A stretch of 61,751 nt of DNA from Candidatus Bathyarchaeota archaeon (lineage in GTDB: Archaea; Thermoproteota; Bathyarchaeia; Bathyarchaeales; Bathycorpusculaceae): positions 1 to 61,751 of the forward strand of contig PLNS01000026.1 in assembly GCA_003141855.1 (NCBI GenBank), read 5' to 3'. Positions 1-61,751 of this stretch are shown here, piece after piece; position 1 is the first letter of the stretch; each line of letters starts with the position of its first letter. The translations under genes and the position numbers were made by a program. The notes under the pieces are model-generated. The model had not been told where the DNA came from and ran no database searches. It worked only from the letters and a program-made list of their open reading frames with translations.

Positions 1-163
1 CCAAAAGCGGGTCCGATGGGATGCGCTTAAACTATTAAGCGAATCCTTATTCCCCCTAAAGTCTCACATCAAGAATATCTATATTTTTGATAACAAAATT
101 TAGGTTATACTGTTTAATTGGGGGTTAGAATCCCCTCCCGGCGCCATCCTCGCAATTTCTGTA
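1..163. other. Non-coding left edge with tRNA-like 3' end
   Basis: No gene is visible here. Positions 118-146 look like the last third of a tRNA: a G-rich stem, a 7-nt loop TTAGAAT, the C-rich return strand, then CCCGGCG and CCA (144-146). Positions 4-19 are identical to 2947-2962. A perfect 7-bp hairpin (CGCTTAA/TTAAGCG) lies at about 24-42. No matching acceptor 5' strand was found, so I read this as a relic or repeat and not as a working tRNA. Confidence 0.45.
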
Positions 164-1468
164 TCAAAGAAGGGTGGCTGCCACGGGCAGCACAAAGGAG
201 ATTATGGCAAGGATTACCAGTCCCTTCCAGCGGCTGGTTTTCTTGAATATCCTCCTGCTTATTGCGTAGCTAATGGATAGCGATATCCCAAAGACCATTG
301 CGATTTTGATTTCTATGGGTCCTGGCCAAATCATCAGAATATCTTGGAAGGTTGAGACGAAGAAGAGGTGTAGCAGGTAGATGTTGTAGGAGTTGTCGGC
401 TATGGTGATGATGGTGTGGGAGGGGCGGTTGAAGTATCGCACTCCCAGCGAGCAAACCAAGAACGTGATGGAGAGTAGCAGGAACGAGCGGATTGTGGCA
501 TAGAGCAACAAGTAAGCTGGCGAAAGAGCCGCCGTGGTTAGAGGATTTTGAAAGACATCCTGGCCAACCACCATGAAAGCGGCGGATAGCAGGATTGTGA
601 CTGGAACCCAGAGACTTAGCCGACCGATTTGCTTGCCGTCTGTAAACCAATTCTTCGAGTAACCATAAACGCCCAGCCCAAAGCACGCTCCGAAGATGAA
701 CAGTTTTGAGGGTTGGAACTCCAGAAACAGGTTTATGGTTAGCCAACTTGTATCGGGAACCAGTAGAAGCGATATGAAGTAGCCCAATGCGCAAACAAGA
801 CCAAAGGTCATCAGCGCCAGCGCGGTCTTTCTGCGTGAAGATAATTCTGTTTTCCCAACACTAAAGGGCATGCTCTTGAAATTGCTGGTTAATTTGTGGA
901 TGAGGATGAAGGCTATGAAGAAGGCAAAGAGCAGAGAGATGAACCAGAAGTGCAGGTGAACGCTTTGGGCTGGGGTTTCGAACACGCCTAAGCGAGTCTG
1001 CCCTGTACTCTGTATCCATGTGAACCATGAAGTTAAGTATCCGCCTGTTACGGTGTGTCTATTCACCACCCACCATGAAAAGGGTATAACAAGAATCACA
1101 ATAATTATCCAAGCAAACCCTAGCTCCCAGAACTTGCTCTTGAAGAAGCCCCAATGACCTTTCCGACTCAGAGAACTTAGCGTAAAATACCCAGCCAAGA
1201 AAAAGAACAGAGGCATGACAAAAACGTCAACGAGTTCTCGGATGCTCGTTGCAACGATTGATGTGCCGTCATGAACGCTCCAGTAAGGAGTGTAGAGGCT
1301 GTAGGCACCAGCAGAATGATAGAGAATTACCCCTAAAAGGGCTAAAACACGAACAAAGTCCATTGAGACCAGACGAGAAGATACTAGTTTTTGCGTTTCG
1401 GTCATCTTAGGCCCGTTATATACAGCTGTTTGAGATTGCGCTCCTGTCTCTTTTTGAACTTCCAACAT
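164..1468 (-). CDS. Acyltransferase family 3 membrane protein
   Basis: A 434-residue polytopic protein of the acyltransferase-3 (OafA/YrhL-like) family, whose members move acyl groups from the cytoplasm onto surface sugars or other envelope molecules. The diagnostic opening is visible: after a 35-residue hydrophilic head comes SMDFVRVLALLGVILYHSAG, with the catalytic-type histidine after the first membrane segment. About ten hydrophobic segments follow, ending close to the C terminus. The start lies 4 nt after the stop of the small gene 1472-1723, so the two are probably one transcript reading away from the divergent regulator at 1819. The substrate cannot be predicted. The cytosolic head before the first helix is longer than usual and could reflect an upstream start choice. 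Confidence 0.88.
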   Translation of the reverse strand: MLEVQKETGAQSQTAVYNGPKMTETQKLVSSRLVSMDFVRVLALLGVILYHSAGAYSLYTPYWSVHDGTSIVATSIRELVDVFVMPLFFFLAGYFTLSSLSRKGHWGFFKSKFWELGFAWIIIVILVIPFSWWVVNRHTVTGGYLTSWFTWIQSTGQTRLGVFETPAQSVHLHFWFISLLFAFFIAFILIHKLTSNFKSMPFSVGKTELSSRRKTALALMTFGLVCALGYFISLLLVPDTSWLTINLFLEFQPSKLFIFGACFGLGVYGYSKNWFTDGKQIGRLSLWVPVTILLSAAFMVVGQDVFQNPLTTAALSPAYLLLYATIRSFLLLSITFLVCSLGVRYFNRPSHTIITIADNSYNIYLLHLFFVSTFQDILMIWPGPIEIKIAMVFGISLSISYAISRRIFKKTSRWKGLVILAIISFVLPVAATLL

Positions 1469-1471
1469 TTC

Positions 1472-1723
1472 CTACGCCTCCTTTTCCTGCTTTTCTTTTT
1501 GTTTAATATCATCCATAGAAAGGTTAATCCTGAGAACGCCTTTGTCCCCAACGACCTCCAGGATTATGCCTTCACTAAATTCCGCGCGCTGTAGCTCGCC
1601 GATGCTGCCTTCGATCAAAACATTTTCTTGACCTTCGTTGGTCAAAGTAACATTTTTGAGGTTAACCTTAGATTTCAGTTCCACAGAGAAGAAGCGTTCG
1701 TTTTCTTCGAATTTTCTCTTCAT
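1472..1723 (-). CDS. Small conserved-looking soluble protein
   Basis: An 83-residue protein rich in Lys and Glu with alternating hydrophobic residues that suggest a small beta-sheet domain, and a charged helical tail (KQKEKQEKE). No membrane segment or metal motif is present. I do not recognise the family. It is the first gene of a probable two-gene operon with the acyltransferase and faces the HTH regulator across a 95-bp divergent gap. A regulatory or assembly role for the acyltransferase is possible but not shown. Confidence 0.65.
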   Translation of the reverse strand: MKRKFEENERFFSVELKSKVNLKNVTLTNEGQENVLIEGSIGELQRAEFSEGIILEVVGDKGVLRINLSMDDIKQKEKQEKEA

Positions 1724-1818
1724 TTTTTCTCATCTTCAATAGTCATTTGGCGGCTGAACAGATTACTTTTATTTGCTTGCATTGTGCAATTGTATACAGC
1801 AATACGAACACGTTCACA

Positions 1819-2577
1819 GTGGAAGTGTTAGAGTTGGAAAATCGGGAGCGAATTGAAAGACTTTATTTTGAGCTTGCTAGTGAAAGCAGACTCAGTATTC
1901 TGCAAGAGATAAGCAAGCAAGACGGTAAAATGAGAGAAGTTGCTCGGAAACTTGAATTGACAACTACTGAAGCCTTTAGACAGTTTCAGCGCCTAAATGA
2001 TGCGTTGCTGGTGCAAAAAAAGCCTGAGGGCACCTATACCATTACTGAGTACGGGTTATTAGTGCTCCAGTTTTCCGCTTTTTTTGAATTTATTCACAAT
2101 TATCGGCAGTATTTCTCAACGCATAACGTTCGAAGGCTTCCATACCAATTCCTCAACAGAATAGGCGAGTTATCCCAAGCTGACTTTAGAACTAACATAA
2201 TGGAGAACATTAACGCGGCTGAACGCATCACAAGAGAAGCTGAAAAGTACATGTGGGGTGGCGGTGTAGAGCAACCATTAAACATTCGTGATGCCCTTCA
2301 GGAAGGCATTTCTAAAGGGGTAAAGTACAGGTTCCTTTTTCCAAAACGGTTCATCCCAAAAGAGCCTACCATACCTGGATTGGCGCAGGCTGCTGAAATG
2401 AGAAGCATGGAAGATTTGCCTTTTAATGTAGTTATGAGTGAGAAGGAGGCGGGAATAAGTTTCCAATTTGCAGATGGTCGGGTGGATTATGTTAGTTTTG
2501 TTGGGAAGGCTCCTGTGTTCGTCAGCTGGGTTAAAGACTTGTTTCTCTACTATTGGGATAAAGGAAATAGACTGTAA
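1819..2577 (+). CDS. HTH transcriptional regulator, FilR1/DUF1724 type
   Basis: About 253 residues. The N-terminal ~85 residues form a winged helix-turn-helix (RLSILQEISKQDGKMREVAR, then a second helix and a wing ending in ITEYGLLVL). The remainder resembles the FilR1-like effector domain of archaeal regulators, with a conserved-looking SMEDLPFNVVMSEKEAGISF stretch near the C terminus. The frame is open to 1747, but GTG codons at 1819 and 1825 give a start that fits the domain and leaves a plausible promoter region; I chose 1819. It is divergent to the acyltransferase operon, which is its most likely target together with itself. Confidence 0.8.
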   Translation: MEVLELENRERIERLYFELASESRLSILQEISKQDGKMREVARKLELTTTEAFRQFQRLNDALLVQKKPEGTYTITEYGLLVLQFSAFFEFIHNYRQYFSTHNVRRLPYQFLNRIGELSQADFRTNIMENINAAERITREAEKYMWGGGVEQPLNIRDALQEGISKGVKYRFLFPKRFIPKEPTIPGLAQAAEMRSMEDLPFNVVMSEKEAGISFQFADGRVDYVSFVGKAPVFVSWVKDLFLYYWDKGNRL

Positions 2578-2752
2578 TCAAGCTTAAAATCCGCTTGGAC
2601 TTTGAACTTCGCAATTAACCTACGATGCACTCACAATTTGGTAGAATTCGGAAAATGTTTAAACGACAGTTTGAATATATCCCGAGCTACATGTTACCTT
2701 AGTAAGGTCGACATTCAAACTCTTGGCTCGAAGAAAAAATACGGCCCGTCAT

Positions 2753-2832
2753 GTTCAGGAGTGAGCCCAGTCCAGCTCGCTCTCAGAGTCTTTTTACCAG
2801 TAAATTGGGGCTAGAATCCCTTCCCCGAACCA
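2753..2832 (+). pseudogene. tRNA-like relic ending in CCA
   Basis: An 80-nt sequence with tRNA-like parts in order. It has a weak acceptor (TTCAGGA against CCCCGAA) and a perfect 4-bp D-stem GAGC/GCTC with an 8-nt loop. The T-arm is GGGG-CTAGAAT-CCCT, and an encoded CCA sits at 2830-2832. The middle does not form an anticodon stem (CTCT/AGAG folds locally) and the acceptor has two mismatches. Its 3' end resembles 118-146 and its 5' part resembles the block at 5070-5110. I read it as a degenerate tRNA or a member of the tRNA-like repeat family described under findings. Confidence 0.4.
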
Positions 2833-2946
2833 ATTAAAAATAATAATCCTTGTTTTAGGTTTTAGTGCCAACTCGCCTGGTCTTTCCTAATCTTTTTCCA
2901 AGCCTAACCTTTCAAAAGGATTCGTTTAATACATTAATTGAATCCA

Positions 2947-3135
2947 AAGCGGGTCCGATGGTATCTGTACCTAATTCAGAGTGTGTGAAAACTCAAATTT
3001 AGTTTTAGAATTGCTGCTTATATCTAAAAACACGTCCTGACACCCTACCGAATCGCAATAAACTTAGCAATTTTCTGAAATTGAAAATAGTTTTACACAG
3101 TCTCAATTAGGTGCGAGTCCTCTTTCTCCACAAGC
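2947..3135 (+). repeat. tRNA-like repeat copy, degenerate
   Basis: It begins with a 16-nt block identical to positions 4-19 (contains GGGTCCG) and ends at about 3108-3135 with a T-arm-like AGG-TGCGAGT-CCT followed by a pyrimidine-rich tail. The interior is AT-rich with no long open frame. The end-to-end spacing is comparable to that at 4-146, so the two are likely copies of one unit. Function unknown. Confidence 0.35.
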
Positions 3136-3222
3136 AGGCAGGTATATGAATGTTGGCAAAAAAGCATATACCAACCCTAAAACTCAATAGACACTTGGAC
3201 AAGAGTTCAGGAGGCGAAATTT

Positions 3223-3306
3223 ATGACCTTTGGAAAGAAGAAAGAAAAGCCTAAACCTGAAGTAAAGAAACCTGAAGAAAAGAAACCTGAAGAGAAAAAG
3301 AAGTAG
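3223..3306 (+). CDS. 27-residue Lys/Glu/Pro-rich peptide
   Basis: An ATG preceded by a strong Shine-Dalgarno-like AGGAGG (3209-3214) opens a 27-codon frame whose product is almost only Lys, Glu and Pro. A repeating KKPEE/KKPEV unit occurs three times. The strong ribosome site is the main argument that it is translated. The repeat-rich charged sequence suggests a disordered or nucleic-acid-associated peptide, but no family is recognisable. Confidence 0.5.
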   Translation: MTFGKKKEKPKPEVKKPEEKKPEEKKK

Positions 3307-3383
3307 GGCGATTGCCTTCACTTAAAAGCACGTTCATTGACTTTCAACCTTCCCCTTTTTTTTCCACTTGCCTTGAGTCCTAA

Positions 3384-3765
3384 GCGTATACTCGATTTAG
3401 GTAACCTATACCTTACCCCTTTGATTTTATTGATTATACTCCTATACCCTATTGACTGAAACGAGTACTCTGTAGGGTATATGCCCCCTCTGTGGGGGGG
3501 CACTATAGCTTGGTTATTGGGGGCAGAGCTATGCCCTGCCTTCTCATGCTTGTTTCAGGCAAGGCAGGTCACCGTAGTCGTGGAGGAGGAGGGGATTAAA
3601 ATTTAATCCAACCAACCAACGACGGAACCCATCTGAATCACGTTCTGTAAGGACTTCAAGGCATATACTCGATTCAAGTCATATTCAGTATTGGTATTGG
3701 CAGGAAAACAGGTATTAATAAATTCAAATCAATATAGGGTATAGGTATAAGCGGAAACGAGTATA
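3384..3765. repeat. Iteron-like tract with clustered inverted repeats
   Basis: A non-coding stretch dense in repeats. The core TATACTCG occurs forward at about 3387 and 3664, and as CGAGTA(C/TA) in the opposite sense at about 3462 and 3757, the latter two inside GAAACGAGTA. The string TAGGGTATA or its complement recurs near 3402, 3441, 3473 and 3732. Inverted repeats: GCCCCC/GGGGGGC (3483-3501), CCTGCCTT/AAGGCAGG (3535-3568), and a 17-bp palindrome centred on 3601 (3593-3609). This organisation resembles a plasmid or viral replication origin, but no initiator gene is seen beside it. Confidence 0.4.
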
Positions 3766-3842
3766 CGGCTAAATTTCAACATGAGCCGAATTCCATTTCA
3801 AGTTAAATCTTTGCGCCAAATCCTGTTATTTCGGGCTCTTCT

Positions 3843-3947
3843 ATGCGTGAAAACATGAAAGCACGCGTACAGGCACACGCAGAGTTTTACGGGCTCACCC
3901 AAGCAGAAATAAACGCAAACTATCACATAGCACTTGCCGAAAAATAG
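3843..3947 (+). CDS. 34-residue hypothetical peptide
   Basis: A short frame from ATG with a helical, amphipathic product (contains AHAEFYGLTQAEINANYHIA). A second in-frame ATG lies at codon 5. No clear ribosome site is seen. The residue usage looks protein-like and the GC-richer composition contrasts with its AT-rich surroundings. It may be the tail of a decayed gene. It lies between the iteron-like tract and a zinc-ribbon gene. Confidence 0.3.
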   Translation: MRENMKARVQAHAEFYGLTQAEINANYHIALAEK

Positions 3948-3998
3948 GAAGGAGAAATAGCCAAACACTTAAAATAAGGTAAATAAAACATAAATAAG

Positions 3999-4157
3999 GT
4001 GAATAAACAACCTGTGAAAAACTTGAATAACGTTTTATGTTCAAGGTGTTCTTATTGTGGTAGCACTCGCCTTGAAGAAGATGAAGATGTCGTTAAGTGT
4101 CTTGATTGTGGCATGGGGAAGTATAAGAAAGGTAGGCATCAGAAGTATTGTAAATAA
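3999..4157 (+). CDS. 52-residue zinc-ribbon protein
   Basis: A GTG start preceded by AAGG gives a 52-residue protein with two CxxC-type knuckles (CSRCSYCG near residue 14 and CLDCG near residue 35). It ends in a basic tail with further His and Cys (RHQKYCK). This is a classic rubredoxin-like zinc-ribbon layout for nucleic-acid binding or protein contact, of the kind common in archaeal viruses and plasmids. The exact family is not recognised. Confidence 0.55.
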   Translation: MNKQPVKNLNNVLCSRCSYCGSTRLEEDEDVVKCLDCGMGKYKKGRHQKYCK

Positions 4158-4217
4158 TTGCTAAAGTAATGATATGAAAAAAAAATGGAAAATTTGAACA
4201 TGTTCGAATCCAATTGA

Positions 4218-4391
4218 AGTCCACGTAGCAATCGGGGAAGCAATCAACCTTACGAGTGCCTTCGGTGCGGAGCAACCACGATGGGCGAAAACATAGAGGA
4301 GAGAAACGGCAAAATCAAATATATCGTATGCGGATACAGAGTTTTAAAGAAGACGAAACCGCCAGTAGTAAAGAGAGTTCCCGCAAGATGA
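4218..4391 (+). pseudogene. RNA polymerase subunit P-like remnant
   Basis: The translated frame shows YECLRCGATT, then IVCGYRVLKK and a C-terminal PPVVKRVPAR. This matches the archaeal RpoP (Rpb12-like) pattern of an N-terminal YxCxxCG, a second zinc knuckle followed by CGYR, and a basic end. Two faults are visible: the second knuckle has one Cys instead of CxxC, and no ATG/GTG/TTG lies between the upstream stop (4215-4217) and the first zinc knuckle. I therefore read it as a decayed or captured copy. A working rpoP would be expected elsewhere in the genome. Confidence 0.45.
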
Positions 4392-4523
4392 TATAAGAAC
4401 TTTGCATCAAAAATGTTTCTTTTTTAAGCCAATGTAGCTCCTGCCTCTTGTACGTTTTTGTTTTTTTGTTAAGTAAAAAGTCTTAAATCTGCACAGCATA
4501 GAAAGGAGAACTGAGGGGAAAAA

Positions 4524-4685
4524 TTGAAGAAGTGTGGATTGTGTGGAGAAGAAATTAAAGATGGTAAATATTTCACGATTTATCAGTGTAAGGGAACCGA
4601 AAGCAGACTTGTACTGGTAGCCTGTGAAAAAGACTTTAATGACGAGAAATACCGAGAAATCATTATGAAAATCTCAGGTATTTGA
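4524..4685 (+). CDS. 53-residue Cys-containing small protein
   Basis: A TTG start lies 7-8 nt after a GAGGGG ribosome site. The product begins KKCGLCGEEI and has further Cys at about positions 22 and 34, which would complete a four-Cys zinc site; the rest is charged. No family is recognised. It belongs to the run of tiny metal-binding proteins in this accessory segment. Confidence 0.5.
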   Translation: MKKCGLCGEEIKDGKYFTIYQCKGTESRLVLVACEKDFNDEKYREIIMKISGI

Positions 4686-4694
4686 ACAGTATAG

Positions 4695-4949
4695 AACATT
4701 CTTCCACCTGTTTTTGTAGGCAACTTTTCCGATGTTCAGAAATATCCCGCTGACCTAGACGTATCCGCCCAAGACAACGTGATTCTCGTAGGCATGTTCA
4801 GCGCTCACGGCGTCACCATCGAAACCAAAGGGTTGCTCCGAACAAAACAGGAAGAAATCATGAACCCCTTGGGCGAACCCTTCATGGGAGCCATAACAGT
4901 AGAAAACCAAACCAAGCAAAAACTAGAGTATATCCGACAAAACCGCTAA
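4695..4949 (+). pseudogene. C-terminal fragment of an unrecognised protein
   Basis: An 84-codon open stretch ends at TAA 4947-4949 but has no start codon before a well-formed beta-rich sequence (DNVILVGMFSAHGVTIETKG, later LGEPFMGAITVENQT). The codon use and protein-like composition match chromosomal genes, while the upstream stop falls directly before the coding-looking part. It is most simply the tail of a gene whose 5' part was lost. I cannot name the parent family. Confidence 0.4.
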
Positions 4950-5059
4950 GCGCGATCTAAAAAAACCCTGTTGAATGCCGAAAGCTGTGTTTAAAGATTT
5001 TTTATCGCGCACGCTTTTAGAATCTGGAGAAAAGGTCGAAGTTTGTAGACTATGGCGAA

Positions 5060-5200
5060 GGGACTCGTACCTGTTCGGGGGTAAGCCGGGTCCGACTCAC
5101 TCTGGGCATTGGAGCGCTTTCCTAACATGTTTTTCAGTGTTTCCTTGGGTGCAGACGATTTTTCGGTTTCAGGTTCCAGATTTTTCCACTTGCCCTAATC
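5060..5200 (+). repeat. tRNA-like repeat copy
   Basis: It opens with an imperfect inverted repeat (GGACTCGTACC ... GGGGGTAAGCC) and then GGGTCCGACTCACTCTGGGCA, which reads like a tRNA acceptor plus D-arm. An AT-rich interior shares motifs such as TTTTTCAGTGTTT and GACGATTTTT with 5921-6048. The left 45 nt are close to 7731-7775. The block GGGTCCG is the exact complement of CGGACCC in the 5921-6048 copy. Confidence 0.45.
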
Positions 5201-5270
5201 GCTTGGTAGGCAAAGTTTTATTCGTTGTTCCACTCATCAATTCTGTTATCACATTCATGGAGGCGAACTT

Positions 5271-5441
5271 ATGGCAAAATGTAAAACATGCGGAACAGAA
5301 GCTGCTTCACCGAGGAAGAAATGGGTTATGGCAGGCAGAGCCGACAAAACAGGAAAGAAAACCCAATTAGAAATTGGACTCTTCGACTGCACAAAATGCA
5401 AAAAAACCTTCCGCACCACGCTAAGCAAAAAGAAGATCTGA
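5271..5441 (+). CDS. 56-residue basic zinc-ribbon protein
   Basis: An ATG follows the ribosome site GGAGGCG. The protein begins MAKCKTCG and has a second CTKC knuckle at about residue 40, separated by a basic linker (RADKTGKK), and ends in a Lys-rich tail. The layout is that of small archaeal chromatin or transcription zinc ribbons. It is intact and well translated by its signals, and stands between two tRNA-like repeats. Confidence 0.7.
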   Translation: MAKCKTCGTEAASPRKKWVMAGRADKTGKKTQLEIGLFDCTKCKKTFRTTLSKKKI

Positions 5442-5785
5442 GACAGGTTGAAACTGACAGCACACCAACCCCTTCTTTGTTTTCCAGATAGGCAATTCAT
5501 TTTTTCCAATTATATGAATTTTCGGCCAAAGTCTTTGCAGCGCGCATATTTTTTGGTGCTTAAGTTTAGGGATCAAAAAGATAAGGAAAAAAAAGTTGAG
5601 CAAGAAAGACATCGCGTACTTCAAGAGCTTGAAAGAAGATGAAATAGTCAAATGCCATCATAACTCTGGGCAGGTTGATCGCAATAATTTGGAATTAGGC
5701 GAGGATCTCTCTCTAAATTTATTTCCGTTAAACCTTATAAGTGTAGTAATTATTACGCTTTTTTAAAAAGTGAGTTGAAAAAGAC
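5442..5785. other. Sparse intergenic region, no confident gene
   Basis: One 42-codon frame from ATG 5514 to 5642 codes for a basic, helical peptide, and a TTG-started frame from about 5597 overlaps it. Neither has a convincing ribosome site and I cannot choose between them. A TATA-like element, CCTTATAAG, lies near 5733-5741, about 45 nt before the acidic peptide gene at 5786. Confidence 0.3.
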
Positions 5786-5854
5786 ATGTTTGAGGAAGAG
5801 GAAGAAGGGGAAGAAGAGTCAACCGAAGAAGATTGGGAAGAAGAGGACTGGTAA
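5786..5854 (+). CDS. 22-residue highly acidic peptide
   Basis: A short ATG-started frame whose product is 13 Glu plus two Asp, with two Trp near the end (DWEEEDW). A TATA-like sequence lies about 45 nt upstream. The extreme composition could be a real acidic microprotein or a chance purine-rich stretch. It contrasts with the basic zinc ribbon just upstream. Confidence 0.3.
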   Translation: MFEEEEEGEEESTEEDWEEEDW

Positions 5855-5920
5855 ATATACAGAAACTGTATGATTTTTTCCATTTTTCCATGCTTGATTT
5901 GTTCATGCTAAAATAGACCG

Positions 5921-6048
5921 TTCGGTCCAATTCACTTTGGGCGCAGAAATGCTATAGGCTTATTTTCCAGTGTTTTCTGAGTCGTTTGACGATTTTTGCA
6001 TTTTTTTGACCTGCCCCCTTTTGGGTTCAAATCCCACCGGACCCGCCA
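5921..6048 (+). repeat. tRNA-like repeat copy ending in CCA
   Basis: The 5' block TTCGGTCCAATTCACTTTGG aligns with the acceptor/D-like block of the 5060-5200 copy. The AT-rich interior follows, then a tRNA-like T-arm (GGG-TTCAAAT-CCC), CGGACCC, G and CCA at 6046-6048. The loop is a textbook T-loop. No anticodon arm forms in the 60 nt before it, and the 5' strand pairs with CGGACCC at only five of seven positions. Confidence 0.45.
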
Positions 6049-6096
6049 TTAGCCCAAGGATAGACTCCGTTTCTGAAATAGCGTTGTCTAGGTGTG

Positions 6097-6130
6097 TGGA
6101 CTTGAACCCGTTCAGGTCTGCAACTCGGCG
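6097..6130. repeat. 34-bp direct repeat, left copy
   Basis: It matches 7610-7643 at 29 of 34 positions in the same orientation. On the minus strand it reads like a tRNA T-arm (GGGTTCAAGTCC). The two copies bracket about 1.5 kb with a single-helix peptide gene and a TPR gene, a layout expected for attachment sites or for recombination between tRNA-like repeats. Confidence 0.5.
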
Positions 6131-6317
6131 TCTCAATTACAAAGCAAGTTCAAACTCCATAGCTTGCATTATTCAAGGATCCATATAGTTTCTGGAAGGG
6201 CAAATACAGATTGGGAATGCTATATCAATACTATATTGATAATGAGAAAAGAGGTTGAATAAAAAAAAGAACACATGTTCTCTTACCCTAAAGGAAGCCA
6301 ATCAATTTTATTAAGAG

Positions 6318-6434
6318 ATGGCGCTTGGTTTGGTTACCACTAGTCAAATAATAGGCTTGGCTAGATTGTCGATTGCTTTATTGACCATTCTTCTTGTCAG
6401 CCTCATACTCAGAATCAATCGTGCCAAAGGCTAA
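6318..6434 (+). CDS. 38-residue single-helix membrane peptide
   Basis: ATG to TAA encodes a peptide with one hydrophobic segment (LSIALLTILLVSLIL) followed by a basic end (RINRAKG), a typical inner-membrane orientation signal. A purine run (AAGAGA) directly precedes the ATG. No family recognised. It lies inside the interval bounded by the 34-bp direct repeats, upstream of the TPR gene. Confidence 0.4.
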   Translation: MALGLVTTSQIIGLARLSIALLTILLVSLILRINRAKG

Positions 6435-6540
6435 ACCGAGAAAATAATGACTTCACCAGATAGAAATTGAATCGCGCAAAGGTTATAAACTAACCTTTGT
6501 CTAGGGTTAACTTAAGTCTCACTAAACAGAGCTGATTAGA

Positions 6541-7563
6541 CTGAACCTCTTTAAGCGCACATCCGACGATTGGGCAAAGAAAGGCGATGATCTACAAACC
6601 CACCGCCATTATGAGAAAGCCATCGAATGCTATAATAAAGCACTGGAAATCGACCCATCGAATTCGCTTGCCCTATTGGGAAAAGGTTTAACCCTCAACA
6701 ATTTGCAACGCAACGAAGAAGCTCTTGTTTTATTAGAGAAATCAGCAAGGCTTGATCCTAAAAATTCGTCTGCATGGAATGCATACGGAAATATACTGTT
6801 CAGATTTGACCGCCTTGATGAGGCGCTTAAGTGTTATAACAACGCTTTGGAAATTGATTCTAAAAGAAGGGACTACTGGGAAAACAAAGGTATTTGCCTT
6901 CTCAAGTTAGGCTTTTATGAGGAAGCCCTTTCAGCTTATAGCGCTGCAGAAGAAGTTGTTTTGAAAGACAAAGAAGCCAGGATAAAAGCAGGTTTAGGCA
7001 AATTTGACCTGCTCCATATCGAAGATTATTTAAGTAGTGAATACTTTGGAAAAGTGAATGCCCTACTAGGGCTAGAACGTTTTGATGAAGCGCTTAAATG
7101 CTTGGATGAAATTAGCGCCCTTAAAAATTTAGGTTATTTATCCGGAAAAGTCAGTAAGAAATCAGCTCGCTATTATATTGAAATAATAGAAAAATGCGAT
7201 AAAAAAATAGCGTTAAATCCAAGCAATAAATTGTGGAGCGTAAAGGCTGAAGCACTGAAGCGAAAGGCTGACATTACCTTTGATAGAAGGGACCTTGAAG
7301 AACTCGTCAAATGCTACGACAAACTGCTTGAATATGAACCTAATAATTCCGTAATCGAAAACGTCAAGAATCGATTATTGTGGAGAATAGGCAGTAGGCA
7401 ACCAACCTCCGAGCCGACTGTGGTGGGTGGCTGTCCTTACAAGAGATTCGGAAAATGCTGTTTCCGTAGTATGTCACAACACCAGCAGTCTGAACCCGAA
7501 AATTGCTCTTTACAGAGCGGAACGTACAGAAATTGCTATGTTTGGCAAATTGACCCAAGATAG
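6541..7563 (+). CDS. TPR-repeat protein, start uncertain
   Basis: A tetratricopeptide protein with at least five units. The first unit (HYEKAIECYNKALEIDPSNS) begins upstream of the first standard start, TTG 6676. The frame is open back to 6526 with only CTG or ATT as possible starts, so translation may begin at CTG 6541 or the 5' end may be damaged. Further units carry the A-x-Y/F-x-A-L/I-x-L-D/N-P signature (NALEIDSKRRDYW, KLLEYEPNN). After about codon 275 (from CTG 6541) the sequence becomes Cys/Ser-rich and unlike TPR, as if the frame runs into repeat DNA. TPR proteins scaffold protein contacts; the partner is unknown. It lies between the 34-bp direct repeats. Confidence 0.65.
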   Translation: MNLFKRTSDDWAKKGDDLQTHRHYEKAIECYNKALEIDPSNSLALLGKGLTLNNLQRNEEALVLLEKSARLDPKNSSAWNAYGNILFRFDRLDEALKCYNNALEIDSKRRDYWENKGICLLKLGFYEEALSAYSAAEEVVLKDKEARIKAGLGKFDLLHIEDYLSSEYFGKVNALLGLERFDEALKCLDEISALKNLGYLSGKVSKKSARYYIEIIEKCDKKIALNPSNKLWSVKAEALKRKADITFDRRDLEELVKCYDKLLEYEPNNSVIENVKNRLLWRIGSRQPTSEPTVVGGCPYKRFGKCCFRSMSQHQQSEPENCSLQSGTYRNCYVWQIDPR

Positions 7564-7609
7564 GTACTAATTAAAGAGTCTAATTTCCAATCGTTAGACT
7601 GCCAACCAA

Positions 7610-7643
7610 TGGATTTGAACCCATTTGGGTATGCAACTCGGCG
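7610..7643. repeat. 34-bp direct repeat, right copy
   Basis: The same element as 6097-6130, with shared ends TGGA(C/T)TTGAACCC and TGCAACTCGGCG. It starts 47 bp after the TPR stop codon. The minus strand reads as a tRNA T-arm (GGGTTCAAATCC). Confidence 0.5.
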
Positions 7644-7730
7644 AACTTGTGCTCTTATTGGTTAAGGAGGGCGAGGCTTCAGATCATAGTTCAACTCGTC
7701 AAAATAGCCTAATTCAAAGAATTTAGGTGT

Positions 7731-7888
7731 AGGGACTCATACCCTTTTGGGGGTAAGTCCGGTACGACTCAGCCTCTCACTTACCACATTTGTAGGGTTG
7801 CTTTCGGGCGTTTTTCACTAATTTTTGCTTTTTCAACTCTTGTGGTTTGAACCCATTTCGGTTCAAATCCCGCCCGACCCCCCCCCAA
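7731..7888 (+). repeat. tRNA-like repeat copy with two hairpins
   Basis: The left end (7731-7765) repeats 5060-5095 and can be drawn as a tRNA 5' part: TTGGGGG, TA, then a perfect D-stem AGTC/GACT around CGGTAC. The right end is an inverted repeat (7844-7870: GGTTTGAACC / GGTTCAAATCC with a 6-nt spacer) whose right arm is a T-loop-like sequence, followed by a run of nine C. The interior is AT-rich. No coding frame. The 470-bp gap between the TPR gene and the 8029 gene holds only this and the 34-bp repeat. Confidence 0.45.
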
Positions 7889-8028
7889 TTCGCAATTTAA
7901 GGTCCGAACGACGGCTTAAACGACGGCGTCAAGCTAGCCCTCAGCACCAACCACTAATGCCATAACTAGATTTTTCTTGTTTTTAGGGGAAATTTTAATA
8001 CCGCCCAACGTTCTAATTAATAGAATAC

Positions 8029-8286
8029 TTGGAACTTGGTGACTCGGGTTTGGTTGAAGCAGTTTTCACAAATGAGGATAAGAAGAACCTCAAAGTCATA
8101 GCTGAGGAACTGCCAAAGCTCAGAACGGTTGTTGAGGAACTTATGGAAACGCTTGAAGTTCTAAGTGACGAGAAACTGATGAAAAGTATTGACAGGAGCC
8201 TAAAAGACCTCAAAGAAAACAAAGTGCTTAGCTACAAAGAAGTGCTGCCCGAACTGGGCATCGCTGAAAGAGAATTAAGCGCCTGA
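8029..8286 (+). CDS. Small helical protein, possible antitoxin-like
   Basis: A TTG-started, 85-residue protein that is mostly charged amphipathic helix. It ends in LSYKEVLPELGIAERELS, which resembles the short partner-binding tails of small archaeal antitoxins. No toxin lies beside it on this strand; the next gene is a convergent ribbon-helix-helix-like protein 2 bp away. The function is inferred weakly from size and tail only. Confidence 0.55.
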   Translation: MELGDSGLVEAVFTNEDKKNLKVIAEELPKLRTVVEELMETLEVLSDEKLMKSIDRSLKDLKENKVLSYKEVLPELGIAERELSA

Positions 8287-8288
8287 AA

Positions 8289-8483
8289 TTAGGCTTCATC
8301 GCATTCTGAAAAAGACGTTAATTTGCGGTTTGAGCCAAACATAGAATCTGGAATGCTTTTCCTTTCTAAAATCAATGTTCTTATAACTTGGTTGTGACTG
8401 CTTGCATTCATTTCTTTCTTGATGTCGTTTAGCATTTTAAGAGTTTTTTCGTGTACTCGAACTGTAGGCACACAATTCCTCAA
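8289..8483 (-). CDS. Ribbon-helix-helix-like small DNA-binding protein
   Basis: 64 residues. The N-terminal beta strand PTVRVHEKTLKMLNDIKKEM followed by the helix HNQVIRTLILERK fits the ribbon-helix-helix fold used by CopG/VapB-type regulators and antitoxins. The C-terminal 20 residues are short and polar, as in antitoxins. It converges on the 8029-8286 gene with only 2 bp between stops. No partner toxin is visible. Confidence 0.6.
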   Translation of the reverse strand: MRNCVPTVRVHEKTLKMLNDIKKEMNASSHNQVIRTLILERKSIPDSMFGSNRKLTSFSECDEA

Positions 8484-8534
8484 ACACTAAAACGTAACTA
8501 GAGAAATTAAGATTTACTTACCCAGCAGAACAAA

Positions 8535-10361
8535 ATGCAAAATAACCCAGCCGTCACTAGCCTAGTAGAGGCATATACCTTGACCACGCAACAAGTCACA
8601 TGGGACCTAACTGAACTTTTCCCAGGCATAAGTGACCCCAAAGTCAACCAAGCCATCGTGGAAGCCACGGTTTTGGCAGACGCGTTCGAGAAAACTTACC
8701 GCGGCAAAATAGCCAGCCTATCAGCTGAGGGCTTATTGCGGTGCCTTATGGAGGTTGAATCGTTTGAATCAAAATTTAGCGACATATCCTTGTTTTCGAG
8801 CCTCTCGTTTTCTGCAGACATGACTGTGCCCCAGGCGCAGGCGTTAAACGACAGGGTAAACAAGCTCGAAGCCTCAATAGCTAAGCAGTTGGCGTTTTAT
8901 TCTCTGGAGCTTGGCGCTTTGGTCAAAAGCAACCCCCAGATAATAAAGGAGCAACACTTAGCCAACTACAGGCACGTGCTGGAACGCGTCCACCGCAGAG
9001 TTGAACACCAACTCTCCGAAGTAGAAGAGCAACTCATCATCGAGAAGGACCAGTTCGGCGTCAACGCATGGGAGGAACTGCAGAGCAAATGGCTCAACAC
9101 CCGCCTCTTCGACGTGACAGTTTTGGGAGAAAAAAAGACTCTCAGCTATGGAGAAGCCAACGGTCTGCTGCCTCACCCTGACCGCGCCACGAGAGAATCC
9201 GCCAACCGCGCAATCTACGGGCTGCTGGGCAAAGACGGCGAAGTCTTCTCCTCAGCGCTCCGCAGCATCTGCAACGACTGGGTAACGGTGTCTAAACGCA
9301 GAAAATACGCTTCGCCCATGGAATCCAGCTTAATCAGCAACGACACCCAAGAGGGCATAATCGGCAACTTGCTTAAAGCCGTAGAAGAAGGCGCGGGGAC
9401 TTATCGGCGTTACCTTAAGTTGAAAGCCAAACTCATGGATCTGTCAGTGCTGGGCAACCATGACATTTTGGCTCCGTTGCCCGATGCGCCAGAGCTCAAA
9501 TTTACGTTCCAACAAGCACAAGACCTAGTTACCCAAGCCTACAGCCGCTTCGACCCCCAATATGCCGCCGCCGTCGCGGAAATGTTTACCAAACGCCGCA
9601 TAGACGCCACGCCAAGATTTGGCAAACGCAACGGCGCGTTTTGCGCAAGCTACTACAACGGCAAATCCGCCTACATCCTCCAAAGCTTCAACGGCACATT
9701 AACCGACGCCTACACTCTGGCGCATGAACTCGGGCACGCAACCCATGACTGGTACGCCTCAAGAAACCAAACCCTGCTGAACATGAACGCGCCCTCCGTC
9801 ACCGCTGAGACGGCTTCCATTTTTGGCGAGCTGTTGCTCACAGACCTGCTGCTGGGTGAGGCGAAATCGAATGCGCAACGAAGGGCGCTGCTGTGCTTGG
9901 TTTTGGACGAGGTAGGAATGACAGCGTTCCAAGTTACGGCGCGAGTGTGGTTTGAGCAGGCACTCTACGCTTCCATAGAGCAGGGCGAGTTCTTGGATTA
10001 CCAAACCATTTGCAGCCACTGGACCAAGAGTCGGGACCGCATCTACGGCGACGCAGTCGCATGGTTCCCTGAAATGCAGGCTGAATGGACCATGAAGCCG
10101 CACTATTATATGGCTAACTACCGCTTCTACAACTACCCCTACGTTTACGCCCAAATGTTCGTTTACGCCCTCTACGAGCGGTACCTGCAGGAAGGCAAAG
10201 CGTTTGTGCCCAAGCTGGTGAAGGCGTTGTCTGCCGGCGGCAGCGTATCGCCGTTGGAAATCGGGGAAATCGTTGGGTTAAATGTGGCGGCACCTGACTT
10301 CTGGAACGGCGGCTTGAAGGTGTTTGAACGCTTCATCGGTGACCTGGAAAAAATCGTTTAA
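8535..10361 (+). CDS. pepF: Oligoendopeptidase F (M3 family)
   Basis: A 608-residue zinc metallopeptidase that cleaves short peptides in the cytosol. The catalytic zinc motif HELGH is at residues 397-401 in the sequence LAHELGHATHDWYA, with the third ligand Glu in the following SVTAETASIFGELL helix (about residues 418-431). The N-terminal half is the helical lid typical of PepF. The length is normal for archaeal and bacterial PepF, and the frame is intact from ATG. It stands alone and probably has a housekeeping peptide-recycling role. Confidence 0.95.
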   Translation: MQNNPAVTSLVEAYTLTTQQVTWDLTELFPGISDPKVNQAIVEATVLADAFEKTYRGKIASLSAEGLLRCLMEVESFESKFSDISLFSSLSFSADMTVPQAQALNDRVNKLEASIAKQLAFYSLELGALVKSNPQIIKEQHLANYRHVLERVHRRVEHQLSEVEEQLIIEKDQFGVNAWEELQSKWLNTRLFDVTVLGEKKTLSYGEANGLLPHPDRATRESANRAIYGLLGKDGEVFSSALRSICNDWVTVSKRRKYASPMESSLISNDTQEGIIGNLLKAVEEGAGTYRRYLKLKAKLMDLSVLGNHDILAPLPDAPELKFTFQQAQDLVTQAYSRFDPQYAAAVAEMFTKRRIDATPRFGKRNGAFCASYYNGKSAYILQSFNGTLTDAYTLAHELGHATHDWYASRNQTLLNMNAPSVTAETASIFGELLLTDLLLGEAKSNAQRRALLCLVLDEVGMTAFQVTARVWFEQALYASIEQGEFLDYQTICSHWTKSRDRIYGDAVAWFPEMQAEWTMKPHYYMANYRFYNYPYVYAQMFVYALYERYLQEGKAFVPKLVKALSAGGSVSPLEIGEIVGLNVAAPDFWNGGLKVFERFIGDLEKIV

Positions 10362-10490
10362 AAGCCAAAACAAGAAGATACCTAAGAAAAAACTGCCTTC
10401 TACAAACCTGTTTTTTCTCAGTTTTCAGAGCACTGTTTTATGGTGCAAATTGGCCGTTTGCAAATTTGAGCTTTGCATGTTTGCTTTAGT

Positions 10491-10513
10491 ATATATAAGG
10501 GAGGGGGTAGGTC
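10491..10513 (+). promoter_or_regulatory. TATA box plus G-rich motif (copy 1)
   Basis: TATATAAGG is followed directly by GAGGGGGTAGGTC. The same arrangement recurs at 34016-34032, 34201-34222 and on the minus strand at 41409-41430; the G-rich part recurs at 33927-33940 and 46638-46652. The motif lies between the TATA box and the expected start site, where a regulator could block or aid polymerase. The downstream gene is the zinc-finger peptide at 10628. Confidence 0.6.
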
Positions 10514-10627
10514 AAAAGAGAAGCTATAAATTGTTTTATGGTTGGTTTGTTGCAGTCACATATCTTTAAGAATTATCCGTACCTAGAAAAATTGGTTTTT
10601 TAAAGAGTTAATTGGAGGTGGATTTTT

Positions 10628-10768
10628 TTGGAATCTGAAAAGTCTAATATGCCTGAACCAAAAAAGACAGCCAACGGCAAGTACAAGTGCCCAGCCGACA
10701 ATCAAGAATATGATACCAAAGAGGATTACGAAGCGCATTGCATGGAGGAGCATCCGGGCGGAATGTGA
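10628..10768 (+). CDS. 46-residue zinc-finger-like peptide
   Basis: A TTG start lies about 8 nt after TTGGAGGTGG. The sequence has Cys at about residue 21, then His and Cys at about 37-38, and His near the end (YKCPADNQEYDTKEDYEAHC then EEHP). This is a C2H2-like spacing in which one of the first pair of Cys is replaced by an acidic residue. It follows the TATA/G-rich promoter at 10491 with a long 5' leader. Confidence 0.6.
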   Translation: MESEKSNMPEPKKTANGKYKCPADNQEYDTKEDYEAHCMEEHPGGM

Positions 10769-10834
10769 TAAAGGCTAATTACCGCTGAACATATTGATTT
10801 TAAAAAATAAGAATAAGCTAAGAAAATTGCTTGG

Positions 10835-11329
10835 TTACTTTTCTTTTTCTTGGAAGAGCTTCTTGATTGCACCGATTCTTGCCTTCTGCGCCAACACATC
10901 GCTTGTAACTACAGTTATGGCTTCTTCGGGACACCATTTAACGCATTGTGGCCCGTCAGCTTTCTCTTTGCACATATCGCAAACGTAAACCACCTTGGTT
11001 TCTGGATGAAGCATTATTGCGCCGTAGTCACAGGCTTCGATGCACCAGCCACAACCGTTGCATTTGTCCTTGTCTAGAACGATTATGCCTGTTTCTTCAG
11101 ACTGAGTTAAGGCGTCTCTTGGGCAGGCAGCTACGCAAGCTGGGTCCTCGCAGAGTCGACATGTAACAGCCATGTTGGCTAACTGGTTAACTCTAACTAC
11201 GCGTATGCGTGATTTGAGCGGGTTGAAGGCTTTCTCTTTGGTGAATGAGCAAGCGTACTCGCATATTTGGCAGCCGACGCATTTTTCCGGGTCAGCGGAA
11301 ACAAATTTTCTTTCGTGGATTTTAACCAT
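10835..11329 (-). CDS. AOR-associated polyferredoxin
   Basis: A 164-residue iron-sulfur protein with four [4Fe-4S]-type Cys clusters: CVGCQICEYAC near residue 18, CRLCEDPACVAACP near residue 57, CNGCGWCIEACD near residue 90, and CDMCKEKADGPQCVKWCP near residue 117. It belongs to the HycB/DMSO-reductase-B-like electron-transfer family. Its start is 2 nt after the AOR stop, so it is the second gene of an AOR operon and most likely carries electrons from the AOR tungsten site. It is a paralog of 18343-18876. Confidence 0.92.
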   Translation of the reverse strand: MVKIHERKFVSADPEKCVGCQICEYACSFTKEKAFNPLKSRIRVVRVNQLANMAVTCRLCEDPACVAACPRDALTQSEETGIIVLDKDKCNGCGWCIEACDYGAIMLHPETKVVYVCDMCKEKADGPQCVKWCPEEAITVVTSDVLAQKARIGAIKKLFQEKEK

Positions 11330-11331
11330 TT

Positions 11332-13188
11332 CTATGCCTCTTTTCCTTCAATTATACTTTGGTAATCTTGCATGCCTAATTCTTGGAGTTTAGCTTTTGT
11401 GGGTATGCCTTCGACGTTCCAGCCGCGGGCTTGGTAGTAATCGTCTAGTAGCAGGTCGAGTTCGTCTTGGGTTACGACGGCGCCTTTTGCTGGTCCATCG
11501 TCGGGGATTGGTAGGTGCATGACTTTCCACGGGAGGGTGTCGTCTTTGCGGCCTAGGCCTTCTCGGGCGTTGATGAGTTTGGCGATTGTGTTTATTCGTT
11601 CGCCTGCAACGCTGAGTTCCTCAGGAGTTATTTCGGCGCCTGTGACTAGGTTGTAGAGTTTTGCCATGTCGGCGAGTTCCTTGTAGAGGGTGCCTTTGGC
11701 GTTCTTGCAGATGATAAGTGAATCGATTAGTGCGTAAACGTCTTCTGAGTCTTTGACGAGTTTGCCGCGTCCTTTTTCAGCTTTCAAACGGTCAACTTTG
11801 CCTTTCAAGTCGATAGCGTAAGCGCCACTTCTGCTGTGATCTGCTCCTCGGAATGAAACTGCGGAGCCTAATGCCGCGGTTTTTAGGCATCGTAAATCGT
11901 AGCCTGTGGCTTCTAAGCCTTTAATTTGCTGGGCAAGCTCCATTGAGCCTTTGCCGATTTTTTCGGCAGCCACCTTCACGCCGTCAGCGAGGATTTCGCC
12001 GATGCCTTCGCGTTTGCCGATTTTTTCGATAAGTTGGACTAGTGCATCTGCGTTTCCGAAGTGAGCGTCTAATCCGCCGAGTTCCTCATGTGTTAAGATG
12101 CCTTTTTCGTGGCAGTCCATTACGAAACTGACTGTTACACCTGCGCTTGTTGCGTCGAGGCCGTAGTAGTTGCAGAGTTCCGCGGCTTTGATTATTGCGT
12201 CTAGTTTGTCTACGCCACAGTTCGGTCCCAACGCCCAAAGATTATCGTATTCCATACGTGCCATCGTGCCCTTGTAGGGTCCTTCGCGGATGACGGCTTC
12301 GTGCTCGCACCGCATGGCGCATGAGTTGCAAGCGATGATTTTTGCGATGTATCGCTCGTTTAGGGTTTCTCCGCTGACTTTTTCAGCGTTCTCAAAATGA
12401 GCGTTGGTGAAGTTGCGTGTCGGCATACAGAAAAGCGCGTTTTGAATCATGATGTTTTCGGGTGTGCCTAGGGTGCGGTATTTTTGTGCTGCTGGACCTT
12501 TCATGCGTTCGTGGAATTCTTTAACCATTTCCATGAATTCGTCAGGTTTCGCAACGACTATATCGCGGGTGCCTCTGACAGCTATGGCTTTGAGGTTCTT
12601 GCTCCCCATAACTGCGCCAAGACCAGTCCTTCCGGCTGCGCGGGTTTTCTCGTTTATTATGCATGCGATTTTTGAGAGTTTTTCGCCTGCTAAACCGATA
12701 GATGCAACGCGAACGTAGTAGTCGCCGATTTCAGCTTTTATGGCGTCTTCGGTTTCGCTGGGTGATTTTCCCCAAACCTGTGATGCGTCAAGCAGCTGGA
12801 CTGAGTCGTCGTCAATCCACAGGTAAACAGGCTTCTCAGCTTTGCCAGTTAAAATTACTGCGTCGTATCCTGCTCGTTTTAGTTCTGCTCCAAAGGTGCC
12901 GTGGCTTACTGCTTCTCCGACGCCGTTTGTTGCTGGAGATTTTGATATGAATGCGTGGCCGTTTCCGCCTGTCGGAAACATTGTTCCTGAAACTGGTCCG
13001 ACTGCAAGTACAAGCGGGTTTTCTGCGCTGAGTGGGTCAACGCCTGCTTTTGAGTGGGATAGCCAGAGTTTCATGCCAAGGCCGATTCCGCCGATGTATT
13101 TTTTGGCGTCCTCTTCGCTTAGTTTTTCTGTGCGAGTTTTGCCTGTGGTTAAATCAACATATAAGATTGTTCCTGCGTAACCTAGCAA
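11332..13188 (-). CDS. aor: Aldehyde:ferredoxin oxidoreductase 1
   Basis: A 618-residue tungstopterin enzyme oxidising aldehydes to acids with ferredoxin as acceptor. The AOR N-terminal domain starts YAGTILYVDLTTGKTRTEKL. The cluster ligands CNSCAMRC lie at about residues 290-297 and a fourth Cys occurs in DSLIICKNAKG. The pterin-binding regions GLGAVMGSKNLKAIAVRGT and RGADHSRSGAYA are present. The start is TTG after GGAGG. Its upstream DNA (13234-13251) matches that of the second AOR. The substrate range cannot be read from sequence. Confidence 0.95.
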   Translation of the reverse strand: MLGYAGTILYVDLTTGKTRTEKLSEEDAKKYIGGIGLGMKLWLSHSKAGVDPLSAENPLVLAVGPVSGTMFPTGGNGHAFISKSPATNGVGEAVSHGTFGAELKRAGYDAVILTGKAEKPVYLWIDDDSVQLLDASQVWGKSPSETEDAIKAEIGDYYVRVASIGLAGEKLSKIACIINEKTRAAGRTGLGAVMGSKNLKAIAVRGTRDIVVAKPDEFMEMVKEFHERMKGPAAQKYRTLGTPENIMIQNALFCMPTRNFTNAHFENAEKVSGETLNERYIAKIIACNSCAMRCEHEAVIREGPYKGTMARMEYDNLWALGPNCGVDKLDAIIKAAELCNYYGLDATSAGVTVSFVMDCHEKGILTHEELGGLDAHFGNADALVQLIEKIGKREGIGEILADGVKVAAEKIGKGSMELAQQIKGLEATGYDLRCLKTAALGSAVSFRGADHSRSGAYAIDLKGKVDRLKAEKGRGKLVKDSEDVYALIDSLIICKNAKGTLYKELADMAKLYNLVTGAEITPEELSVAGERINTIAKLINAREGLGRKDDTLPWKVMHLPIPDDGPAKGAVVTQDELDLLLDDYYQARGWNVEGIPTKAKLQELGMQDYQSIIEGKEA

Positions 13189-13233
13189 ACCTTGTTTCCT
13201 CCAAGATTTTTAGATTATTTAGTGCTGTTGAAC

Positions 13234-13251
13234 AATATATTAAGTTAATGG
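13234..13251 (-). promoter_or_regulatory. Promoter of AOR operon 1
   Basis: Read on the minus strand it is CCATTAACTTAATATATT, an AT-rich TATA element about 46-63 nt before the AOR start. The same string, differing only at its ends, lies 46-62 nt before AOR 2 (20783-20799), showing a common promoter architecture and probably joint regulation. Confidence 0.55.
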
Positions 13252-13417
13252 GTTCTTTGTTTGAAAATTCATGGCTTAGTTTGGCATTGCAAATGCCGTC
13301 ATGTATAATTGGGAACAACGCTCAAGCCTGGGGTCCATGATTAAAATAATGATAAGCAGAGAAAAGAAATATCAGAACCAAACAACAATCACTAAACACG
13401 AGCAGAAGGCACAGAAA

Positions 13418-13705
13418 ATGCAAGTCAAAGTCCACTACATCAGCCTGGTAAAATCCTACACCAACAAAAGCCAAGACGAATTCACCTTCCCAAACAACAT
13501 CCTACTGTCGGAACTGCTCGACAAAATCGCAGAAACCTACGGCAAACAATTCACAACCGAAGTCTACGACCCAGCCAAAAAAGAGATGAAAGCAACCTTC
13601 GTAGCCATGGTTAACGGCGTCCTAATGAACCAACTCAGAGGCACAAACACACCCCTCAAAGACGGCGACAGCATAATACTGATGTCGCTTATGACAGGCG
13701 GCTAA
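13418..13705 (+). CDS. MoaD/ThiS-family sulfur carrier
   Basis: A 95-residue ubiquitin-like protein ending in Gly-Gly (SLMTGG), the C terminus that is adenylated and thiocarboxylated to donate sulfur to molybdopterin or tungstopterin. The beta-grasp core is seen as VKVHYISLVKSYTNKSQDEF and the late DGDSIILMSLMTGG. The frame is open upstream to 13301, but ATG 13418 gives a normal-sized protein. It is divergent from the AOR operon, fitting a role in tungsten cofactor synthesis. Confidence 0.85.
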   Translation: MQVKVHYISLVKSYTNKSQDEFTFPNNILLSELLDKIAETYGKQFTTEVYDPAKKEMKATFVAMVNGVLMNQLRGTNTPLKDGDSIILMSLMTGG

Positions 13706-13723
13706 ATTCAACTTCCTATTACA

Positions 13724-14080
13724 GTGCACCTTAAAAGCAAATCACCAGTATATTTTCCGATAGAGAAAAATACTAGAAATAGGAAACTAATGCTTTACTC
13801 TGCATTTTACATCTGCATGTACATATTTTTTATTATCCTATCTCTGACCTTGAGAGTCCTATGGATGAACAGCGCGTTTGTTACTGTTTTTACCGCAGCA
13901 ATAGGCGCATCATTATACTTAACGTATCATTACAAGCACTCAAAGAAGGAAGAAAAGCAAAGGATGATTTCCCAAAAGCCCCTCAACCATTACTATTATG
14001 ACCGATGGTACACCCCTGCCGACTCAACACAACTAGAAAATGAAGTTGAAAAAGTTAAAAAACGGAAAAATTCCTTGTAA
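13724..14080 (+). CDS. Two-helix membrane protein, unknown
   Basis: 118 residues from GTG 13724, 18 nt after the MoaD stop. Two adjacent hydrophobic segments (about residues 24-45 and 50-65) are followed by a basic cytosolic tail with KEEKQ and KKRKNSL. No family recognised. Possible co-transcription with the MoaD gene is suggested by spacing only. Confidence 0.55.
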   Translation: MHLKSKSPVYFPIEKNTRNRKLMLYSAFYICMYIFFIILSLTLRVLWMNSAFVTVFTAAIGASLYLTYHYKHSKKEEKQRMISQKPLNHYYYDRWYTPADSTQLENEVEKVKKRKNSL

Positions 14081-14237
14081 GCTTCTCTAACAGTCAGTCC
14101 AAACGAATAGTTAAGCTGACCCGACAATAAACTGGTTTAGCAGTTTGTTATTGGCTTACCACAGTCACACCACTTTAAGAGGATAAAAACACCGTTATAT
14201 CATACCCGTAAAGTCACTAAACCAGCGACTTGGGCAG

Positions 14238-14513
14238 GTGAGGTATGGTTTGATTTTTATCAGCTTAGGTAAAATGAGGAAAAAACCAAACAAAGAATTA
14301 GCTGGACAAGCAACCAAAATAACGGATGAACTAAAAAACATGGGCATAAAAATCATCGGTTGGTACTGGACTCTTGGTCGCTATGATACCGCGTTTATTT
14401 TTGAAGCTGAAAATGAAAAAGAAGCACTCAAAACATCGCTGGCAGTTGCAGATTTCGTTGCCACAGAAACATTAGTTGCAATTCCCAGAGAAGAGGCAAT
14501 AAAACTTCTGTGA
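14238..14513 (+). CDS. GYD-domain protein
   Basis: 91 residues with the ferredoxin-like alpha/beta pattern of the GYD family, including WYWTLGRYDTAFIFEAENE, where GRYD is the family signature. It starts at GTG 14238, with AGG just before. Family members are small cytosolic proteins of unknown function often found near redox genes. Confidence 0.8.
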   Translation: MRYGLIFISLGKMRKKPNKELAGQATKITDELKNMGIKIIGWYWTLGRYDTAFIFEAENEKEALKTSLAVADFVATETLVAIPREEAIKLL

Positions 14514-14551
14514 GTAGCTAAACAGCTTAAGTTTTATAATGTAATACTGGA

Positions 14552-14695
14552 ATGCAGCAGATAAAAAATGAATGCTTCAACCGTAACGATGACTTGGAAG
14601 AAAAAAGACAACACGACCGTAAACTCAAACATGAATTCTTGTGCCGATGGCATACCAAGGACATATCTTATCAGTTCATTTCAAACTTAGCATAA
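14552..14695 (+). CDS. 47-residue Cys/His-containing peptide
   Basis: ATG lies about 20 nt after TTTTATAAT, close to a leaderless archaeal arrangement. The product has Cys at about residues 8 and 31 and His nearby (HDRKLKHEFLCRWH), giving a possible metal site. No family recognised. An overlapping 40-codon frame exists in another phase, so the call is tentative. Confidence 0.35.
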   Translation: MQQIKNECFNRNDDLEEKRQHDRKLKHEFLCRWHTKDISYQFISNLA

Positions 14696-14834
14696 CCAAG
14701 AAGCCCAGTGTAGTAATGTGAAAAATACTTATGTAGCTTACATCTGCAGTCACATAGTCTTATTAGTAGTTTTAAACTCATTTTTTATGAGCTCAGGCTC
14801 TTTTTTGAAAAGTTTAAAACCGGAGGTGATTTGC

Positions 14835-15017
14835 TTGGAAAAAAGTACAACAATGACTAAAGGTCAAATGAAATCTTTTACTTGCCCGGCTTGCGGATGG
14901 TCAGTTAAATCACCTTGGGGCGAAAACGACATCGTTGACCATGCCAACCTGCATAGTAAGAATCATCATCCTGAGTTGAAAATGAGCATGGACGACATCA
15001 ATAAGATGATAAAGTAA
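14835..15017 (+). CDS. DUF1059-family protein
   Basis: 60 residues. TTG follows the ribosome site GGAGGTGA. The motif FTCPACGWSVKSPWGENDIV, then HANLHSKNHHPEL, matches the DUF1059 small zinc-type domain (CxxCG with a following His-x3-His). A longer frame from 14718 would add a hydrophobic leader, but the strong ribosome site picks TTG 14835. Confidence 0.8.
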   Translation: MEKSTTMTKGQMKSFTCPACGWSVKSPWGENDIVDHANLHSKNHHPELKMSMDDINKMIK

Positions 15018-15396
15018 ACCCATTGCAAGGTCACTAATAATATCCCTTCCTGATTTTCAAGTTTTTTTAACAATTTTTTTAAATCTTTAATATGCCATAG
15101 AAGTTAATCTGAACAAATTTTTGTTTGTTCCGACAGTTTAGAGCAGGTTTTTGACAGCTTTCTAGCGGTACTTCTGGCAATGTTTCTGCACTAAATTAAC
15201 GCCTCTTCAATTGCATTATTTGGTTTAATGATGCCCTGGAACATTTAGGGAAAAATTAAATGCAAAAGCCAATCATGATAACTATGGCTAAAATTGTGAA
15301 TTGAACCAGAGCCTTCTCAGCCCTTATCCTAATCTTTATTGCTTTATAAAACTAAAAAAAGAAGAAAGGGAAGATTGTTTTTTGGTTGTGTGGCTT
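15018..15396. other. Intergenic region with gene relic and terminator-like tract
   Basis: No open gene. It contains a decayed ferredoxin tail (15137-15190, listed separately). Near 15353-15375 the minus strand has T-runs that could end the beta-propeller gene transcript. An AT-rich T-run at 15062-15090 follows the DUF1059 gene and could be its terminator. Confidence 0.45.
15137..15190 (-). pseudogene. Relic of an AOR-type ferredoxin C terminus
   Basis: The plus strand GAGCAGGTTTTTGACAGCTT and what follows aligns with 18375-18426, the C-terminal codons of the second AOR ferredoxin, at about 80 percent by eye with a 2-nt gap that destroys the frame. Nothing else of the gene remains. It marks a former third AOR-ferredoxin locus or a partial duplication. 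Confidence 0.6.
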
Positions 15397-18102
15397 TTAT
15401 GGTCGTTTTCTAAGGACCAAGATGATCAATAGACCAACGACTATTATGGCTACGAGTAGACCTGCGATTGCTGGGACGAAGTATAGGTCAGCGGTTGATT
15501 GTGGAGGTTGTGTTGGTGCAACGGTTGCTGTTGGTGCTTCACTTGCATAGAATGAGGTGCCTGCGGACGATGGATAGTATGATTCTGAACCTGCAAAGCT
15601 AGCGGTGACAGTGTATGCGCCTGATATGTCAGGTGTCCATGTGAAAGAGAAAGTACCGTCTGCGTTGCTGGTAGTAGTGCCGATTTGTCTGGAGTTGCCG
15701 TTGGAGTCAATTACGCTTATGGCAACTGGAACGCCAGTTGTGTTGGTTGGCTTTGGTTGCTGCATGTAAACGTATTCCATCCATGCGCTTTGGCTTGCGT
15801 CAGAAACAGCTGGAACACCATATGGGAAGTTTGCAGCTGGTGCTTCTTGTTTTGTGCCTGCAGAAATGTCAGTTATTGTGCCTCTTATCGTAATTGGGGT
15901 GGCAGTTGTAACGCCGACTTCAGGTGCAGTAACAGTCATAGCGCTTGGACCTTTGGCATAGGAGTATAATTGGTTGTCATATGCGTTCAACACTGTCACA
16001 ACGCCATCTACGATAGTAGCAGAGTTTGTAACGTCAAAGCCCAATATGCTCCATATCAACGATCCGTCAGTAGTGTTTAGTGCTAGTTGCTTTGCTCCGC
16101 GGAACAGTGGTGGACTGTATTCATGACCAACGTTAAGGAAGTACACTCCGTTTCCAGAAACAGACCCACCGCTAAAGACCCAAAGTGGCCACACACCATA
16201 AGGTGTGTCAGACCCTGCTTCGCCAATGAGTTTGTTAGTGCTGGTATACCAGAGTTCGTGTCCTGTCGCTGCGTCAATAGCCCATACGTCGCCTCCGAAG
16301 CCCATGATGTAAAGTGTGCCATTAGCAAGTTCTGTTTGGTAGCCGCCGATGCTGTCGTAAGGATCTGGAACAGGGTAATTGCCATTGTCACCTGTGAGTT
16401 GTGTTGGGCCCCATACCAGTTTTCCTGTATTCAAACTGTAAGCTCTCATTATGCCCTCGGCTGATTGTATGTAGAAATACATTCCGTAGCCAACTTTAGT
16501 AATTGAGTCTCTTGTGAATGGTGTCAGTGTTCGATTTTCGATCCATAGTTGTTCTCCTGTTGTTGCGCTGTATGCTGCGTCAATTTGGTAGCCGATGTTG
16601 AAATACGAGGCGCCTACGGCAGTCATAAGGACTACGCCGCTGTTGACGTTGTTAATTGACAGTTGGGCTGTTACAATGTTGCCTGAGAGGTCAGTAGTGC
16701 TTATCAGAGGATTACCTGAAATGTTTGTTGCTACTGGTTTTGACCATACTACTCCGCGTTGGAAGTTAATAACGGAGGTTTGTCCTGGTCGCCAGCTCCA
16801 ACTTGCAACAGTTGTTCCGGGTATGAATTGCGAGTTGGGGTAGAAAATCGCTTGTGTTGAGTTCCACATGTTCAGCGTTGGTGCATTGTATGCATTAGCA
16901 GTACTGGAGTTAACGTAGTAGCCAATCAGATTTCCGCCGTTATCTTCCGTGAGTGTCATTGAAGTGCCGTTGACAATGCTTAGTATGTAGGTTCCAGTCG
17001 AAGCATCAAACATGTTATATGTAGTTGATTGTGATTGAGTCGCGATTCCTGCTGGGGTTCCGGTGCTCCATAGGTATGCGATGTTTCCATACTGGTTGGG
17101 GTTTACCATGTCGAGTAATTGGCCGCATCGTAGAACGGTTACTATTCCTTGCGATGTTAGGGCAGTTTGCGCTGGATTTCCACCGCCGAGATTGGCGGCA
17201 TTGTTAGTCCAAATTGTTTCTCCTGTCTTTAGGTTTAATGCAGTCCAACCTGTAGGATTATTTATGCTTGTTGGGTAATTAGTGTAGTACATTATGCCGT
17301 TCATGATTATTGGTGCCCATTTTGGCTCGTACTGCGAAGTTGAATAGAAATTGCTTGTGTCAGTGCCTCCGAATTCTCCTCCAGTTAAGCCTCCGAACGC
17401 TACGGGCTTTGTCCAGATTAGGTGAGGAGCAAGTGGCGCATCAGAGTAGGGATTATAGCTTCCAGTGTTATTGTACCGTCCAGTGTTAGCAAATGAATGT
17501 ATACCAAACCCTAGCCAGTTCCCAGATATAGTAGACCATACACCGTTCCCCGATTGTATTGGACGAGCCCAATAGCTTGTTGGAAGTGGATTTGTCGGAA
17601 TAGCGGGTACTGGATCCTGTTGCACTGTAAGGTGTGCTGTTTCGCTGGTGGCAGGCTTAAAGTAATCGCCAATGTATGCGTTAGTTTGCGATGCCCCATT
17701 TGCGCCTGGCATTGTTTCACCTGGAAAGTTGAATACGAAAGAGTAGTTGCCGAGTTGGGTAGGCGTGTACAACGTGTATGTTCCACCTGTGTCATCAGAT
17801 GTAAACGGCCCTAGCGTTTCTTTAGTTCCATCAGGTCGTGTAATTGTCACGTTATAATTGTGCCATCTATCTCCAACTGCTCCAGCAGCTGTTGGTGGGG
17901 GGATTTGTATCCACATGCCAATGGTGATTGTTTGGCCGAGACCTGCAGGGTTAGGTGAAACGTTAACGTAGGCATACGTTGGAATTTGCCATGCTGGTGT
18001 ATGTGCGTTAGCATTTGGTACTAGCATCATTGAAGCTCCCATAGAGATTGTTAAAATTGCTGCAATCATAATAGCCATAGTTTTATTTTTTAGATTTTGC
18101 AT
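15397..18102 (-). CDS. Secreted, membrane-anchored PQQ-type beta-propeller protein
   Basis: 901 residues. An N-terminal signal sequence (NKTMAIMIAAILTISMGASM ending near NANA) is followed by an Ig-like segment to about residue 165. A long propeller region then carries repeated units of the PQQ/YVTN type (for example GWTALNLKTGETIWTNN, YAIDAATGHELWYTS-like and SLNTGKLVWGPTQL). A further Ig-like domain, a Thr/Pro/Gln stalk, and one C-terminal helix with a basic end (LIILVLRKRP) follow. It is probably cell-surface. It lies between the two AOR loci but no functional link is shown. Confidence 0.85.
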   Translation of the reverse strand: MQNLKNKTMAIMIAAILTISMGASMMLVPNANAHTPAWQIPTYAYVNVSPNPAGLGQTITIGMWIQIPPPTAAGAVGDRWHNYNVTITRPDGTKETLGPFTSDDTGGTYTLYTPTQLGNYSFVFNFPGETMPGANGASQTNAYIGDYFKPATSETAHLTVQQDPVPAIPTNPLPTSYWARPIQSGNGVWSTISGNWLGFGIHSFANTGRYNNTGSYNPYSDAPLAPHLIWTKPVAFGGLTGGEFGGTDTSNFYSTSQYEPKWAPIIMNGIMYYTNYPTSINNPTGWTALNLKTGETIWTNNAANLGGGNPAQTALTSQGIVTVLRCGQLLDMVNPNQYGNIAYLWSTGTPAGIATQSQSTTYNMFDASTGTYILSIVNGTSMTLTEDNGGNLIGYYVNSSTANAYNAPTLNMWNSTQAIFYPNSQFIPGTTVASWSWRPGQTSVINFQRGVVWSKPVATNISGNPLISTTDLSGNIVTAQLSINNVNSGVVLMTAVGASYFNIGYQIDAAYSATTGEQLWIENRTLTPFTRDSITKVGYGMYFYIQSAEGIMRAYSLNTGKLVWGPTQLTGDNGNYPVPDPYDSIGGYQTELANGTLYIMGFGGDVWAIDAATGHELWYTSTNKLIGEAGSDTPYGVWPLWVFSGGSVSGNGVYFLNVGHEYSPPLFRGAKQLALNTTDGSLIWSILGFDVTNSATIVDGVVTVLNAYDNQLYSYAKGPSAMTVTAPEVGVTTATPITIRGTITDISAGTKQEAPAANFPYGVPAVSDASQSAWMEYVYMQQPKPTNTTGVPVAISVIDSNGNSRQIGTTTSNADGTFSFTWTPDISGAYTVTASFAGSESYYPSSAGTSFYASEAPTATVAPTQPPQSTADLYFVPAIAGLLVAIIVVGLLIILVLRKRP

Positions 18103-18342
18103 TTTTTTTTCTTTCCTTTTAATTTATTCCTTGGGCAAGGAATATCAAAAAAATATGCGCTTGCCTAGCAGTTTCATACTCCAGTTTGACTTATATAACT
18201 TGCTGTAAGCCACCACTGACAAAAATTTAGAGCTAAATTATTTGATGATGAAAAGGTAACAACCCAAGATAGCGCTAAAATCAAAAGGTTTAAAATTGCT
18301 AGAAACAAAAAAAGATGCGCTAAAAAAAGCGCTAAACTGAGC

Positions 18343-18876
18343 TTATTGGGATTTGTTGGCTTCTTCTGCTGTTTGGAACAGGTTCTTGACAGCTTTCTGT
18401 CGGTATTTCTGTGCCAGTGTTTCTGCGGTAACGAATGTTAAGGCTTCTTCTGGGCACCATTTGACGCATTGGGGCTCTTTGGTTTCGTTGTCTGTGCAGC
18501 TGTTGCAGGTGAATACTACTTTCTTTTCTGGATGCATGTTCATGGCGCCGAATTGGCATGCGCTGATGCACCACCCGCAGCCGTTGCAAGCGTTTTCGTC
18601 AACGCGGATTATGCCGCTGTCCTCTTCCTGTGTGAGTGCATCTCGTGGGCAAGCAGCTACGCATGCGGGGTCTTCACAGTGCCTGCAGGTAACTGCAAGG
18701 TTGATTAGTGGTCCGAGGCGCATGGCGCGTATGCGTGATTTGTTCGGGTTGAAGGTTTTCTCGTTAACCATGCTGCAGGCGTATTCGCAGACTACGCAGC
18801 CGATGCATTTGTCGGGGTCGGCTGTTACGAATTTTCTGTCTTGGGGGCGTACCATTTTAGTTTCCTCCTTTAGCAA
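18343..18876 (-). CDS. AOR-associated polyferredoxin 2
   Basis: 177 residues with four [4Fe-4S] motifs: CIGCVVCEYAC near residue 24, CRHCEDPACVAACP near 62, CNGCGWCISACQ near 95, and CNSCTDNETKEPQCVKWCP near 122. It is a close paralog of 10835-11329 and overlaps the 3' end of AOR 2 by 20 nt, indicating translational coupling. It is the probable electron carrier of AOR 2. Confidence 0.92.
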   Translation of the reverse strand: MLKEETKMVRPQDRKFVTADPDKCIGCVVCEYACSMVNEKTFNPNKSRIRAMRLGPLINLAVTCRHCEDPACVAACPRDALTQEEDSGIIRVDENACNGCGWCISACQFGAMNMHPEKKVVFTCNSCTDNETKEPQCVKWCPEEALTFVTAETLAQKYRQKAVKNLFQTAEEANKSQ

Positions 18877-20737
18877 CTTTCATTGCATCCTCGGCAATGT
18901 AGGCTAAGTCGCCTAACCCTAACTGTTTTAGGCGTTCAACCGTCGGGATACCATCAGCTGTCCATCCTCTTGAAGCATAATAGTCGTCTAAGCCGATTGC
19001 CATTTCTTCATCGCTTACGCAGACGCCTTTGGCTGGTCCCTCATCGGGCACTGGGAAATTCTTTATCTTGTAGGGTACATCGTCGAATTTGCGTGTGCCT
19101 TTGCCTTCGCGTATGTTGAAGAGTCGCGCTAAGTTTTCGATTCTGTCACCGTCTTGAGTCATTTCTTCAGGAGTAATCGGTATGCCTGTGGCTAAAGTGT
19201 AATAGTTTGCCAGGTCTTTCCAGCCGTCGTAGTATGTGCCTCTGCTGAACTTGCAGACGATGAGTGAGTCGATGATGTTGTACATGTGGCTCTCGTCGGT
19301 AATCATTTTGCCTCTGCCTTTCTCGATCTTGAAGCGGTTCACTTTTCCCTTTACGTCAGGTGAGTAAGCGCCGTTTCTGAGGTGGCAGGCGCCTCGGAAT
19401 GATACTGAGAATCCTAATGCTGCAGTCTTTAGGGTTCTTAGGTCGTAGCCTGGAAGTTCTAAGCCTTTGATGTGGCAAGCGTACTTGTATGCGTCTCCGC
19501 CGATTAATTCAGCTGCTTTCGCAACACCCTCAGCTAGAATGTTGCCAAGCCAGCCTTCTCGTTTACCAATCTTGTGGATAATTGCGATTAAGGCTTCTGC
19601 GTTGCCGAATTTGAGGTCGATTCCGTCGGTTTGTTCCTTGGTGATTATGCCGTGCTCATAGAGGTCCATCGCGAACGCGACGACTACGCCGATTGAGATG
19701 CCGTCCATGCCGTATTCGTTTACGATGCGCATGGCTTCAATTATTGCATCTAAGCGGTCAACACCGCAAAGTGGTCCCATGCTCCAGAGGCACTCGAACT
19801 CTAATCGTGAAGTTGAACCTTTGTATGGTCCTTCAGGAACAACTGCAATGTGGTCGCAACGCATACCGCAAGTTGCACAACCCACGATTTTCTTAACATA
19901 ATGTTCGTTTAGGTATTCGCCGCTGACTTTGTTGGCGCCTTCAAAAGTGGCATTCGTCCAGTTCCTCGTCGCCAAAGCTGACAACGAGTTTAGGACCAAG
20001 ACGTTTTCGGGTGTGCCCAAGGTCTTGTATTTCTTGGTTGCTGGACCCTTCATGCGTTCATGAATCATCTTTATGTATTCTTTGAAGCCTTCCATGTTGG
20101 CTACGTTAACGTCTTTTGTTCCGCGGACAGCGACTGCCTTGAGGTTTTTGGAGCCCATCACTGCGCCCATGCCTGTGCGTCCGATGGCTCGGAACTCATC
20201 GTTTATGATTGCTGCAAACCTGCAGAGTTTTTCGCCTGCTTCACCGATTGCTGACACACGAATATAGAAGTCTCCGAGTTCATCTCGGATTTTGTTATCT
20301 GTATCATTAACGGTGGCGTTCTTCAGGTATTCAGCGTTTCGAATTTCAACTTTGTCATCGTCAATCCAAAGGTAAGACAGTTTGGGTGCTTTACCAGTAA
20401 TTATTACGGCGTCGTATCCTGCGCGTTTCAGGTCAGGACCGAAAAATCCGTGTGCTTTAGATTCACCGACTCCGCCAGTGGCAGGTGACTTGGAAACCAC
20501 AGCATAACCGTTGCCGGCTGTTGGACCCATGGTGCCACTGAGTGGACCCGTACAGTAGATTATTGGGTTGTCTGGGTGGAAGGCGTCTGTGCCTGGTTTT
20601 GAATTGTCCATAAGCAAGCGGATGCCTAAGCCTATGCCGCCGATGTAGCTTTTAGCCATCTCTTCACTTAATGGCTCGGTTTTTGTTTCTCCTGTCGTGA
20701 GGTTAACATGTAAAATTTTTCCCGCGTAAGCAAACAT
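18857..20737 (-). CDS. aor: Aldehyde:ferredoxin oxidoreductase 2
   Basis: 626 residues and full length. N terminus YAGKILHVNLTTGETKTEPL; cluster ligands CATCGMRC near residue 292; fourth Cys in DSLIVCKFSRG; tungstopterin region GMGAVMGSKNLKAVAVRGT; RGACHLRNGAY. It diverges from AOR 1 enough to suggest a different aldehyde range, but the two share gene order and promoter sequence. The start is ATG 20737 with a purine-rich leader. Confidence 0.95.
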   Translation of the reverse strand: MFAYAGKILHVNLTTGETKTEPLSEEMAKSYIGGIGLGIRLLMDNSKPGTDAFHPDNPIIYCTGPLSGTMGPTAGNGYAVVSKSPATGGVGESKAHGFFGPDLKRAGYDAVIITGKAPKLSYLWIDDDKVEIRNAEYLKNATVNDTDNKIRDELGDFYIRVSAIGEAGEKLCRFAAIINDEFRAIGRTGMGAVMGSKNLKAVAVRGTKDVNVANMEGFKEYIKMIHERMKGPATKKYKTLGTPENVLVLNSLSALATRNWTNATFEGANKVSGEYLNEHYVKKIVGCATCGMRCDHIAVVPEGPYKGSTSRLEFECLWSMGPLCGVDRLDAIIEAMRIVNEYGMDGISIGVVVAFAMDLYEHGIITKEQTDGIDLKFGNAEALIAIIHKIGKREGWLGNILAEGVAKAAELIGGDAYKYACHIKGLELPGYDLRTLKTAALGFSVSFRGACHLRNGAYSPDVKGKVNRFKIEKGRGKMITDESHMYNIIDSLIVCKFSRGTYYDGWKDLANYYTLATGIPITPEEMTQDGDRIENLARLFNIREGKGTRKFDDVPYKIKNFPVPDEGPAKGVCVSDEEMAIGLDDYYASRGWTADGIPTVERLKQLGLGDLAYIAEDAMKVAKGGN

Positions 20738-20782
20738 GCTTTTTTTCCCCCAATCTTGTTAAGGTTAAAAGGCAAGTGAAAA

Positions 20783-20799
20783 GTATATTAAGTTAATGG
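20783..20799 (-). promoter_or_regulatory. Promoter of AOR operon 2
   Basis: On the minus strand CCATTAACTTAATATAC, matching the AOR 1 upstream element (13234-13251) and at the same distance from the start codon. Confidence 0.55.
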
Positions 20800-20945
20800 C
20801 AGTTTCGTTTAAAAAACACGGTTAAATCCGACTTGTTTTTCGTTACATAACGCAATAAACAACCTCTCCAAAAACAACCCAAACCACACGTGAAAGCGAA
20901 AACTTAAACCAACCCAAACCCTTTCCCATAGCAGGCGAAAAAAAT

Positions 20946-21998
20946 TTGAAGCGAACCGACGCCCTAAAACAATCAGCAGCCAAACAGGGCAAACCATCCG
21001 ACTTCCTCATCTTCAACCAAACCAACCTAACCTACTTCACGGGTTTTTCAGGAGCAACAGCACTATTAATCCCCGAACAAGGCGAAAATGTGCTTTACGT
21101 TTCAGGAGTCAACTATGAACAGGCCAAAGCAGAAGCCAAAGGCTTAACCGTGGAACTCTTAAAACGGGGCGAGAATTTAATGGAAAAAATCGCTAAACAA
21201 GCCCCAGCCAAAAAATTCGCGGTCGACGCATTGCCAGTTGAGAGTTGGCGTGCCCTTGCCAAAGCAGTCGGCGGAGAAGAAAACCTCCAACCAGCAAGCG
21301 CCCTAATCCGCGATCTCCGCAAAACCAAAAGCCAAGAAGAAATCCAGCTTATCCGTGAAGCCTGCAAGCTGGCGAACATCGGCATGAAAGTGGCTTCTGA
21401 AACCGTCCGATCGGGTGTAAAAGAGAAGGATGTGGCAGCGGAAATCGAGTATGCCATGCGCAAGGCGGGCTCGGACGGAACAGCCTTTGAAACCATCGTG
21501 GCTTCAGGCGTTACTTCAGCGTTCCCCCATGGCAGCAACTTGGAAAAAACCATCTGTAAAGGGGATTTGGTGGTGGTTGATTTAGGCGCAACATACAGGT
21601 TCTACCGCTCAGACATAACCCGAACCTTCATCGCTGGAAAAGCCTCAGAGAAACAAACAAGAATCTACGAAACCGTCAAGTTGGCGCAGCAAAAAGCCTT
21701 CGAAACCATCAAACATGGCGTTTTAGCAAGCGAGGTTGATTTGGCAGCAAGACAGGTAATTGAGCAAGCTGGGTTTGGCGAGTTTTTTGTCCACAACCTT
21801 GGGCACGGCGTGGGCTTGGAGGTTCATGAAGCACCCATCTTGAGCCCAGAAAGCAAAGACATCTTAATGGTTGGGAACGTGGTGACTGATGAACCGGGAA
21901 TTTACGTACCGGGTTTCGGCGGCGTACGAATCGAAGATACTGTCCTTGTCACCAAAAATGGCGCAGAGATTCTAACCATTGGGCCATGCATGCCGTAG
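20946..21998 (+). CDS. pepQ: M24 family Xaa-Pro dipeptidase/aminopeptidase
   Basis: 350 residues with the creatinase-type N domain and the pita-bread catalytic domain. The five metal ligands are visible: Asp in VVVDLGATYRFYRSDITRTF (two), His in HNLGHGVGLEVHE, Glu in TDEPGIYVPG, and Glu in GGVRIEDTVLV. It removes residues next to proline in the cytosol. The start is TTG 20946 (AATTTGAAGCG). It stands divergent to the AOR 2 operon. Dipeptidase versus aminopeptidase cannot be decided by eye. Confidence 0.92.
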   Translation: MKRTDALKQSAAKQGKPSDFLIFNQTNLTYFTGFSGATALLIPEQGENVLYVSGVNYEQAKAEAKGLTVELLKRGENLMEKIAKQAPAKKFAVDALPVESWRALAKAVGGEENLQPASALIRDLRKTKSQEEIQLIREACKLANIGMKVASETVRSGVKEKDVAAEIEYAMRKAGSDGTAFETIVASGVTSAFPHGSNLEKTICKGDLVVVDLGATYRFYRSDITRTFIAGKASEKQTRIYETVKLAQQKAFETIKHGVLASEVDLAARQVIEQAGFGEFFVHNLGHGVGLEVHEAPILSPESKDILMVGNVVTDEPGIYVPGFGGVRIEDTVLVTKNGAEILTIGPCMP

Positions 21999-22046
21999 GA
22001 TAAACTAAATTAGCCTCAACGCATTTTTCTATTTGAGAGTGTTTTT

Positions 22047-22613
22047 GTGATTAATAATCCAGCAATAATACTTGTGGATGTTCAGAACGATTTTTTCACT
22101 GGACCCCTAAAAATCAAAAGAGTCATCAACATAGTTGAGCCGTTGCAACGGCTTGTCGTGGCTGCACGCAAAAACGATGTTCCAGTCATCTACAGCATTG
22201 ACGCTCACTACCCCCAAGACGTTGAGGTTGTTCGGAAATGGGGCAGCCACGCCATAAAAGGCACCCAGGGCGCACAGGTCATTGATGACCTCAAACCTGA
22301 AGACGGCAAAGACTACATCGTTGAAAAGCGGACTTACAGCGGCTTCTACGAAACAGGCTTAGACCCGCTTCTGCGTAGCCTCTACAAGGGTGAAGGCGTA
22401 AAAACGGTGGTTCTGGGCGGCTTACATACCAACATGTGCATAAGACACACCTCAGCTGACGCCTTTTTCCGCGGCTACCAAATCGTAATCGCAAAGGACG
22501 GCGTGGAAGCATTTACAGTTGAAGACCACGAACAAGGACTCAAATATTTAGAGTACGTATACAACGCTAAAGTAATGATGACTAATGAAATAATCCAAGA
22601 AATAGTGAAATAA
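22047..22613 (+). CDS. Isochorismatase-like cysteine hydrolase (nicotinamidase-like)
   Basis: 188 residues from GTG. The catalytic triad is visible: Asp in LVDVQNDFF, Lys in VEKRTYSGF, Cys in GGLHTNMCIRHTSADAF. The metal-site pair appears in SIDAHYPQD. This layout is that of nicotinamidase (nicotinamide to nicotinate in NAD salvage) and related cysteine hydrolases; the true substrate is inferred. It lies 48 nt after the M24 peptidase and is probably co-transcribed. Confidence 0.88.
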   Translation: MINNPAIILVDVQNDFFTGPLKIKRVINIVEPLQRLVVAARKNDVPVIYSIDAHYPQDVEVVRKWGSHAIKGTQGAQVIDDLKPEDGKDYIVEKRTYSGFYETGLDPLLRSLYKGEGVKTVVLGGLHTNMCIRHTSADAFFRGYQIVIAKDGVEAFTVEDHEQGLKYLEYVYNAKVMMTNEIIQEIVK

Positions 22614-22617
22614 GATG

Positions 22618-22905
22618 TTAAGTTAATTTTTGGAAACGCACTTTTCCAATGTGTTGAAGAATCCATTTTACCAGTTGATCATAGGTTTCAGCGCCCAACT
22701 TTGTCAGTACAACATCGCCGCTTGAATCGAACTCAACAAACCCCTTCTGCGCCATCCAATCTAAGTATTTAACCAGTCGGTCGTACGATAACCCTGTGGC
22801 AGTGGCAAGAGCGGTTTTATTCATTTTGTTCTTTTCTTTCAGAGTCTTAATGACTCTTGCCAAAACGTACAGGTCAGGCTTGGAAATCGGCTCTCCTGAA
22901 TTCAT
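22618..22905 (-). CDS. Small winged-helix protein
   Basis: 95 residues from ATG 22905. Helix-turn-helix MNKTALATATGLSYDRLVKY, then a wing with VEFDSSGDVVLTKLG. It is the last gene of a four-gene overlapping minus-strand cluster, its start lying 32 nt inside the preceding membrane gene. It could regulate the cluster, or act as the common archaeal single-domain repressor. Confidence 0.75.
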   Translation of the reverse strand: MNSGEPISKPDLYVLARVIKTLKEKNKMNKTALATATGLSYDRLVKYLDWMAQKGFVEFDSSGDVVLTKLGAETYDQLVKWILQHIGKVRFQKLT

Positions 22906-23542
22906 TGTCAAACCACCGAAGCTCCCACAGAAGCGAATCAAGACGCCCAACCTGTTCATACCGATAGCGAAGGTCCTTCACGCTTAAGATCAAAACAAGA
23001 ATAAGAGGAATTACCGTAAGCGAGATGGGGTCAAAGCTCAAATGAATAGTATTTCCCATGAAACTTGACAAAACGATAAACAAAAAGGTGGCAACTAACC
23101 AGTAAGCCAGTATCTTCACGGCTCCATAAAGTGCGAATCCAAGTTTTGCGGATCTTATGTCGCTAAAGATTTTTTCCCAGTTTGTTTCCTGGAGAAGCTT
23201 TATTGCACCTGGCGTTCCCTCGTTCAATATGTTTTTCCATTCCCCAATTCTTACGGAACTCAATTTCTGTCTAACCCAGAGAACCCCTATTATCACTCCA
23301 AAGAAAAGAATTAAGAAATTGAAAAAAGGAAGCGAACCTGAATTCCCCGGAGTAACAAAACCATACCCGTAAAATACGTCCAGCAAATTAACGACAATGT
23401 TTGCTGTCAGTAAAGCGGCTACTGATGCTACAATTATTATTACAAAATCCGCCATGGCACTGACGAGTTCTCGGTATGCTTTAACCTGATCTAATGCCGT
23501 CATGAACTCAGTCATTTTGCTTGAAAGGTTCTCTTCGGTCAA
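22874..23542 (-). CDS. Multi-helix membrane protein, unknown
   Basis: 222 residues with four predicted membrane segments in two pairs (about residues 30-50, 72-90, 140-165 and 172-190), an N-terminal cytosolic helix and a C-terminal charged helix (RRADFQA). It overlaps the stop of 23539-24036 in ATGA fashion. No family recognised. Confidence 0.65.
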   Translation of the reverse strand: MTEENLSSKMTEFMTALDQVKAYRELVSAMADFVIIIVASVAALLTANIVVNLLDVFYGYGFVTPGNSGSLPFFNFLILFFGVIIGVLWVRQKLSSVRIGEWKNILNEGTPGAIKLLQETNWEKIFSDIRSAKLGFALYGAVKILAYWLVATFLFIVLSSFMGNTIHLSFDPISLTVIPLILVLILSVKDLRYRYEQVGRLDSLLWELRWFDNEFRRADFQA

Positions 23543-24036
23543 AATCTAGCACCATACCCCTGAATATTTACCATTGCGTTTCCTTGAACAGTAAACCAAT
23601 AAACTGAAATCGTCGAATAGGGTGGAGCTTTCCAGTCTATGCTAGAGTATTGGTTTTGGAAGATGGTACTGTTTGATAAGGTCTCTACATCTATTGGATG
23701 ATTGTCAGAAATGTTGATTCCTTCAGTTTGAATGGCAACGCTTCCTGGAAGTGGCCCAGTGCTTGGTAAGATTACTGAGAATTTGTAATGCGTTACTGCA
23801 GGTATCTTTGTGTAGGTGCCGTTTGGAAATATCAGCGTCGTATTAGATTGTCCATTGTGGATTTCAGGCATTATGTCAATTTCAACTCTGAGATGGGCAA
23901 ATGCTGCTTTAGAAATTACTACTGTAGTTGAGCCGTCTACCCACGTGTTGGAACTAAGAGAGTGGAATGAGGATAGAACAGCAATTTGGCTTGCAACAAT
24001 TATGATTAATGCTAAGAGCAGCCAGAGTTTTTTCAT
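23539..24036 (-). CDS. Secreted or membrane-anchored beta-sheet protein
   Basis: 165 residues. An N-terminal signal-anchor (KLWLLLALIIIVASQIAVLS) is followed by a beta-rich, Asn/Ser/Thr-rich ectodomain with several N-glycosylation sequons (NTT, NGT, NIS, NST). It overlaps the next membrane gene by 4 nt, so the two are probably made together as a surface complex. No family recognised. Confidence 0.65.
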   Translation of the reverse strand: MKKLWLLLALIIIVASQIAVLSSFHSLSSNTWVDGSTTVVISKAAFAHLRVEIDIMPEIHNGQSNTTLIFPNGTYTKIPAVTHYKFSVILPSTGPLPGSVAIQTEGINISDNHPIDVETLSNSTIFQNQYSSIDWKAPPYSTISVYWFTVQGNAMVNIQGYGARF

Positions 24037-24103
24037 GAATCCTATTTAATGAGACTGTGAATATAAGTCAAACTCACTGCCGAAGAGTATGGAGATTACT
24101 GGC

Positions 24104-24310
24104 TTAGGCTTGTTTTTGGTTGTTTGAAGTAATGGCTGTGCCTATGAGTACTCCTAACCCTAACGCCACGGAAGCCAAAGCGAAGGTTTCGTGGTGAAGG
24201 TCGCTTATCTGGAACCAAACCCCAAAAGTTACCTTTTGCTGATACAGAATCAGAAACGCTAAAACAAAAAATACAGTGGCAACAAGAACGACTACCCACC
24301 GATTATTCAC
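24104..24310 (-). CDS. Two-helix small membrane protein
   Basis: 68 residues: helix one VVVLVATVFFVLAFLILYQQ, a short loop, helix two ALASVALGLGVLIGTAI, and a polar tail. It is the first of the minus-strand membrane cluster, 60 nt downstream of tRNA-Met and in the same direction. Unknown function. Confidence 0.6.
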   Translation of the reverse strand: MNNRWVVVLVATVFFVLAFLILYQQKVTFGVWFQISDLHHETFALASVALGLGVLIGTAITSNNQKQA

Positions 24311-24369
24311 TAAAAATCACCTAACAATAAAATGTAATCGTTAACTAAAATAGTTAAAGGGTGAATTGG

Positions 24370-24443
24370 TGGGCCCGAGGCGATTTGAACACCTGGTCAA
24401 CAGATTATGAGTCTGGCGCTCTACCGGACTGAGCTACGGGCCC
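24370..24443 (-). tRNA. tRNA with CAT anticodon (Met-type)
   Basis: A complete 74-nt cloverleaf on the minus strand. Acceptor GGGCCCG/CGGGCCC, U8-A9, D-stem GCTC/GAGC around AGTCCGGTA, anticodon loop CTCATAA (anticodon CAT), and T-arm with TTCAAAT. The discriminator is A. CCA is not encoded. It is elongator Met or a modified-C Ile2 tRNA; the sequence alone does not separate these. It has no intron. Confidence 0.93.
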
Positions 24444-24611
24444 ACAGCGCTATTCTCTAATATTGCTGTTCCAGTACAGATTTAAACATTTTCCGCCGTT
24501 CAGGGAGCAACCGAACGACCAAGCTGAAAAACGCAGGCATCAGCAAAAGAAAAATTAATTAAGCGTTGGGATTATGCGAGCTTCTTAAACAAAAAGATTA
24601 TTTATGAAAAA

Positions 24612-24872
24612 TTAGGGTGTGCCGAACCATTTCTCAAACCAAGCCGCATACGTTGAGAGGCATTCTTTGCGCCAAGCCGCTTCACCCTCATCTTCCTTCA
24701 CGCAACTGGCAAGCTCTAAATTGTGTGTGAGTTCTGCTTTTGCCTCTTCAAGCAGTGCGCCGACATCGTCGAGCATGTCGTTGCCGCCTGCAGAATAATC
24801 TTTCACAGCCGCCCTCAAAAAAGCCCTTTTTTCCTTAATTAATTCCTCAAGTTTACCTTCAGTCACCATCAT
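24612..24872 (-). CDS. Small helical protein, unknown
   Basis: About 87 residues from ATG 24872 (a longer frame reaches 25007 but would run into the glycosylase gene). Acidic and mostly helical, with two Cys and many Trp/Glu near the end (AAWRKECLSTYAAWFEKWFG). It is downstream of and in line with the OGG1/EF-2 genes. No family recognised. Confidence 0.55.
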   Translation of the reverse strand: MMVTEGKLEELIKEKRAFLRAAVKDYSAGGNDMLDDVGALLEEAKAELTHNLELASCVKEDEGEAAWRKECLSTYAAWFEKWFGTP

Positions 24873-24933
24873 AGCACCTTCTACGCGGAATTGCTTGATT
24901 ATCGGAATTATTATTTGAATGTTTCTTACACGA

Positions 24934-25809
24934 CTAAGTAGCATTCTGACGCTGGGTTCGCTCGTAATGATATAGGTATTCTTGGGCGTAGCCAGCGTAG
25001 GCTCCAAAGTAGGTTCGTGCGAAAGCGCCGATTTTTTCGTATTCGCTGTTGGTTAACGAGTCGTGGCTTTGCAGTTTTTTGACTAAGCCCCTTGGGAGTT
25101 GGTTTTGGTAGTGGTGTAGGATGACCCGTTTAACCCAAACGTCCACTGGGAAAGCCTCCATTTTCTCCAGCGAAAACAGCAACACGCAATCAGCCACTTT
25201 CAAGCCAACCCCCGGAAACTCTACAAGTGTTTTTCGGGCTTCAAGATAGGGTAAAGCCTTCAAATCTTCAAGGTTTATGTTTTCGTCGTGTATTTTTTTG
25301 GCTGTCGCCTGCACGTACTTAGCCCTGTAACCTAAACCGCACTCCTGCAAACCGTTCTCGCTTGCAAAAGCCAGCTTTTCAACAGTTGGAAAAATGTAAA
25401 AGTCACACCTATCAAAAACCTTCTTTTCGCCAAACTTTATCGAAAGCTTGCTGAGCATTTGTTCTATGGCTGCTATGTTCTTGTAGGTTGCGCAGATGAA
25501 GCTGATTAGGCATTCCCAAGGCACCTGCCGAACTATACGCAACCCCTCAAACCTGCGCAAAGCCCTCCGAACGTAATTATCCTTGCCGACGCACTGGCTA
25601 ATTTGCGCTAAATCGTCGTTTAAACCGAAATAGTACCGCACAAAGTCCTCGCCGACGTTTTCAAATTGCAATTTATTGCCGCATTGACATATCTTGACCA
25701 TGTTTTCGCCGACAACGCCATACCACCAATCCCCAATTTTTTTCCACCTAAACACCTGCCCGCAGCAAAGCGAAAAATCCAAATCAAACGCAACATCAAG
25801 CCGCATCAA
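24934..25809 (-). CDS. ogg: OGG1-type 8-oxoguanine DNA glycosylase
   Basis: 291 residues. HhH-GPD base-excision enzyme with both glycosylase and lyase residues: the hairpin FPGVGLKVADCVLLF with the Schiff-base Lys, and the catalytic Asp in AFPVDVWVKR. The N-terminal beta domain (FSLCCGQVFRWKKIGDWWYG) matches the OGG1 lid that inspects the base. It removes oxidised guanine from DNA. The start overlaps the EF-2 stop by 4 nt, so the two form one transcript. Confidence 0.9.
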   Translation of the reverse strand: MMRLDVAFDLDFSLCCGQVFRWKKIGDWWYGVVGENMVKICQCGNKLQFENVGEDFVRYYFGLNDDLAQISQCVGKDNYVRRALRRFEGLRIVRQVPWECLISFICATYKNIAAIEQMLSKLSIKFGEKKVFDRCDFYIFPTVEKLAFASENGLQECGLGYRAKYVQATAKKIHDENINLEDLKALPYLEARKTLVEFPGVGLKVADCVLLFSLEKMEAFPVDVWVKRVILHHYQNQLPRGLVKKLQSHDSLTNSEYEKIGAFARTYFGAYAGYAQEYLYHYERTQRQNAT

Positions 25810-27947
25810 GGCTGCTGCTCCATAAACTTTTCTGGCTTGGGCACTTCTGGCGCCAACCCTTTCCGCTGCCGCAAATCACCAATAACCTGTAGAGCGAGTT
25901 TTTGGGGTATTTTTTCCCAGTGGTCAAAGAATGTTTGCCAAAACGCCCTGCCCGAGGTTGCTGACCGTAGTTCTTTTGAGAAGCCGAAGGTTTCGGAGAC
26001 GGGGATATAGCCGCTGATGACGGTGAGGAGCCCTTTTTGCTCAAACAAGGTGACTTTTCCGTGTCTGGTGCTTAGGATTCTTGAGGATTCGCCTGCTAGT
26101 TCGGTGGCGACGGAGATGATTATTTTGTAAACGGGTTCAAGCAAAGCTGGGTCAGCTGTTAGGAAGCTGCCGAAGACTGCTTTGCCGACGCCATGCATGA
26201 CTTCTGAGCCACCAACTTCGTCTTCGCCGAGTTGGAAATCAACCAAGTTCACCTTCAAATGCCGCACTGGTTCACCGCACAACGGACCAGCCCTGCAAGC
26301 ATACTCGAACCCTGCAATAATCGCTTCCAGCGCCTCCTCGGAAACCTGCTCGGTTTTTCCGCTGCAGTCCAAAAGCACGTTCCGATGCTCATCAACTGAG
26401 AGAACACTGCCTGAATCCTCGTCGGCTGATTTGTTAGCTTCTTCTGCTTCAGGCATAACCTGCACCCAAAAACTATTTTGCTTGTTTGGGCTCTTCGCCA
26501 AAGCAACCGCTCCTTTTTTCTGGGCGCTTTCCATGTAAACTACCCTTGGTGAAGAAACCGTGACATCGATGCCGCAAGTGCTCTTTAGTTGGTGGATGGC
26601 TATTTCCAGATGCAATTCGCCCATGCCGCTGAGCAGGTACTCGCCAGTTTGCTTATCCGCTGTTACCTTAAGGTTTGGGTCTTCGCTGGCAAGCTTTTCA
26701 AGCGCGTCGAGCAAGAGGGGAATGTCTTGGGGGGTTTTGGGTTCAACCGCCAAAGTCACTACTGGCTCGGAAACGTAGCATATGCCCTCAAAGGGTGCCA
26801 TGCCGTCTTTATGTGCTAAGTCAACGAGGGTTTCGCCAGCCTTAACGGCTCCAGTCAACGTAAAAGATGCTAAACTGCCAGCTGAAACTTCGCTGACTTC
26901 TTCTCGCAACGAACCCATATCGATGGAGACTTCTTTAACCTCGGTTTCAGACAGGGCATCCACAAGATGCAGCTTATCACCCTTCTTGACCTTGCCGGAG
27001 AATACTCTTCCAGCGGCGACGGTGTCGCCGTTTGAGCCAGAATGCACGTTGGTCACGAATATGATGGTTGGCGCATCATCGCTGCATTCAACTAACGCAT
27101 TGCCAATCTTGGAGTTGATTTGTCCATCCCAAATCTTCTCAATCCTGTAAGCTTGCGCATCCCGCGGATTAGGAACCACATTGATTGCCATTTCAAAAAT
27201 CGCTTCGTAAACGGGCAAGGTCGTTTGCAGTTTCGCCTGCTGACCATTAGCGTACGCTTTTGTTATGTCTGAAAACTTTATCCCGTGCTGCTTTGCCATG
27301 TTCATGGTGAAGCCCCAACCATGCAGGGCTGAACCGAAAGCAACGTTGCCCAATGAAGCGCCGATTTTCCATTGGTTTTTGAATGGGGTTTCTGCGTAGA
27401 GTTCGATGAGGTCGTTGAATCGGCTGATTATGTTGTCGAGTTTTTTTTGGATTTGTTCCTCGTTTAGCTGCAACTCGATAATTAGTTTATCGACCTTGTT
27501 GATGAATAGTACGGGGCGCACCCGTTCTTCGAGGGCTTGTCTTGTAACGATTTCGGTTTGAGCCATGATTTCCTCCACGGCGTCCACAACCACAACCGCT
27601 CCATCGATAACTCGCAGGGCTCTTGTGACTTTGCCTGTGAAATCCACGTGCCCCGGAGTGTCAACGAGGTTTACGATGTATGGGGTGCCTGCGACTTTGT
27701 ATAATAGGCTGATGTTGGCTGTTTTTATGGTGATTTTGCGTTTCTGCTCTTCCTCTAGGTAATCAAGTACCCTTGCCATGCCAGCCATCTTCGGCGACAA
27801 CAAACCTGCACCCGCCAACAATGAGTCGGCAAGCGTGGTTTTGCCGTGGTCAATGTGCGCAATTATCCCTATGTTTCTAATCAGCTCTTTTCTGCCCATT
27901 AATTGTTGTATTTCAAGGATTTGTTTGAATCGCGGCATCGTGAACAC
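25806..27947 (-). CDS. fusA: EF-2-type translocation GTPase lacking the diphthamide site
   Basis: 713 residues with all EF-2 domains. GTPase motifs AHIDHGKT (30-37), DTPGH (96-100), NKVD (150-153); domain III GEYLLSGMGELHLEI; domains IV-V up to SGYIPVSETFGFSKELRSAT. Two features depart from canonical archaeal EF-2. Switch I reads KRKITIK where RGITIK is usual. The domain IV tip, usually with the motif IHRG, reads GEDEVGGSEVMHG (about residues 574-586), which is shorter and has no histidine at the modified position. It looks like an EF-2 paralog or a diphthamide-free EF-2. ATG 27938 (residue 4) is an alternative start. Confidence 0.93.
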   Translation of the reverse strand: MFTMPRFKQILEIQQLMGRKELIRNIGIIAHIDHGKTTLADSLLAGAGLLSPKMAGMARVLDYLEEEQKRKITIKTANISLLYKVAGTPYIVNLVDTPGHVDFTGKVTRALRVIDGAVVVVDAVEEIMAQTEIVTRQALEERVRPVLFINKVDKLIIELQLNEEQIQKKLDNIISRFNDLIELYAETPFKNQWKIGASLGNVAFGSALHGWGFTMNMAKQHGIKFSDITKAYANGQQAKLQTTLPVYEAIFEMAINVVPNPRDAQAYRIEKIWDGQINSKIGNALVECSDDAPTIIFVTNVHSGSNGDTVAAGRVFSGKVKKGDKLHLVDALSETEVKEVSIDMGSLREEVSEVSAGSLASFTLTGAVKAGETLVDLAHKDGMAPFEGICYVSEPVVTLAVEPKTPQDIPLLLDALEKLASEDPNLKVTADKQTGEYLLSGMGELHLEIAIHQLKSTCGIDVTVSSPRVVYMESAQKKGAVALAKSPNKQNSFWVQVMPEAEEANKSADEDSGSVLSVDEHRNVLLDCSGKTEQVSEEALEAIIAGFEYACRAGPLCGEPVRHLKVNLVDFQLGEDEVGGSEVMHGVGKAVFGSFLTADPALLEPVYKIIISVATELAGESSRILSTRHGKVTLFEQKGLLTVISGYIPVSETFGFSKELRSATSGRAFWQTFFDHWEKIPQKLALQVIGDLRQRKGLAPEVPKPEKFMEQQP

Positions 27948-28061
27948 GCAAACAGATTTCCAGTAACAGCGTCGTCCTATTAAATTTTACAACTCATAAA
28001 AAAGGGTATTTGCTAGTTTTCTGATTGCTTATTTTGTGTTCTCAGAAATAGTGATTTTTGT

Positions 28062-28730
28062 CTATGGAGTAAGAACTTTGAAGCCGAACACCTGTCTCTG
28101 GACAAGCCAAATCGTTCGCGACAAATAAACAAAAATCGAGACCACCAATGTCACGCCTAAAGGCGCAAACAATGTGGAGAGTAGTATGCCGTCGTTTAAT
28201 CCGTTCCCACCTATGACTGGATAGGCAAAATAAGGCAAATAAAACAAGTCAACCAAGAAAAGCGACAAGGGAACACAGCTAACAGTTGACATCAGGGCCG
28301 CAACATACTTTTTCCTCATATCCACAAAGGGTTTAGGCAAAAGATTCACTGCAACTCCTGTGGCACTTGAGGAAAGAGCAAAAAGCAAAGGAAAACCCCT
28401 GACGCCATCATTCGTCACATGAGAAAGGATGAAGGCGAAAGAAACCGAAAGAAACAACAACAACGCAAGCCTCTTGGTTGAAAACTTGAAGTAGCCAACA
28501 AACAACGCCACACAAACAAGACTAACCATAAATGGGATGCCTGCACCAAAAATGTCTATACCTACAGATTTGTAGATGGCAATATGTGCAAAGAATGGAT
28601 GAACATCAAAGTAGCCTCCGAAAAACCCCACCAGATAAACGCCTACCCCTGCTGAAGCGATGCCAAGCAGGGCGAGTATGATGCTTTTGAGATAGAGTTT
28701 AACGTTTGCTTCAAGAGGCATGGTCTTCAT
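28062..28730 (-). CDS. Polytopic membrane protein, DUF1614-like
   Basis: 222 residues, about seven hydrophobic segments. The stretch YPVIGGNGLNDGILLSTLF and the earlier GAGIPFMVSL resemble the conserved GG-x-DGI region of archaeal DUF1614-type proteins; I recall this only by pattern. It stands alone upstream of EF-2 on the same strand, with 114 bp between. No function assigned. Confidence 0.55.
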   Translation of the reverse strand: MKTMPLEANVKLYLKSIILALLGIASAGVGVYLVGFFGGYFDVHPFFAHIAIYKSVGIDIFGAGIPFMVSLVCVALFVGYFKFSTKRLALLLFLSVSFAFILSHVTNDGVRGFPLLFALSSSATGVAVNLLPKPFVDMRKKYVAALMSTVSCVPLSLFLVDLFYLPYFAYPVIGGNGLNDGILLSTLFAPLGVTLVVSIFVYLSRTIWLVQRQVFGFKVLTP

Positions 28731-28903
28731 CAGGCAACAGTTTATGTTTTCTCTTGGGCTTCAACGGTATAATTGGGTGTAGATATCTTTTTTGGACAGC
28801 AATGTTCAGTAGCAAATACATCGCGTCCTTCGTTGATATGAGGATATTTTCCTCCACGAAAATTATAAATACAATTTAATTCAAAATTGGGAAGGGATCA
28901 GAA

Positions 28904-29137
28904 ATGAATACCCGTAAGTTACTCATGGCAGTTGGATTAGCATTCACAATTTATGGTTTAATAATTGTAGGTTACGGGGTTTTAGCGATCCATGTAACAA
29001 GGACATGGTTCGGTGATTGGCATGTTGACAAGTATATAGATTGGTTAACCTTGGATGTTTTCATGATGATTAGTTTTGCGGTTTCTTTCTTTGGGTTCAT
29101 TCTCTGGAAATACTTGAAATACACCGAAGAAAAGTAA
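28904..29137 (+). CDS. Two-helix small membrane protein
   Basis: 77 residues from ATG after GGGAAGG. Helices at about 7-28 and 47-67 flank a short extracellular loop (TRTWFGDWHVDKYIDWLT). A charged tail follows. Preceded by a long AT-rich stretch suitable for a promoter (TTATAAATACAA near 28863). Unknown family. Confidence 0.55.
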   Translation: MNTRKLLMAVGLAFTIYGLIIVGYGVLAIHVTRTWFGDWHVDKYIDWLTLDVFMMISFAVSFFGFILWKYLKYTEEK

Positions 29138-29201
29138 TGTAACCCATGAAAAATGTCCAGCAAAATCGTGCGATAGTTATTGATATGAAGGATAATTCAA
29201 C

Positions 29202-29969
29202 TTGAAAAGCTCCGTTACCCTGCCAATTACGCAGTTAGATAAAGAGCCCTACGCTTCAATCCTATGTTATCCACGAGCAAACCCCATGGAGATACAGAAC
29301 CGCATCGAAGAACTGCAAAATCACGGCGTCCAAGCCTTGGAGTTCACCGGCAAAGCATCCGCGTCTAACATTCCTGTTCTTGGCAAAGGCTATGTTGGGG
29401 TTGTGGTGGTTGCGCAAGTGAATGGGCAAAGGGTGGCTTTGAAAATGCGCAGAATAGACGCGGACAGGGAAAGCTTGGAACATGAAGCTGAACTGCTCGT
29501 TAAAGCTAACAATATTAACGTTGGACCTAAATTCCTGGCGGTAAGCAAGAACTTTCTTTTAATGCAGCTAATTGACGGCGATTTACTTGAGGATTGGCTT
29601 GAAACCCACAAGGACAAACAACTTGTGCACAAGGTTTTGGTTGACATTTTAGAGCAATGCTGGCGGTTGGACGAAGCAGGCTTAGACCATGGAGAACTAA
29701 GCAAAGCACCCAAACACTTGCTTGTGGATAAGTCTCAAAAGCCCTTCATCGTTGACTTTGAAACAGCCAGCGTAGAACGTAAAGTGATAAATGTTACGTC
29801 GGTGTGCCAGTTTCTTTTTATGGGAAACAGCAGGGCAGCAAAGATGCTAGGTGAAGTGTTTGGTGAAAGGAACCGATTGGAATTGATTGGCGCCTTAAAG
29901 AATTACAAGAGAGTTAGAACTCGAGAGAACTTTGAGAGATTGCTTGAGGTATTAGTTTTAAATATTTAG
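29202..29969 (+). CDS. Predicted serine/threonine kinase, RIO/COG2112-like
   Basis: 255 residues from TTG. A compact kinase fold: glycine-rich stretch LGKGYVGVVVVAQVNGQRVALKMRRIDAD with the ATP Lys, helix-C Glu in ESLEHEAELLVKANN, a hinge LLMQLIDGDLLEDWLE, catalytic-loop-like LDHGELSKAPKHLLVD, and the metal Asp in PFIVDFETASVE. It matches the archaeal stand-alone small kinases grouped as COG2112. The substrate is unknown. Confidence 0.82.
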   Translation: MKSSVTLPITQLDKEPYASILCYPRANPMEIQNRIEELQNHGVQALEFTGKASASNIPVLGKGYVGVVVVAQVNGQRVALKMRRIDADRESLEHEAELLVKANNINVGPKFLAVSKNFLLMQLIDGDLLEDWLETHKDKQLVHKVLVDILEQCWRLDEAGLDHGELSKAPKHLLVDKSQKPFIVDFETASVERKVINVTSVCQFLFMGNSRAAKMLGEVFGERNRLELIGALKNYKRVRTRENFERLLEVLVLNI

Positions 29970-29998
29970 AGCATTAAATTGGCATTCTAGGCGTTTGA

Positions 29999-30307
29999 AT
30001 GAGCAGTTTTGCTTTCGATGGGACTAAGGTTGTGTTGAGGGAGGAGCGTTGGCGCCATATTGTTTTGAGGCATCCTGAGTTGAAGAATGAGGCTGAGTTG
30101 ATTTTGGACGTCGTTGGTCATCCTGACGAGGTTTATGTGGACCCAACTGGAGCTTTCCATGCTTTGAAACGTGTAAGTAGCGTTTCTGATTTCCTTGTTG
30201 TGATTTACAGCGTTAATGATGAAGGCTATATAAGAACCGCATACTATACGAGTAACATAAGAAAAACGAGGAGGTATAAGGCATTCAGAAAGTTAATACC
30301 CTCCTAG
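29999..30307 (+). CDS. PBECR/barnase-EndoU-like putative toxin nuclease
   Basis: 102 residues. The core ERWRHIVLRHPELKNEAELI, a middle strand pair (FHALKRVSSVSDFLVVIYSV) and the C-terminal TAYYTSNIRKTRRYK resemble small barnase/EndoU/colicin-like nucleases found as mobile toxins, with His and Arg residues in the expected places. It is followed 17 nt later by a DUF2283-like gene, the usual partner of such proteins. A toxin role is inference from the pair. Confidence 0.6.
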   Translation: MSSFAFDGTKVVLREERWRHIVLRHPELKNEAELILDVVGHPDEVYVDPTGAFHALKRVSSVSDFLVVIYSVNDEGYIRTAYYTSNIRKTRRYKAFRKLIPS

Positions 30308-30324
30308 ATATTGATGTCCGAAAA

Positions 30325-30537
30325 GTGCTGGAGCAAACCGAAGCAAAATACGGCTTGAAGCTGCCGCGGACAGTGATAACCATCGACTACGATGAGAACA
30401 TTGGCGACCTCTATATACGATTCAAGAACGCTGACATCACCGAAGGCGAACCGACAAGCGACGGAAAAGCAATAGTTCACTATGACAAAAAAGGCAAAAT
30501 AGCCGCCATTGAAATTACGGACATAACAAAACTTTAA
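30325..30537 (+). CDS. DUF2283-family protein, likely antitoxin partner
   Basis: 70 residues. ITIDYDENIGDLYIRFKNAD, then VHYDKKGKIAAIEITDITK, is the DUF2283 pattern of paired beta strands ending in an EIxxxS/T-type motif. The frame is open upstream of GTG 30325 towards 30292, so the start might be earlier. Directly follows the putative nuclease. Confidence 0.75.
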   Translation: MLEQTEAKYGLKLPRTVITIDYDENIGDLYIRFKNADITEGEPTSDGKAIVHYDKKGKIAAIEITDITKL

Positions 30538-30572
30538 CCGCTTCTAAAAAAAAGTTTCAAAGAAATAAAGTT

Positions 30573-31658
30573 TTAAGCTACGACATCCTGCAGCTTTTTC
30601 TGTTTGACCGCTTCTTTTAGCTCGACTGCTATGCGTCTGCCCATGTACATGTTTTCGCCGTACTTCAGGTAGGCGTAGGGTGAAGTGCCGATGCCAACGT
30701 TTGTTCCAGCGACGATTCGGGCTGAGATTTCGAAGGTGAAGATTTTGAGGTCCTCGGTGATTACGGTTTCGAGGCAGAAGGGTCCGATGATTCCCGGCGG
30801 GGCAAGTTCGCGTGCTTTTTTGTGGACGTTTTCGCCCATGCGCATAATCTCAGGCAACAGGGATTCGCGGAGCACGATTGGGAAGTTTCCTACTACGGTG
30901 TACGTGGGATTAACGTCGATTTCAAGCTGTTGGCATGCAGGGATTTTGCCTATCGAATCCACTGCAGATTCATAGCGCCTGTCAACACAGAGCATTTCCA
31001 CGTCGTCGTTTATGATTGAGCTGAAATAGCTTGGGTAAACGTTCACGCCCAGGGCGTACTCCTGCAGGTGGACTTTATCTAATTCGTCTTTGGTGAGTAA
31101 GCCACGTTTGACCATTTCGTCGAATTTTTTGTAAAAGCTTTTGGGTGAGTTGGCGAGGAAATAGCCTCTGCCGCCTTTTGCGCCTTGAAGTTTAGCGATG
31201 ATTAAGCGGTCGATGTCTTCTGGAGTTTTGAATGTTGCTGGCAGTAGGAGCCCTGCTTGGCGCAACCATTCTTCTTGGGATTTGCGGTTTGCTTCCCAGT
31301 GGAGTAGTTGGCGGTTGCCGAACATGGGTACGTAGAGGCTGTCAGTTAATTCTTCAGTGCTCAGGTAAGCGGTGAATGAGCCGTGCGGAATCAAAACCAC
31401 GTTTAATTTTCGCAACCGTTCCTGCAGCTTCTCGCTTAAAAGTTCGGTGAAGTCTTTAACGATGATTAATTCGTCAACAAGAGGGTATTTCTGGTACATA
31501 ATGGCGTCTTTTTCTTTGCAAATACAGACGGTTCGGAAACCTTCTTCTTTGGCGCCCTTGAAAATGTTGAGCGAACTATGCGAGCCCAAGGTGCCGATGG
31601 CAAGCTTGCTTTGGTCATATTTCCCTATGATTTTGCCGATGTCTTGGCTATCAATCAT
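30573..31658 (-). CDS. purP: PurP-type FAICAR synthetase, copy 1
   Basis: 361 residues of the archaeal ATP-grasp family that makes FAICAR from AICAR, formate and ATP in purine synthesis. Motifs include LAIGTLGSHSSLNIFKGAKE, LIPHGSFTAYL, the ATP-grasp glycine loop AKLQGAKGGRGYFLAN, and EISARIVAGTNVGIGTSPYA. This copy keeps the glycine-rich KGGRGY loop, so it is the likely active enzyme. It overlaps the other purP by 4 nt and is the last gene of the purC-purP-purP operon. Confidence 0.92.
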   Translation of the reverse strand: MIDSQDIGKIIGKYDQSKLAIGTLGSHSSLNIFKGAKEEGFRTVCICKEKDAIMYQKYPLVDELIIVKDFTELLSEKLQERLRKLNVVLIPHGSFTAYLSTEELTDSLYVPMFGNRQLLHWEANRKSQEEWLRQAGLLLPATFKTPEDIDRLIIAKLQGAKGGRGYFLANSPKSFYKKFDEMVKRGLLTKDELDKVHLQEYALGVNVYPSYFSSIINDDVEMLCVDRRYESAVDSIGKIPACQQLEIDVNPTYTVVGNFPIVLRESLLPEIMRMGENVHKKARELAPPGIIGPFCLETVITEDLKIFTFEISARIVAGTNVGIGTSPYAYLKYGENMYMGRRIAVELKEAVKQKKLQDVVA

Positions 31659-32752
31659 GTTACCACTTCTGCAAGCCTATGTTTCCTGACTGCACGTTTT
31701 ATTTCCATAGCGACCCGTTTGCCTGGACCCACCTCTACGCCGTACTTGTATTTCATATAAGGCGAAGTCGGCTCAACACAGGGGCACCCTGGAACACGGG
31801 GGCTGACGTCGAAAACGCGAAATTCTAAATCTTTGGTTACTGCGCCTTGAAGTGCAAAGAGCCCAATCATGCCTGGCGGGAACTCTTTTTTGCAGATGGC
31901 CACGAAGCGTTCTGCGACTTCGAAGATTTTTTCCAGTTGACTCTCCCGCATGGTAACGCCCATGTGTCCAATTTCGATGTTCTGGGTGAGTATGTTGAGT
32001 TCCAGTTGTTCTTTTGCTGGCAAGTCAAGTACGCCGTCGAGGTCTGTTTGGATGCGCCTGTCGAAACCGAGCAGGTCGATTTCATCGGTTAAGGGCGACA
32101 AGAAATAATTAGCGTTAAATTTGGCGCCGATAACGTATTCTTCAATGATGGATTGGTTGAGTGCTTCACGGGTAATAATGCCTGCTTTTATGCGTTTTTC
32201 GGCTTCCCGCTCGTATTCTTCGGGGTTTGAAGCGTAAAAGAATGCGCGCTCAATTGTTCTGCCCTTTTCAGGCACTTTCACGATGGCAGGGCAGTCTATT
32301 TCTTCGGGAGACTTGAAGGCGCGGGGAATTTTTATGCCCGCTTCTTTGAGAAGCCATAGCTGGTTTTTGGGGGCGTTGCGTTCTTCGGTTTTAAGCAGGT
32401 ACCTGTTGCCCATGAGGGGCACGGCGAATTTTTGTTCAATGGCTTCGTAGCCCGCGTACACGCTGAACGAACGGTTCGGGACGAAAACTGTGTTCAGGTC
32501 GGTTAGCTGCTTGACGTTTTCTGGGTTAGTTATGTCCGAGAATTTGTCTAGGAAGATAAATTTGTCAAATATGTTTCGGTAGTAGCGTGCGTATGTTTTT
32601 TCTCTTCCCTTTTGGCACACGACTACGGTTTCGAAGCCTTCCTGTTTGGCGCCCGACGCTATTTCCAGCGCTGAGTGTGAACCTAAAACGCCGATCCGAA
32701 TTTTCTTTTGGTCGTAATTGGCTATTGTTTGTTTAATTTTATCGTTCATCAT
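31655..32752 (-). CDS. purP: PurP paralog, copy 2
   Basis: 365 residues, the same fold as copy 1 (RIGVLGSHSALEIASGAKQE; VPNRSFSVYAGYE; DVSPRVPGCPCVEPTSPYMK). In the region equivalent to the glycine loop it reads KVPEKGRTIERAFFYASNPE, without the KGGRGY pattern. It may have a different substrate, partner with copy 1 in a mixed oligomer, or act in the following step. It overlaps purC and copy 1 by 4 nt each, so the three proteins should be made in fixed ratio. Confidence 0.88.
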   Translation of the reverse strand: MMNDKIKQTIANYDQKKIRIGVLGSHSALEIASGAKQEGFETVVVCQKGREKTYARYYRNIFDKFIFLDKFSDITNPENVKQLTDLNTVFVPNRSFSVYAGYEAIEQKFAVPLMGNRYLLKTEERNAPKNQLWLLKEAGIKIPRAFKSPEEIDCPAIVKVPEKGRTIERAFFYASNPEEYEREAEKRIKAGIITREALNQSIIEEYVIGAKFNANYFLSPLTDEIDLLGFDRRIQTDLDGVLDLPAKEQLELNILTQNIEIGHMGVTMRESQLEKIFEVAERFVAICKKEFPPGMIGLFALQGAVTKDLEFRVFDVSPRVPGCPCVEPTSPYMKYKYGVEVGPGKRVAMEIKRAVRKHRLAEVVT

Positions 32753-33822
32753 GCCTTTTCACCCATATACTCCTTGTACTCGTTAATCACTTTGGCAAGC
32801 TTTGGAGTATCAAACAGTTTAATGTTCGTCATCTCGTTTGCAGCCGCCATGTACATTTCGCTTATGATTGTTTTAAGTTTGGGGTCGAGTTTTGGAGGCT
32901 GCGACTTGCAGAGTGCTTTCCAATCCTGGATTCCTTTGGCTTCAGCAGTTTTTTTGGCTTGCTCCAAGTCGTTGTACCAGCTGGTTTTCTTGTAGAATTG
33001 CCTTGCGACTTCCTTGCTCACGTGCACGCCGTTGTAGGTGAACCTGCACTCGTCTAAGGTTCCGAGTACGTCGACGACCATGAGTTTTCTTTTGTCGTCG
33101 AAGGCTAACTCGATTTTCCCATCCTCATTCTTCAAACCCGCGTTTGACGCAACCTTGGTTATGGTTTCATCCGCTTTCAGCAACAGGGCTTTAACGTCGG
33201 CGAGTTCCTGCTCACTTAAGCCAGCGATTTTCTTTGCCTCAGCCCACGCGACGTATCGGTCGGTTTCCTCGAGCTTTGTGCTGACGTCAAAAATCGGCTT
33301 GGCAAGGTTTTCGCCTGGCGCGGGATAGTGGTCTAAACCAAGGTCGTCCAACGTGATTTTTCCCTGTTGAAGACGCTTGAAAACCGAGGAGCCTTCAGGC
33401 AAACCGTTGCGGTAGATTATTTCGAGCGGGATGAGGCAGTTTTTCAGCTCTTTGGTGTAAACGCTGTAGTCATGCATGATTTTGCCGTTGGCTACGCTTG
33501 TTTGGGGTTTGTAAACGTTAACTAAACATACTTCCATGACGCTTGAGGGCTGCTTTAACTCGGCAACTTTGACGGCTTTGCCTTTTTCGTCGACTAAGCC
33601 TCTATAGTGCGTCTTAACCCCGATCTTCTCCAACTGCTCGAAACAGTAAGCGCCCATGAGGCACAGGGCTGCGCCTTTGCCGTCGATATGGTCGGGCATT
33701 TCGCCCCAGTCAAAAACGCTGTAGCGGTCTGAGAAGACGAATTTGCCGATGCCCATGGCTGTTTGGGTTGGTTTTTTTGTTACTTGTAGGTCTTTTACGC
33801 TGCCCATTTTAGGTTGCCTCAA
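32749..33822 (-). CDS. purC: SAICAR synthetase
   Basis: 357 residues. It joins aspartate to CAIR. N-terminal GIGKFVFSDRYSVFDWGEMP gives the family nucleotide-binding start; SSVMEVCLVNVYKPQ and the ADETITKVASNAGLKNEDGKIE-like stretch match PurC. It is longer than the bacterial enzyme, as are other archaeal forms. An alternative start is ATG 33807. It opens the overlapping pur operon; purE lies about 7 kb away as a separate gene. Confidence 0.9.
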   Translation of the reverse strand: MRQPKMGSVKDLQVTKKPTQTAMGIGKFVFSDRYSVFDWGEMPDHIDGKGAALCLMGAYCFEQLEKIGVKTHYRGLVDEKGKAVKVAELKQPSSVMEVCLVNVYKPQTSVANGKIMHDYSVYTKELKNCLIPLEIIYRNGLPEGSSVFKRLQQGKITLDDLGLDHYPAPGENLAKPIFDVSTKLEETDRYVAWAEAKKIAGLSEQELADVKALLLKADETITKVASNAGLKNEDGKIELAFDDKRKLMVVDVLGTLDECRFTYNGVHVSKEVARQFYKKTSWYNDLEQAKKTAEAKGIQDWKALCKSQPPKLDPKLKTIISEMYMAAANEMTNIKLFDTPKLAKVINEYKEYMGEKA

Positions 33823-33902
33823 AGGGTTTTGTGGTATTGTGATTATTGGTTTTGTGCTTATATCGCTTTATCTATGGTTTGCTTCAAACAAGGGCACATT
33901 TG

Positions 33903-33955
33903 AATAGAAATAGAATACTGAAACCTAAGAGGGGTAGGTCCGTATTGGCGATTTT
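33903..33955 (+). repeat. 53-bp dispersed repeat with G-rich core (copy 2)
   Basis: Matches the minus strand of 46625-46677 at about 43 of 53 positions, including AATAGAAATAG, CTGAAACCTA and GGGGTAGGTC. The two loci are 12.7 kb apart in opposite orientation. The G-rich core is the same as in the TATA-linked copies. Confidence 0.6.
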
Positions 33956-34200
33956 CGGAGCCATTAGCATGTTGAAAATCTATACGCAGTACTGCTAGCG
34001 TTTGACTCTTCCAAGTAAGGGAGGGGGAGGTCACGCAGAGAGGTAGAGGTTTTTTCCAAGAAAATTTTGAAGCAACAAACTAGGCGCCCTAGCAAATGAT
34101 GAAAGAACACAAGATAACCTAAACAAGTCTGCCAACAACACTGCTCCTTTACAATGACTGTGTATTAGGTTAACAATCTGTGCTCTCCAGTTGTTGAGCC

Positions 34201-34222
34201 TATAAATAAGGGGGGCATAGTC
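34201..34222 (+). promoter_or_regulatory. TATA box plus G-rich motif (copy 4)
   Basis: TATAAATAAGGGGGGCATAGTC; 10 nt further downstream stands GAGCACTAG, also found in the same place after the 41409-41430 copy (minus strand). It is 209 nt before the hdrC start, so it may drive the hydrogenase operon with a long leader, or a small RNA. Confidence 0.5.
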
Positions 34223-34430
34223 AAAAAGAGCACTAGAGACTCCAAAGAACCCTCAACAGCAGAAAAGTGCAAACATTAAATTTCAGTGACCAAAAGTGCC
34301 CCTTTGTTTTTCCAATAGAAACAAGGAAGAATCAATCAAGGTTCGGCTGAAACTTTATTAGTGGATATGGAGTTTTTCTTGGTCTAAGCACGCATGGTGC
34401 TATCTAAAATTAACTGTCAAGGTTAAACTT

Positions 34431-34994
34431 ATGACTGAGGCAGCAGCAACCCCAACACAAAGTAAAGATCAACCCATAAAAGCTTCCGAACTAGACCCAA
34501 AGTTCAAGTATGAACTGGTAAAAATGCACGGAAGCGAAAAAATCCTAAAATGTTTCCAGTGCGGAACATGCACCTCAGACTGCCCAGTTGCCAGGTACAG
34601 CGACACCTACAGACCCAGAACCCTAATCCACATGGCACAGCTAGGCCTAAAAGACCGCGTTTTAAACAGCGACACCTTATGGCTCTGTGCCGCCTGCTTC
34701 ACATGCACAGACCGCTGCCCCCAAGACGTCGAAGTCGCAAGCGTCATACGCGTATTCCGCAATTTAGCAGCTGAAAAAGGCTGCTTCCCACAAGTCTTCA
34801 AAGACCAAGCCGCAAGCCTACTCGAATCAGGCTACGCTTACAAAATTCCCGAATTAAGAATAAAAAAACGCGAATCTCAAGGGCTCCCACCCCTGCCAAA
34901 AGGCAACCCCGAAAACGTCCGCAAAACACTAAAGGGCGTAAAATTCATCGAAAAAATCCAAAAACCCGCAGGAGAACAACAAAGTGGGCAATAA
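34431..34994 (+). CDS. hdrC: HdrC-like iron-sulfur protein
   Basis: 187 residues with two [4Fe-4S] sites of CxxCxxCxxxC type: Cys 41, 44, 47, 51 (CFQCGTCTSDCP) and Cys 86, 89, 92, 96 (CAACFTCTDRCP). This is the heterodisulfide reductase C pattern, passing electrons to HdrB. The start is ATG; it overlaps hdrB by 11 nt. It is the first gene of a four-gene operon. The N and C extensions are hydrophilic, so the complex is cytosolic. Confidence 0.9.
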   Translation: MTEAAATPTQSKDQPIKASELDPKFKYELVKMHGSEKILKCFQCGTCTSDCPVARYSDTYRPRTLIHMAQLGLKDRVLNSDTLWLCAACFTCTDRCPQDVEVASVIRVFRNLAAEKGCFPQVFKDQAASLLESGYAYKIPELRIKKRESQGLPPLPKGNPENVRKTLKGVKFIEKIQKPAGEQQSGQ

Positions 34995-35877
34995 GTACCT
35001 AATATTCCTTGGATGCGCTATTCCCTATCGAGTTTCATCTTTTGAAATTTCTTCACGCAAAGTCCTCGCTAAACTCGGCGTTGAGCTCGTGGAGATGCCA
35101 GAGTTCAACTGCTGCGGCTTACCCTTAGACCCCGTAAGCCATGAAACCATGCTTATTTTGGCGGCAAAGAATTTGGCGCTAGCAGAACAGCAGGGCTTAA
35201 ACATTCTCACCTTGTGTCCAGGTTGCGCTGGAACCCTAAAGAAAGTTAACAAAATCCTAAAACAAGACAAAGCCCTCAAAGAACAAATCAACAGTCACCT
35301 CAAAGAAGCGGGCCTAGAATTCAAAGGAACCATAGAAACCAAACACCTCCTCCAACTCCTCAAAGAAGACGTTGGCTTAGAAAAAATCAAAGCCTCAGTC
35401 ATCAAACCCCTCACAGACCTTAAAGTTGCAGAACACAACGGCTGCCACATCCTACGACCCAAAGAAATCATCGGCTTCGACGACCCTGAAGACCCACAAA
35501 CACTAAAAGCCCTAATCGAAGCCACAGGCGCCACGTGCCTAGACTATATTGACGAAACCGAATGTTGCGGAGCACCAAGCGTTGGCGTAAGCGACAAAGT
35601 AGCTTTGGCATTGGCAAGAGACAAACTAAACCACGTAAAACAAGTTGATGCACAAGCCTTAATCACCATTTGTCCGTTCTGCCACATAATGTACGATACA
35701 AACGAGCTCCGTATAGAGAAAATGTTTAATGAGACCTATGGCATTCCAATTCTTCACTACCCACAACTACTCGGGTTAGCCATGGGTCTGACGCCTGAAG
35801 AGTTAGCCTTCAACGAACTCCGAGTAAACGCATCAAAAATACTAAAACAATTAACCCAAGGAGCAAACAAACAATGA
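34984..35877 (+). CDS. hdrB: HdrB-like CCG-domain protein
   Basis: 297 residues with two CCG domains, the sites of the unusual non-cubane clusters that reduce disulfides in HdrB. Domain one: a Cys in FLGCAIPYR, then NCCGLP and CPGCAG. Domain two: HNGCHILRP, ECCGAP and CPFCHIMY. Both keep all expected Cys. The start (GTG) overlaps hdrC and the stop overlaps the hydrogenase small subunit gene by 4 nt. The organism's disulfide substrate is unknown. Confidence 0.92.
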   Translation: MGNKYLIFLGCAIPYRVSSFEISSRKVLAKLGVELVEMPEFNCCGLPLDPVSHETMLILAAKNLALAEQQGLNILTLCPGCAGTLKKVNKILKQDKALKEQINSHLKEAGLEFKGTIETKHLLQLLKEDVGLEKIKASVIKPLTDLKVAEHNGCHILRPKEIIGFDDPEDPQTLKALIEATGATCLDYIDETECCGAPSVGVSDKVALALARDKLNHVKQVDAQALITICPFCHIMYDTNELRIEKMFNETYGIPILHYPQLLGLAMGLTPEELAFNELRVNASKILKQLTQGANKQ

Positions 35878-36860
35878 GTACAAAATTAAAAATAGCCTTC
35901 TATTGGGCTGCAAGTTGCGGTGGCTGCGAAATAGCTGTCTTAGACTTAAACGAGAAAATCCTTGACGTAGTAAAACTCGCAGACATAGTCTTTTGGCCAG
36001 TAGCCATCGACATCAAATACAAAGACGTTGAAGCACTCCCAGACAAACACATCGACATAACCTTCTTCAACGGCTCCATACGCAACTCAGAACAAGAACA
36101 CATGGCTAAAGTGTTAAGGGCAAAATCTAAGATTCTTGTTGCATTCGGCTCATGCGCCCACGAAGGCAGCGTTCCCGGCTTAGCTAACTTGAGCAATAAG
36201 AAAGAAATTTTTGAGCAAGTTTACATAAAAGACAAATCAAACGTTAATCCCCAAGCAGTTACTCCTAAAACTCAAACTCAAGTCAAGGAAGGCACCCTAA
36301 AAATCCCAGAATTCTACGACACCGTAAAAACACTCGCCCAAACAGTGGACGTAGACTATTACCTTCCAGGTTGCCCACCGCCAGTTAAACTAATCGCGGC
36401 TGCAGTTGACGCCATCGCAAGCAACAAACTACCTCCAAAAGGCTCAGTACTCGCACCACTCAAAGCAGTATGCGACGAATGCCCCAGAAAACGAGAAAAC
36501 AAAAAAATCGGCAAACTCTACCGCGTCTACGAAAAAACTCCTGAACCAGAAAAATGCCTCCTCGAACAAGGCATACTCTGCATGGGACTTGCAACCAGAA
36601 GCGGTTGCGGCGCTCAATGCTTAACTGTTGATATGCCATGCACGGGTTGCGGTGGACCAGCTCCAAACGTTCCAGAGCAAGGTGCAGCTATGATATCTGC
36701 TTTAGCTTCAATCCTTGGCTATGAAGGCGAGCCAGGCAAAGCAAAGTATACTGAAAAAGAGATTGAAGAGTTAATCAGTCAAGTGAAGGATCCGGTTGGC
36801 ACATTCTACATGTATAGTTTGCCGGCATCCATTCTTAAAAGAAAGGTGATTAAAAAATGA
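35874..36860 (+). CDS. mvhG: [NiFe] hydrogenase small subunit, MvhG-like
   Basis: 328 residues. Proximal-cluster Cys in SCGGCEIAVLDL (15, 18), the FGSCAHEG and LPGCPPP motifs that complete it. It also has a C-terminal part with more Cys pairs (CDECPRKR, CMGLATRSGCGAQC, CTGCGGPAPNVPEQG) that can carry two further clusters, as in group 3 hydrogenases coupled to Hdr. No Tat signal, so it is cytosolic. Overlaps both neighbours by 4 nt. Confidence 0.92.
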   Translation: MSTKLKIAFYWAASCGGCEIAVLDLNEKILDVVKLADIVFWPVAIDIKYKDVEALPDKHIDITFFNGSIRNSEQEHMAKVLRAKSKILVAFGSCAHEGSVPGLANLSNKKEIFEQVYIKDKSNVNPQAVTPKTQTQVKEGTLKIPEFYDTVKTLAQTVDVDYYLPGCPPPVKLIAAAVDAIASNKLPPKGSVLAPLKAVCDECPRKRENKKIGKLYRVYEKTPEPEKCLLEQGILCMGLATRSGCGAQCLTVDMPCTGCGGPAPNVPEQGAAMISALASILGYEGEPGKAKYTEKEIEELISQVKDPVGTFYMYSLPASILKRKVIKK

Positions 36861-38311
36861 AAGAAATAATCATAGACCCAATTACACGCCTTGAAGGACA
36901 TGGGAACGTGTCCATATTCCTCAACGACGTAGGCGAAGTAGAAAATGCTTACCTCAAAATTCCAGAACTAAGAGGCTTCGAGAAATTCTGCATCGGCAGA
37001 AGAGCCGAACTCATGCCGCAGTTAACCACAAGAATCTGCGGTGTCTGCCCCGTCGCCCACCATTTTGCAGCAACCAAAGCCTTAGACGCAGCATTCAACG
37101 TTGAACCAACATCAGCAGCAAAGAAACTGCGGGAACTAATGTACTGTGCCTACTTCATTTACGACCACACATTACACTTCTACTACCTCGGCGGACCAGA
37201 CTTCATAGTTGGACCAGACGCGCCACCAGAAAAACGCAACATCTTAGGCGTCATCGAAAAAGCAGGCATGGACGTCGCCAAAGAAGTCATAAAACACCGC
37301 GCTTACGGACAAAAAATGACTGAAATCATCGGCGGCAAAGCAACCCACCCAGTCTGCGGATTGCCAGGCGGAATCTCCAAGCCACTGAGCGAGGAGAACA
37401 GGCAAGAAATCGAGAAGATGGCTTCTTCATGCGTAAACTTTGCACAATTCACACTAAAAATATTCCACGACATCGTTTTAGGCAACAGCAAATACGTTGA
37501 CATGATTAAAAGCCCAGCTTACACCATGCCAACCTACTACATGGGCATGGTTGACCAGAACAACAAAGTCAACTTTTACGACGGCAAAATCCGCGTCGTC
37601 GACCCCTCAGGCAAAGAATTCCTCAAGTTCGAATCCAAAGATTACCTCAAACACATCGGCGAACACGTCGAAGAGTGGACATACAGCAAATTCCCATACC
37701 TCAAAGCAGTCGGCTGGAAAGGACAAGTTGCAGGCGCAGACAGCGGCGTTTACCGTGTTGGTCCACTTGCACGATTAAACGTTTCTGACGGCATGGCAAC
37801 TCCGCTTGCACAAGCAGAATACCAAGAAATGTATAAGACGCTAGGCGGAAAACCAGTCCACAGCACTTTAGCTTTCCACTGGGCAAGACTAATCGAGCTA
37901 CTCTATGCTGCAGAGAGAGCAATGGAGCTGGTTAAAGATCCAGAAATCACAAGCACAAACGTCCGCAACAAGCCAGGCGAACCAGGCGAAGGAGTCGGCA
38001 TCGTTGAGGCCGCACGCGGCACACTCATCCACCACTACGCACTCGACAAAGACGCACTAGTCAAAGACGTAAACCTAATCGTTGCAACCACCAATAATTA
38101 CCCCGCTATCTGCATGAGCATACGCGACGCGGCAAAAGGCTTAATCCACGGCGGCAAAGTCGACCAAGGCATCCTAAACATGGTTGAAATGGCTTTCCGC
38201 GCTTACGACCCATGCTTCGGATGCGCAACACATGCCGCGGTTGGGCAAATGCCGTTAACCGTTGAAGTCTTCAACGCTCAAAAACAGTTAGTTAGCTCTG
38301 TTAGTCGTTAG
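36857..38311 (+). CDS. mvhA: [NiFe] hydrogenase large subunit, MvhA-like
   Basis: 484 residues. Nickel ligands in RICGVCPVAHH (Cys 61, 64) and DPCFGCATH (Cys 453, 456, His 459). The 25 residues after His 459 form the tail removed by the maturation protease, whose gene is downstream. All four ligands are intact, so it should be active. It fits group 3 (MvhA-type). Together with HdrBC it can couple hydrogen oxidation to disulfide or ferredoxin chemistry. Confidence 0.95.
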   Translation: MKEIIIDPITRLEGHGNVSIFLNDVGEVENAYLKIPELRGFEKFCIGRRAELMPQLTTRICGVCPVAHHFAATKALDAAFNVEPTSAAKKLRELMYCAYFIYDHTLHFYYLGGPDFIVGPDAPPEKRNILGVIEKAGMDVAKEVIKHRAYGQKMTEIIGGKATHPVCGLPGGISKPLSEENRQEIEKMASSCVNFAQFTLKIFHDIVLGNSKYVDMIKSPAYTMPTYYMGMVDQNNKVNFYDGKIRVVDPSGKEFLKFESKDYLKHIGEHVEEWTYSKFPYLKAVGWKGQVAGADSGVYRVGPLARLNVSDGMATPLAQAEYQEMYKTLGGKPVHSTLAFHWARLIELLYAAERAMELVKDPEITSTNVRNKPGEPGEGVGIVEAARGTLIHHYALDKDALVKDVNLIVATTNNYPAICMSIRDAAKGLIHGGKVDQGILNMVEMAFRAYDPCFGCATHAAVGQMPLTVEVFNAQKQLVSSVSR

Positions 38312-38509
38312 TTTAGCCCTTTTTTTGTGGCAATCTTTTTCATCACTTTAGTTTTTTAATCCAAAGTAAAATTTTATATGCTTTTGTAGTTTTGAATATA
38401 ACGTTGTAAGGGATTACTGTTGAAAGGTTTTAGTTGTTTATTATCCCATCAGGCTGTTCACGATATCTTTTACTATCTTTAAGCTCATTCTCTCTGTATT
38501 GGTGCTTCC

Positions 38510-38995
38510 ATGGCTGATGCAATCGAAAAAGACCTCAAAAATTGGTTTGCTGGCGCAAAAAAAGTTGTCATAGCTGGAATCGGAAATCCAATACGCCAAG
38601 ACGATAATGTTGGATTGAAAATCGTTCAGGACTTGCAGGGCAAGGTTCCAGAAAATGTTTGCCTTTTGGAATGTGAGACGGTTCCAGAAAGCTACATCTT
38701 GGATATAGAGCAGTTTAAGCCCACGCATGTCTTGTTGATTGATGCTGCTTTTTTGGGCCTAAAACCTGGGGAAGCCAGCCTTCTTGACACCGAAAAGATC
38801 GCGGATTTTCCCGCTATAACAACGCATATGTTGCCTTTGAAGATTTTCTGTGAGTACGTTAAGCAGGCGACTGGAGCAAAAATTGCGTTGTTGCTGATTG
38901 AGCCAAAGTGCATGGAGTTTGGTGAAGGCTTAAGCGTTGAAGTTCAAAAGGCAACAGAACGTTTAACAAAGTTATTGCTTGAGTTGCTTGGTTAG
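38510..38995 (+). CDS. [NiFe] hydrogenase maturation protease
   Basis: 161 residues of the HycI/HyaD family. GIGNPIRQDDNVGLKIVQDL carries the first nickel-sensing acid, and HVLLIDAAFLGLKPGE the second Asp; ITTHMLPLKIFCEYV gives the His. It trims the large-subunit tail after nickel insertion. It lies 198 bp after mvhA in the same direction, with its own AT-rich upstream region (38363-38400). Its 3' end overlaps an antisense gene. Confidence 0.9.
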   Translation: MADAIEKDLKNWFAGAKKVVIAGIGNPIRQDDNVGLKIVQDLQGKVPENVCLLECETVPESYILDIEQFKPTHVLLIDAAFLGLKPGEASLLDTEKIADFPAITTHMLPLKIFCEYVKQATGAKIALLLIEPKCMEFGEGLSVEVQKATERLTKLLLELLG

Positions 38996-39464
38996 GGACT
39001 CTTTTCTTTTGAAAACATAGTGCGCTAAGCTTTATTTTGCCCTTGGAATAATCGGTTTCTTTCACTTCAATCTGGTCTTTACTTACCCAGTTGACCGTTA
39101 TTTTTTCTTCCAAATCCTCTTTTTCATAACATCCCTTCCAGTTCAACTCAAGGGTTTTGTCATCTATCCAGTCGCCCACATGGTCGTGCGCATCGCCTTG
39201 GGAGGTAACGCTGAAAAGATGCACTTTACCGGTTGCTCGGTCAAGACTCCAAAGGTCATTCTCCACATAGTCATCAACTCCTTCAATATGCATGTCCATT
39301 TCCGAGTTTATGCCTAGCTGAGAGGGCATTTCTTTGGCAGTCATTGTTCCGCAACCAGAAAGAACTTTGCCGTTGGATGTTTTCATCGCTATACCTACAG
39401 CCCATTCGCCGACCAGCTGCTCAAGCAACTTTAGCTCTCTGATTTGTTGTGTGCTTTGCGTCAT
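38859..39464 (-). CDS. DUF1579-like small beta-barrel protein
   Basis: About 201 residues from ATG 39464. LEQLVGEWAVGIAMKTSNGK, then GTMTAKEMPSQLGINSEMDM and VHLFSVTSQGDAHDHVGDW, resembles lipocalin-like DUF1579 proteins. The domain seems complete at about LSALCFQKKR; the last 40 or so residues run antisense into the hydrogenase protease gene and look non-natural, so the native stop may have been lost. Function unknown. Confidence 0.6.
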   Translation of the reverse strand: MTQSTQQIRELKLLEQLVGEWAVGIAMKTSNGKVLSGCGTMTAKEMPSQLGINSEMDMHIEGVDDYVENDLWSLDRATGKVHLFSVTSQGDAHDHVGDWIDDKTLELNWKGCYEKEDLEEKITVNWVSKDQIEVKETDYSKGKIKLSALCFQKKRVPNQATQAITLLNVLLPFELQRLSLHQTPCTLAQSATTQFLLQSPA

Positions 39465-39634
39465 AAAAATCAACCTTGAAAAACCAGCATCCAACAGACG
39501 AATTAGGGTAATAAAGGCTTGTGGTTGGTAGCTTGCAACAACGGAAAAGTTGTCAAGTAAAACTTGTTAAAAACGGATTTAAGCGCTTATGAAACATTAG
39601 GTTCTGAGGTTAAGCAAGATGAACTGAACTTGGA

Positions 39635-40114
39635 ATGTCAACGGGAAAATTAAACTACCATCTAGAACAGCTGAAGGGTCTAATCGAAAAAAACAGCAAT
39701 CAACATTACGTTTTAACTCCTTTTGGCAAAAAAGCGGTAGAACACCTTGACCTAATAGAACAGAAAATCAGTCCTGAAGATGAGAAATACGTTAAAATTG
39801 CAACTTTATCCCAAAAAACAAGCCTTCAACCCATAGTAAAAGCATTCCTAACAATAAGCATCGTGCTGTCAGCGGTTTTAATTACCGTATGGAGCTATCT
39901 CGCTTACATAATAATATCCGAAGGCGGGCCAGTAATAGTTTACATCCTTCTGCCAGTGTTGATTGCGGTTGGTTTTGGTTTGCTTGGCACATTGGTATAT
40001 GCTTTAGTTAGGGCGCCTTCGTGGGTTAAACGGTTTGAGCAAAAATTCTTCGGAGAAAATAGCCACAAAGGGCTTAATTTCTTCCCTGCCCTTTTGGGCT
40101 TGATTAAATATTAA
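39635..40114 (+). CDS. Winged-helix membrane protein, 5'-truncated
   Basis: 159 residues. It starts inside a helix-turn-helix: MSTGKLNYHLEQLKGLIEKN is the recognition helix and wing seen in archaeal membrane-linked regulators, normally preceded by two more helices. The codons before ATG (T-E-L-G) continue that motif, then hit TGA 39620-39622. Two membrane helices follow at about 68-92 and 98-124. Either a decayed gene or a frameshift near 39620. Confidence 0.5.
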   Translation: MSTGKLNYHLEQLKGLIEKNSNQHYVLTPFGKKAVEHLDLIEQKISPEDEKYVKIATLSQKTSLQPIVKAFLTISIVLSAVLITVWSYLAYIIISEGGPVIVYILLPVLIAVGFGLLGTLVYALVRAPSWVKRFEQKFFGENSHKGLNFFPALLGLIKY

Positions 40115-40255
40115 TGCACCCCCCCACGATGGTCTTCGCTTAGTGGCTTTAGGATTTCTCAGTAGTCAAACCTAAAAGAGAAGCAAGAGGATATTTTTAG
40201 TCAGATTAAGCCCTCGCAATGGAAAAGTCGACACTTCTCATCTCTCGGATTTAGG

Positions 40256-40555
40256 TTATTTTTGGATTCCTATATTCTTAGCCCACGTAACGCCTTCCGA
40301 ATACCTCATTACAGGAGAAATTCGGACAGTACCCACAAGCCTAAACGGTTCAACAGCATTGCTAAGAGCCGCAGCATCGTTGGCATCCACAATGAAATAC
40401 CAGACGTGTCCAGGTGCATCAAGATATCCTTCCACGACCTTTACTCCCGATTTCTTCATGCTCTCGTCCAATTTGGCAGTAAACTGGTTGTCGGGTCTTA
40501 TCAATCCTCCAGGACAATTTTCAGCAGTGTGATCTGCAACAATAACAAAAAGCAA
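40256..40555 (-). CDS. DUF3303-like small protein
   Basis: 99 residues from TTG. LFVIVADHTAENCPGGLIRP, then VKVVEGYLDAPGHVWYFIVD and a C-terminal VRISPVMRYSEGVTWA, fits the ferredoxin-like dimeric fold of DUF3303 and related monooxygenase-like proteins. Soluble. No operon partner. Confidence 0.65.
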   Translation of the reverse strand: MLFVIVADHTAENCPGGLIRPDNQFTAKLDESMKKSGVKVVEGYLDAPGHVWYFIVDANDAAALSNAVEPFRLVGTVRISPVMRYSEGVTWAKNIGIQK

Positions 40556-40579
40556 CTCAAAACACCTCTTCCAATACGC

Positions 40580-40762
40580 CTAAAGACGTGTAGGGTACCG
40601 TTGTTTCTTAAGCGTATGTGATTGTAAACTGACAGCCACAATAAAGTCGTTGAGTTCATCGCTCAAGGAAATGTTTTCGTAACAGCGTCTCATTAGTTGT
40701 GGCGACCATCTTGTTGTTTCTATGCATTTTCGGGCTTCGGATAAAAACTTCACCCCAACCAA
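40580..40762 (-). CDS. 60-residue hypothetical protein
   Basis: TTG preceded by CAGGAG at about 8 nt. The product is helical with two Cys (EARKCIETTRWSPQLMRRCY) and a hydrophobic strand (DFIVAVSLQ). No family recognised. In line with the DUF3303-like gene 25 nt downstream and probably co-transcribed. Confidence 0.5.
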   Translation of the reverse strand: MVGVKFLSEARKCIETTRWSPQLMRRCYENISLSDELNDFIVAVSLQSHTLKKQRYPTRL

Positions 40763-40851
40763 ACTCCTGAATTACACATTAAATTTAGATGCTGTGCGTG
40801 CATTAAATATTAATTAGCCAGTTTCCAGTTAACATTAGTTGTGAATTAGTC

Positions 40852-41331
40852 ATGGCTGGAAAAGCAGTAATAATTATGGGTTCAGAGCGGGACTTGGATT
40901 TTTCCCGTGAAATAGCAAAATACCTCAAACTCCTTGGCGTAAACTATGAGTTTCGGGTTGCTTCAGCCCATAAGACCCCAGAGAAAGTGCTTGAAATAAT
41001 CAAAGAGTTCGAGAACGAAAAAATCGTGTACGTCACCGTTGCAGGACGCTCAAACGCATTAAGCGCCTTCATCGATGGCAACACCACAAAACCCGTCATC
41101 GCTTGTCCACCGTACAGCGAAAAATTCGGCGGCGCAGACATCCTCTCTTCGCTTAGAGTGCCAAGCGGCATCGGTTCCGTTGTAACAATTGAGCCTGAAG
41201 GCGCAGCAATCGCAGCAGCAAAAATCCTCTCGCTCCAAGACGCGGAACTTGAAGCCAACGTGAAGACGTATCAAGAGGGCAAAAAGAAAGAACTCGACAA
41301 AGCCAACGAATCAGTCAAGAAACTAAAGTAG
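40852..41331 (+). CDS. purE: N5-CAIR mutase / AIR carboxylase
   Basis: 159 residues. VIIMGSERDLDFSREIAKYL, then RVASAHKTPEKV and TVAGRSNALSAFIDGNTTKPV, is the PurE core with the catalytic His in SAHKTPE; GIGSVVTIEPEGAAIAAAKI completes the phosphate site. It forms CAIR, the substrate of PurC at 32749. It is monocistronic with an ATG after a TATA-like AAATATTAATTAG about 45 nt upstream. Confidence 0.93.
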   Translation: MAGKAVIIMGSERDLDFSREIAKYLKLLGVNYEFRVASAHKTPEKVLEIIKEFENEKIVYVTVAGRSNALSAFIDGNTTKPVIACPPYSEKFGGADILSSLRVPSGIGSVVTIEPEGAAIAAAKILSLQDAELEANVKTYQEGKKKELDKANESVKKLK

Positions 41332-41408
41332 CGTCTAGTGCTCTTTTTTTCTATAGCCCCTTATTTAAAGCACTAAAAAGTCAACGTAAGTAAAGCTAGT
41401 GCTCACAG

Positions 41409-41430
41409 CGACCTACCCCTCCCTTATATA
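41409..41430 (-). promoter_or_regulatory. TATA box plus G-rich motif (copy 5)
   Basis: On the minus strand TATATAAGGGAGGGGTAGGTCG, followed by GAGCACTAG as in copy 4. It lies 78 bp after purE and points back towards it, so a transcript from here would be antisense to purE. Confidence 0.55.
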
Positions 41431-41557
41431 TGTAAGCAGTCGCTAAGTGGCTTTTAGTTAGTCCAGAAACCTTGACTAAAAAATAAATGCTTTGTCAAGA
41501 AACGTTGACAAGAACGCTTTTAACCTAAAAACAATCAAGTAAAAAACGGTAAAGCCA

Positions 41558-41746
41558 TTGAAAAAAGTTGCACCGCTACTGCTAATCATAATCTTATTTT
41601 CGGTATTTTATTTGGTGCTATTTTCGCCTTTTAAAGGAGCATTGCCGCTGCCATTTATCATAGCAGTAATCATAATTGCCTCAGTTGCGCTGTTCGGCAC
41701 CATCCTATCCTTGTGCCTTAGAAAAAGAGGAAAAAACTTAATCTAA
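41558..41746 (+). CDS. Two-helix small membrane protein
   Basis: 62 residues from TTG: helices at about 5-21 and 29-52, then a basic end (CLRKRGKNLI). Upstream is a non-coding region with copy 5 of the G-rich motif and repeated TGTCAAG/CTTGAC strings near 41471-41510. Unknown family. Confidence 0.5.
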   Translation: MKKVAPLLLIIILFSVFYLVLFSPFKGALPLPFIIAVIIIASVALFGTILSLCLRKRGKNLI

Positions 41747-41763
41747 TAAAAAAGGAAAAGCAG

Positions 41764-42045
41764 TTATTCTCTGCATTGCCTTAGGGTTCGGAGTTCCTCA
41801 ATTGTCTTGTTCAAAACTGCCTTATCCGATACAGATTCAACGGCGGAAACGGGCAAACAAACAATAACTTTGCCAAGATAAGGATGCTTAAACCCCAGTT
41901 TTTTTGATGCTTCATCAGTTAAAGCGACAAATAAATTGATTATTTGCCAATTGCTCAGGTCTAATTCTGCGCTCTGCACTTCACCTAGTAAAAAACCGTC
42001 GGAAGTGAAAGCTGGTTTCCAAAATAACCTTGTAATTTCAACCAT
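41764..42045 (-). CDS. PRC-barrel domain protein
   Basis: 93 residues from ATG 42045. GFLLGEVQSAELDLSNWQII followed by LVAL-like strands, then KHPYLGKVIVCLPVSAVESV and a final TIEELR, is the archaeal PRC-barrel pattern found in small RNA-binding or assembly proteins. Convergent with 41558-41746, 17 bp apart. Confidence 0.75.
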   Translation of the reverse strand: MVEITRLFWKPAFTSDGFLLGEVQSAELDLSNWQIINLFVALTDEASKKLGFKHPYLGKVIVCLPVSAVESVSDKAVLNKTIEELRTLRQCRE

Positions 42046-42157
42046 ATAAAAAACCTTCAACTAGTAAATATCAAGCGCTTCTTTATATCTGTTTTTTAAG
42101 GTCAGTCGTGCAGAAGTGTTTTTTACTTTCCAAGAACATAGTTAATGTGGTGTTTTA

Positions 42158-42547
42158 TTGTCGGCTTCTCAAAAACAAACCAATCCTAAACAGCTTACCC
42201 CTGAAGAGGAACAAGTCATAGTTAACAAAGGCACCGAAATGCCCTTCACCGGCAAATACTACGCGTTTTGGGAAAAAGGCACCTACGTTTGCAAACGCTG
42301 CGGCGCAAAACTGTACCGTTCAGAGAACAAGTTTGAAGCAAACTGCGGATGGCCAAGCTTTGACGACGAAATTCCAGGCGCGGTAAAGCGGCTGCCTGAC
42401 TCTGATGGAAGGCGAACCGAAATCCAATGCGTCAACTGCGGCGCCCACCTTGGACACGTCTTCATTGGCGAGCATTTCACCGAAAAAGACACACGGCACT
42501 GCGTTAATTCGATGTCGATGGATTTTATTCCCGACAAAAACCCGTAG
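42158..42547 (+). CDS. msrB: Peptide methionine-R-sulfoxide reductase
   Basis: 129 residues from TTG. Structural zinc pairs CKRCG and CVNCG, substrate loop ANCGWPSFDDE, and catalytic Cys in DTRHCVNSMS. It repairs oxidised methionine. The usual RYCxNSASL ending is RHCVNSMSM here, a mild change. The 64-bp gap to mscS suggests co-transcription. Confidence 0.93.
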   Translation: MSASQKQTNPKQLTPEEEQVIVNKGTEMPFTGKYYAFWEKGTYVCKRCGAKLYRSENKFEANCGWPSFDDEIPGAVKRLPDSDGRRTEIQCVNCGAHLGHVFIGEHFTEKDTRHCVNSMSMDFIPDKNP

Positions 42548-42610
42548 ACTTCGACGCGAAAGAGTTATAGACGACTTAGCGCAAGTTGGCATTAAACGAG
42601 CGGTTTCGCT

Positions 42611-43381
42611 GTGGCTGACATCTTCGGAATCCCAGTTACAACAATAGGGTATATCGTAATTATCGCTATAATAGCGGTAACACTGGAAAGATTACTCAGC
42701 CGATACCTGTCACATTTTGCAAAACGCATCAAACTCGAACCCAGCGCCAGCAACAACCTCGTCTTAACCTTCCGAATCTTAATCCTGATTTTCACTGTTC
42801 TAGCCATAAGTAGCTTGGGCGGAGTCCAAGCCGAATGGTTGCTATCGGTTTCAGCCATTGGCGGCGCCGCGTTAGGTTTTGCGTCACAAAAAACCCTCGG
42901 CAACTTCATTGCTGGACTTTTCCTCTTAGCAGCTAGACCCTTCAAAGTCGGCGACTACGTAAAAATCGGCACGGTGGAAGGCATCGTCGAAGAAATTACC
43001 ATGAACTACACTAAAGTGTTGACTTCTGGCAACAACACGGTTTCAGTAACCAATCTCCAAATTTTAGACCGGGACATAACCAACTACCTCTACGAAAGCA
43101 CAAAAAACTACAACCTATACTGCTACACCTTTGAAATCGGCTTTGACCACAGCATTCCATCTGAAAAATTAAACCAATTGTTCAACCAAATTTTCGACAG
43201 CTACTCACGCATACTGCCCAGAAGACCAACCTGCATGCTTATTCGCTCAACCAACGCGGACAGAGTTTACCTGGTCTACCTTTACGTTGACAAACCCCAA
43301 GACATCTTCACGCTCAGACCAAGAATCGCTGACGAGATTTTTCAACGTTGGGATGAGGAAAGAGCTAAACTAAAGAAATAA
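42611..43381 (+). CDS. mscS: MscS-family mechanosensitive channel
   Basis: 256 residues from GTG. Three membrane segments; the pore helix SVSAIGGAALGFASQKTLGN is the MscS glycine-alanine zipper, followed by the cytosolic beta domain (VGDYVKIGTVEGIVEEITMN). It releases solutes on osmotic downshock. Full length for the small MscS type. Confidence 0.92.
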   Translation: MADIFGIPVTTIGYIVIIAIIAVTLERLLSRYLSHFAKRIKLEPSASNNLVLTFRILILIFTVLAISSLGGVQAEWLLSVSAIGGAALGFASQKTLGNFIAGLFLLAARPFKVGDYVKIGTVEGIVEEITMNYTKVLTSGNNTVSVTNLQILDRDITNYLYESTKNYNLYCYTFEIGFDHSIPSEKLNQLFNQIFDSYSRILPRRPTCMLIRSTNADRVYLVYLYVDKPQDIFTLRPRIADEIFQRWDEERAKLKK

Positions 43382-43415
43382 CTCCGACCAACCACATAAT
43401 GTAAGAGCGGTTATC

Positions 43416-43760
43416 ATGTCAAACAAAAAACAGGAAAAACCCAAACAACTAACAGCAGAAGCATCAAACCTATCAGACTTAATCGATTATCAGGAAGGCT
43501 CAGTTGTAAGCCGCACAATAATCGACAAGAAAACAGGAACCGTCACGCTTTTCGCGTTTGACGAAGACCAATGCTTAAGCGAACACACGGCACTCTACGA
43601 TGCGATGGTTTACGTTATTGAAGGCGAAGTGGACGTTACTATATCAGGCAAATCCGTGAAGCTGAAGAAGGGCGAAATGACTATCATGCCGGCGAATCAG
43701 CCGCATGCTTTAGCTGCGAAAACTAGGTTCAAAATGCTCCTAACAATGATAAAATCCTAA
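43416..43760 (+). CDS. Small cupin-domain protein
   Basis: 114 residues. Cupin motif one LSEHTALYDAMVYVIEGEVD with H and E ligands, motif two MPANQPHALAAKTRFKML with the second His. A single beta-barrel, substrate unknown. Its stop overlaps the convergent nitroreductase gene by 4 nt. Confidence 0.85.
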   Translation: MSNKKQEKPKQLTAEASNLSDLIDYQEGSVVSRTIIDKKTGTVTLFAFDEDQCLSEHTALYDAMVYVIEGEVDVTISGKSVKLKKGEMTIMPANQPHALAAKTRFKMLLTMIKS

Positions 43761-44374
43761 CCAAACGCTCTGCCCCATATATCCACAAAACAGTACTCCG
43801 AGAGCGCTTTTTTTGTGGGTGTTGACGGTTTCTCGGCTGGATAACCCAAAGCAACAAACGCTTCAGGCTCCACCGCCTCCGGAATCCGCAACACTTTCCG
43901 CACGGTTTCTTTGCAAAAACCCGGTGCACAAAACCAGCAAGCCCCCAAACCCTCCGCATGCGCTGCCAAAAGCAGGTTTTGCATTGCTGCACCTAAACTC
44001 TGCATCGCCAAATCCCGCTCGCACATTTGCCGTTTTTCATCGGGAAATTTTCTGAGCCCATCCATTGTTGAGCATGCCAAAATGAGCACTGGCGCGTTTG
44101 CGAACGCTTCAACCCTTTCCTCCCGCATTTTCGCATCAACTTTTGCGCCGTCTTTTGCCAAGTCGGCAGCCCACGCGTCACCCATAGCATCCGCCAACCT
44201 CCGCTTCACTGAAGCATCAGCCAAAACTATGAATCGCCAAGGTTGAGAGTTGTGCGCTGAAGGCGCCCATCCAGCAGCAACCAAAACATCCTCAACTAAC
44301 TCGCTGGGAACTTGGCGTGACAGGTATTTTCTGACACTACGCCGCTCATGGATTGCATCTAAGAGGTCTGGCAT
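43757..44374 (-). CDS. Nitroreductase-family flavoprotein
   Basis: 205 residues. IHERRSVRKYLSRQVPSELV, then AAGWAPSAHNSQPWRFIVL and EGLGACWFCAPGFCKETV, are the FMN-binding segments of the family. The C-terminal VALGYPAEKPSTPTKK is also standard. It reduces quinones, nitro groups or similar acceptors with NAD(P)H. Substrate unknown. Confidence 0.9.
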   Translation of the reverse strand: MPDLLDAIHERRSVRKYLSRQVPSELVEDVLVAAGWAPSAHNSQPWRFIVLADASVKRRLADAMGDAWAADLAKDGAKVDAKMREERVEAFANAPVLILACSTMDGLRKFPDEKRQMCERDLAMQSLGAAMQNLLLAAHAEGLGACWFCAPGFCKETVRKVLRIPEAVEPEAFVALGYPAEKPSTPTKKALSEYCFVDIWGRAFG

Positions 44375-44408
44375 GGATAGAGTGTATGTGGGGTTTGCTT
44401 TTTATCTT

Positions 44409-45437
44409 TTATACACTGTTGGGTTCCAAAATGACTTTCAACGACTGCCCAGCCTCAGCCACCAAACGGAAACCCTCTTGCGCTTCGCGAAGACTGAGCT
44501 TATGCGTAATCATGTCTTTAACGTTCAACCGCCCAGTTGCCAAAACCCTCAGAGAATCTTCCAAGTCGTTTGGGGCTGCGCCGTAGCTGGTGCGCATGGT
44601 GATTTCGTTTCGCCAGAACTGGTTAATGGGAACGGGCAATTTTACGGATGGGTCTGGTACGGCGAAGAACAGGATGGTTCCGCCGCTCTCAACACAATCC
44701 AACGCTACCATCGCGGCTGAGGTTGCGCCCGTGCAAACAACCACTTGGTCGGCTAATCGCCCATCGTTTATTTCTTTGAGTTTTTGGGGCAGGTTATCTT
44801 TAGCGTTCAGGGCGTGGTGTGCGCCGAATTTTTTGGCAAGCCCCAGCCTGTACGGGTTGATGTCGGCTACAATGATGTTTTCTACGCCTTTGAATTTGGC
44901 TAGTTGGGCATGCAGTATTCCCGAGATGCCGCTTCCGATGATAAGCATTGTGTCGTCTTTTTGCAGGTTCGCCAGCCGTTGACCCCGCGACACGCATGCC
45001 AATGGCTCTATGAATGTGCCTTCCTCAAAACTCATAGCATCTGGCAGGTTATAGATGCCGTATTGGACGTTGATTTTGGGGACTTGGATGTATTGTGCGA
45101 AGCCGCCGGGGTAATAATTGGTTGTGTGCAGTGTGTGGCAGGCGGTGTGGTTTCCACGTTGGCAGTATCGGCATTGGTTACATGGGACATGGTGTGAAAC
45201 AAAGACGCGGTCGCCGACTTTGACGCTGGTGACTTTGCCGCCGACTTTGCTAATGATGCCTGTGGCTTCATGGCCCAGCACGCGCGGTGCTTTAGGCACA
45301 CGGTACCATTCAATAACGTCGCTGCCGCATATGCCGCTCGCCATCACTTTCAGCAACACTTCGTCTTCGCCGATTTCTGGCACTGGCATCTCTTCGATTC
45401 TGACGTCATGGTTGTTGTAGTAGACGGCGACAAGCAA
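44409..45437 (-). CDS. Zinc-dependent medium-chain dehydrogenase
   Basis: 342 residues from TTG. Catalytic zinc ligands in ASGICGSDVIEWY and LGHEATG, structural zinc loop CNQCRYCQRGNHTAC, and Rossmann motif IGSGISGILHAQLAK. It oxidises an alcohol or polyol with NAD(P). It follows the aldolase gene by 28 nt in the same operon, so its substrate may be the aldolase product or precursor. Confidence 0.92.
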   Translation of the reverse strand: MLVAVYYNNHDVRIEEMPVPEIGEDEVLLKVMASGICGSDVIEWYRVPKAPRVLGHEATGIISKVGGKVTSVKVGDRVFVSHHVPCNQCRYCQRGNHTACHTLHTTNYYPGGFAQYIQVPKINVQYGIYNLPDAMSFEEGTFIEPLACVSRGQRLANLQKDDTMLIIGSGISGILHAQLAKFKGVENIIVADINPYRLGLAKKFGAHHALNAKDNLPQKLKEINDGRLADQVVVCTGATSAAMVALDCVESGGTILFFAVPDPSVKLPVPINQFWRNEITMRTSYGAAPNDLEDSLRVLATGRLNVKDMITHKLSLREAQEGFRLVAEAGQSLKVILEPNSV

Positions 45438-45465
45438 TTTTTTTCACTCAAAAAGAAAAGTTGGT

Positions 45466-46269
45466 TTAGGCTTTGCCTGCTTTTACCTGGTTGAAGAGGT
45501 CTAAGGCTTCTTGGGGCGTGTAGTTTTCGTGGATTATGGCTCTTATCGCTCGAATTGAAGCCACTGGGTTTTCTGTTTGCCAAATGTTTCTGCCCAAATT
45601 CACGCCAATAGCGCCCTTCTGTAGTCCATCGTAGACGAAGTCGAAAACTTCTTTTTGCGACTCGGTTTTTGGTCCTCCAGCCATAACAACTGGCACTGGG
45701 CACCCATCAACGACTTTCTCAAAGTTCTCTTTGCAATAGTATGTTTTGACGACTCTTGCGCCTAATTCAGCTGAAACTCTGGCAACCAACGCCAAGTATC
45801 GGGCTTCACGTTTTTCAAGTTCTTTCCCAACCGCTGTAACAGCCATAACTGGCACGCCGTAATCTTCACATTCATCAACAAGTTTAGCTAGGTTGCTTAG
45901 GCTTTTATTCTCGTATTTTGTTCCTGCGAAAACGGACATGGAAACTGCCATTGCGTTTAACCGTAGGATTTCCTGGATTGACGTGACTACGCTTTCGTTT
46001 GCTAAGTCTTCACCTACTACGGTTACTGCTCCTGAAACCCGCATTATGATTGGTTTCTCGATTGCTGGGTCGATGCAGTTACGCAGCACCCCGCGGGTGA
46101 GCATTAATGCATCAGCATACTGAATGATTGGTTTTATCGTTTCTTCGGGCTTCTCAAGACCGTGCGTTGGTCCCTGGAAGTATCCGTGGTCAACGGGTAA
46201 AAACAGTGCTTTGCCGTCTTTCTGGATAAGTCTACTTAAGCGGTTTTTCATTCCCCACTCCATAATCAT
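45466..46269 (-). CDS. Class I aldolase, FbaB/LsrF-DhnA type
   Basis: 267 residues. A TIM barrel with LFLPVDHGYFQGPTHGLE, the Schiff-base Lys in ARVVKTYYCKENF, and the phosphate loop VVMAGGPKTES plus GAIGVNLGRNIWQ. This family covers archaeal fructose-bisphosphate aldolase, ADH synthase and LsrF thiolase; the HGYFQG and NIWQ wording is nearest LsrF. It overlaps the small gene upstream by 4 nt. Confidence 0.88.
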   Translation of the reverse strand: MIMEWGMKNRLSRLIQKDGKALFLPVDHGYFQGPTHGLEKPEETIKPIIQYADALMLTRGVLRNCIDPAIEKPIIMRVSGAVTVVGEDLANESVVTSIQEILRLNAMAVSMSVFAGTKYENKSLSNLAKLVDECEDYGVPVMAVTAVGKELEKREARYLALVARVSAELGARVVKTYYCKENFEKVVDGCPVPVVMAGGPKTESQKEVFDFVYDGLQKGAIGVNLGRNIWQTENPVASIRAIRAIIHENYTPQEALDLFNQVKAGKA

Positions 46270-46490
46270 TTCTCCGAGGAAGCTTTTGGTTTAAGAATTA
46301 AATAACCTTTTTCTATGAGCCAGTGGTGAAACTGCCATGTAGTGTATAGGCAGGCCGCGCCGCATTTTTGCCGTGTCTGTTCATATGTTGGAGAACCTTC
46401 GGTTTGCTTGTTCAGTTCCAACTGTATGGGGCACTTGACGTCTTTGCAGAATTCTCTGCGCTTGTATTCAACGTAGCCTTCTGGCGCCAT
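46266..46490 (-). CDS. Small Cys-rich protein of the aldolase operon
   Basis: 74 residues with four Cys (FCKDVKCPIQ and KCGAACLYT), which could bind a metal or cluster, and an aromatic stretch TTWQFHHWLIEKGYLIL. No family name known to me. It opens a three-gene operon with the aldolase and dehydrogenase, suggesting a dedicated accessory role. Confidence 0.7.
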   Translation of the reverse strand: MAPEGYVEYKRREFCKDVKCPIQLELNKQTEGSPTYEQTRQKCGAACLYTTWQFHHWLIEKGYLILKPKASSEK

Positions 46491-46798
46491 TTTTCATCGG
46501 GCTAACTTTTCCTTCAAACCTAATAAGCGTTGTCGGTAAATGTGCCAATTAGCTCAAAATGGCTGGCTATCCGTTGATTTCTTTGGCAAGTGCGTACAGC
46601 TTTTTAACATGTTAATTGGTGCAAAAATGTCAATAGCGACCTACCCCCTATAGGTTTCAGCATGCTATTTCTATTAGGCTCCAAATATGCTCTAAAACTA
46701 CCACAAATTGAGAGGCAAGCCAAATGGACTAGTACAGTCGTTTACAAATACAGTTAAAAACAACAAACACAGAAACCTGTAAGCAAGGACTGGTACCT
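46491..46798. other. Divergent intergenic region with repeat
   Basis: 308 bp between the aldolase operon (minus) and the split regulator (plus). No gene. It carries the 53-bp dispersed repeat on the minus strand (46625-46677) about 135-187 nt before the aldolase operon, and an AT-rich stretch before 46799. Confidence 0.5.
46625..46677 (-). repeat. 53-bp dispersed repeat with G-rich core (copy 6)
   Basis: The minus strand reads AATAGAAATAGCATGCTGAA, then ACCTATAGGGGGTAGGTC. It is the partner of 33903-33955. The CCTATAG part could serve as a weak TATA box for the minus-strand operon. Confidence 0.6.
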
Positions 46799-47236
46799 TT
46801 GAGTTTGAAGCGTGTCGCCATCGCGTTGGCTTTAATACTAATCGTTGTAGGTGGTTTTGCAGCGCAAATATACCAGCAGAAAAACTTCAAGTACACCTAC
46901 ACCGAACAGCCCGTTCGGCACATTGAAGTTTACTCGGGCTTGGCTAGCTTGAAGACAATAACCATAAACGAGTACCTTATGGTCGCGTTTCCCCCATCCA
47001 TAACCGTTCAAGCGCCCGACGTTAACCAATCAGTCTTGACCAATGCAACGCGAAGCCAAATCTACGATTATATCAACCAGAACCCCGGCATGCAGTTCAG
47101 GGCAATATGTTCAGCGCTTTTCCTTCCAGTCGGGTTGGCAGAGTACCATTTAGGCGTTCTCGTCAGGGCTGGGTTGGTTTCGTTTGTTCGCGACGGCCGC
47201 TATAAACGGTTCTTTGTTGCTAAACGGTTTTCCTAG
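46799..47236 (+). CDS. Membrane-anchored winged-helix regulator, N-terminal part
   Basis: 145 residues from TTG: a signal anchor (VAIALALILIVVGGFAAQIY), a beta-rich segment to about residue 75, and a winged helix (RSQIYDYINQNPGMQFRAIC, then LAEYHLGVLVRAGLVSFVRD). The frame ends at TAG 47234-47236, but the same frame continues for another winged helix. Related archaeal proteins carry two winged helices in tandem, so this is probably the first part of one protein. Confidence 0.75.
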   Translation: MSLKRVAIALALILIVVGGFAAQIYQQKNFKYTYTEQPVRHIEVYSGLASLKTITINEYLMVAFPPSITVQAPDVNQSVLTNATRSQIYDYINQNPGMQFRAICSALFLPVGLAEYHLGVLVRAGLVSFVRDGRYKRFFVAKRFS

Positions 47237-47242
47237 CGTGAG

Positions 47243-47494
47243 ATGGCAACGATTTGTCTGCTGCGGCATAAGACGGCGAAAAGAATCATTGAAACACTCC
47301 TGTGCAAGAGGCAATTGTCGCATGGAAAGTTAGCTGATGAAGTTTCGATTACTTCGCAAGCGTTAACGTGGCAAATGAAAACTCTGAAGAACACAGAGTT
47401 CGTGTTGCAAGTGAATGAGGGATTAAAGACCATTTACATGTTAGATGAATCTTCAAAGCCATCGCTGAGAACCTATTTGGCTATCGTTAATTGA
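47243..47494 (+). CDS. Winged-helix regulator, C-terminal part
   Basis: 83 residues. The winged helix RHKTAKRIIETLLCKRQLSH, then SITSQALTWQMKTLKNTEFV, fits as the second domain of the protein beginning at 46799. It is in the same frame and separated only by TAG-Arg-Glu. ATG 47243 could allow independent start, but no ribosome site is visible apart from GCGTGAG. Confidence 0.65.
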   Translation: MATICLLRHKTAKRIIETLLCKRQLSHGKLADEVSITSQALTWQMKTLKNTEFVLQVNEGLKTIYMLDESSKPSLRTYLAIVN

Positions 47495-47542
47495 CATGCA
47501 ACTTAAGGGTACTTTTTTAAACCTCAAAGCCTCAAACCTTGT

Positions 47543-48175
47543 ATGCCCAAGTACTATCTTTTAGGCGGAGAAAACACCCACAAAAGGGATGCACAAGAAG
47601 TAAATCAAAGAGCCTTCCACGATGCGGGTAAGGCACCGAGAGTTCTTGTGTTTTCTTGGGCTAGAGCATCCTTCGATAAAACCTACCCTAAAAGTAAACT
47701 CCTGTTCGATTACTTCAGAAGCTTGGGCGCCAGCACAGTAAACACTGCTGATTTCTCTAGCTCGTCTGCGGAAATTAAGGAAAAAATCTCTGAATCAGAC
47801 CTTGTTTATTTAACGGGTGGTGTGCCCAGCGTTTTGGTGGAGCGCCTAAAAAAATCAGGCATCCGCAGTTTACTCAAGGATTTTGAGGTGGTTATTGTTG
47901 GCAGGAGCGCAGGTGCATTGGCGCTTTGCCGAAAATGCGTGATAACTTACAGGAGCAATTCAGCCGTCAAAGTCATCGACGGCTTGGGGCTGGTGGATAT
48001 AACGCTTAAGGCTCATTACAAGTTAGGCATGGATGAAGAATTAAAAGAGTTATCGAAAACGCAGGATATTTTTGCTGCGCCAAAGGGTTCAGCGCTTGTT
48101 TACGATAATGGAAATCTGTCTTTCATCAACAACGTTTACTTGTTCCATAAGGGTGAGAGGCAGCTTTTGAGCTAA
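47543..48175 (+). CDS. Peptidase S51-family protein
   Basis: 210 residues. SDLVYLTGGVPSVLVERLKK and VVIVGRSAGALALCRKCVIT, with the nucleophile Ser in GRSAGA, match the S51 (dipeptidase E/cyanophycinase) fold. It probably splits aspartyl or related dipeptides. Leaderless: ATG about 30 nt after an AT-rich box. Confidence 0.88.
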   Translation: MPKYYLLGGENTHKRDAQEVNQRAFHDAGKAPRVLVFSWARASFDKTYPKSKLLFDYFRSLGASTVNTADFSSSSAEIKEKISESDLVYLTGGVPSVLVERLKKSGIRSLLKDFEVVIVGRSAGALALCRKCVITYRSNSAVKVIDGLGLVDITLKAHYKLGMDEELKELSKTQDIFAAPKGSALVYDNGNLSFINNVYLFHKGERQLLS

Positions 48176-48181
48176 GAGCCA

Positions 48182-48934
48182 CTAAGAGAAGAACCTTCGA
48201 ACATAAATTTTGGACTTAATGATAAGAGGCGTTAGGGCAACCGTAAGAATTGTTCCTAATGTTGCGAGAACGATTATGTCGCCAAAAACCCAGCCAAAGA
48301 AAACCGCGGGAAAAGCTAAAGTCGGAACGTTACCGAACGCTACCAAAGCGCCCACACCGAACAAGCCAGATACCACGCTAGCTAAGAATACACCGACGAT
48401 TAACCATGTTACCCATGTTTTGCGGTCTTCAACCGATGCTTGAACCAGTAAAAGCAGGATACTAACGATTAAGGTGAGGATGAAAAGTGTTGTTTGCGAG
48501 AGAACGAAGGCAGCGGCTGAACCAACTAAAACTAATCCGAGAAGCGCGTTTAGCCCGTAGGTTAGTCTTGGACGTTTGAGGTCAAGAGTTGGCTTAGTTT
48601 TAAGTGAGCGGTAAATTAACAGTGGTATGAAGCCTTCGAAGAAGTCTGCCAACGCCCAAACCGTCACAAACGGCAACGAGTAACCCAGATAGAGCCCCAT
48701 GAGTATGCAGCTGAGGTATCCTGCTAGACAGCCCCAGACGCCAAACCAAAGCGCCAATGGCACGTAAACTGCCGCTGCAATGTAGAGCCCAGATACGCCT
48801 GTTACTGATTCAACTGGAGCAGAGACAACAGCCCAAATTGCCAAAACAGTACATATCAACGTTGCCACTACAAAGACAACGGGTTGCCTCCAAGTGATGC
48901 CTGCCGCATATGAGGTGAATTTGGTTTTTGACAT
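48182..48934 (-). CDS. Six-helix membrane protein, ECF S-component-like
   Basis: 250 residues. LYIAAAVYVPLALWFGVWGC and TVWALADFFEGFIPLLIYRS resemble the substrate-binding S components of ECF vitamin transporters, with further helices to the end. No ATPase genes lie nearby, so it would use shared energising units. Ligand unknown. Confidence 0.6.
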   Translation of the reverse strand: MSKTKFTSYAAGITWRQPVVFVVATLICTVLAIWAVVSAPVESVTGVSGLYIAAAVYVPLALWFGVWGCLAGYLSCILMGLYLGYSLPFVTVWALADFFEGFIPLLIYRSLKTKPTLDLKRPRLTYGLNALLGLVLVGSAAAFVLSQTTLFILTLIVSILLLLVQASVEDRKTWVTWLIVGVFLASVVSGLFGVGALVAFGNVPTLAFPAVFFGWVFGDIIVLATLGTILTVALTPLIIKSKIYVRRFFS

Positions 48935-49022
48935 TAAAGGGGTAATTGTGAAGTTGGGAATATAAGATTTAAGATTTCAAAATAAGACGCGAATTAAAAA
49001 AATGAAAAAGACTGAAAAAAAG

Positions 49023-49376
49023 CTACAATCGTTCCCTTAATTTTTCTGTGAGAAGCTTTACGATTTCTTCCTTGTCCTTCTCTATAAAATTCCAGAGCTC
49101 TTTGTTTTCGTTATCCATTGCAGAATCATTTTTGTAATTGTTTTTTATTCGCCAAAGGCTCCTGTTCTCGACTAGAAGCTGCTCCATGAGGTCGTATGTG
49201 TTGTTGTCAAGCATGCCCTTCTCGTTCATGGCTTGATTAGAAGACTTTGAAGTTTTGCTTTCTACGTCCATGCATAATTTTTGGCTCTTGTTTTCTTCAG
49301 TGGTTTTGCATACCATAAAGCGGGTTTCGCCTTCGCCCGATGTGGTTGTGAGGACTTCCTCGTTTTCTTTACTCAA
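49023..49376 (-). CDS. Hypothetical charged protein
   Basis: 117 residues from TTG 49376, chosen because GGGAGGTGAA lies about 6 nt upstream. Very polar, with helical stretches (NNTYDLMEQLLVENRSLWRI; KEEIVKLLTEKLRERL) that could form a coiled coil. No family recognised. Confidence 0.55.
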   Translation of the reverse strand: MSKENEEVLTTTSGEGETRFMVCKTTEENKSQKLCMDVESKTSKSSNQAMNEKGMLDNNTYDLMEQLLVENRSLWRIKNNYKNDSAMDNENKELWNFIEKDKEEIVKLLTEKLRERL

Positions 49377-49493
49377 AAAATTCACCTCCCAGAAACAGTA
49401 ACAAGTCAAGAATTGCTAACCAAGTATACACACTTAAGCATATGTGACTGCAAAAAGTTTGCCACAAATCGAACTTTTTTATGTTATTGTTGG

Positions 49494-49634
49494 TTAATCT
49501 GTTCTTTTTTTGAAAAAGCGGCGACAATAACAGTAGAAAGCACAAGCACCTAGAAGTACTACACCGAAAAGGGTAAGCGGAATCCTAAAGGCAGGGCTTG
49601 CCTCTGCTCTTCTACAAACCGCCCAAACAAACAA
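49494..49634 (-). CDS. 46-residue single-helix membrane peptide
   Basis: A TTG-started frame with one hydrophobic helix (RIPLTLFGVVLLGACAFYCY) and a basic end (CRRFFKKRTD), giving inward orientation of the C terminus. No strong ribosome site. The rest of the 49410-49756 gap holds AT-rich DNA without other features. Confidence 0.35.
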   Translation of the reverse strand: MFVWAVCRRAEASPAFRIPLTLFGVVLLGACAFYCYCRRFFKKRTD

Positions 49635-49756
49635 CTAACGCCCAATAACATGGCTGACGTAAGAGAAGATCGTTGGAAGAAAACCTGAAATAACAATTTT
49701 TGAGGAAGGGTATATTCTTTTATAAAACAAAGAAGATTGAAGGAAAATAATCTATT

Positions 49757-50059
49757 CTAGTCCTTCTTCTCCAATTTGACAATGTAAATTTCTTTGTTGC
49801 GGACTCTGAGCGCTACGTTGAATTTTCTTTCTGGTTTCTTGTTGAATGATTTAACTCTGAATGAGAATGGCGCATACATTGACCTTACGGTTTTACCCTC
49901 AACTTCAAGTTTAAACATTTTTTCAGGGCTTTCAATTATTTGCTTGAAGACCGCATCGTATTCGGGAATTTTGGCTATTTTTTTTCCTTCAGGGATTTCT
50001 TTAACTGGAGTCGCTTTTGCTATTATTTGCTTATTCTTGCTCTTTTCTAGTTTAGACAT
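49757..50059 (-). CDS. Hypothetical basic protein
   Basis: 100 residues. A Lys-rich N terminus (KLEKSKNKQIIAKATPVK) is followed by a small beta domain (FKLEVEGKTVRSMYAPFSFR; FNVALRVRNKEIYIVKLE). A nucleic-acid contact is possible. No family recognised. Upstream AT-rich promoter region 50065-50110. Confidence 0.6.
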   Translation of the reverse strand: MSKLEKSKNKQIIAKATPVKEIPEGKKIAKIPEYDAVFKQIIESPEKMFKLEVEGKTVRSMYAPFSFRVKSFNKKPERKFNVALRVRNKEIYIVKLEKKD

Positions 50060-50180
50060 CTAATTCACACTATATACAACGACAGTAATACTATATAACA
50101 CTAGCTTAAGTTAGTAAGAATAATAATGGTTAAGTCAAAATAATAGTAAATAATACTGGTTTTAGACCGCGGTTCAAAAA

Positions 50181-50339
50181 TTATTCGCCTCTTGTGTCGT
50201 TTCTGTTGCACTCCGCTTTTGGCCTATACTCTACTTTTTTATGGCGTTCCTTATGATGCCTCTCGCACTCTTTTATTCGCACAAGCATCCACTCGTTTTC
50301 TTCGTAAACGCATCCGCAAAGCAGAGTCTTAGTCGTCAA
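50181..50339 (-). CDS. 52-residue Cys/His-rich small protein
   Basis: TTG after GAAGGTTGG. Contains CGCVYEENEW, then RIKECERHHKERH and a later Cys, a spacing suited to a zinc site; basic overall. The rest of the 50060-50528 gap (50060-50180 and 50340-50528) shows no further gene. Confidence 0.45.
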   Translation of the reverse strand: MTTKTLLCGCVYEENEWMLVRIKECERHHKERHKKVEYRPKAECNRNDTRGE

Positions 50340-50528
50340 GTTTGCCAACCTTCAAATGAGGCTACTATGTCCACTGATACCTTAGTTATCCATAGTTCAT
50401 AATGATTTCTCTTGAGAGTTAAACTAAGAGTGGGTTGTTCACCAGAGTTGATAAATCGTAGTTTTTTGTCGGAAAAGGTAACGTTTTAGTGTATGTTATG
50501 CTTCTTGTTTGCTTGCTAAGGTGAATTT

Positions 50529-50651
50529 ATGAGCGTCATGAGTAGAAAAAAGAAAAATACACAGCTTGAGCAGAAAAAGAAGTTGGAACGAGAAAAAGAA
50601 GCAAAAAAGAAACAGATGAAACAGCAACTTCCTGCGAAAGGAAAGAAATAA
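50529..50651 (+). CDS. 40-residue Lys/Gln-rich helical peptide
   Basis: ATG after AAGGTGAA. The product is a single highly charged helix (QLEQKKKLEREKEAKKKQMK) with basic ends, similar in style to the 3223 peptide. It may be a nucleic-acid-associated or coiled-coil peptide. Confidence 0.5.
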   Translation: MSVMSRKKKNTQLEQKKKLEREKEAKKKQMKQQLPAKGKK

Positions 50652-50687
50652 AGTTTTTTAGCATAAAACGCTAAAGAACTCAGAAAA

Positions 50688-51263
50688 TTACCAATCATCC
50701 CGTTTGCTTAATTGCTCTTTCTTCATTGTTTTTTCAATTCCACGGTAAATGTCCTTCTCCGATTCGGAAACAACCGCTAAATCTTTTCCTGCAACGCTTT
50801 TAACGCTTGGAACTTTAACGAACCTGGATTCTCGGGTTTGAGGAACATAATCCACAGTCACTTCCTTGAAGGTCTGAGAAAGTTTTTCGCCTGAAGACCA
50901 CAACTCGTACATTTCCACTTTTATGATGTGCGGCCCCGCAGGTATCCCCTTCATGTCCAGCACAGGCGTAAACTCGAAATCATCTGTCGCCAAAGGACCC
51001 TGAGGAATCCTGATGGAGACGGAGTTGATTTGTTGGTTGTCAAACCATAAATCCGACTGTACCTTTGAAAAAGCGGTTTTTGAGGGAGCCAGCTTGAAGC
51101 CGACTTTGAGGGCTAACTCATCCTCTTTAGTTAAGGTACCAATGTCAGTTATGATTATCCGTTTTTCTTGAACCTGTGCGGTCGTTTTGGCTAGTTCCTG
51201 CTTTGGGGCAATAGGCAGATTGTCCAGAGTCAGTTGCTTAGATTCTTTGAGGTTTTTTGGCAT
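50688..51263 (-). CDS. Hypothetical beta-sandwich protein
   Basis: 191 residues. The middle part (LWFDNQQINSVSIRIPQGPL; GIPAGPHIIKVEMYELWSSG) has the alternating strand pattern of an Ig-like or C2-like domain; the ends are charged and probably flexible. In line with 51275-51478, 11 nt downstream of it. No family recognised. Confidence 0.6.
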   Translation of the reverse strand: MPKNLKESKQLTLDNLPIAPKQELAKTTAQVQEKRIIITDIGTLTKEDELALKVGFKLAPSKTAFSKVQSDLWFDNQQINSVSIRIPQGPLATDDFEFTPVLDMKGIPAGPHIIKVEMYELWSSGEKLSQTFKEVTVDYVPQTRESRFVKVPSVKSVAGKDLAVVSESEKDIYRGIEKTMKKEQLSKRDDW

Positions 51264-51274
51264 TTTCTTCTTCT

Positions 51275-51478
51275 TTATTTAATTGGCTGCTTGGTTTTAT
51301 CCTCTTCTTTGCTGTTTTCCTTTGCTAGTTCTTCTTCTAGAACCTGAATTGCGGTTCTTATGCGAAGCAGAGTGTTTTTAAGATTCATCTGCTTGTTTTC
51401 CAGTTCAGCTAGTGTTTTTTGCCCTGCCGCATATTCAGCTCTGAGTTCTTTCAAACGTTGTTCAAGTTGCCGTTTCAT
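51275..51478 (-). CDS. Short coiled-coil protein
   Basis: 67 residues from ATG 51478 (the frame continues to 51565 with a hydrophobic, unlikely extension). One long heptad-type helix KRQLEQRLKELRAEYAAGQK continuing to VLEEELAKEN. Between two unrecognised genes on the same strand; an assembly or adaptor role is possible. Confidence 0.55.
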   Translation of the reverse strand: MKRQLEQRLKELRAEYAAGQKTLAELENKQMNLKNTLLRIRTAIQVLEEELAKENSKEEDKTKQPIK

Positions 51479-51564
51479 GAAGATCCCATTTAAGCAAGAT
51501 GCGAACACGTCTAAAATCCTTCCCTCATCAAACTGCTTTGAAAATAGAAGAAAAAACAAAACCA

Positions 51565-52113
51565 TTAGCCACGCAAGTTTAATGGTTTTTTAAATATTTC
51601 TTCGCGCCACTTATGCTCCCAGCTTGCCCAACCAGTCTTCACAAGACCCTCTCTCAAATGAGGTTTTTCAGCAACCCACTCCAGAAACGTCCAGAAGCGC
51701 CTCTTGTCTTTGAGCATTTCCTCGGGCACGCCTTTTTCAATGCACCATCTGATGTAGGCGCTTTCAACCAACGACTTAAGTTCGCCTGTGGATTCGACTC
51801 TTTGAACTTTGAACCCTTGACTTTCTAAGTACAAGGCTACGCTGGATAGAACGTATTCTGAACAAACTTTAAAACAGGTTTCAGCGTCAGGCTGCAATAC
51901 TGTGATGATTTCGTTGGCGATTTTTACTGCGTCTTCTAAGTATTTTTTGTTTTTGAAGTTGGGGGGCTGAAAGGAAGCGGTGGGGATTCTTCGTTCCATC
52001 AGCATGGGGTGCGGGGGCTTGAGTGCGCCTACCACAACGCCCAGTAAGAGGTCGCTCCATCCTGAAGCGTCTACCAGAATGGTTTTGTCAGGTAGAAAAC
52101 AGTCCAACGCCAA
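51565..52113 (-). CDS. Hypothetical soluble protein
   Basis: 182 residues. Starts DCFLPDKTILVDASGWSDLL and later has a mixed alpha/beta pattern with Cys residues (ETCFKVCSEYVL) and a Trp-rich end (TGWASWEHKWREE). The Asp-containing first strand recalls RNase H-like folds, but I cannot confirm this. First gene of a probable three-gene minus-strand group. Confidence 0.6.
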   Translation of the reverse strand: MALDCFLPDKTILVDASGWSDLLLGVVVGALKPPHPMLMERRIPTASFQPPNFKNKKYLEDAVKIANEIITVLQPDAETCFKVCSEYVLSSVALYLESQGFKVQRVESTGELKSLVESAYIRWCIEKGVPEEMLKDKRRFWTFLEWVAEKPHLREGLVKTGWASWEHKWREEIFKKPLNLRG

Positions 52114-52240
52114 GCTTAATCACCCAAGATACAGAGGTATGTGCGTGTTTGTTTTTCTATCTTTTGTTTATTGAACCTAACTCTTGCAGGAAATTTGAAA
52201 AAGAAGTTTCAGAACCGCTTGACCCAAAATAGGAGAAAAA

Positions 52241-52388
52241 GGGGATTGCAAACCCCTTCACGCACTTATCGGTTAAGTGGTTCCGAGCGGAAATTCCCCG
52301 CTATTATTGTAATAATGGTTCTCTGTGGATATTCGTTTGTATGTCCTTTTAGGGATATACAGGTCAGGGCATCAATTAAAAAGGACAT
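52241..52388. ncRNA. Candidate structured RNA or multi-hairpin element
   Basis: Four hairpins follow one another: GGGG/CCCC (52241-52256), CACTTA/TAAGTG (52263-52279), AGCGG/CCGCT (52286-52302), ATTATT/AATAAT (52303-52316). A longer 10-bp inverted repeat, ATGTCCTTTT/AAAAGGACAT, comes next (52341-52350 and 52379-52388). No coding frame crosses it. Strand and promoter are not determined. It fills most of the 52114-52526 gap. Confidence 0.4.
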
Positions 52389-52526
52389 TTAGTTTAGCTC
52401 CCGAGCGCTTTTACCTTTTTTTCGTTAGCCTACGTGAGATTCCAGCGCAAAAGAAAATGCCAAATTGACCTTCATTTTTGCGATTCTCCACCAAATTGTA
52501 GTATAATCTGACGCTTCATTCAAAGT

Positions 52527-53222
52527 GTGTCCAAAGTCATAAAAGGAGATACAGCTAAATTATCAATGACCTACATGCATCACCCAACATTCGTAATAAT
52601 AACGTTCAGTCTACTGTTATTGGCTTTCTTATTTTCCAACGCCATCGCTGCAGGCATACAAATAGACAACACCGCAACTGTTACAACAGTTATTGACGGT
52701 AGCTCATTTACCATTAATTCTGGAAAAACAATAAAACTGGCAGGCATTGAGACCCCGCAATCAGGTCAACCTGGCTATAATGAAGCAAAATCTTACCTCA
52801 AAAGCATACTGTTCCTTGATGGACAATACGTTCAGGGAAAGACTGTCTACTTAGACATTGATAACATAGCAGCAACCGACCAGTATGGCAGACTAATGAG
52901 CGTAGCCTACATCGATTACAATTCAACCCATTACGAAAACGTCAACATGGCTATGCTAGTGAACAACTATGCGGTTCCCAGCAGCCTCAACAACAGCGAA
53001 TTTAATCCATCAAGCTGGACATGGTTTATACCAAAAAACACACCTTCACCCTCCCCAACCTCTACGCCAGCCCCAACAGCAACTCCAAGCATGACACCCT
53101 ACAGTCCACCACCGACACCTACTCCAAGCCCTGAAGTTCCAGAGTTTTCAGCAGTAACTATCCTTATAATCATAAGTCTAGCATCGGCAATAATTGTAAA
53201 GCTTCATAAAAAGAAAAGTTAG
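52527..53222 (+). CDS. Surface SNase-fold protein with PEF-type anchor
   Basis: 231 residues. Signal helix (FVIITFSLLLLAFLFSNAIA), a staphylococcal-nuclease-like domain (TVIDGSSFTINSGKTIKLAG ... DQYGRLMSVAYI), a Pro/Thr/Ser stalk, then PEFSAVTILIIISLASAI and a Lys end, which fits archaeosortase-type PEF processing. Four catalytic positions differ from SNase: Asp21 to Ser, Arg35 to Lys, Asp40 to Glu, Glu43 to Gln, while the second Arg (YGR) remains. It may bind but not cut nucleic acid. Confidence 0.75.
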   Translation: MSKVIKGDTAKLSMTYMHHPTFVIITFSLLLLAFLFSNAIAAGIQIDNTATVTTVIDGSSFTINSGKTIKLAGIETPQSGQPGYNEAKSYLKSILFLDGQYVQGKTVYLDIDNIAATDQYGRLMSVAYIDYNSTHYENVNMAMLVNNYAVPSSLNNSEFNPSSWTWFIPKNTPSPSPTSTPAPTATPSMTPYSPPPTPTPSPEVPEFSAVTILIIISLASAIIVKLHKKKS

Positions 53223-53267
53223 AAGGAGTTAATTCTCCTCCCATGCAGTGTGCCCCTTAGAGCAGGT

Positions 53268-56200
53268 TTACTTTTTCTTTCTGCGAACCAGTATAAGGGA
53301 ACCCGCGGCAACAGCTATAGCAGCGCCAATACCTATGGCTATTACTATGGTTTGTATCGGCATCGGCTCTGTCGTGGTCGGTTTTGGAGTTACGCTGTTG
53401 GGCTGTGGAGTTGGAGTAGCGCGTGGAGGTTGTGTCGGCTCGGAAGTTTGCTGAGGAGTTGGCTGGGGAGTTGGTTGATTTGTTGGTGGAGGAGTTGGCT
53501 GCGAAGTAGGTGGAGGCGTAGGTTGAGTTGGCTGGTAATCGGTACCCTTACTCACTAGCACGGAAACTTCAGGATCATTGTAGATTGAGTAACCGTCCCA
53601 TTTTGGAAAGCTTTGAGTTAGGAAGTACATTGATTGCGATATGTCAAAGCCAGTTGATGACTTGCCTGCGTCAGATTGGAAGCTTGACTGGAAGTTTTGT
53701 AGTGACGTTGTCTGGCTAGTTACATTGAATGTTCTTACGTCATCGGTTGATGTTGACGGCTTGCCCCAGTCATATGTACTTCCAAGTTTGACAGAAGCAA
53801 ACGTTAGACCTGCTAATTGAGAGGCAAGATCAAACTGTGAAGACTGCGTGACTTTAGTATTGTCGATGCTTGTTCCATTATCACCTTTAACGTTCCAACC
53901 CATAGATGTCGATGCTGTAACATAGTAGTTAATCGCTAAGCTTCTGTTAGCAAGTACATCATTGCCGCTCACAGGAACCATTACACCGCTGTTGTTCGAT
54001 TCTCTGCCGTCTATTACAGTGGGGTCTAAATTCCAGTTCCCAACTCGTTGATCAATTTTCATCGAAGCAGTATTGTACTGTGTTGAGCCCGAAGTTTGGT
54101 TTCCACCAAAGTGAACCATAAATGATAGTTCATCGACAGACGAGTCGGTTGGCCTGTTGTTGAAGTCTGGAGAGTTAAAGTCCGCGCCGAAAATTGGTTT
54201 ATCCCACCATCCCCACATGGAGCGTTGGTCGCTGTATGGGAATAGTGTTCCATTTACGTCTTTGTAAGCAACTCCAAAGTCGACGATCGCATCCAATGGA
54301 ACAGTCATGCTGCCTGATGGATCAGAGTTTCCGAAGGCTTGCCCTGGAGATACAAAGCTTATGTTTTGGACACTTTTAGGCATGAAGTAATGAGTCTGAG
54401 TGTCATTGAATAGGCTTAATCCAGCGAACTCGTACCTTAAGTCAACTCCAGCACTCGATGAGCTATTGCTTGAAAGGACATTCACGTTGTAGTTTTGGTC
54501 GGTTCCAAACCAGATCCAATTCCATTCGTTTGCGTTATCGCTTATCCAATTCCAGTTTTGGCTCTTAGCTTTCGCTAATACATCCGCCCAAGTTTGGTTC
54601 TGAACCATGTAGCCTATGTCCCAGTAACCAGCATTTTGCAGACCAGTCACATTATCTATTACTGTATTCTTTATTTGATTCATCTCTTGACTGCCCACAC
54701 CGCTCATATCAGACGCATGGTACCACACGTATGATTCATCCCACTGGGTTGTCCAAGATACATGGAGTTTACCCATCCAAGCACCAACATGAACCTCATC
54801 GCCTACTTTTGATGAATTCGGATTCCAATTTAAGTCAACCCACATGCGGTCAACGGTTTCATTTCGCAACTCAGAGCCAGTGTGTATTTTGCGTACAAAG
54901 TATTGGTCATTTGTTGTTGCTGTGTTGCCGTCCAAGTCAATCGCGCCAGTGCCTTCAACGATTTTGAAGGCTTTCATGCCCCACATTCCGAACTGTGGTG
55001 TCCCGACTATCAGATTGTTGACTTTGCACGAGGTTGATATACTGAGATCAGCTAGCCTCCAAGTGAAGATGTTTCCCCAAGCTTGATGTGTTTTGTAAAC
55101 GTTCATGGTTTCCATCTGTACAGGCACGTTTTGGCTATCAATTGTGACTTGGTAGGAGGGTGTCCAATTATTTTGTTGTCCAAGCTCGTATGAGTTTCCA
55201 TCGAGATTTATTGTGTTTATTTGTGTGATCATTAAGTTGTTGTTCCAGTACCCATTTTGCATTAGCGTAACTGTGTAGACTGCGCCATCGAGAGTAACAT
55301 TAATTGAGTTTGGATATCTATTGAGGGCTTGTTGTAGTGACCAGTCTCCCCCATTCCATCTATCTATAACGGGGCTCGGGTCGAGAACAAAATATTGTAC
55401 TCCGTCAGGGGTAGTATAATTGAATCGGGGGTAGTAATCACTTAGTTGTCCTGTGAAAACTTGAGATCTTATGGTGTCAGAAAGGTTTCCCCACCAATCG
55501 TCTACAAGTTGCAGACTGATTCTGCTATTGTCCAAAGCGTTTACCAGATAATATTCGGTGCCTTCGTGCAGTATTGTTTCGGTGGTAGCATTCATCCACA
55601 ACCAATTGCTACGGTCAGTAGAGATAGTTGGTGCTTGGTATGTTGTTGGGGTAAATATTTGGCGGGGGTCTGATTGGTTAGGGTCGACTATGTTATATGT
55701 GATTCCAGAGTCAGTTACGTTGTAGTAGGTTAATACGTTTCTAAACAGGAACATTTGTGTTCCAATTATGGTGAAGTATTGATTTAATGAGTCAACCCTT
55801 TGAACGTTAAGGCGGGTTCCATTCGTTAACACGATATATTGGCCATGATTGTCGCCACCGACATTAGATGTTGTCACTTCAACCTTCAAAGTATCGTTTA
55901 GATAGACACAGTAGCCACCTTGCACTATTGGAACCGTCTTGTTTCCAGATGCAGCATCGCCGTCTTTGAACTGCCACTGCGGGTTACTCCAACCGTTACC
56001 ATTCCAACCGAACTGTTGCGGGCTATAGATTTTTTGTCCGTCCAGTGTAATGCAGTAGTAAACGTTCAAGTTGTTGTTCCCTGGTATGTATGCACCATTG
56101 ATTGTGGCTGGGTTGTTGTTCCAGTTGTAATTATAGCGGGTTGCTGGTCCATAGGTAGTACCGATGACTTTGAAGTCTGTTCCCATTGGAACCTCTGCGC

Positions 56201-59200
56201 CATTTTCAAAGTAAACGCCTGTTTGAGAAATAGTGATGCTGTAGATGACTATTTTGTCGAAGACTTGTGTCGGTTGTGAAGTAAACGGAATTAATTTAGT
56301 ATAGTTGGTTCCTGGAATTGCCTCATGGATTTCTTGTTGCCAACTGGCTGGGTTATTCCAGTCAAAGTATATGTTTTGGTTATCTAATGTTTTGAAGTAG
56401 TTGCGGATTACTGGCTGCCCTGTGATGTTGTCAGTGGTGCTTTCCATTCTAGCAACGGAATCAGTTGTATAGTACGTTTGGTTGCCAACTTGGACTTTCC
56501 AAACAATAAGGTACATTCCTGAATTAACATTGATTCGCGTTCCATTTGAAGTCAGGTAATTAGTAGAGTTTTCATAGTCATAGCCGTAGCGGTTTGCAGA
56601 CCATATTTTCTGAGTTTGGTCATAACCCGTTGTTGTAACCAAACTGCCTGTAGGTGTTAACTGACCTGATTGTTGTACATAGCTACCATAGCTTACCACC
56701 CAGCCGTTTTGTGTAATATTCCAGTAGTCTTGTCCGTTAATGCTTGAGTAGAAAGCGTTGTAATCTACTGTTGGATATGATACAGCTTGTCTAGATCCAT
56801 CGACGATTATGTAGTAGGTTTGGCTATTGCTGTCAAGGTTTAAGATGTAAACTGTGCCGTTGACAGATATGGACTTTAAAGTCTGCAGCTTCTGACCTGA
56901 AGATTCTATACCCTGTAGATCCCACTGGGATGTTGCCATTGCTCCTGGATAGGGCAGTTCATATTTTGTTCCACCGTCAAGACCTATATCAGTGTAAAAG
57001 TAACTCTGTACGCAACTATCACCAGTCGGACCTCTGCTGGGAATCAACAGGGTTTCACCTTCATAGGTTGCCTGATAATACTGATCGGGCATTCCAATTA
57101 AATAGTCAAATCCGCTGATTGTTACTACGCGTTGGTTATCTGGCACTGAGTATGGATCTTTGATTGTTATGCGTGTTCCATTTTTCATCACTAGATAATA
57201 TCCTGAACCATCGGGAAGAGGTTGCCAGTTTCCTGGATCTCGCAACAGAACAACATTGTTGTTGAGTCTAACGCCTGAACCAACCGATTGGACGAGTAAT
57301 GTAGCATCAGTTTCAATGTAAGCTTGATTACTTATTTCCCAATGATTGGATGTGCTATTATAGATGGATTGCTCAAATGGAGCATTCCGATAAATCCGTG
57401 TACCATTTAACAGATCATAGTGGTAGGGCACTATATCACCCATAGATGGATCCACGAAGTGTTCTGACCAATCTTGGGTTGCACGACTCATGTACGTATC
57501 TACAACTGTCCCGTTAGGGAGCGCAAGTTTCGAGCCACTAACAATCAGGTATGCATCAGTCATGTTCAAGTTTATAGATCGAATGATTGTTTGGTACGCC
57601 TGGCCAACGAAAATCTTTGTTCCATTTAACAACTGATAGTATTCAGGCTGTCGTCCTAAGCTAGGATTGTAGGGGTCATTAAGCAGGTACTGCACCCAGT
57701 TCTGCTGCTGTGCCTGGTCGTATTGAACCTGAGGCTTAATCATAAAGTTAGTGCCGGCTATCGTTATGTAGGGTGTTTGGTCAATTTGATACTTGGTGCC
57801 GTCATAAGTTGTAAAGAGTGGATTTGAGGGTCTATTAACAAGCCATGCTGATCCTCCCGTAACTGTATCGTTAACGTAGTAGGTTGGCTCGGAAATCCAT
57901 TCAGTAGTTAGATGTTCTCCCCAGCCTTGGCTTGGATCCTGGCCGTAGGACATGTTTTGGAAAATCATGCTATACCAGTAGTTGCCTTGGGGAGCTGCAG
58001 AATTGAAAGTTACGTTTAAATTAACTTGGACTATGCCATCTACGGATGTTACGTTTGCTGAGGTCATGTTCGCATAGGAAGGATACACTAGAAACGCAGG
58101 GTCCATGTTATCGACCCAGCTCGTAGTTGTATCAATCCAAATATTAAGTGAGTTAGGGTTTAGTGCGTATTCTGTTTGGTTCAGACGGTAATATGCCCAA
58201 TGCCAATCAGTGAGGGTGGTTTGATTCCATATAAGATGGGGAGACTCCACCCAATCCCAAGTGCCTTCAGCTAAATTATATTCTGTATGCCAGTCTGTGA
58301 CATTTACAAATGCCCAACCCTGATGTTCGCCGTAGACATACATGTTAACGTTAGTTCGATTATAAGACAACGCGGTTATTTGTCCGTTATCCAAGTTTTT
58401 AATTAATCGAATTTCAACTTCTGAGTTGGAACTTTGGTTGGCGCTCCATGTGCCAAAATTTGAGCGGAAAGCTACTCCAACAGCATCCAAGTTTTCATAT
58501 ATTTGTGAACTTCCATATATTTGGCTTTGTACTGTGAAAGGTTTTCCTTGGTTTATTTGGAACATGGAGGTTGTTGATTGATGACCTTGAGAGTCTATTA
58601 TGGTTGAAACTGCTACTGGTCTATCAACAAATATTTGGAAGGCACTTGGATCCGTGTTTTGCCAGTTAGCCCAAATTTGGTTGTTAGCGTTAAACACGTT
58701 TACGTTTAAGTTGTATTGATCTTGACTATAGCTTGTTGAGTTAGAGAATAAGCCAACAAACTCGACAACCCAATTGTTGGCGGCGGTTTGGTAACTATTG
58801 CAGTCAGGCAGTGAAAGGTCATAAACTTTGCTTGATGGGTCAGATGCGTTTATGTCATTTAGCACTTGGTAATTAACTTGTCTTTGTAGATTTTCGTCGT
58901 ATGATGAATAACCGTAGCCTACTTTTATTGCGAAACTGCGGGTTGCTTGATTGTATATTAAGTATAGTTGGTCTGAAACATATTGTTGTTGTATCATTAT
59001 TTTGTTTGTGTTAGTCGCAGGGTCCCACATCTGGTTTGTTACATTGATCTGGTGATTATTGTTCTGTAAACTGGTCCAACGTTGTTCGAGATGTGGACCA
59101 TATTCCTGCTGATTTCTAGTGATAAGAGCGGTACTGTTCCAGTAATAGGTTCCAGATATGTCATTATACATCCAGCCGCCTTGTTCTGTTACAACTTTTT

Positions 59201-60176
59201 GGTACCAACTTGTGACATTTACGTATTCTTGGATATTCCAAGGTAGATTAATGCCTACCGTTATGTTAGAAAATTGAGCACTTGTAACATTAAATCGCAT
59301 CATCCATTTAGCGCCTTTAGAGATGGAGAGCACCGGATTATTTTGCATGTCAAGTTTTTCGAAAGCCCAAGTATCCTGAGATCCACCATACATAAAACTG
59401 GGCTCGCCCACAGCAACCATACGGTTGGAGGAAGTAGTTCCTGGCCCAGATTGAGAGTTAACGTCGATCCAATTATTGAATTGGTCCGTAATCTGTAGAT
59501 TAACAAAATATGGTGCTATTGGTGTAGAAGAATTGAAAGAGCCGACAATTTGAATTCTCCAACCAAGTTCAGTTTGTGTAATATTGCTTAGTTGAGAGTT
59601 AAATTGGTAGAAGCCGGTTTGCTGTGGTTGAGGTGGCTGTGGTGGCTGCCCGATGTTACTGTTACCTGTTTGATTGTTAATTGAGCTGTCTATGTGCCAG
59701 GCGTTTGTTTCGTTCCAATTGTTCTGTTGCATCAGGTTCACATACATCATTCTGCAGTTGGCATTGCCGGTTACTGTACCATTTTCTGATCGCAAATCAG
59801 ACATCCATTGTAGTCCAGCTTGCCCAAGTGTAGCATTGCCAACGAAAATGCTTTTTTGGACATCTATCCGTATAGTGAAAGCCTGACCCAAAGGCAGATA
59901 ATTAGTATCTGTAACTTCTGTACCATTTTGCTGGAAAATAGTGAAAGTTGGAATGGGGCCAAATTGCCATCCTTGGCTTGTCCAATTCCAAGAGTCTTGG
60001 GTTGTATTTTGTTGGCTTTGCCAAGAAACATTGTTGCCTTGAGGTCCATTTTGTTGTTGAACAGGGTCAACAGCTTTAATTGGAGTTAAGAACGCCATTG
60101 AAAAAATTATACTTAGAACAAGTAGACTTGAGACCGCATTTTTTGTTTTTTTCTTGCTTATGCAAATTGCAAACAT
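53268..60176 (-). CDS. Giant cell-surface protein (2302 residues)
   Basis: N-terminal signal sequence (VSSLLVLSIIFSMAFLTPIK), then a very long Asn/Gln/Trp/Tyr-rich beta ectodomain with many N-glycosylation sequons. At the end are a Pro/Thr/Gln stalk, one membrane helix (TIVIAIGIGAAIAVAAGSLI) and a basic stop (VRRKKK). Recurring short units such as LLNGTKIFVG, LLNGTRIYRN, MKNGTRITIK and LTNGTRLNVQ suggest internal duplication of a beta module. It is probably an S-layer or adhesin-like protein. The frame is unbroken over 6.9 kb. The promoter lies in the 200-bp gap before 60380. Confidence 0.88.
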   Translation of the reverse strand: MFAICISKKKTKNAVSSLLVLSIIFSMAFLTPIKAVDPVQQQNGPQGNNVSWQSQQNTTQDSWNWTSQGWQFGPIPTFTIFQQNGTEVTDTNYLPLGQAFTIRIDVQKSIFVGNATLGQAGLQWMSDLRSENGTVTGNANCRMMYVNLMQQNNWNETNAWHIDSSINNQTGNSNIGQPPQPPQPQQTGFYQFNSQLSNITQTELGWRIQIVGSFNSSTPIAPYFVNLQITDQFNNWIDVNSQSGPGTTSSNRMVAVGEPSFMYGGSQDTWAFEKLDMQNNPVLSISKGAKWMMRFNVTSAQFSNITVGINLPWNIQEYVNVTSWYQKVVTEQGGWMYNDISGTYYWNSTALITRNQQEYGPHLEQRWTSLQNNNHQINVTNQMWDPATNTNKIMIQQQYVSDQLYLIYNQATRSFAIKVGYGYSSYDENLQRQVNYQVLNDINASDPSSKVYDLSLPDCNSYQTAANNWVVEFVGLFSNSTSYSQDQYNLNVNVFNANNQIWANWQNTDPSAFQIFVDRPVAVSTIIDSQGHQSTTSMFQINQGKPFTVQSQIYGSSQIYENLDAVGVAFRSNFGTWSANQSSNSEVEIRLIKNLDNGQITALSYNRTNVNMYVYGEHQGWAFVNVTDWHTEYNLAEGTWDWVESPHLIWNQTTLTDWHWAYYRLNQTEYALNPNSLNIWIDTTTSWVDNMDPAFLVYPSYANMTSANVTSVDGIVQVNLNVTFNSAAPQGNYWYSMIFQNMSYGQDPSQGWGEHLTTEWISEPTYYVNDTVTGGSAWLVNRPSNPLFTTYDGTKYQIDQTPYITIAGTNFMIKPQVQYDQAQQQNWVQYLLNDPYNPSLGRQPEYYQLLNGTKIFVGQAYQTIIRSINLNMTDAYLIVSGSKLALPNGTVVDTYMSRATQDWSEHFVDPSMGDIVPYHYDLLNGTRIYRNAPFEQSIYNSTSNHWEISNQAYIETDATLLVQSVGSGVRLNNNVVLLRDPGNWQPLPDGSGYYLVMKNGTRITIKDPYSVPDNQRVVTISGFDYLIGMPDQYYQATYEGETLLIPSRGPTGDSCVQSYFYTDIGLDGGTKYELPYPGAMATSQWDLQGIESSGQKLQTLKSISVNGTVYILNLDSNSQTYYIIVDGSRQAVSYPTVDYNAFYSSINGQDYWNITQNGWVVSYGSYVQQSGQLTPTGSLVTTTGYDQTQKIWSANRYGYDYENSTNYLTSNGTRINVNSGMYLIVWKVQVGNQTYYTTDSVARMESTTDNITGQPVIRNYFKTLDNQNIYFDWNNPASWQQEIHEAIPGTNYTKLIPFTSQPTQVFDKIVIYSITISQTGVYFENGAEVPMGTDFKVIGTTYGPATRYNYNWNNNPATINGAYIPGNNNLNVYYCITLDGQKIYSPQQFGWNGNGWSNPQWQFKDGDAASGNKTVPIVQGGYCVYLNDTLKVEVTTSNVGGDNHGQYIVLTNGTRLNVQRVDSLNQYFTIIGTQMFLFRNVLTYYNVTDSGITYNIVDPNQSDPRQIFTPTTYQAPTISTDRSNWLWMNATTETILHEGTEYYLVNALDNSRISLQLVDDWWGNLSDTIRSQVFTGQLSDYYPRFNYTTPDGVQYFVLDPSPVIDRWNGGDWSLQQALNRYPNSINVTLDGAVYTVTLMQNGYWNNNLMITQINTINLDGNSYELGQQNNWTPSYQVTIDSQNVPVQMETMNVYKTHQAWGNIFTWRLADLSISTSCKVNNLIVGTPQFGMWGMKAFKIVEGTGAIDLDGNTATTNDQYFVRKIHTGSELRNETVDRMWVDLNWNPNSSKVGDEVHVGAWMGKLHVSWTTQWDESYVWYHASDMSGVGSQEMNQIKNTVIDNVTGLQNAGYWDIGYMVQNQTWADVLAKAKSQNWNWISDNANEWNWIWFGTDQNYNVNVLSSNSSSSAGVDLRYEFAGLSLFNDTQTHYFMPKSVQNISFVSPGQAFGNSDPSGSMTVPLDAIVDFGVAYKDVNGTLFPYSDQRSMWGWWDKPIFGADFNSPDFNNRPTDSSVDELSFMVHFGGNQTSGSTQYNTASMKIDQRVGNWNLDPTVIDGRESNNSGVMVPVSGNDVLANRSLAINYYVTASTSMGWNVKGDNGTSIDNTKVTQSSQFDLASQLAGLTFASVKLGSTYDWGKPSTSTDDVRTFNVTSQTTSLQNFQSSFQSDAGKSSTGFDISQSMYFLTQSFPKWDGYSIYNDPEVSVLVSKGTDYQPTQPTPPPTSQPTPPPTNQPTPQPTPQQTSEPTQPPRATPTPQPNSVTPKPTTTEPMPIQTIVIAIGIGAAIAVAAGSLILVRRKKK

Positions 60177-60379
60177 GACTAGCTCAACTTAGACCTTCTT
60201 TGCAAAGAAATGGCTATTTAACGTTATGGAGCCAAAATTCACATTACAACTCAAGGATGAACCCGTTTTTTGTACTTTGAAAGTAGGGTTATAATTTTAA
60301 TAATGGAGCACCAAGTCTTATTCTGGCCGCACATAAGTTCCCTTAAGAATTAAACCGAAGGATTTGGTTAGTGAGCATA

Positions 60380-60700
60380 TCAGTTTTCTTTTGAGAGTTT
60401 TTCCGCCAATTCAGTTCCTTCTGTAGTGAGCTCGTATTGACGGTACTCGTTGCGGTGCGTGTATTTCGTCTGTCCTTTCACTAAGTGGGCTCTTTCGAGC
60501 ACGACCAAATCTTGCTTATTTTTGTTCGAATCTTGCTGTTTGGTTCCTTCAACTGAATAAATTATATCCAGTGTCTTATCTTTAGCCAACTTGAGTAGAA
60601 GAGATTTGTAGCGGTTTATCCCTTCCTCAAAATCTGTTTCTTTACGTTCTTTATCTTCTTCAGCTACCTTATTTAACATCATCTTGAGTTCTGAGGACAT
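60380..60700 (-). CDS. Small winged-helix-like protein
   Basis: 106 residues from ATG 60700. Charged N-terminal helices (ELKMMLNKVAEEDKERKETD) and a C-terminal wing-like part (LVVLERAHLVKGQTKYTHRN, then YELTTEGTELAEKL), whose TTEG ending is typical of archaeal winged helices. It is upstream of the giant surface gene on the same strand and might control it. Confidence 0.6.
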   Translation of the reverse strand: MSSELKMMLNKVAEEDKERKETDFEEGINRYKSLLLKLAKDKTLDIIYSVEGTKQQDSNKNKQDLVVLERAHLVKGQTKYTHRNEYRQYELTTEGTELAEKLSKEN

Positions 60701-60715
60701 ACAGACACCGACCAA

Positions 60716-61014
60716 AAAATCGATTGAAACAAACTAACAAAATGTTGAAGCCAATCGCATATTTTAACATACCGCTTGAGCTTGGAAAAGTTGTTATAGT
60801 TCGTCAAAATTATTGACGTCTCAAACGTTTGTCGGGAGATCATACCGCTTGTGAAAGGAAGATGACGGCGTCAATATCGGTTAGAACTTAGGTGATGTAG
60901 AAAAAATTAACTTTTTTAGAGCTTAAACTGAAAACACCTTTCAAGCGGCAAGACAATGATGGTTCTGAAAAGCCTTGAGAAAACTTAAAATCTGCGAATC
61001 CGTGTGGTTTAGCA
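60716..61014. other. Intergenic region, divergent promoters
   Basis: 299 bp with no gene. A hairpin CGTCAA/TTGACG lies near 60803-60819. AT-rich DNA near 60762-60780 may hold a promoter for one of the flanking genes. Confidence 0.4.
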
Positions 61015-61596
61015 GTGGAATTGCCCATGAATTTTTGGAAAGATATTCCTGCTGGCGATAAGCCGCCGGAACTGCTGAATATGATTATTGAAGTTGCAAG
61101 CGGTTCAAGAGACAAGTATGAATATGATATCAGATGGGAGGCTTTTGTTTTAGATAGAGTAATTCCTTCTTCCGTGGTTTTTCCTGTCGAATACGGCTTT
61201 ATACCGCAGACTTGGTTTGACGATTCAGATCCCTTGGACATCATGGCAATAAGTTATGAACACTTGCAAGTTGGAACCATTGTTAAAGTCAGAATAGTCG
61301 GTGCACTTATAATTGAAGATGAAGCGGGAGTTGACACAAAAATATTATCGGTACTTGTAAACGACGCTAGGTTTGAAGGACTCAGAGACATAAAAGATAT
61401 TCATAAGCAGCAGCTTATTGAGATTCAGGAATTTTTTGAGACTTACAAAAGGCTGGAACCCCACAAATGGGCTAAAACAAAGGACTGGAAAAACGCCAAG
61501 GAAGCTTCGAAGATTGTAAACTACGCCCGTGAAAGATATCGCAAACTAGACGTAGAAAAACTCCTCAAGACAAGAGAACTCGTTAAACTAAGTTAG
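61015..61596 (+). CDS. ppa: Family I inorganic pyrophosphatase
   Basis: 193 residues from GTG. PVEYGFIPQTWFDDSDPLDI contains the family metal site, with the later Asp ligand in IIEDEAGVDTKILSVLVND and the C-terminal AKTKDWKNAKEASKIV. It hydrolyses pyrophosphate to phosphate and drives biosynthetic reactions. Full length and cytosolic; monocistronic as far as the window shows. Confidence 0.95.
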   Translation: MELPMNFWKDIPAGDKPPELLNMIIEVASGSRDKYEYDIRWEAFVLDRVIPSSVVFPVEYGFIPQTWFDDSDPLDIMAISYEHLQVGTIVKVRIVGALIIEDEAGVDTKILSVLVNDARFEGLRDIKDIHKQQLIEIQEFFETYKRLEPHKWAKTKDWKNAKEASKIVNYARERYRKLDVEKLLKTRELVKLS

Positions 61597-61730
61597 ACTG
61601 TTGGGTTGTTTAAGAAGAAATATACTATTTTCTTTTGGAAACTTGGAAAGCCGAAAAAAGTGCAGCCTAAGAGGCAGAACAACTCCAGAAAACATTCTAA
61701 AAAAAGTATGAATTCCTGCTGGGTGAGAAG

Positions 61731-61751
61731 TAGCCCGGGAGAGATTCGAAC
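61731..61751 (-). tRNA. 3' end of a tRNA cut by the window edge
   Basis: On the minus strand the last 21 nt read G, T-loop TTCGAAT, stem CTCTC, acceptor strand CCGGGCT and discriminator A, with no CCA. The acceptor implies a 5' strand AGCCCGG beyond the window. The anticodon lies outside, so identity is unknown. Confidence 0.8.

Follow-up and report, generated by a model that had tools for sequence, protein, structure and literature searches.

How should a single in-frame TAG be understood when it falls between two domains of what looks like one archaeal regulator? The question is raised by a locus in the window, that is, the whole stretch of 61,751 nucleotides from a Candidatus Bathyarchaeota archaeon (genome G000) that was analysed here, and all features described below lie on its forward (+) strand. 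The first open reading frame (46799-47236) starts with TTG and encodes 145 amino acids with a predicted N-terminal membrane helix, a disordered loop and a first winged helix, and it ends with the TAG (47234-47236), which occupies codon 146, the first residue of the helix leading into the second winged helix. Beyond the TAG a further 85 residues follow in the same frame and hold the second winged helix (47243-47494, an 83-residue ORF if the ATG at 47243, in frame and six bases past the TAG, serves as start; Pfam HTH_24, E 3.6e-5), and reading through the TAG yields a protein of 231 residues ending at the TGA 47492-47494. In the frame from 46799 to 47494 we found no shift, no second internal stop and no other lesion. 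The initial annotation had read the frame as running unshifted across the TAG from one winged helix into the next, and in this the ORF reading, the Pfam HTH_24 matches and the structural model all agree.

By sequence comparison the read-through frame is not a matter of chance, since the homologs of the 231-residue protein (54-67% identity) align over nearly its full length as single open frames, and the predicted fold argues for the same. Pfam HTH_24 lies above cut-off in two stretches of the read-through protein, and each half was matched alone as well. The AlphaFold2 model of this protein, built with alignment A1 of 20 family sequences, has a mean pLDDT of 81 and gives a fold in which one N-terminal helix is followed by two winged helices. 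A membrane helix is predicted for residues 3-28 (46805-46882), its membrane nature being suggested by hydrophobicity; the full-length rows of alignment A1 share this helix, and residues 1-20 of the protein have block pLDDT values of 85 and 92. Residues 33-74 form the disordered loop, and the first winged helix covers residues 77-140 (47027-47218) by Pfam and by the model, where the domain upstream of the TAG is complete as a winged helix. The second winged helix opens with a helix starting at residue 146, the very position of the TAG, which in the model sits in the short linker between the two domains.

As for known families, the first half reaches 35.8 bits with HTH_HVO_0163_N (PF24266) against a cut-off of 31 bits, and 20/20 aligned family rows match the same domain with E up to 0.001. 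The likeness to the HVO_0163-type archaeal tandem winged-helix regulators concerns the N-terminal winged helix; compared by domain match alone, the regulator here has in addition, before the PF24266 domain, the predicted membrane helix and some 40 disordered residues, and the window copy differs further in being interrupted by the TAG. The second winged helix is similar in sequence and fold to ArsR/SmtB-like winged helices (NF033788; SmtB, HlyU and CzrA in the PDB), with an NF033788 score of 52.2 bits that is under the cut-off of 55, whereas the predicted membrane anchor and the tandem arrangement set the regulator apart from those proteins. A Foldseek search with the predicted fold returned best matches that are poor across both domains (TMq at most 0.33).

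To see the interruption among relatives, we refer to an order-wide census by profile search, which over 162 genomes gave 43 close family loci with E no higher than 4e-59. Of these loci 41 are uninterrupted, and internal stops occur only in the window copy and in a second genome, G024. Since so many close loci are single open frames, the single chain is, on this sequence comparison, the ancestral state; the single-chain archaeal relatives invoked by the initial annotation are thus real, and the possibility that homologs are always two separate genes does not hold. Several weaker matches of the census also carry stops (G086:C27, G157, G104 and G029:C68), their open frames being shorter (181-184 aa). 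Within the genus, an ortholog with at least 54% identity is found in 14 of the 32 genomes, some of which are incomplete, and 12 of these 14 orthologs are uninterrupted; such counts leave out L001-L004, the counterparts of G029:C32, G012:C78, G024:C72 and G023:C17. From this patchy presence the regulator gene is judged dispensable, many related species being without it and its loss being frequent. No relatives of the regulator were found among viral contigs. In a paralog, G029:C179 (L032:1501-1749 and L036), a frameshift inside the second winged helix splits the gene.

The codon alignment comprises 14 intact orthologs, among them the more distant but likewise intact ones of G032 and G003. Codon 146 is sense in 14/14, and a stop is found there in none of them nor in G024; a sense codon such as AAG, which had been suggested for homologs at this position, is indeed present in four. 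The residue is variable, with lysine in 5/14 (AAG in four, AAA in one) and T, N, R, I, L or Q in the rest, and AAG is one substitution away from TAG.

G024, the nearest relative, shares 78% identity over residues 69-231 and carries TAA at codon 145 together with a sense AAA at codon 146. Its DNA similarity with the window begins abruptly at 47006, around codon 69, the sequences being unrelated leftward. A rearrangement in G024 has removed promoter, start and membrane helix of the regulator; neither the upstream element nor the N-terminal 80 residues were found elsewhere in that genome, and its first winged helix is opened by no ATG, GTG or TTG. The junction itself, inside the orthologous gene at G024:C72 (L003:3001-3004), is abrupt and may come from rearrangement or from assembly. 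A stop inherited jointly by both genomes was considered and rejected by parsimony, since the linker, of invariant length in relatives, would need a pair of 3-base indels compensating each other; by this argument the two stops are independent events. In a simple model that gives transitions double weight, two independent stops fall at adjacent codons with a chance of about 0.018, a post hoc figure with n = 2 that carries little weight.

The selection acting on the gene was then considered. Between the window genome and G024, pairwise dN/dS is 0.19 for the first winged helix, 0.095 for the second and 0.10 for the neighbouring peptidase gene. Branch omegas were obtained with a custom codon model (F3x4) on a tree with weakly supported deep nodes. 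For the whole protein (228/231 columns used) omega is 0.18 on the G000 branch, 0.19 in the background and 0.20 on the G024 branch, and the closeness of the first two values argues for little time since the stop. For the second domain the G000 branch gives 0.11-0.13, where the data reject omega = 1 (2dlnL 7.4) and disfavour anything above about 0.4; by our reading, at most about a quarter of this branch may have been unconstrained. For the first domain of G000 alone the estimate of 0.49-0.70 is ill-determined, as about 0.1 to 1 all fit. On the G000 and G024 branches together, the core of the first winged helix gives 0.20 against 0.063 (2dlnL 6.8), in a noisy test where, out of five control pairs, one shows a departure nearly as large but the other way (2dlnL 5.3); the second winged helix, taken jointly in the same way, is not raised (0.16 against 0.18). 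Downstream of the TAG, dN/dS matches the low level of intact relatives, and with full neutrality rejected this means either a young stop or a second domain whose synthesis continues; it is no proof of the latter, since the stop is confined to a single branch and may have arisen very recently. The usual signs of an established pseudogene, namely relaxed dN/dS and multiple lesions, are absent in the window copy, which fits a recent event only.

Taken together, the TAG is probably an ordinary nonsense substitution of recent date, sitting where the two domains meet in a dispensable single-chain regulator; of the three options offered by the initial annotation, this one fits best. The ancestor was one chain with a predicted N-terminal membrane helix and two winged helices, and both halves were conserved until recently; in the G000 lineage a linker sense codon would then have turned into TAG by a recent point substitution. 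The ribosome would terminate at the TAG and give a 145-residue protein that keeps the membrane helix and a complete first winged helix but lacks the second; the operator binding of this product is probably lost or altered, and the locus would therefore be in the first phase of being lost, or else a tolerated truncation. Several points go against such a nonsense substitution. The second domain is wholly unrelaxed, as a domain still made would also show; stops arising independently at adjacent codons are unlikely by chance, at the post hoc value of about 0.018; and the window copy has no other lesion, with an intact promoter element. If the stop is an ordinary one, it shows that recoding need not be assumed whenever a draft archaeal genome has TAG within a frame, and that the membrane regulator is an often lost, dispensable gene.

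A comparison with bacteria is instructive here. According to the available passages of a bacterial survey (PMC7918605), genes with an in-frame stop and low dN/dS are in many cases no pseudogenes, and many of these stops are short-lived; and as far as these passages describe it, the regulator TAG fits this short-lived class. The two cases are alike, by the same passages, in a single in-frame stop with low dN/dS on both sides; the stops treated there lie at the same positions of orthologs, whereas the stop here is unique to G000 and the one of its sister is at another codon.

The alternative that survives best, though an unlikely one, is a functional split, where termination at the TAG and reinitiation at ATG 47243 would leave the first winged helix bound to the membrane and the second as a free protein of 83 residues, the two acting as separate parts. 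The model places the TAG exactly at the domain boundary, the in-frame ATG follows within six bases, the second domain is under purifying selection on the G000 branch, and the sister lineage G024 likewise has a boundary stop. However, the methionine of this ATG (Met 149) is present in 13/14 intact single-chain orthologs, with I in G029, so the ATG is older than the TAG and no adaptation to it. Moreover no Shine-Dalgarno 4-mer lies upstream of ATG 47243, such a 4-mer being found for 85/182 long ATG ORFs against 171/1390 internal ATGs. A ribosome that restarts close to a stop may do so without a Shine-Dalgarno site, and the missing 4-mer therefore only lowers the likelihood of a split. G024 has T in place of this methionine, and its first winged helix lacks a start codon; no further close family locus is split by a stop. 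Thus of the separate synthesis proposed by the initial annotation, the in-frame ATG is there as described, while nothing positive was found for its use, and both the age of the methionine and the missing 4-mer speak against it. Were the split functional, the passage from a one-component membrane regulator to a two-part one could be studied as a natural experiment in the two sister lineages.

A broader form of this idea, which we hold to be doubtful and somewhat less likely again, is that the winged helices are functionally separating or separated in the G000/G024 lineage, a gene fission in progress in which the neighbouring stops arose independently since the parts work apart. The raised dN/dS of the first core on both branches, together with the second domain not being raised, would suit a second domain with its own role.

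It is improbable that low-level near-cognate readthrough of the TAG keeps a little full-length regulator, the stop then acting as down-regulation, a role proposed for many bacterial in-frame stops in the available part of PMC7918605. The lack of any other lesion and the low dN/dS past the TAG would be expected of it. On the other hand, the RNA 3' of the TAG is no more structured than shuffles (z = +1.09), the genome shows no clear suppressor tRNA in its 43 tRNA matches, and the sister has TAA; the stop is not common to both by descent. The passages of PMC8211752 on demonstrated stop readthrough in archaea name only selenocysteine and pyrrolysine. The same evidence, along with the pyrrolysine searches given below, leaves the programmed readthrough of the initial annotation without support. 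General readthrough of TAG was also examined: extensions of at least 60 codons follow 9/70 TAG stops against 14/227 of TAA plus TGA, a mild excess for TAG, and among the eight TAG-ended frames with an extension of at least 70, the seven besides the regulator are by eye separate downstream genes or unrelated sequence, and the idea was rejected.

Still more improbable is an artefact, namely that the draft assembly has a consensus error at 47234 or mixes strains there. The TAG is one substitution from the codons of relatives and is known from one genome of the species, as assembly only; but neither a frameshift nor other damage is seen nearby, and the same gene being broken in a related lineage makes the breakage plausible.

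Insertion of an amino acid at the TAG, by way of pyrrolysine or some other suppressor tRNA, can practically be dismissed, since lysine as the commonest residue at codon 146 (5/14 intact orthologs) is met by a position that is variable, by PylS and PylD matches under cut-off, by 43 tRNA matches none of which clearly reads CUA, and by a TAG that is an ordinary stop. In the genome, estimated at 96% completeness, the best match is 31 bits for PylS (cut-off 178) and 21.8 bits for PylD (cut-off 150), each search having one control genome over its cut-off, and the pyl genes looked for on the proposal of the initial annotation are in this sense absent. Two of the 43 tRNA anticodons were read by eye and one is ambiguous; ARAGORN called no Tyr or Trp tRNA, and by eye L068 has CAT and L086 TTT. 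The tRNA L098 (G000:C27:218450-218950) apparently has long or multiple introns poorly resolved by ARAGORN, and by eye is perhaps a tRNA-Tyr. In 381 kb sampled from the 2.39-Mb genome, TAG ends 71/299 of the ORFs that reach 120 aa, and within the window it ends 16/43, counts of mechanical ORFs rather than curated genes with the 145-residue ORF itself among them, and in agreement with the earlier view that TAG is a normal stop here, no genome-wide recoding is indicated. In the available portions of PMC8211752 and PMC7886697 we found no report of pyrrolysine in Bathyarchaeia, the lone mentions of 'Bathyarchae' and 'pyrrolysine' being in reference lists. With no PylS or PylD over cut-off, no clear CUA tRNA and TAG as an ordinary stop, pyrrolysine was rejected, and recoding at 47234-47236 is very unlikely.

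Besides the coding region, the surroundings of the gene are also worth attention. Directly downstream lies a gene (47543-48175) that we take from sequence resemblance to be peptidase E-like, and this neighbour directly follows the regulator in 13/14 genus orthologs and in 0/12 other family loci tested. Upstream of the regulator, a conserved 31-bp element, AGTACANTYGYTTACRAATANNGTTAAAAAC, is matched exactly at 46731-46761 with 0 matches expected in shuffles, and is its probable promoter or operator. The 29-base core of this element occurs with 0-2 mismatches upstream of 15/16 orthologs tested, the exception being G024. Ten paralogs have a related version at 4-6 mismatches, with AGTACA in nine and GGTACA in one; the pattern AGTACA...TTTAC... 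is a feature of this tandem winged-helix regulator family and is present in the window copy. In the G000 genome the long form has one site at up to 3 mismatches and no further regulon sites. Judged from sequence conservation, the element is likely a family promoter or operator, and since it is conserved upstream of orthologs and paralogs yet has one long-form site in the genome, it looks like an autoregulatory operator-promoter. With the peptidase gene directly downstream, its retention in G000 is explicable by either gene, and under the recent nonsense substitution the promoter would perhaps be kept since it is also usable by the peptidase gene. The short form of the element has 9 matches against 2 for a reversed control, and a one-mismatch short-form match elsewhere in the genome (L099, G000:C26:10603-10623) is possibly due to chance.
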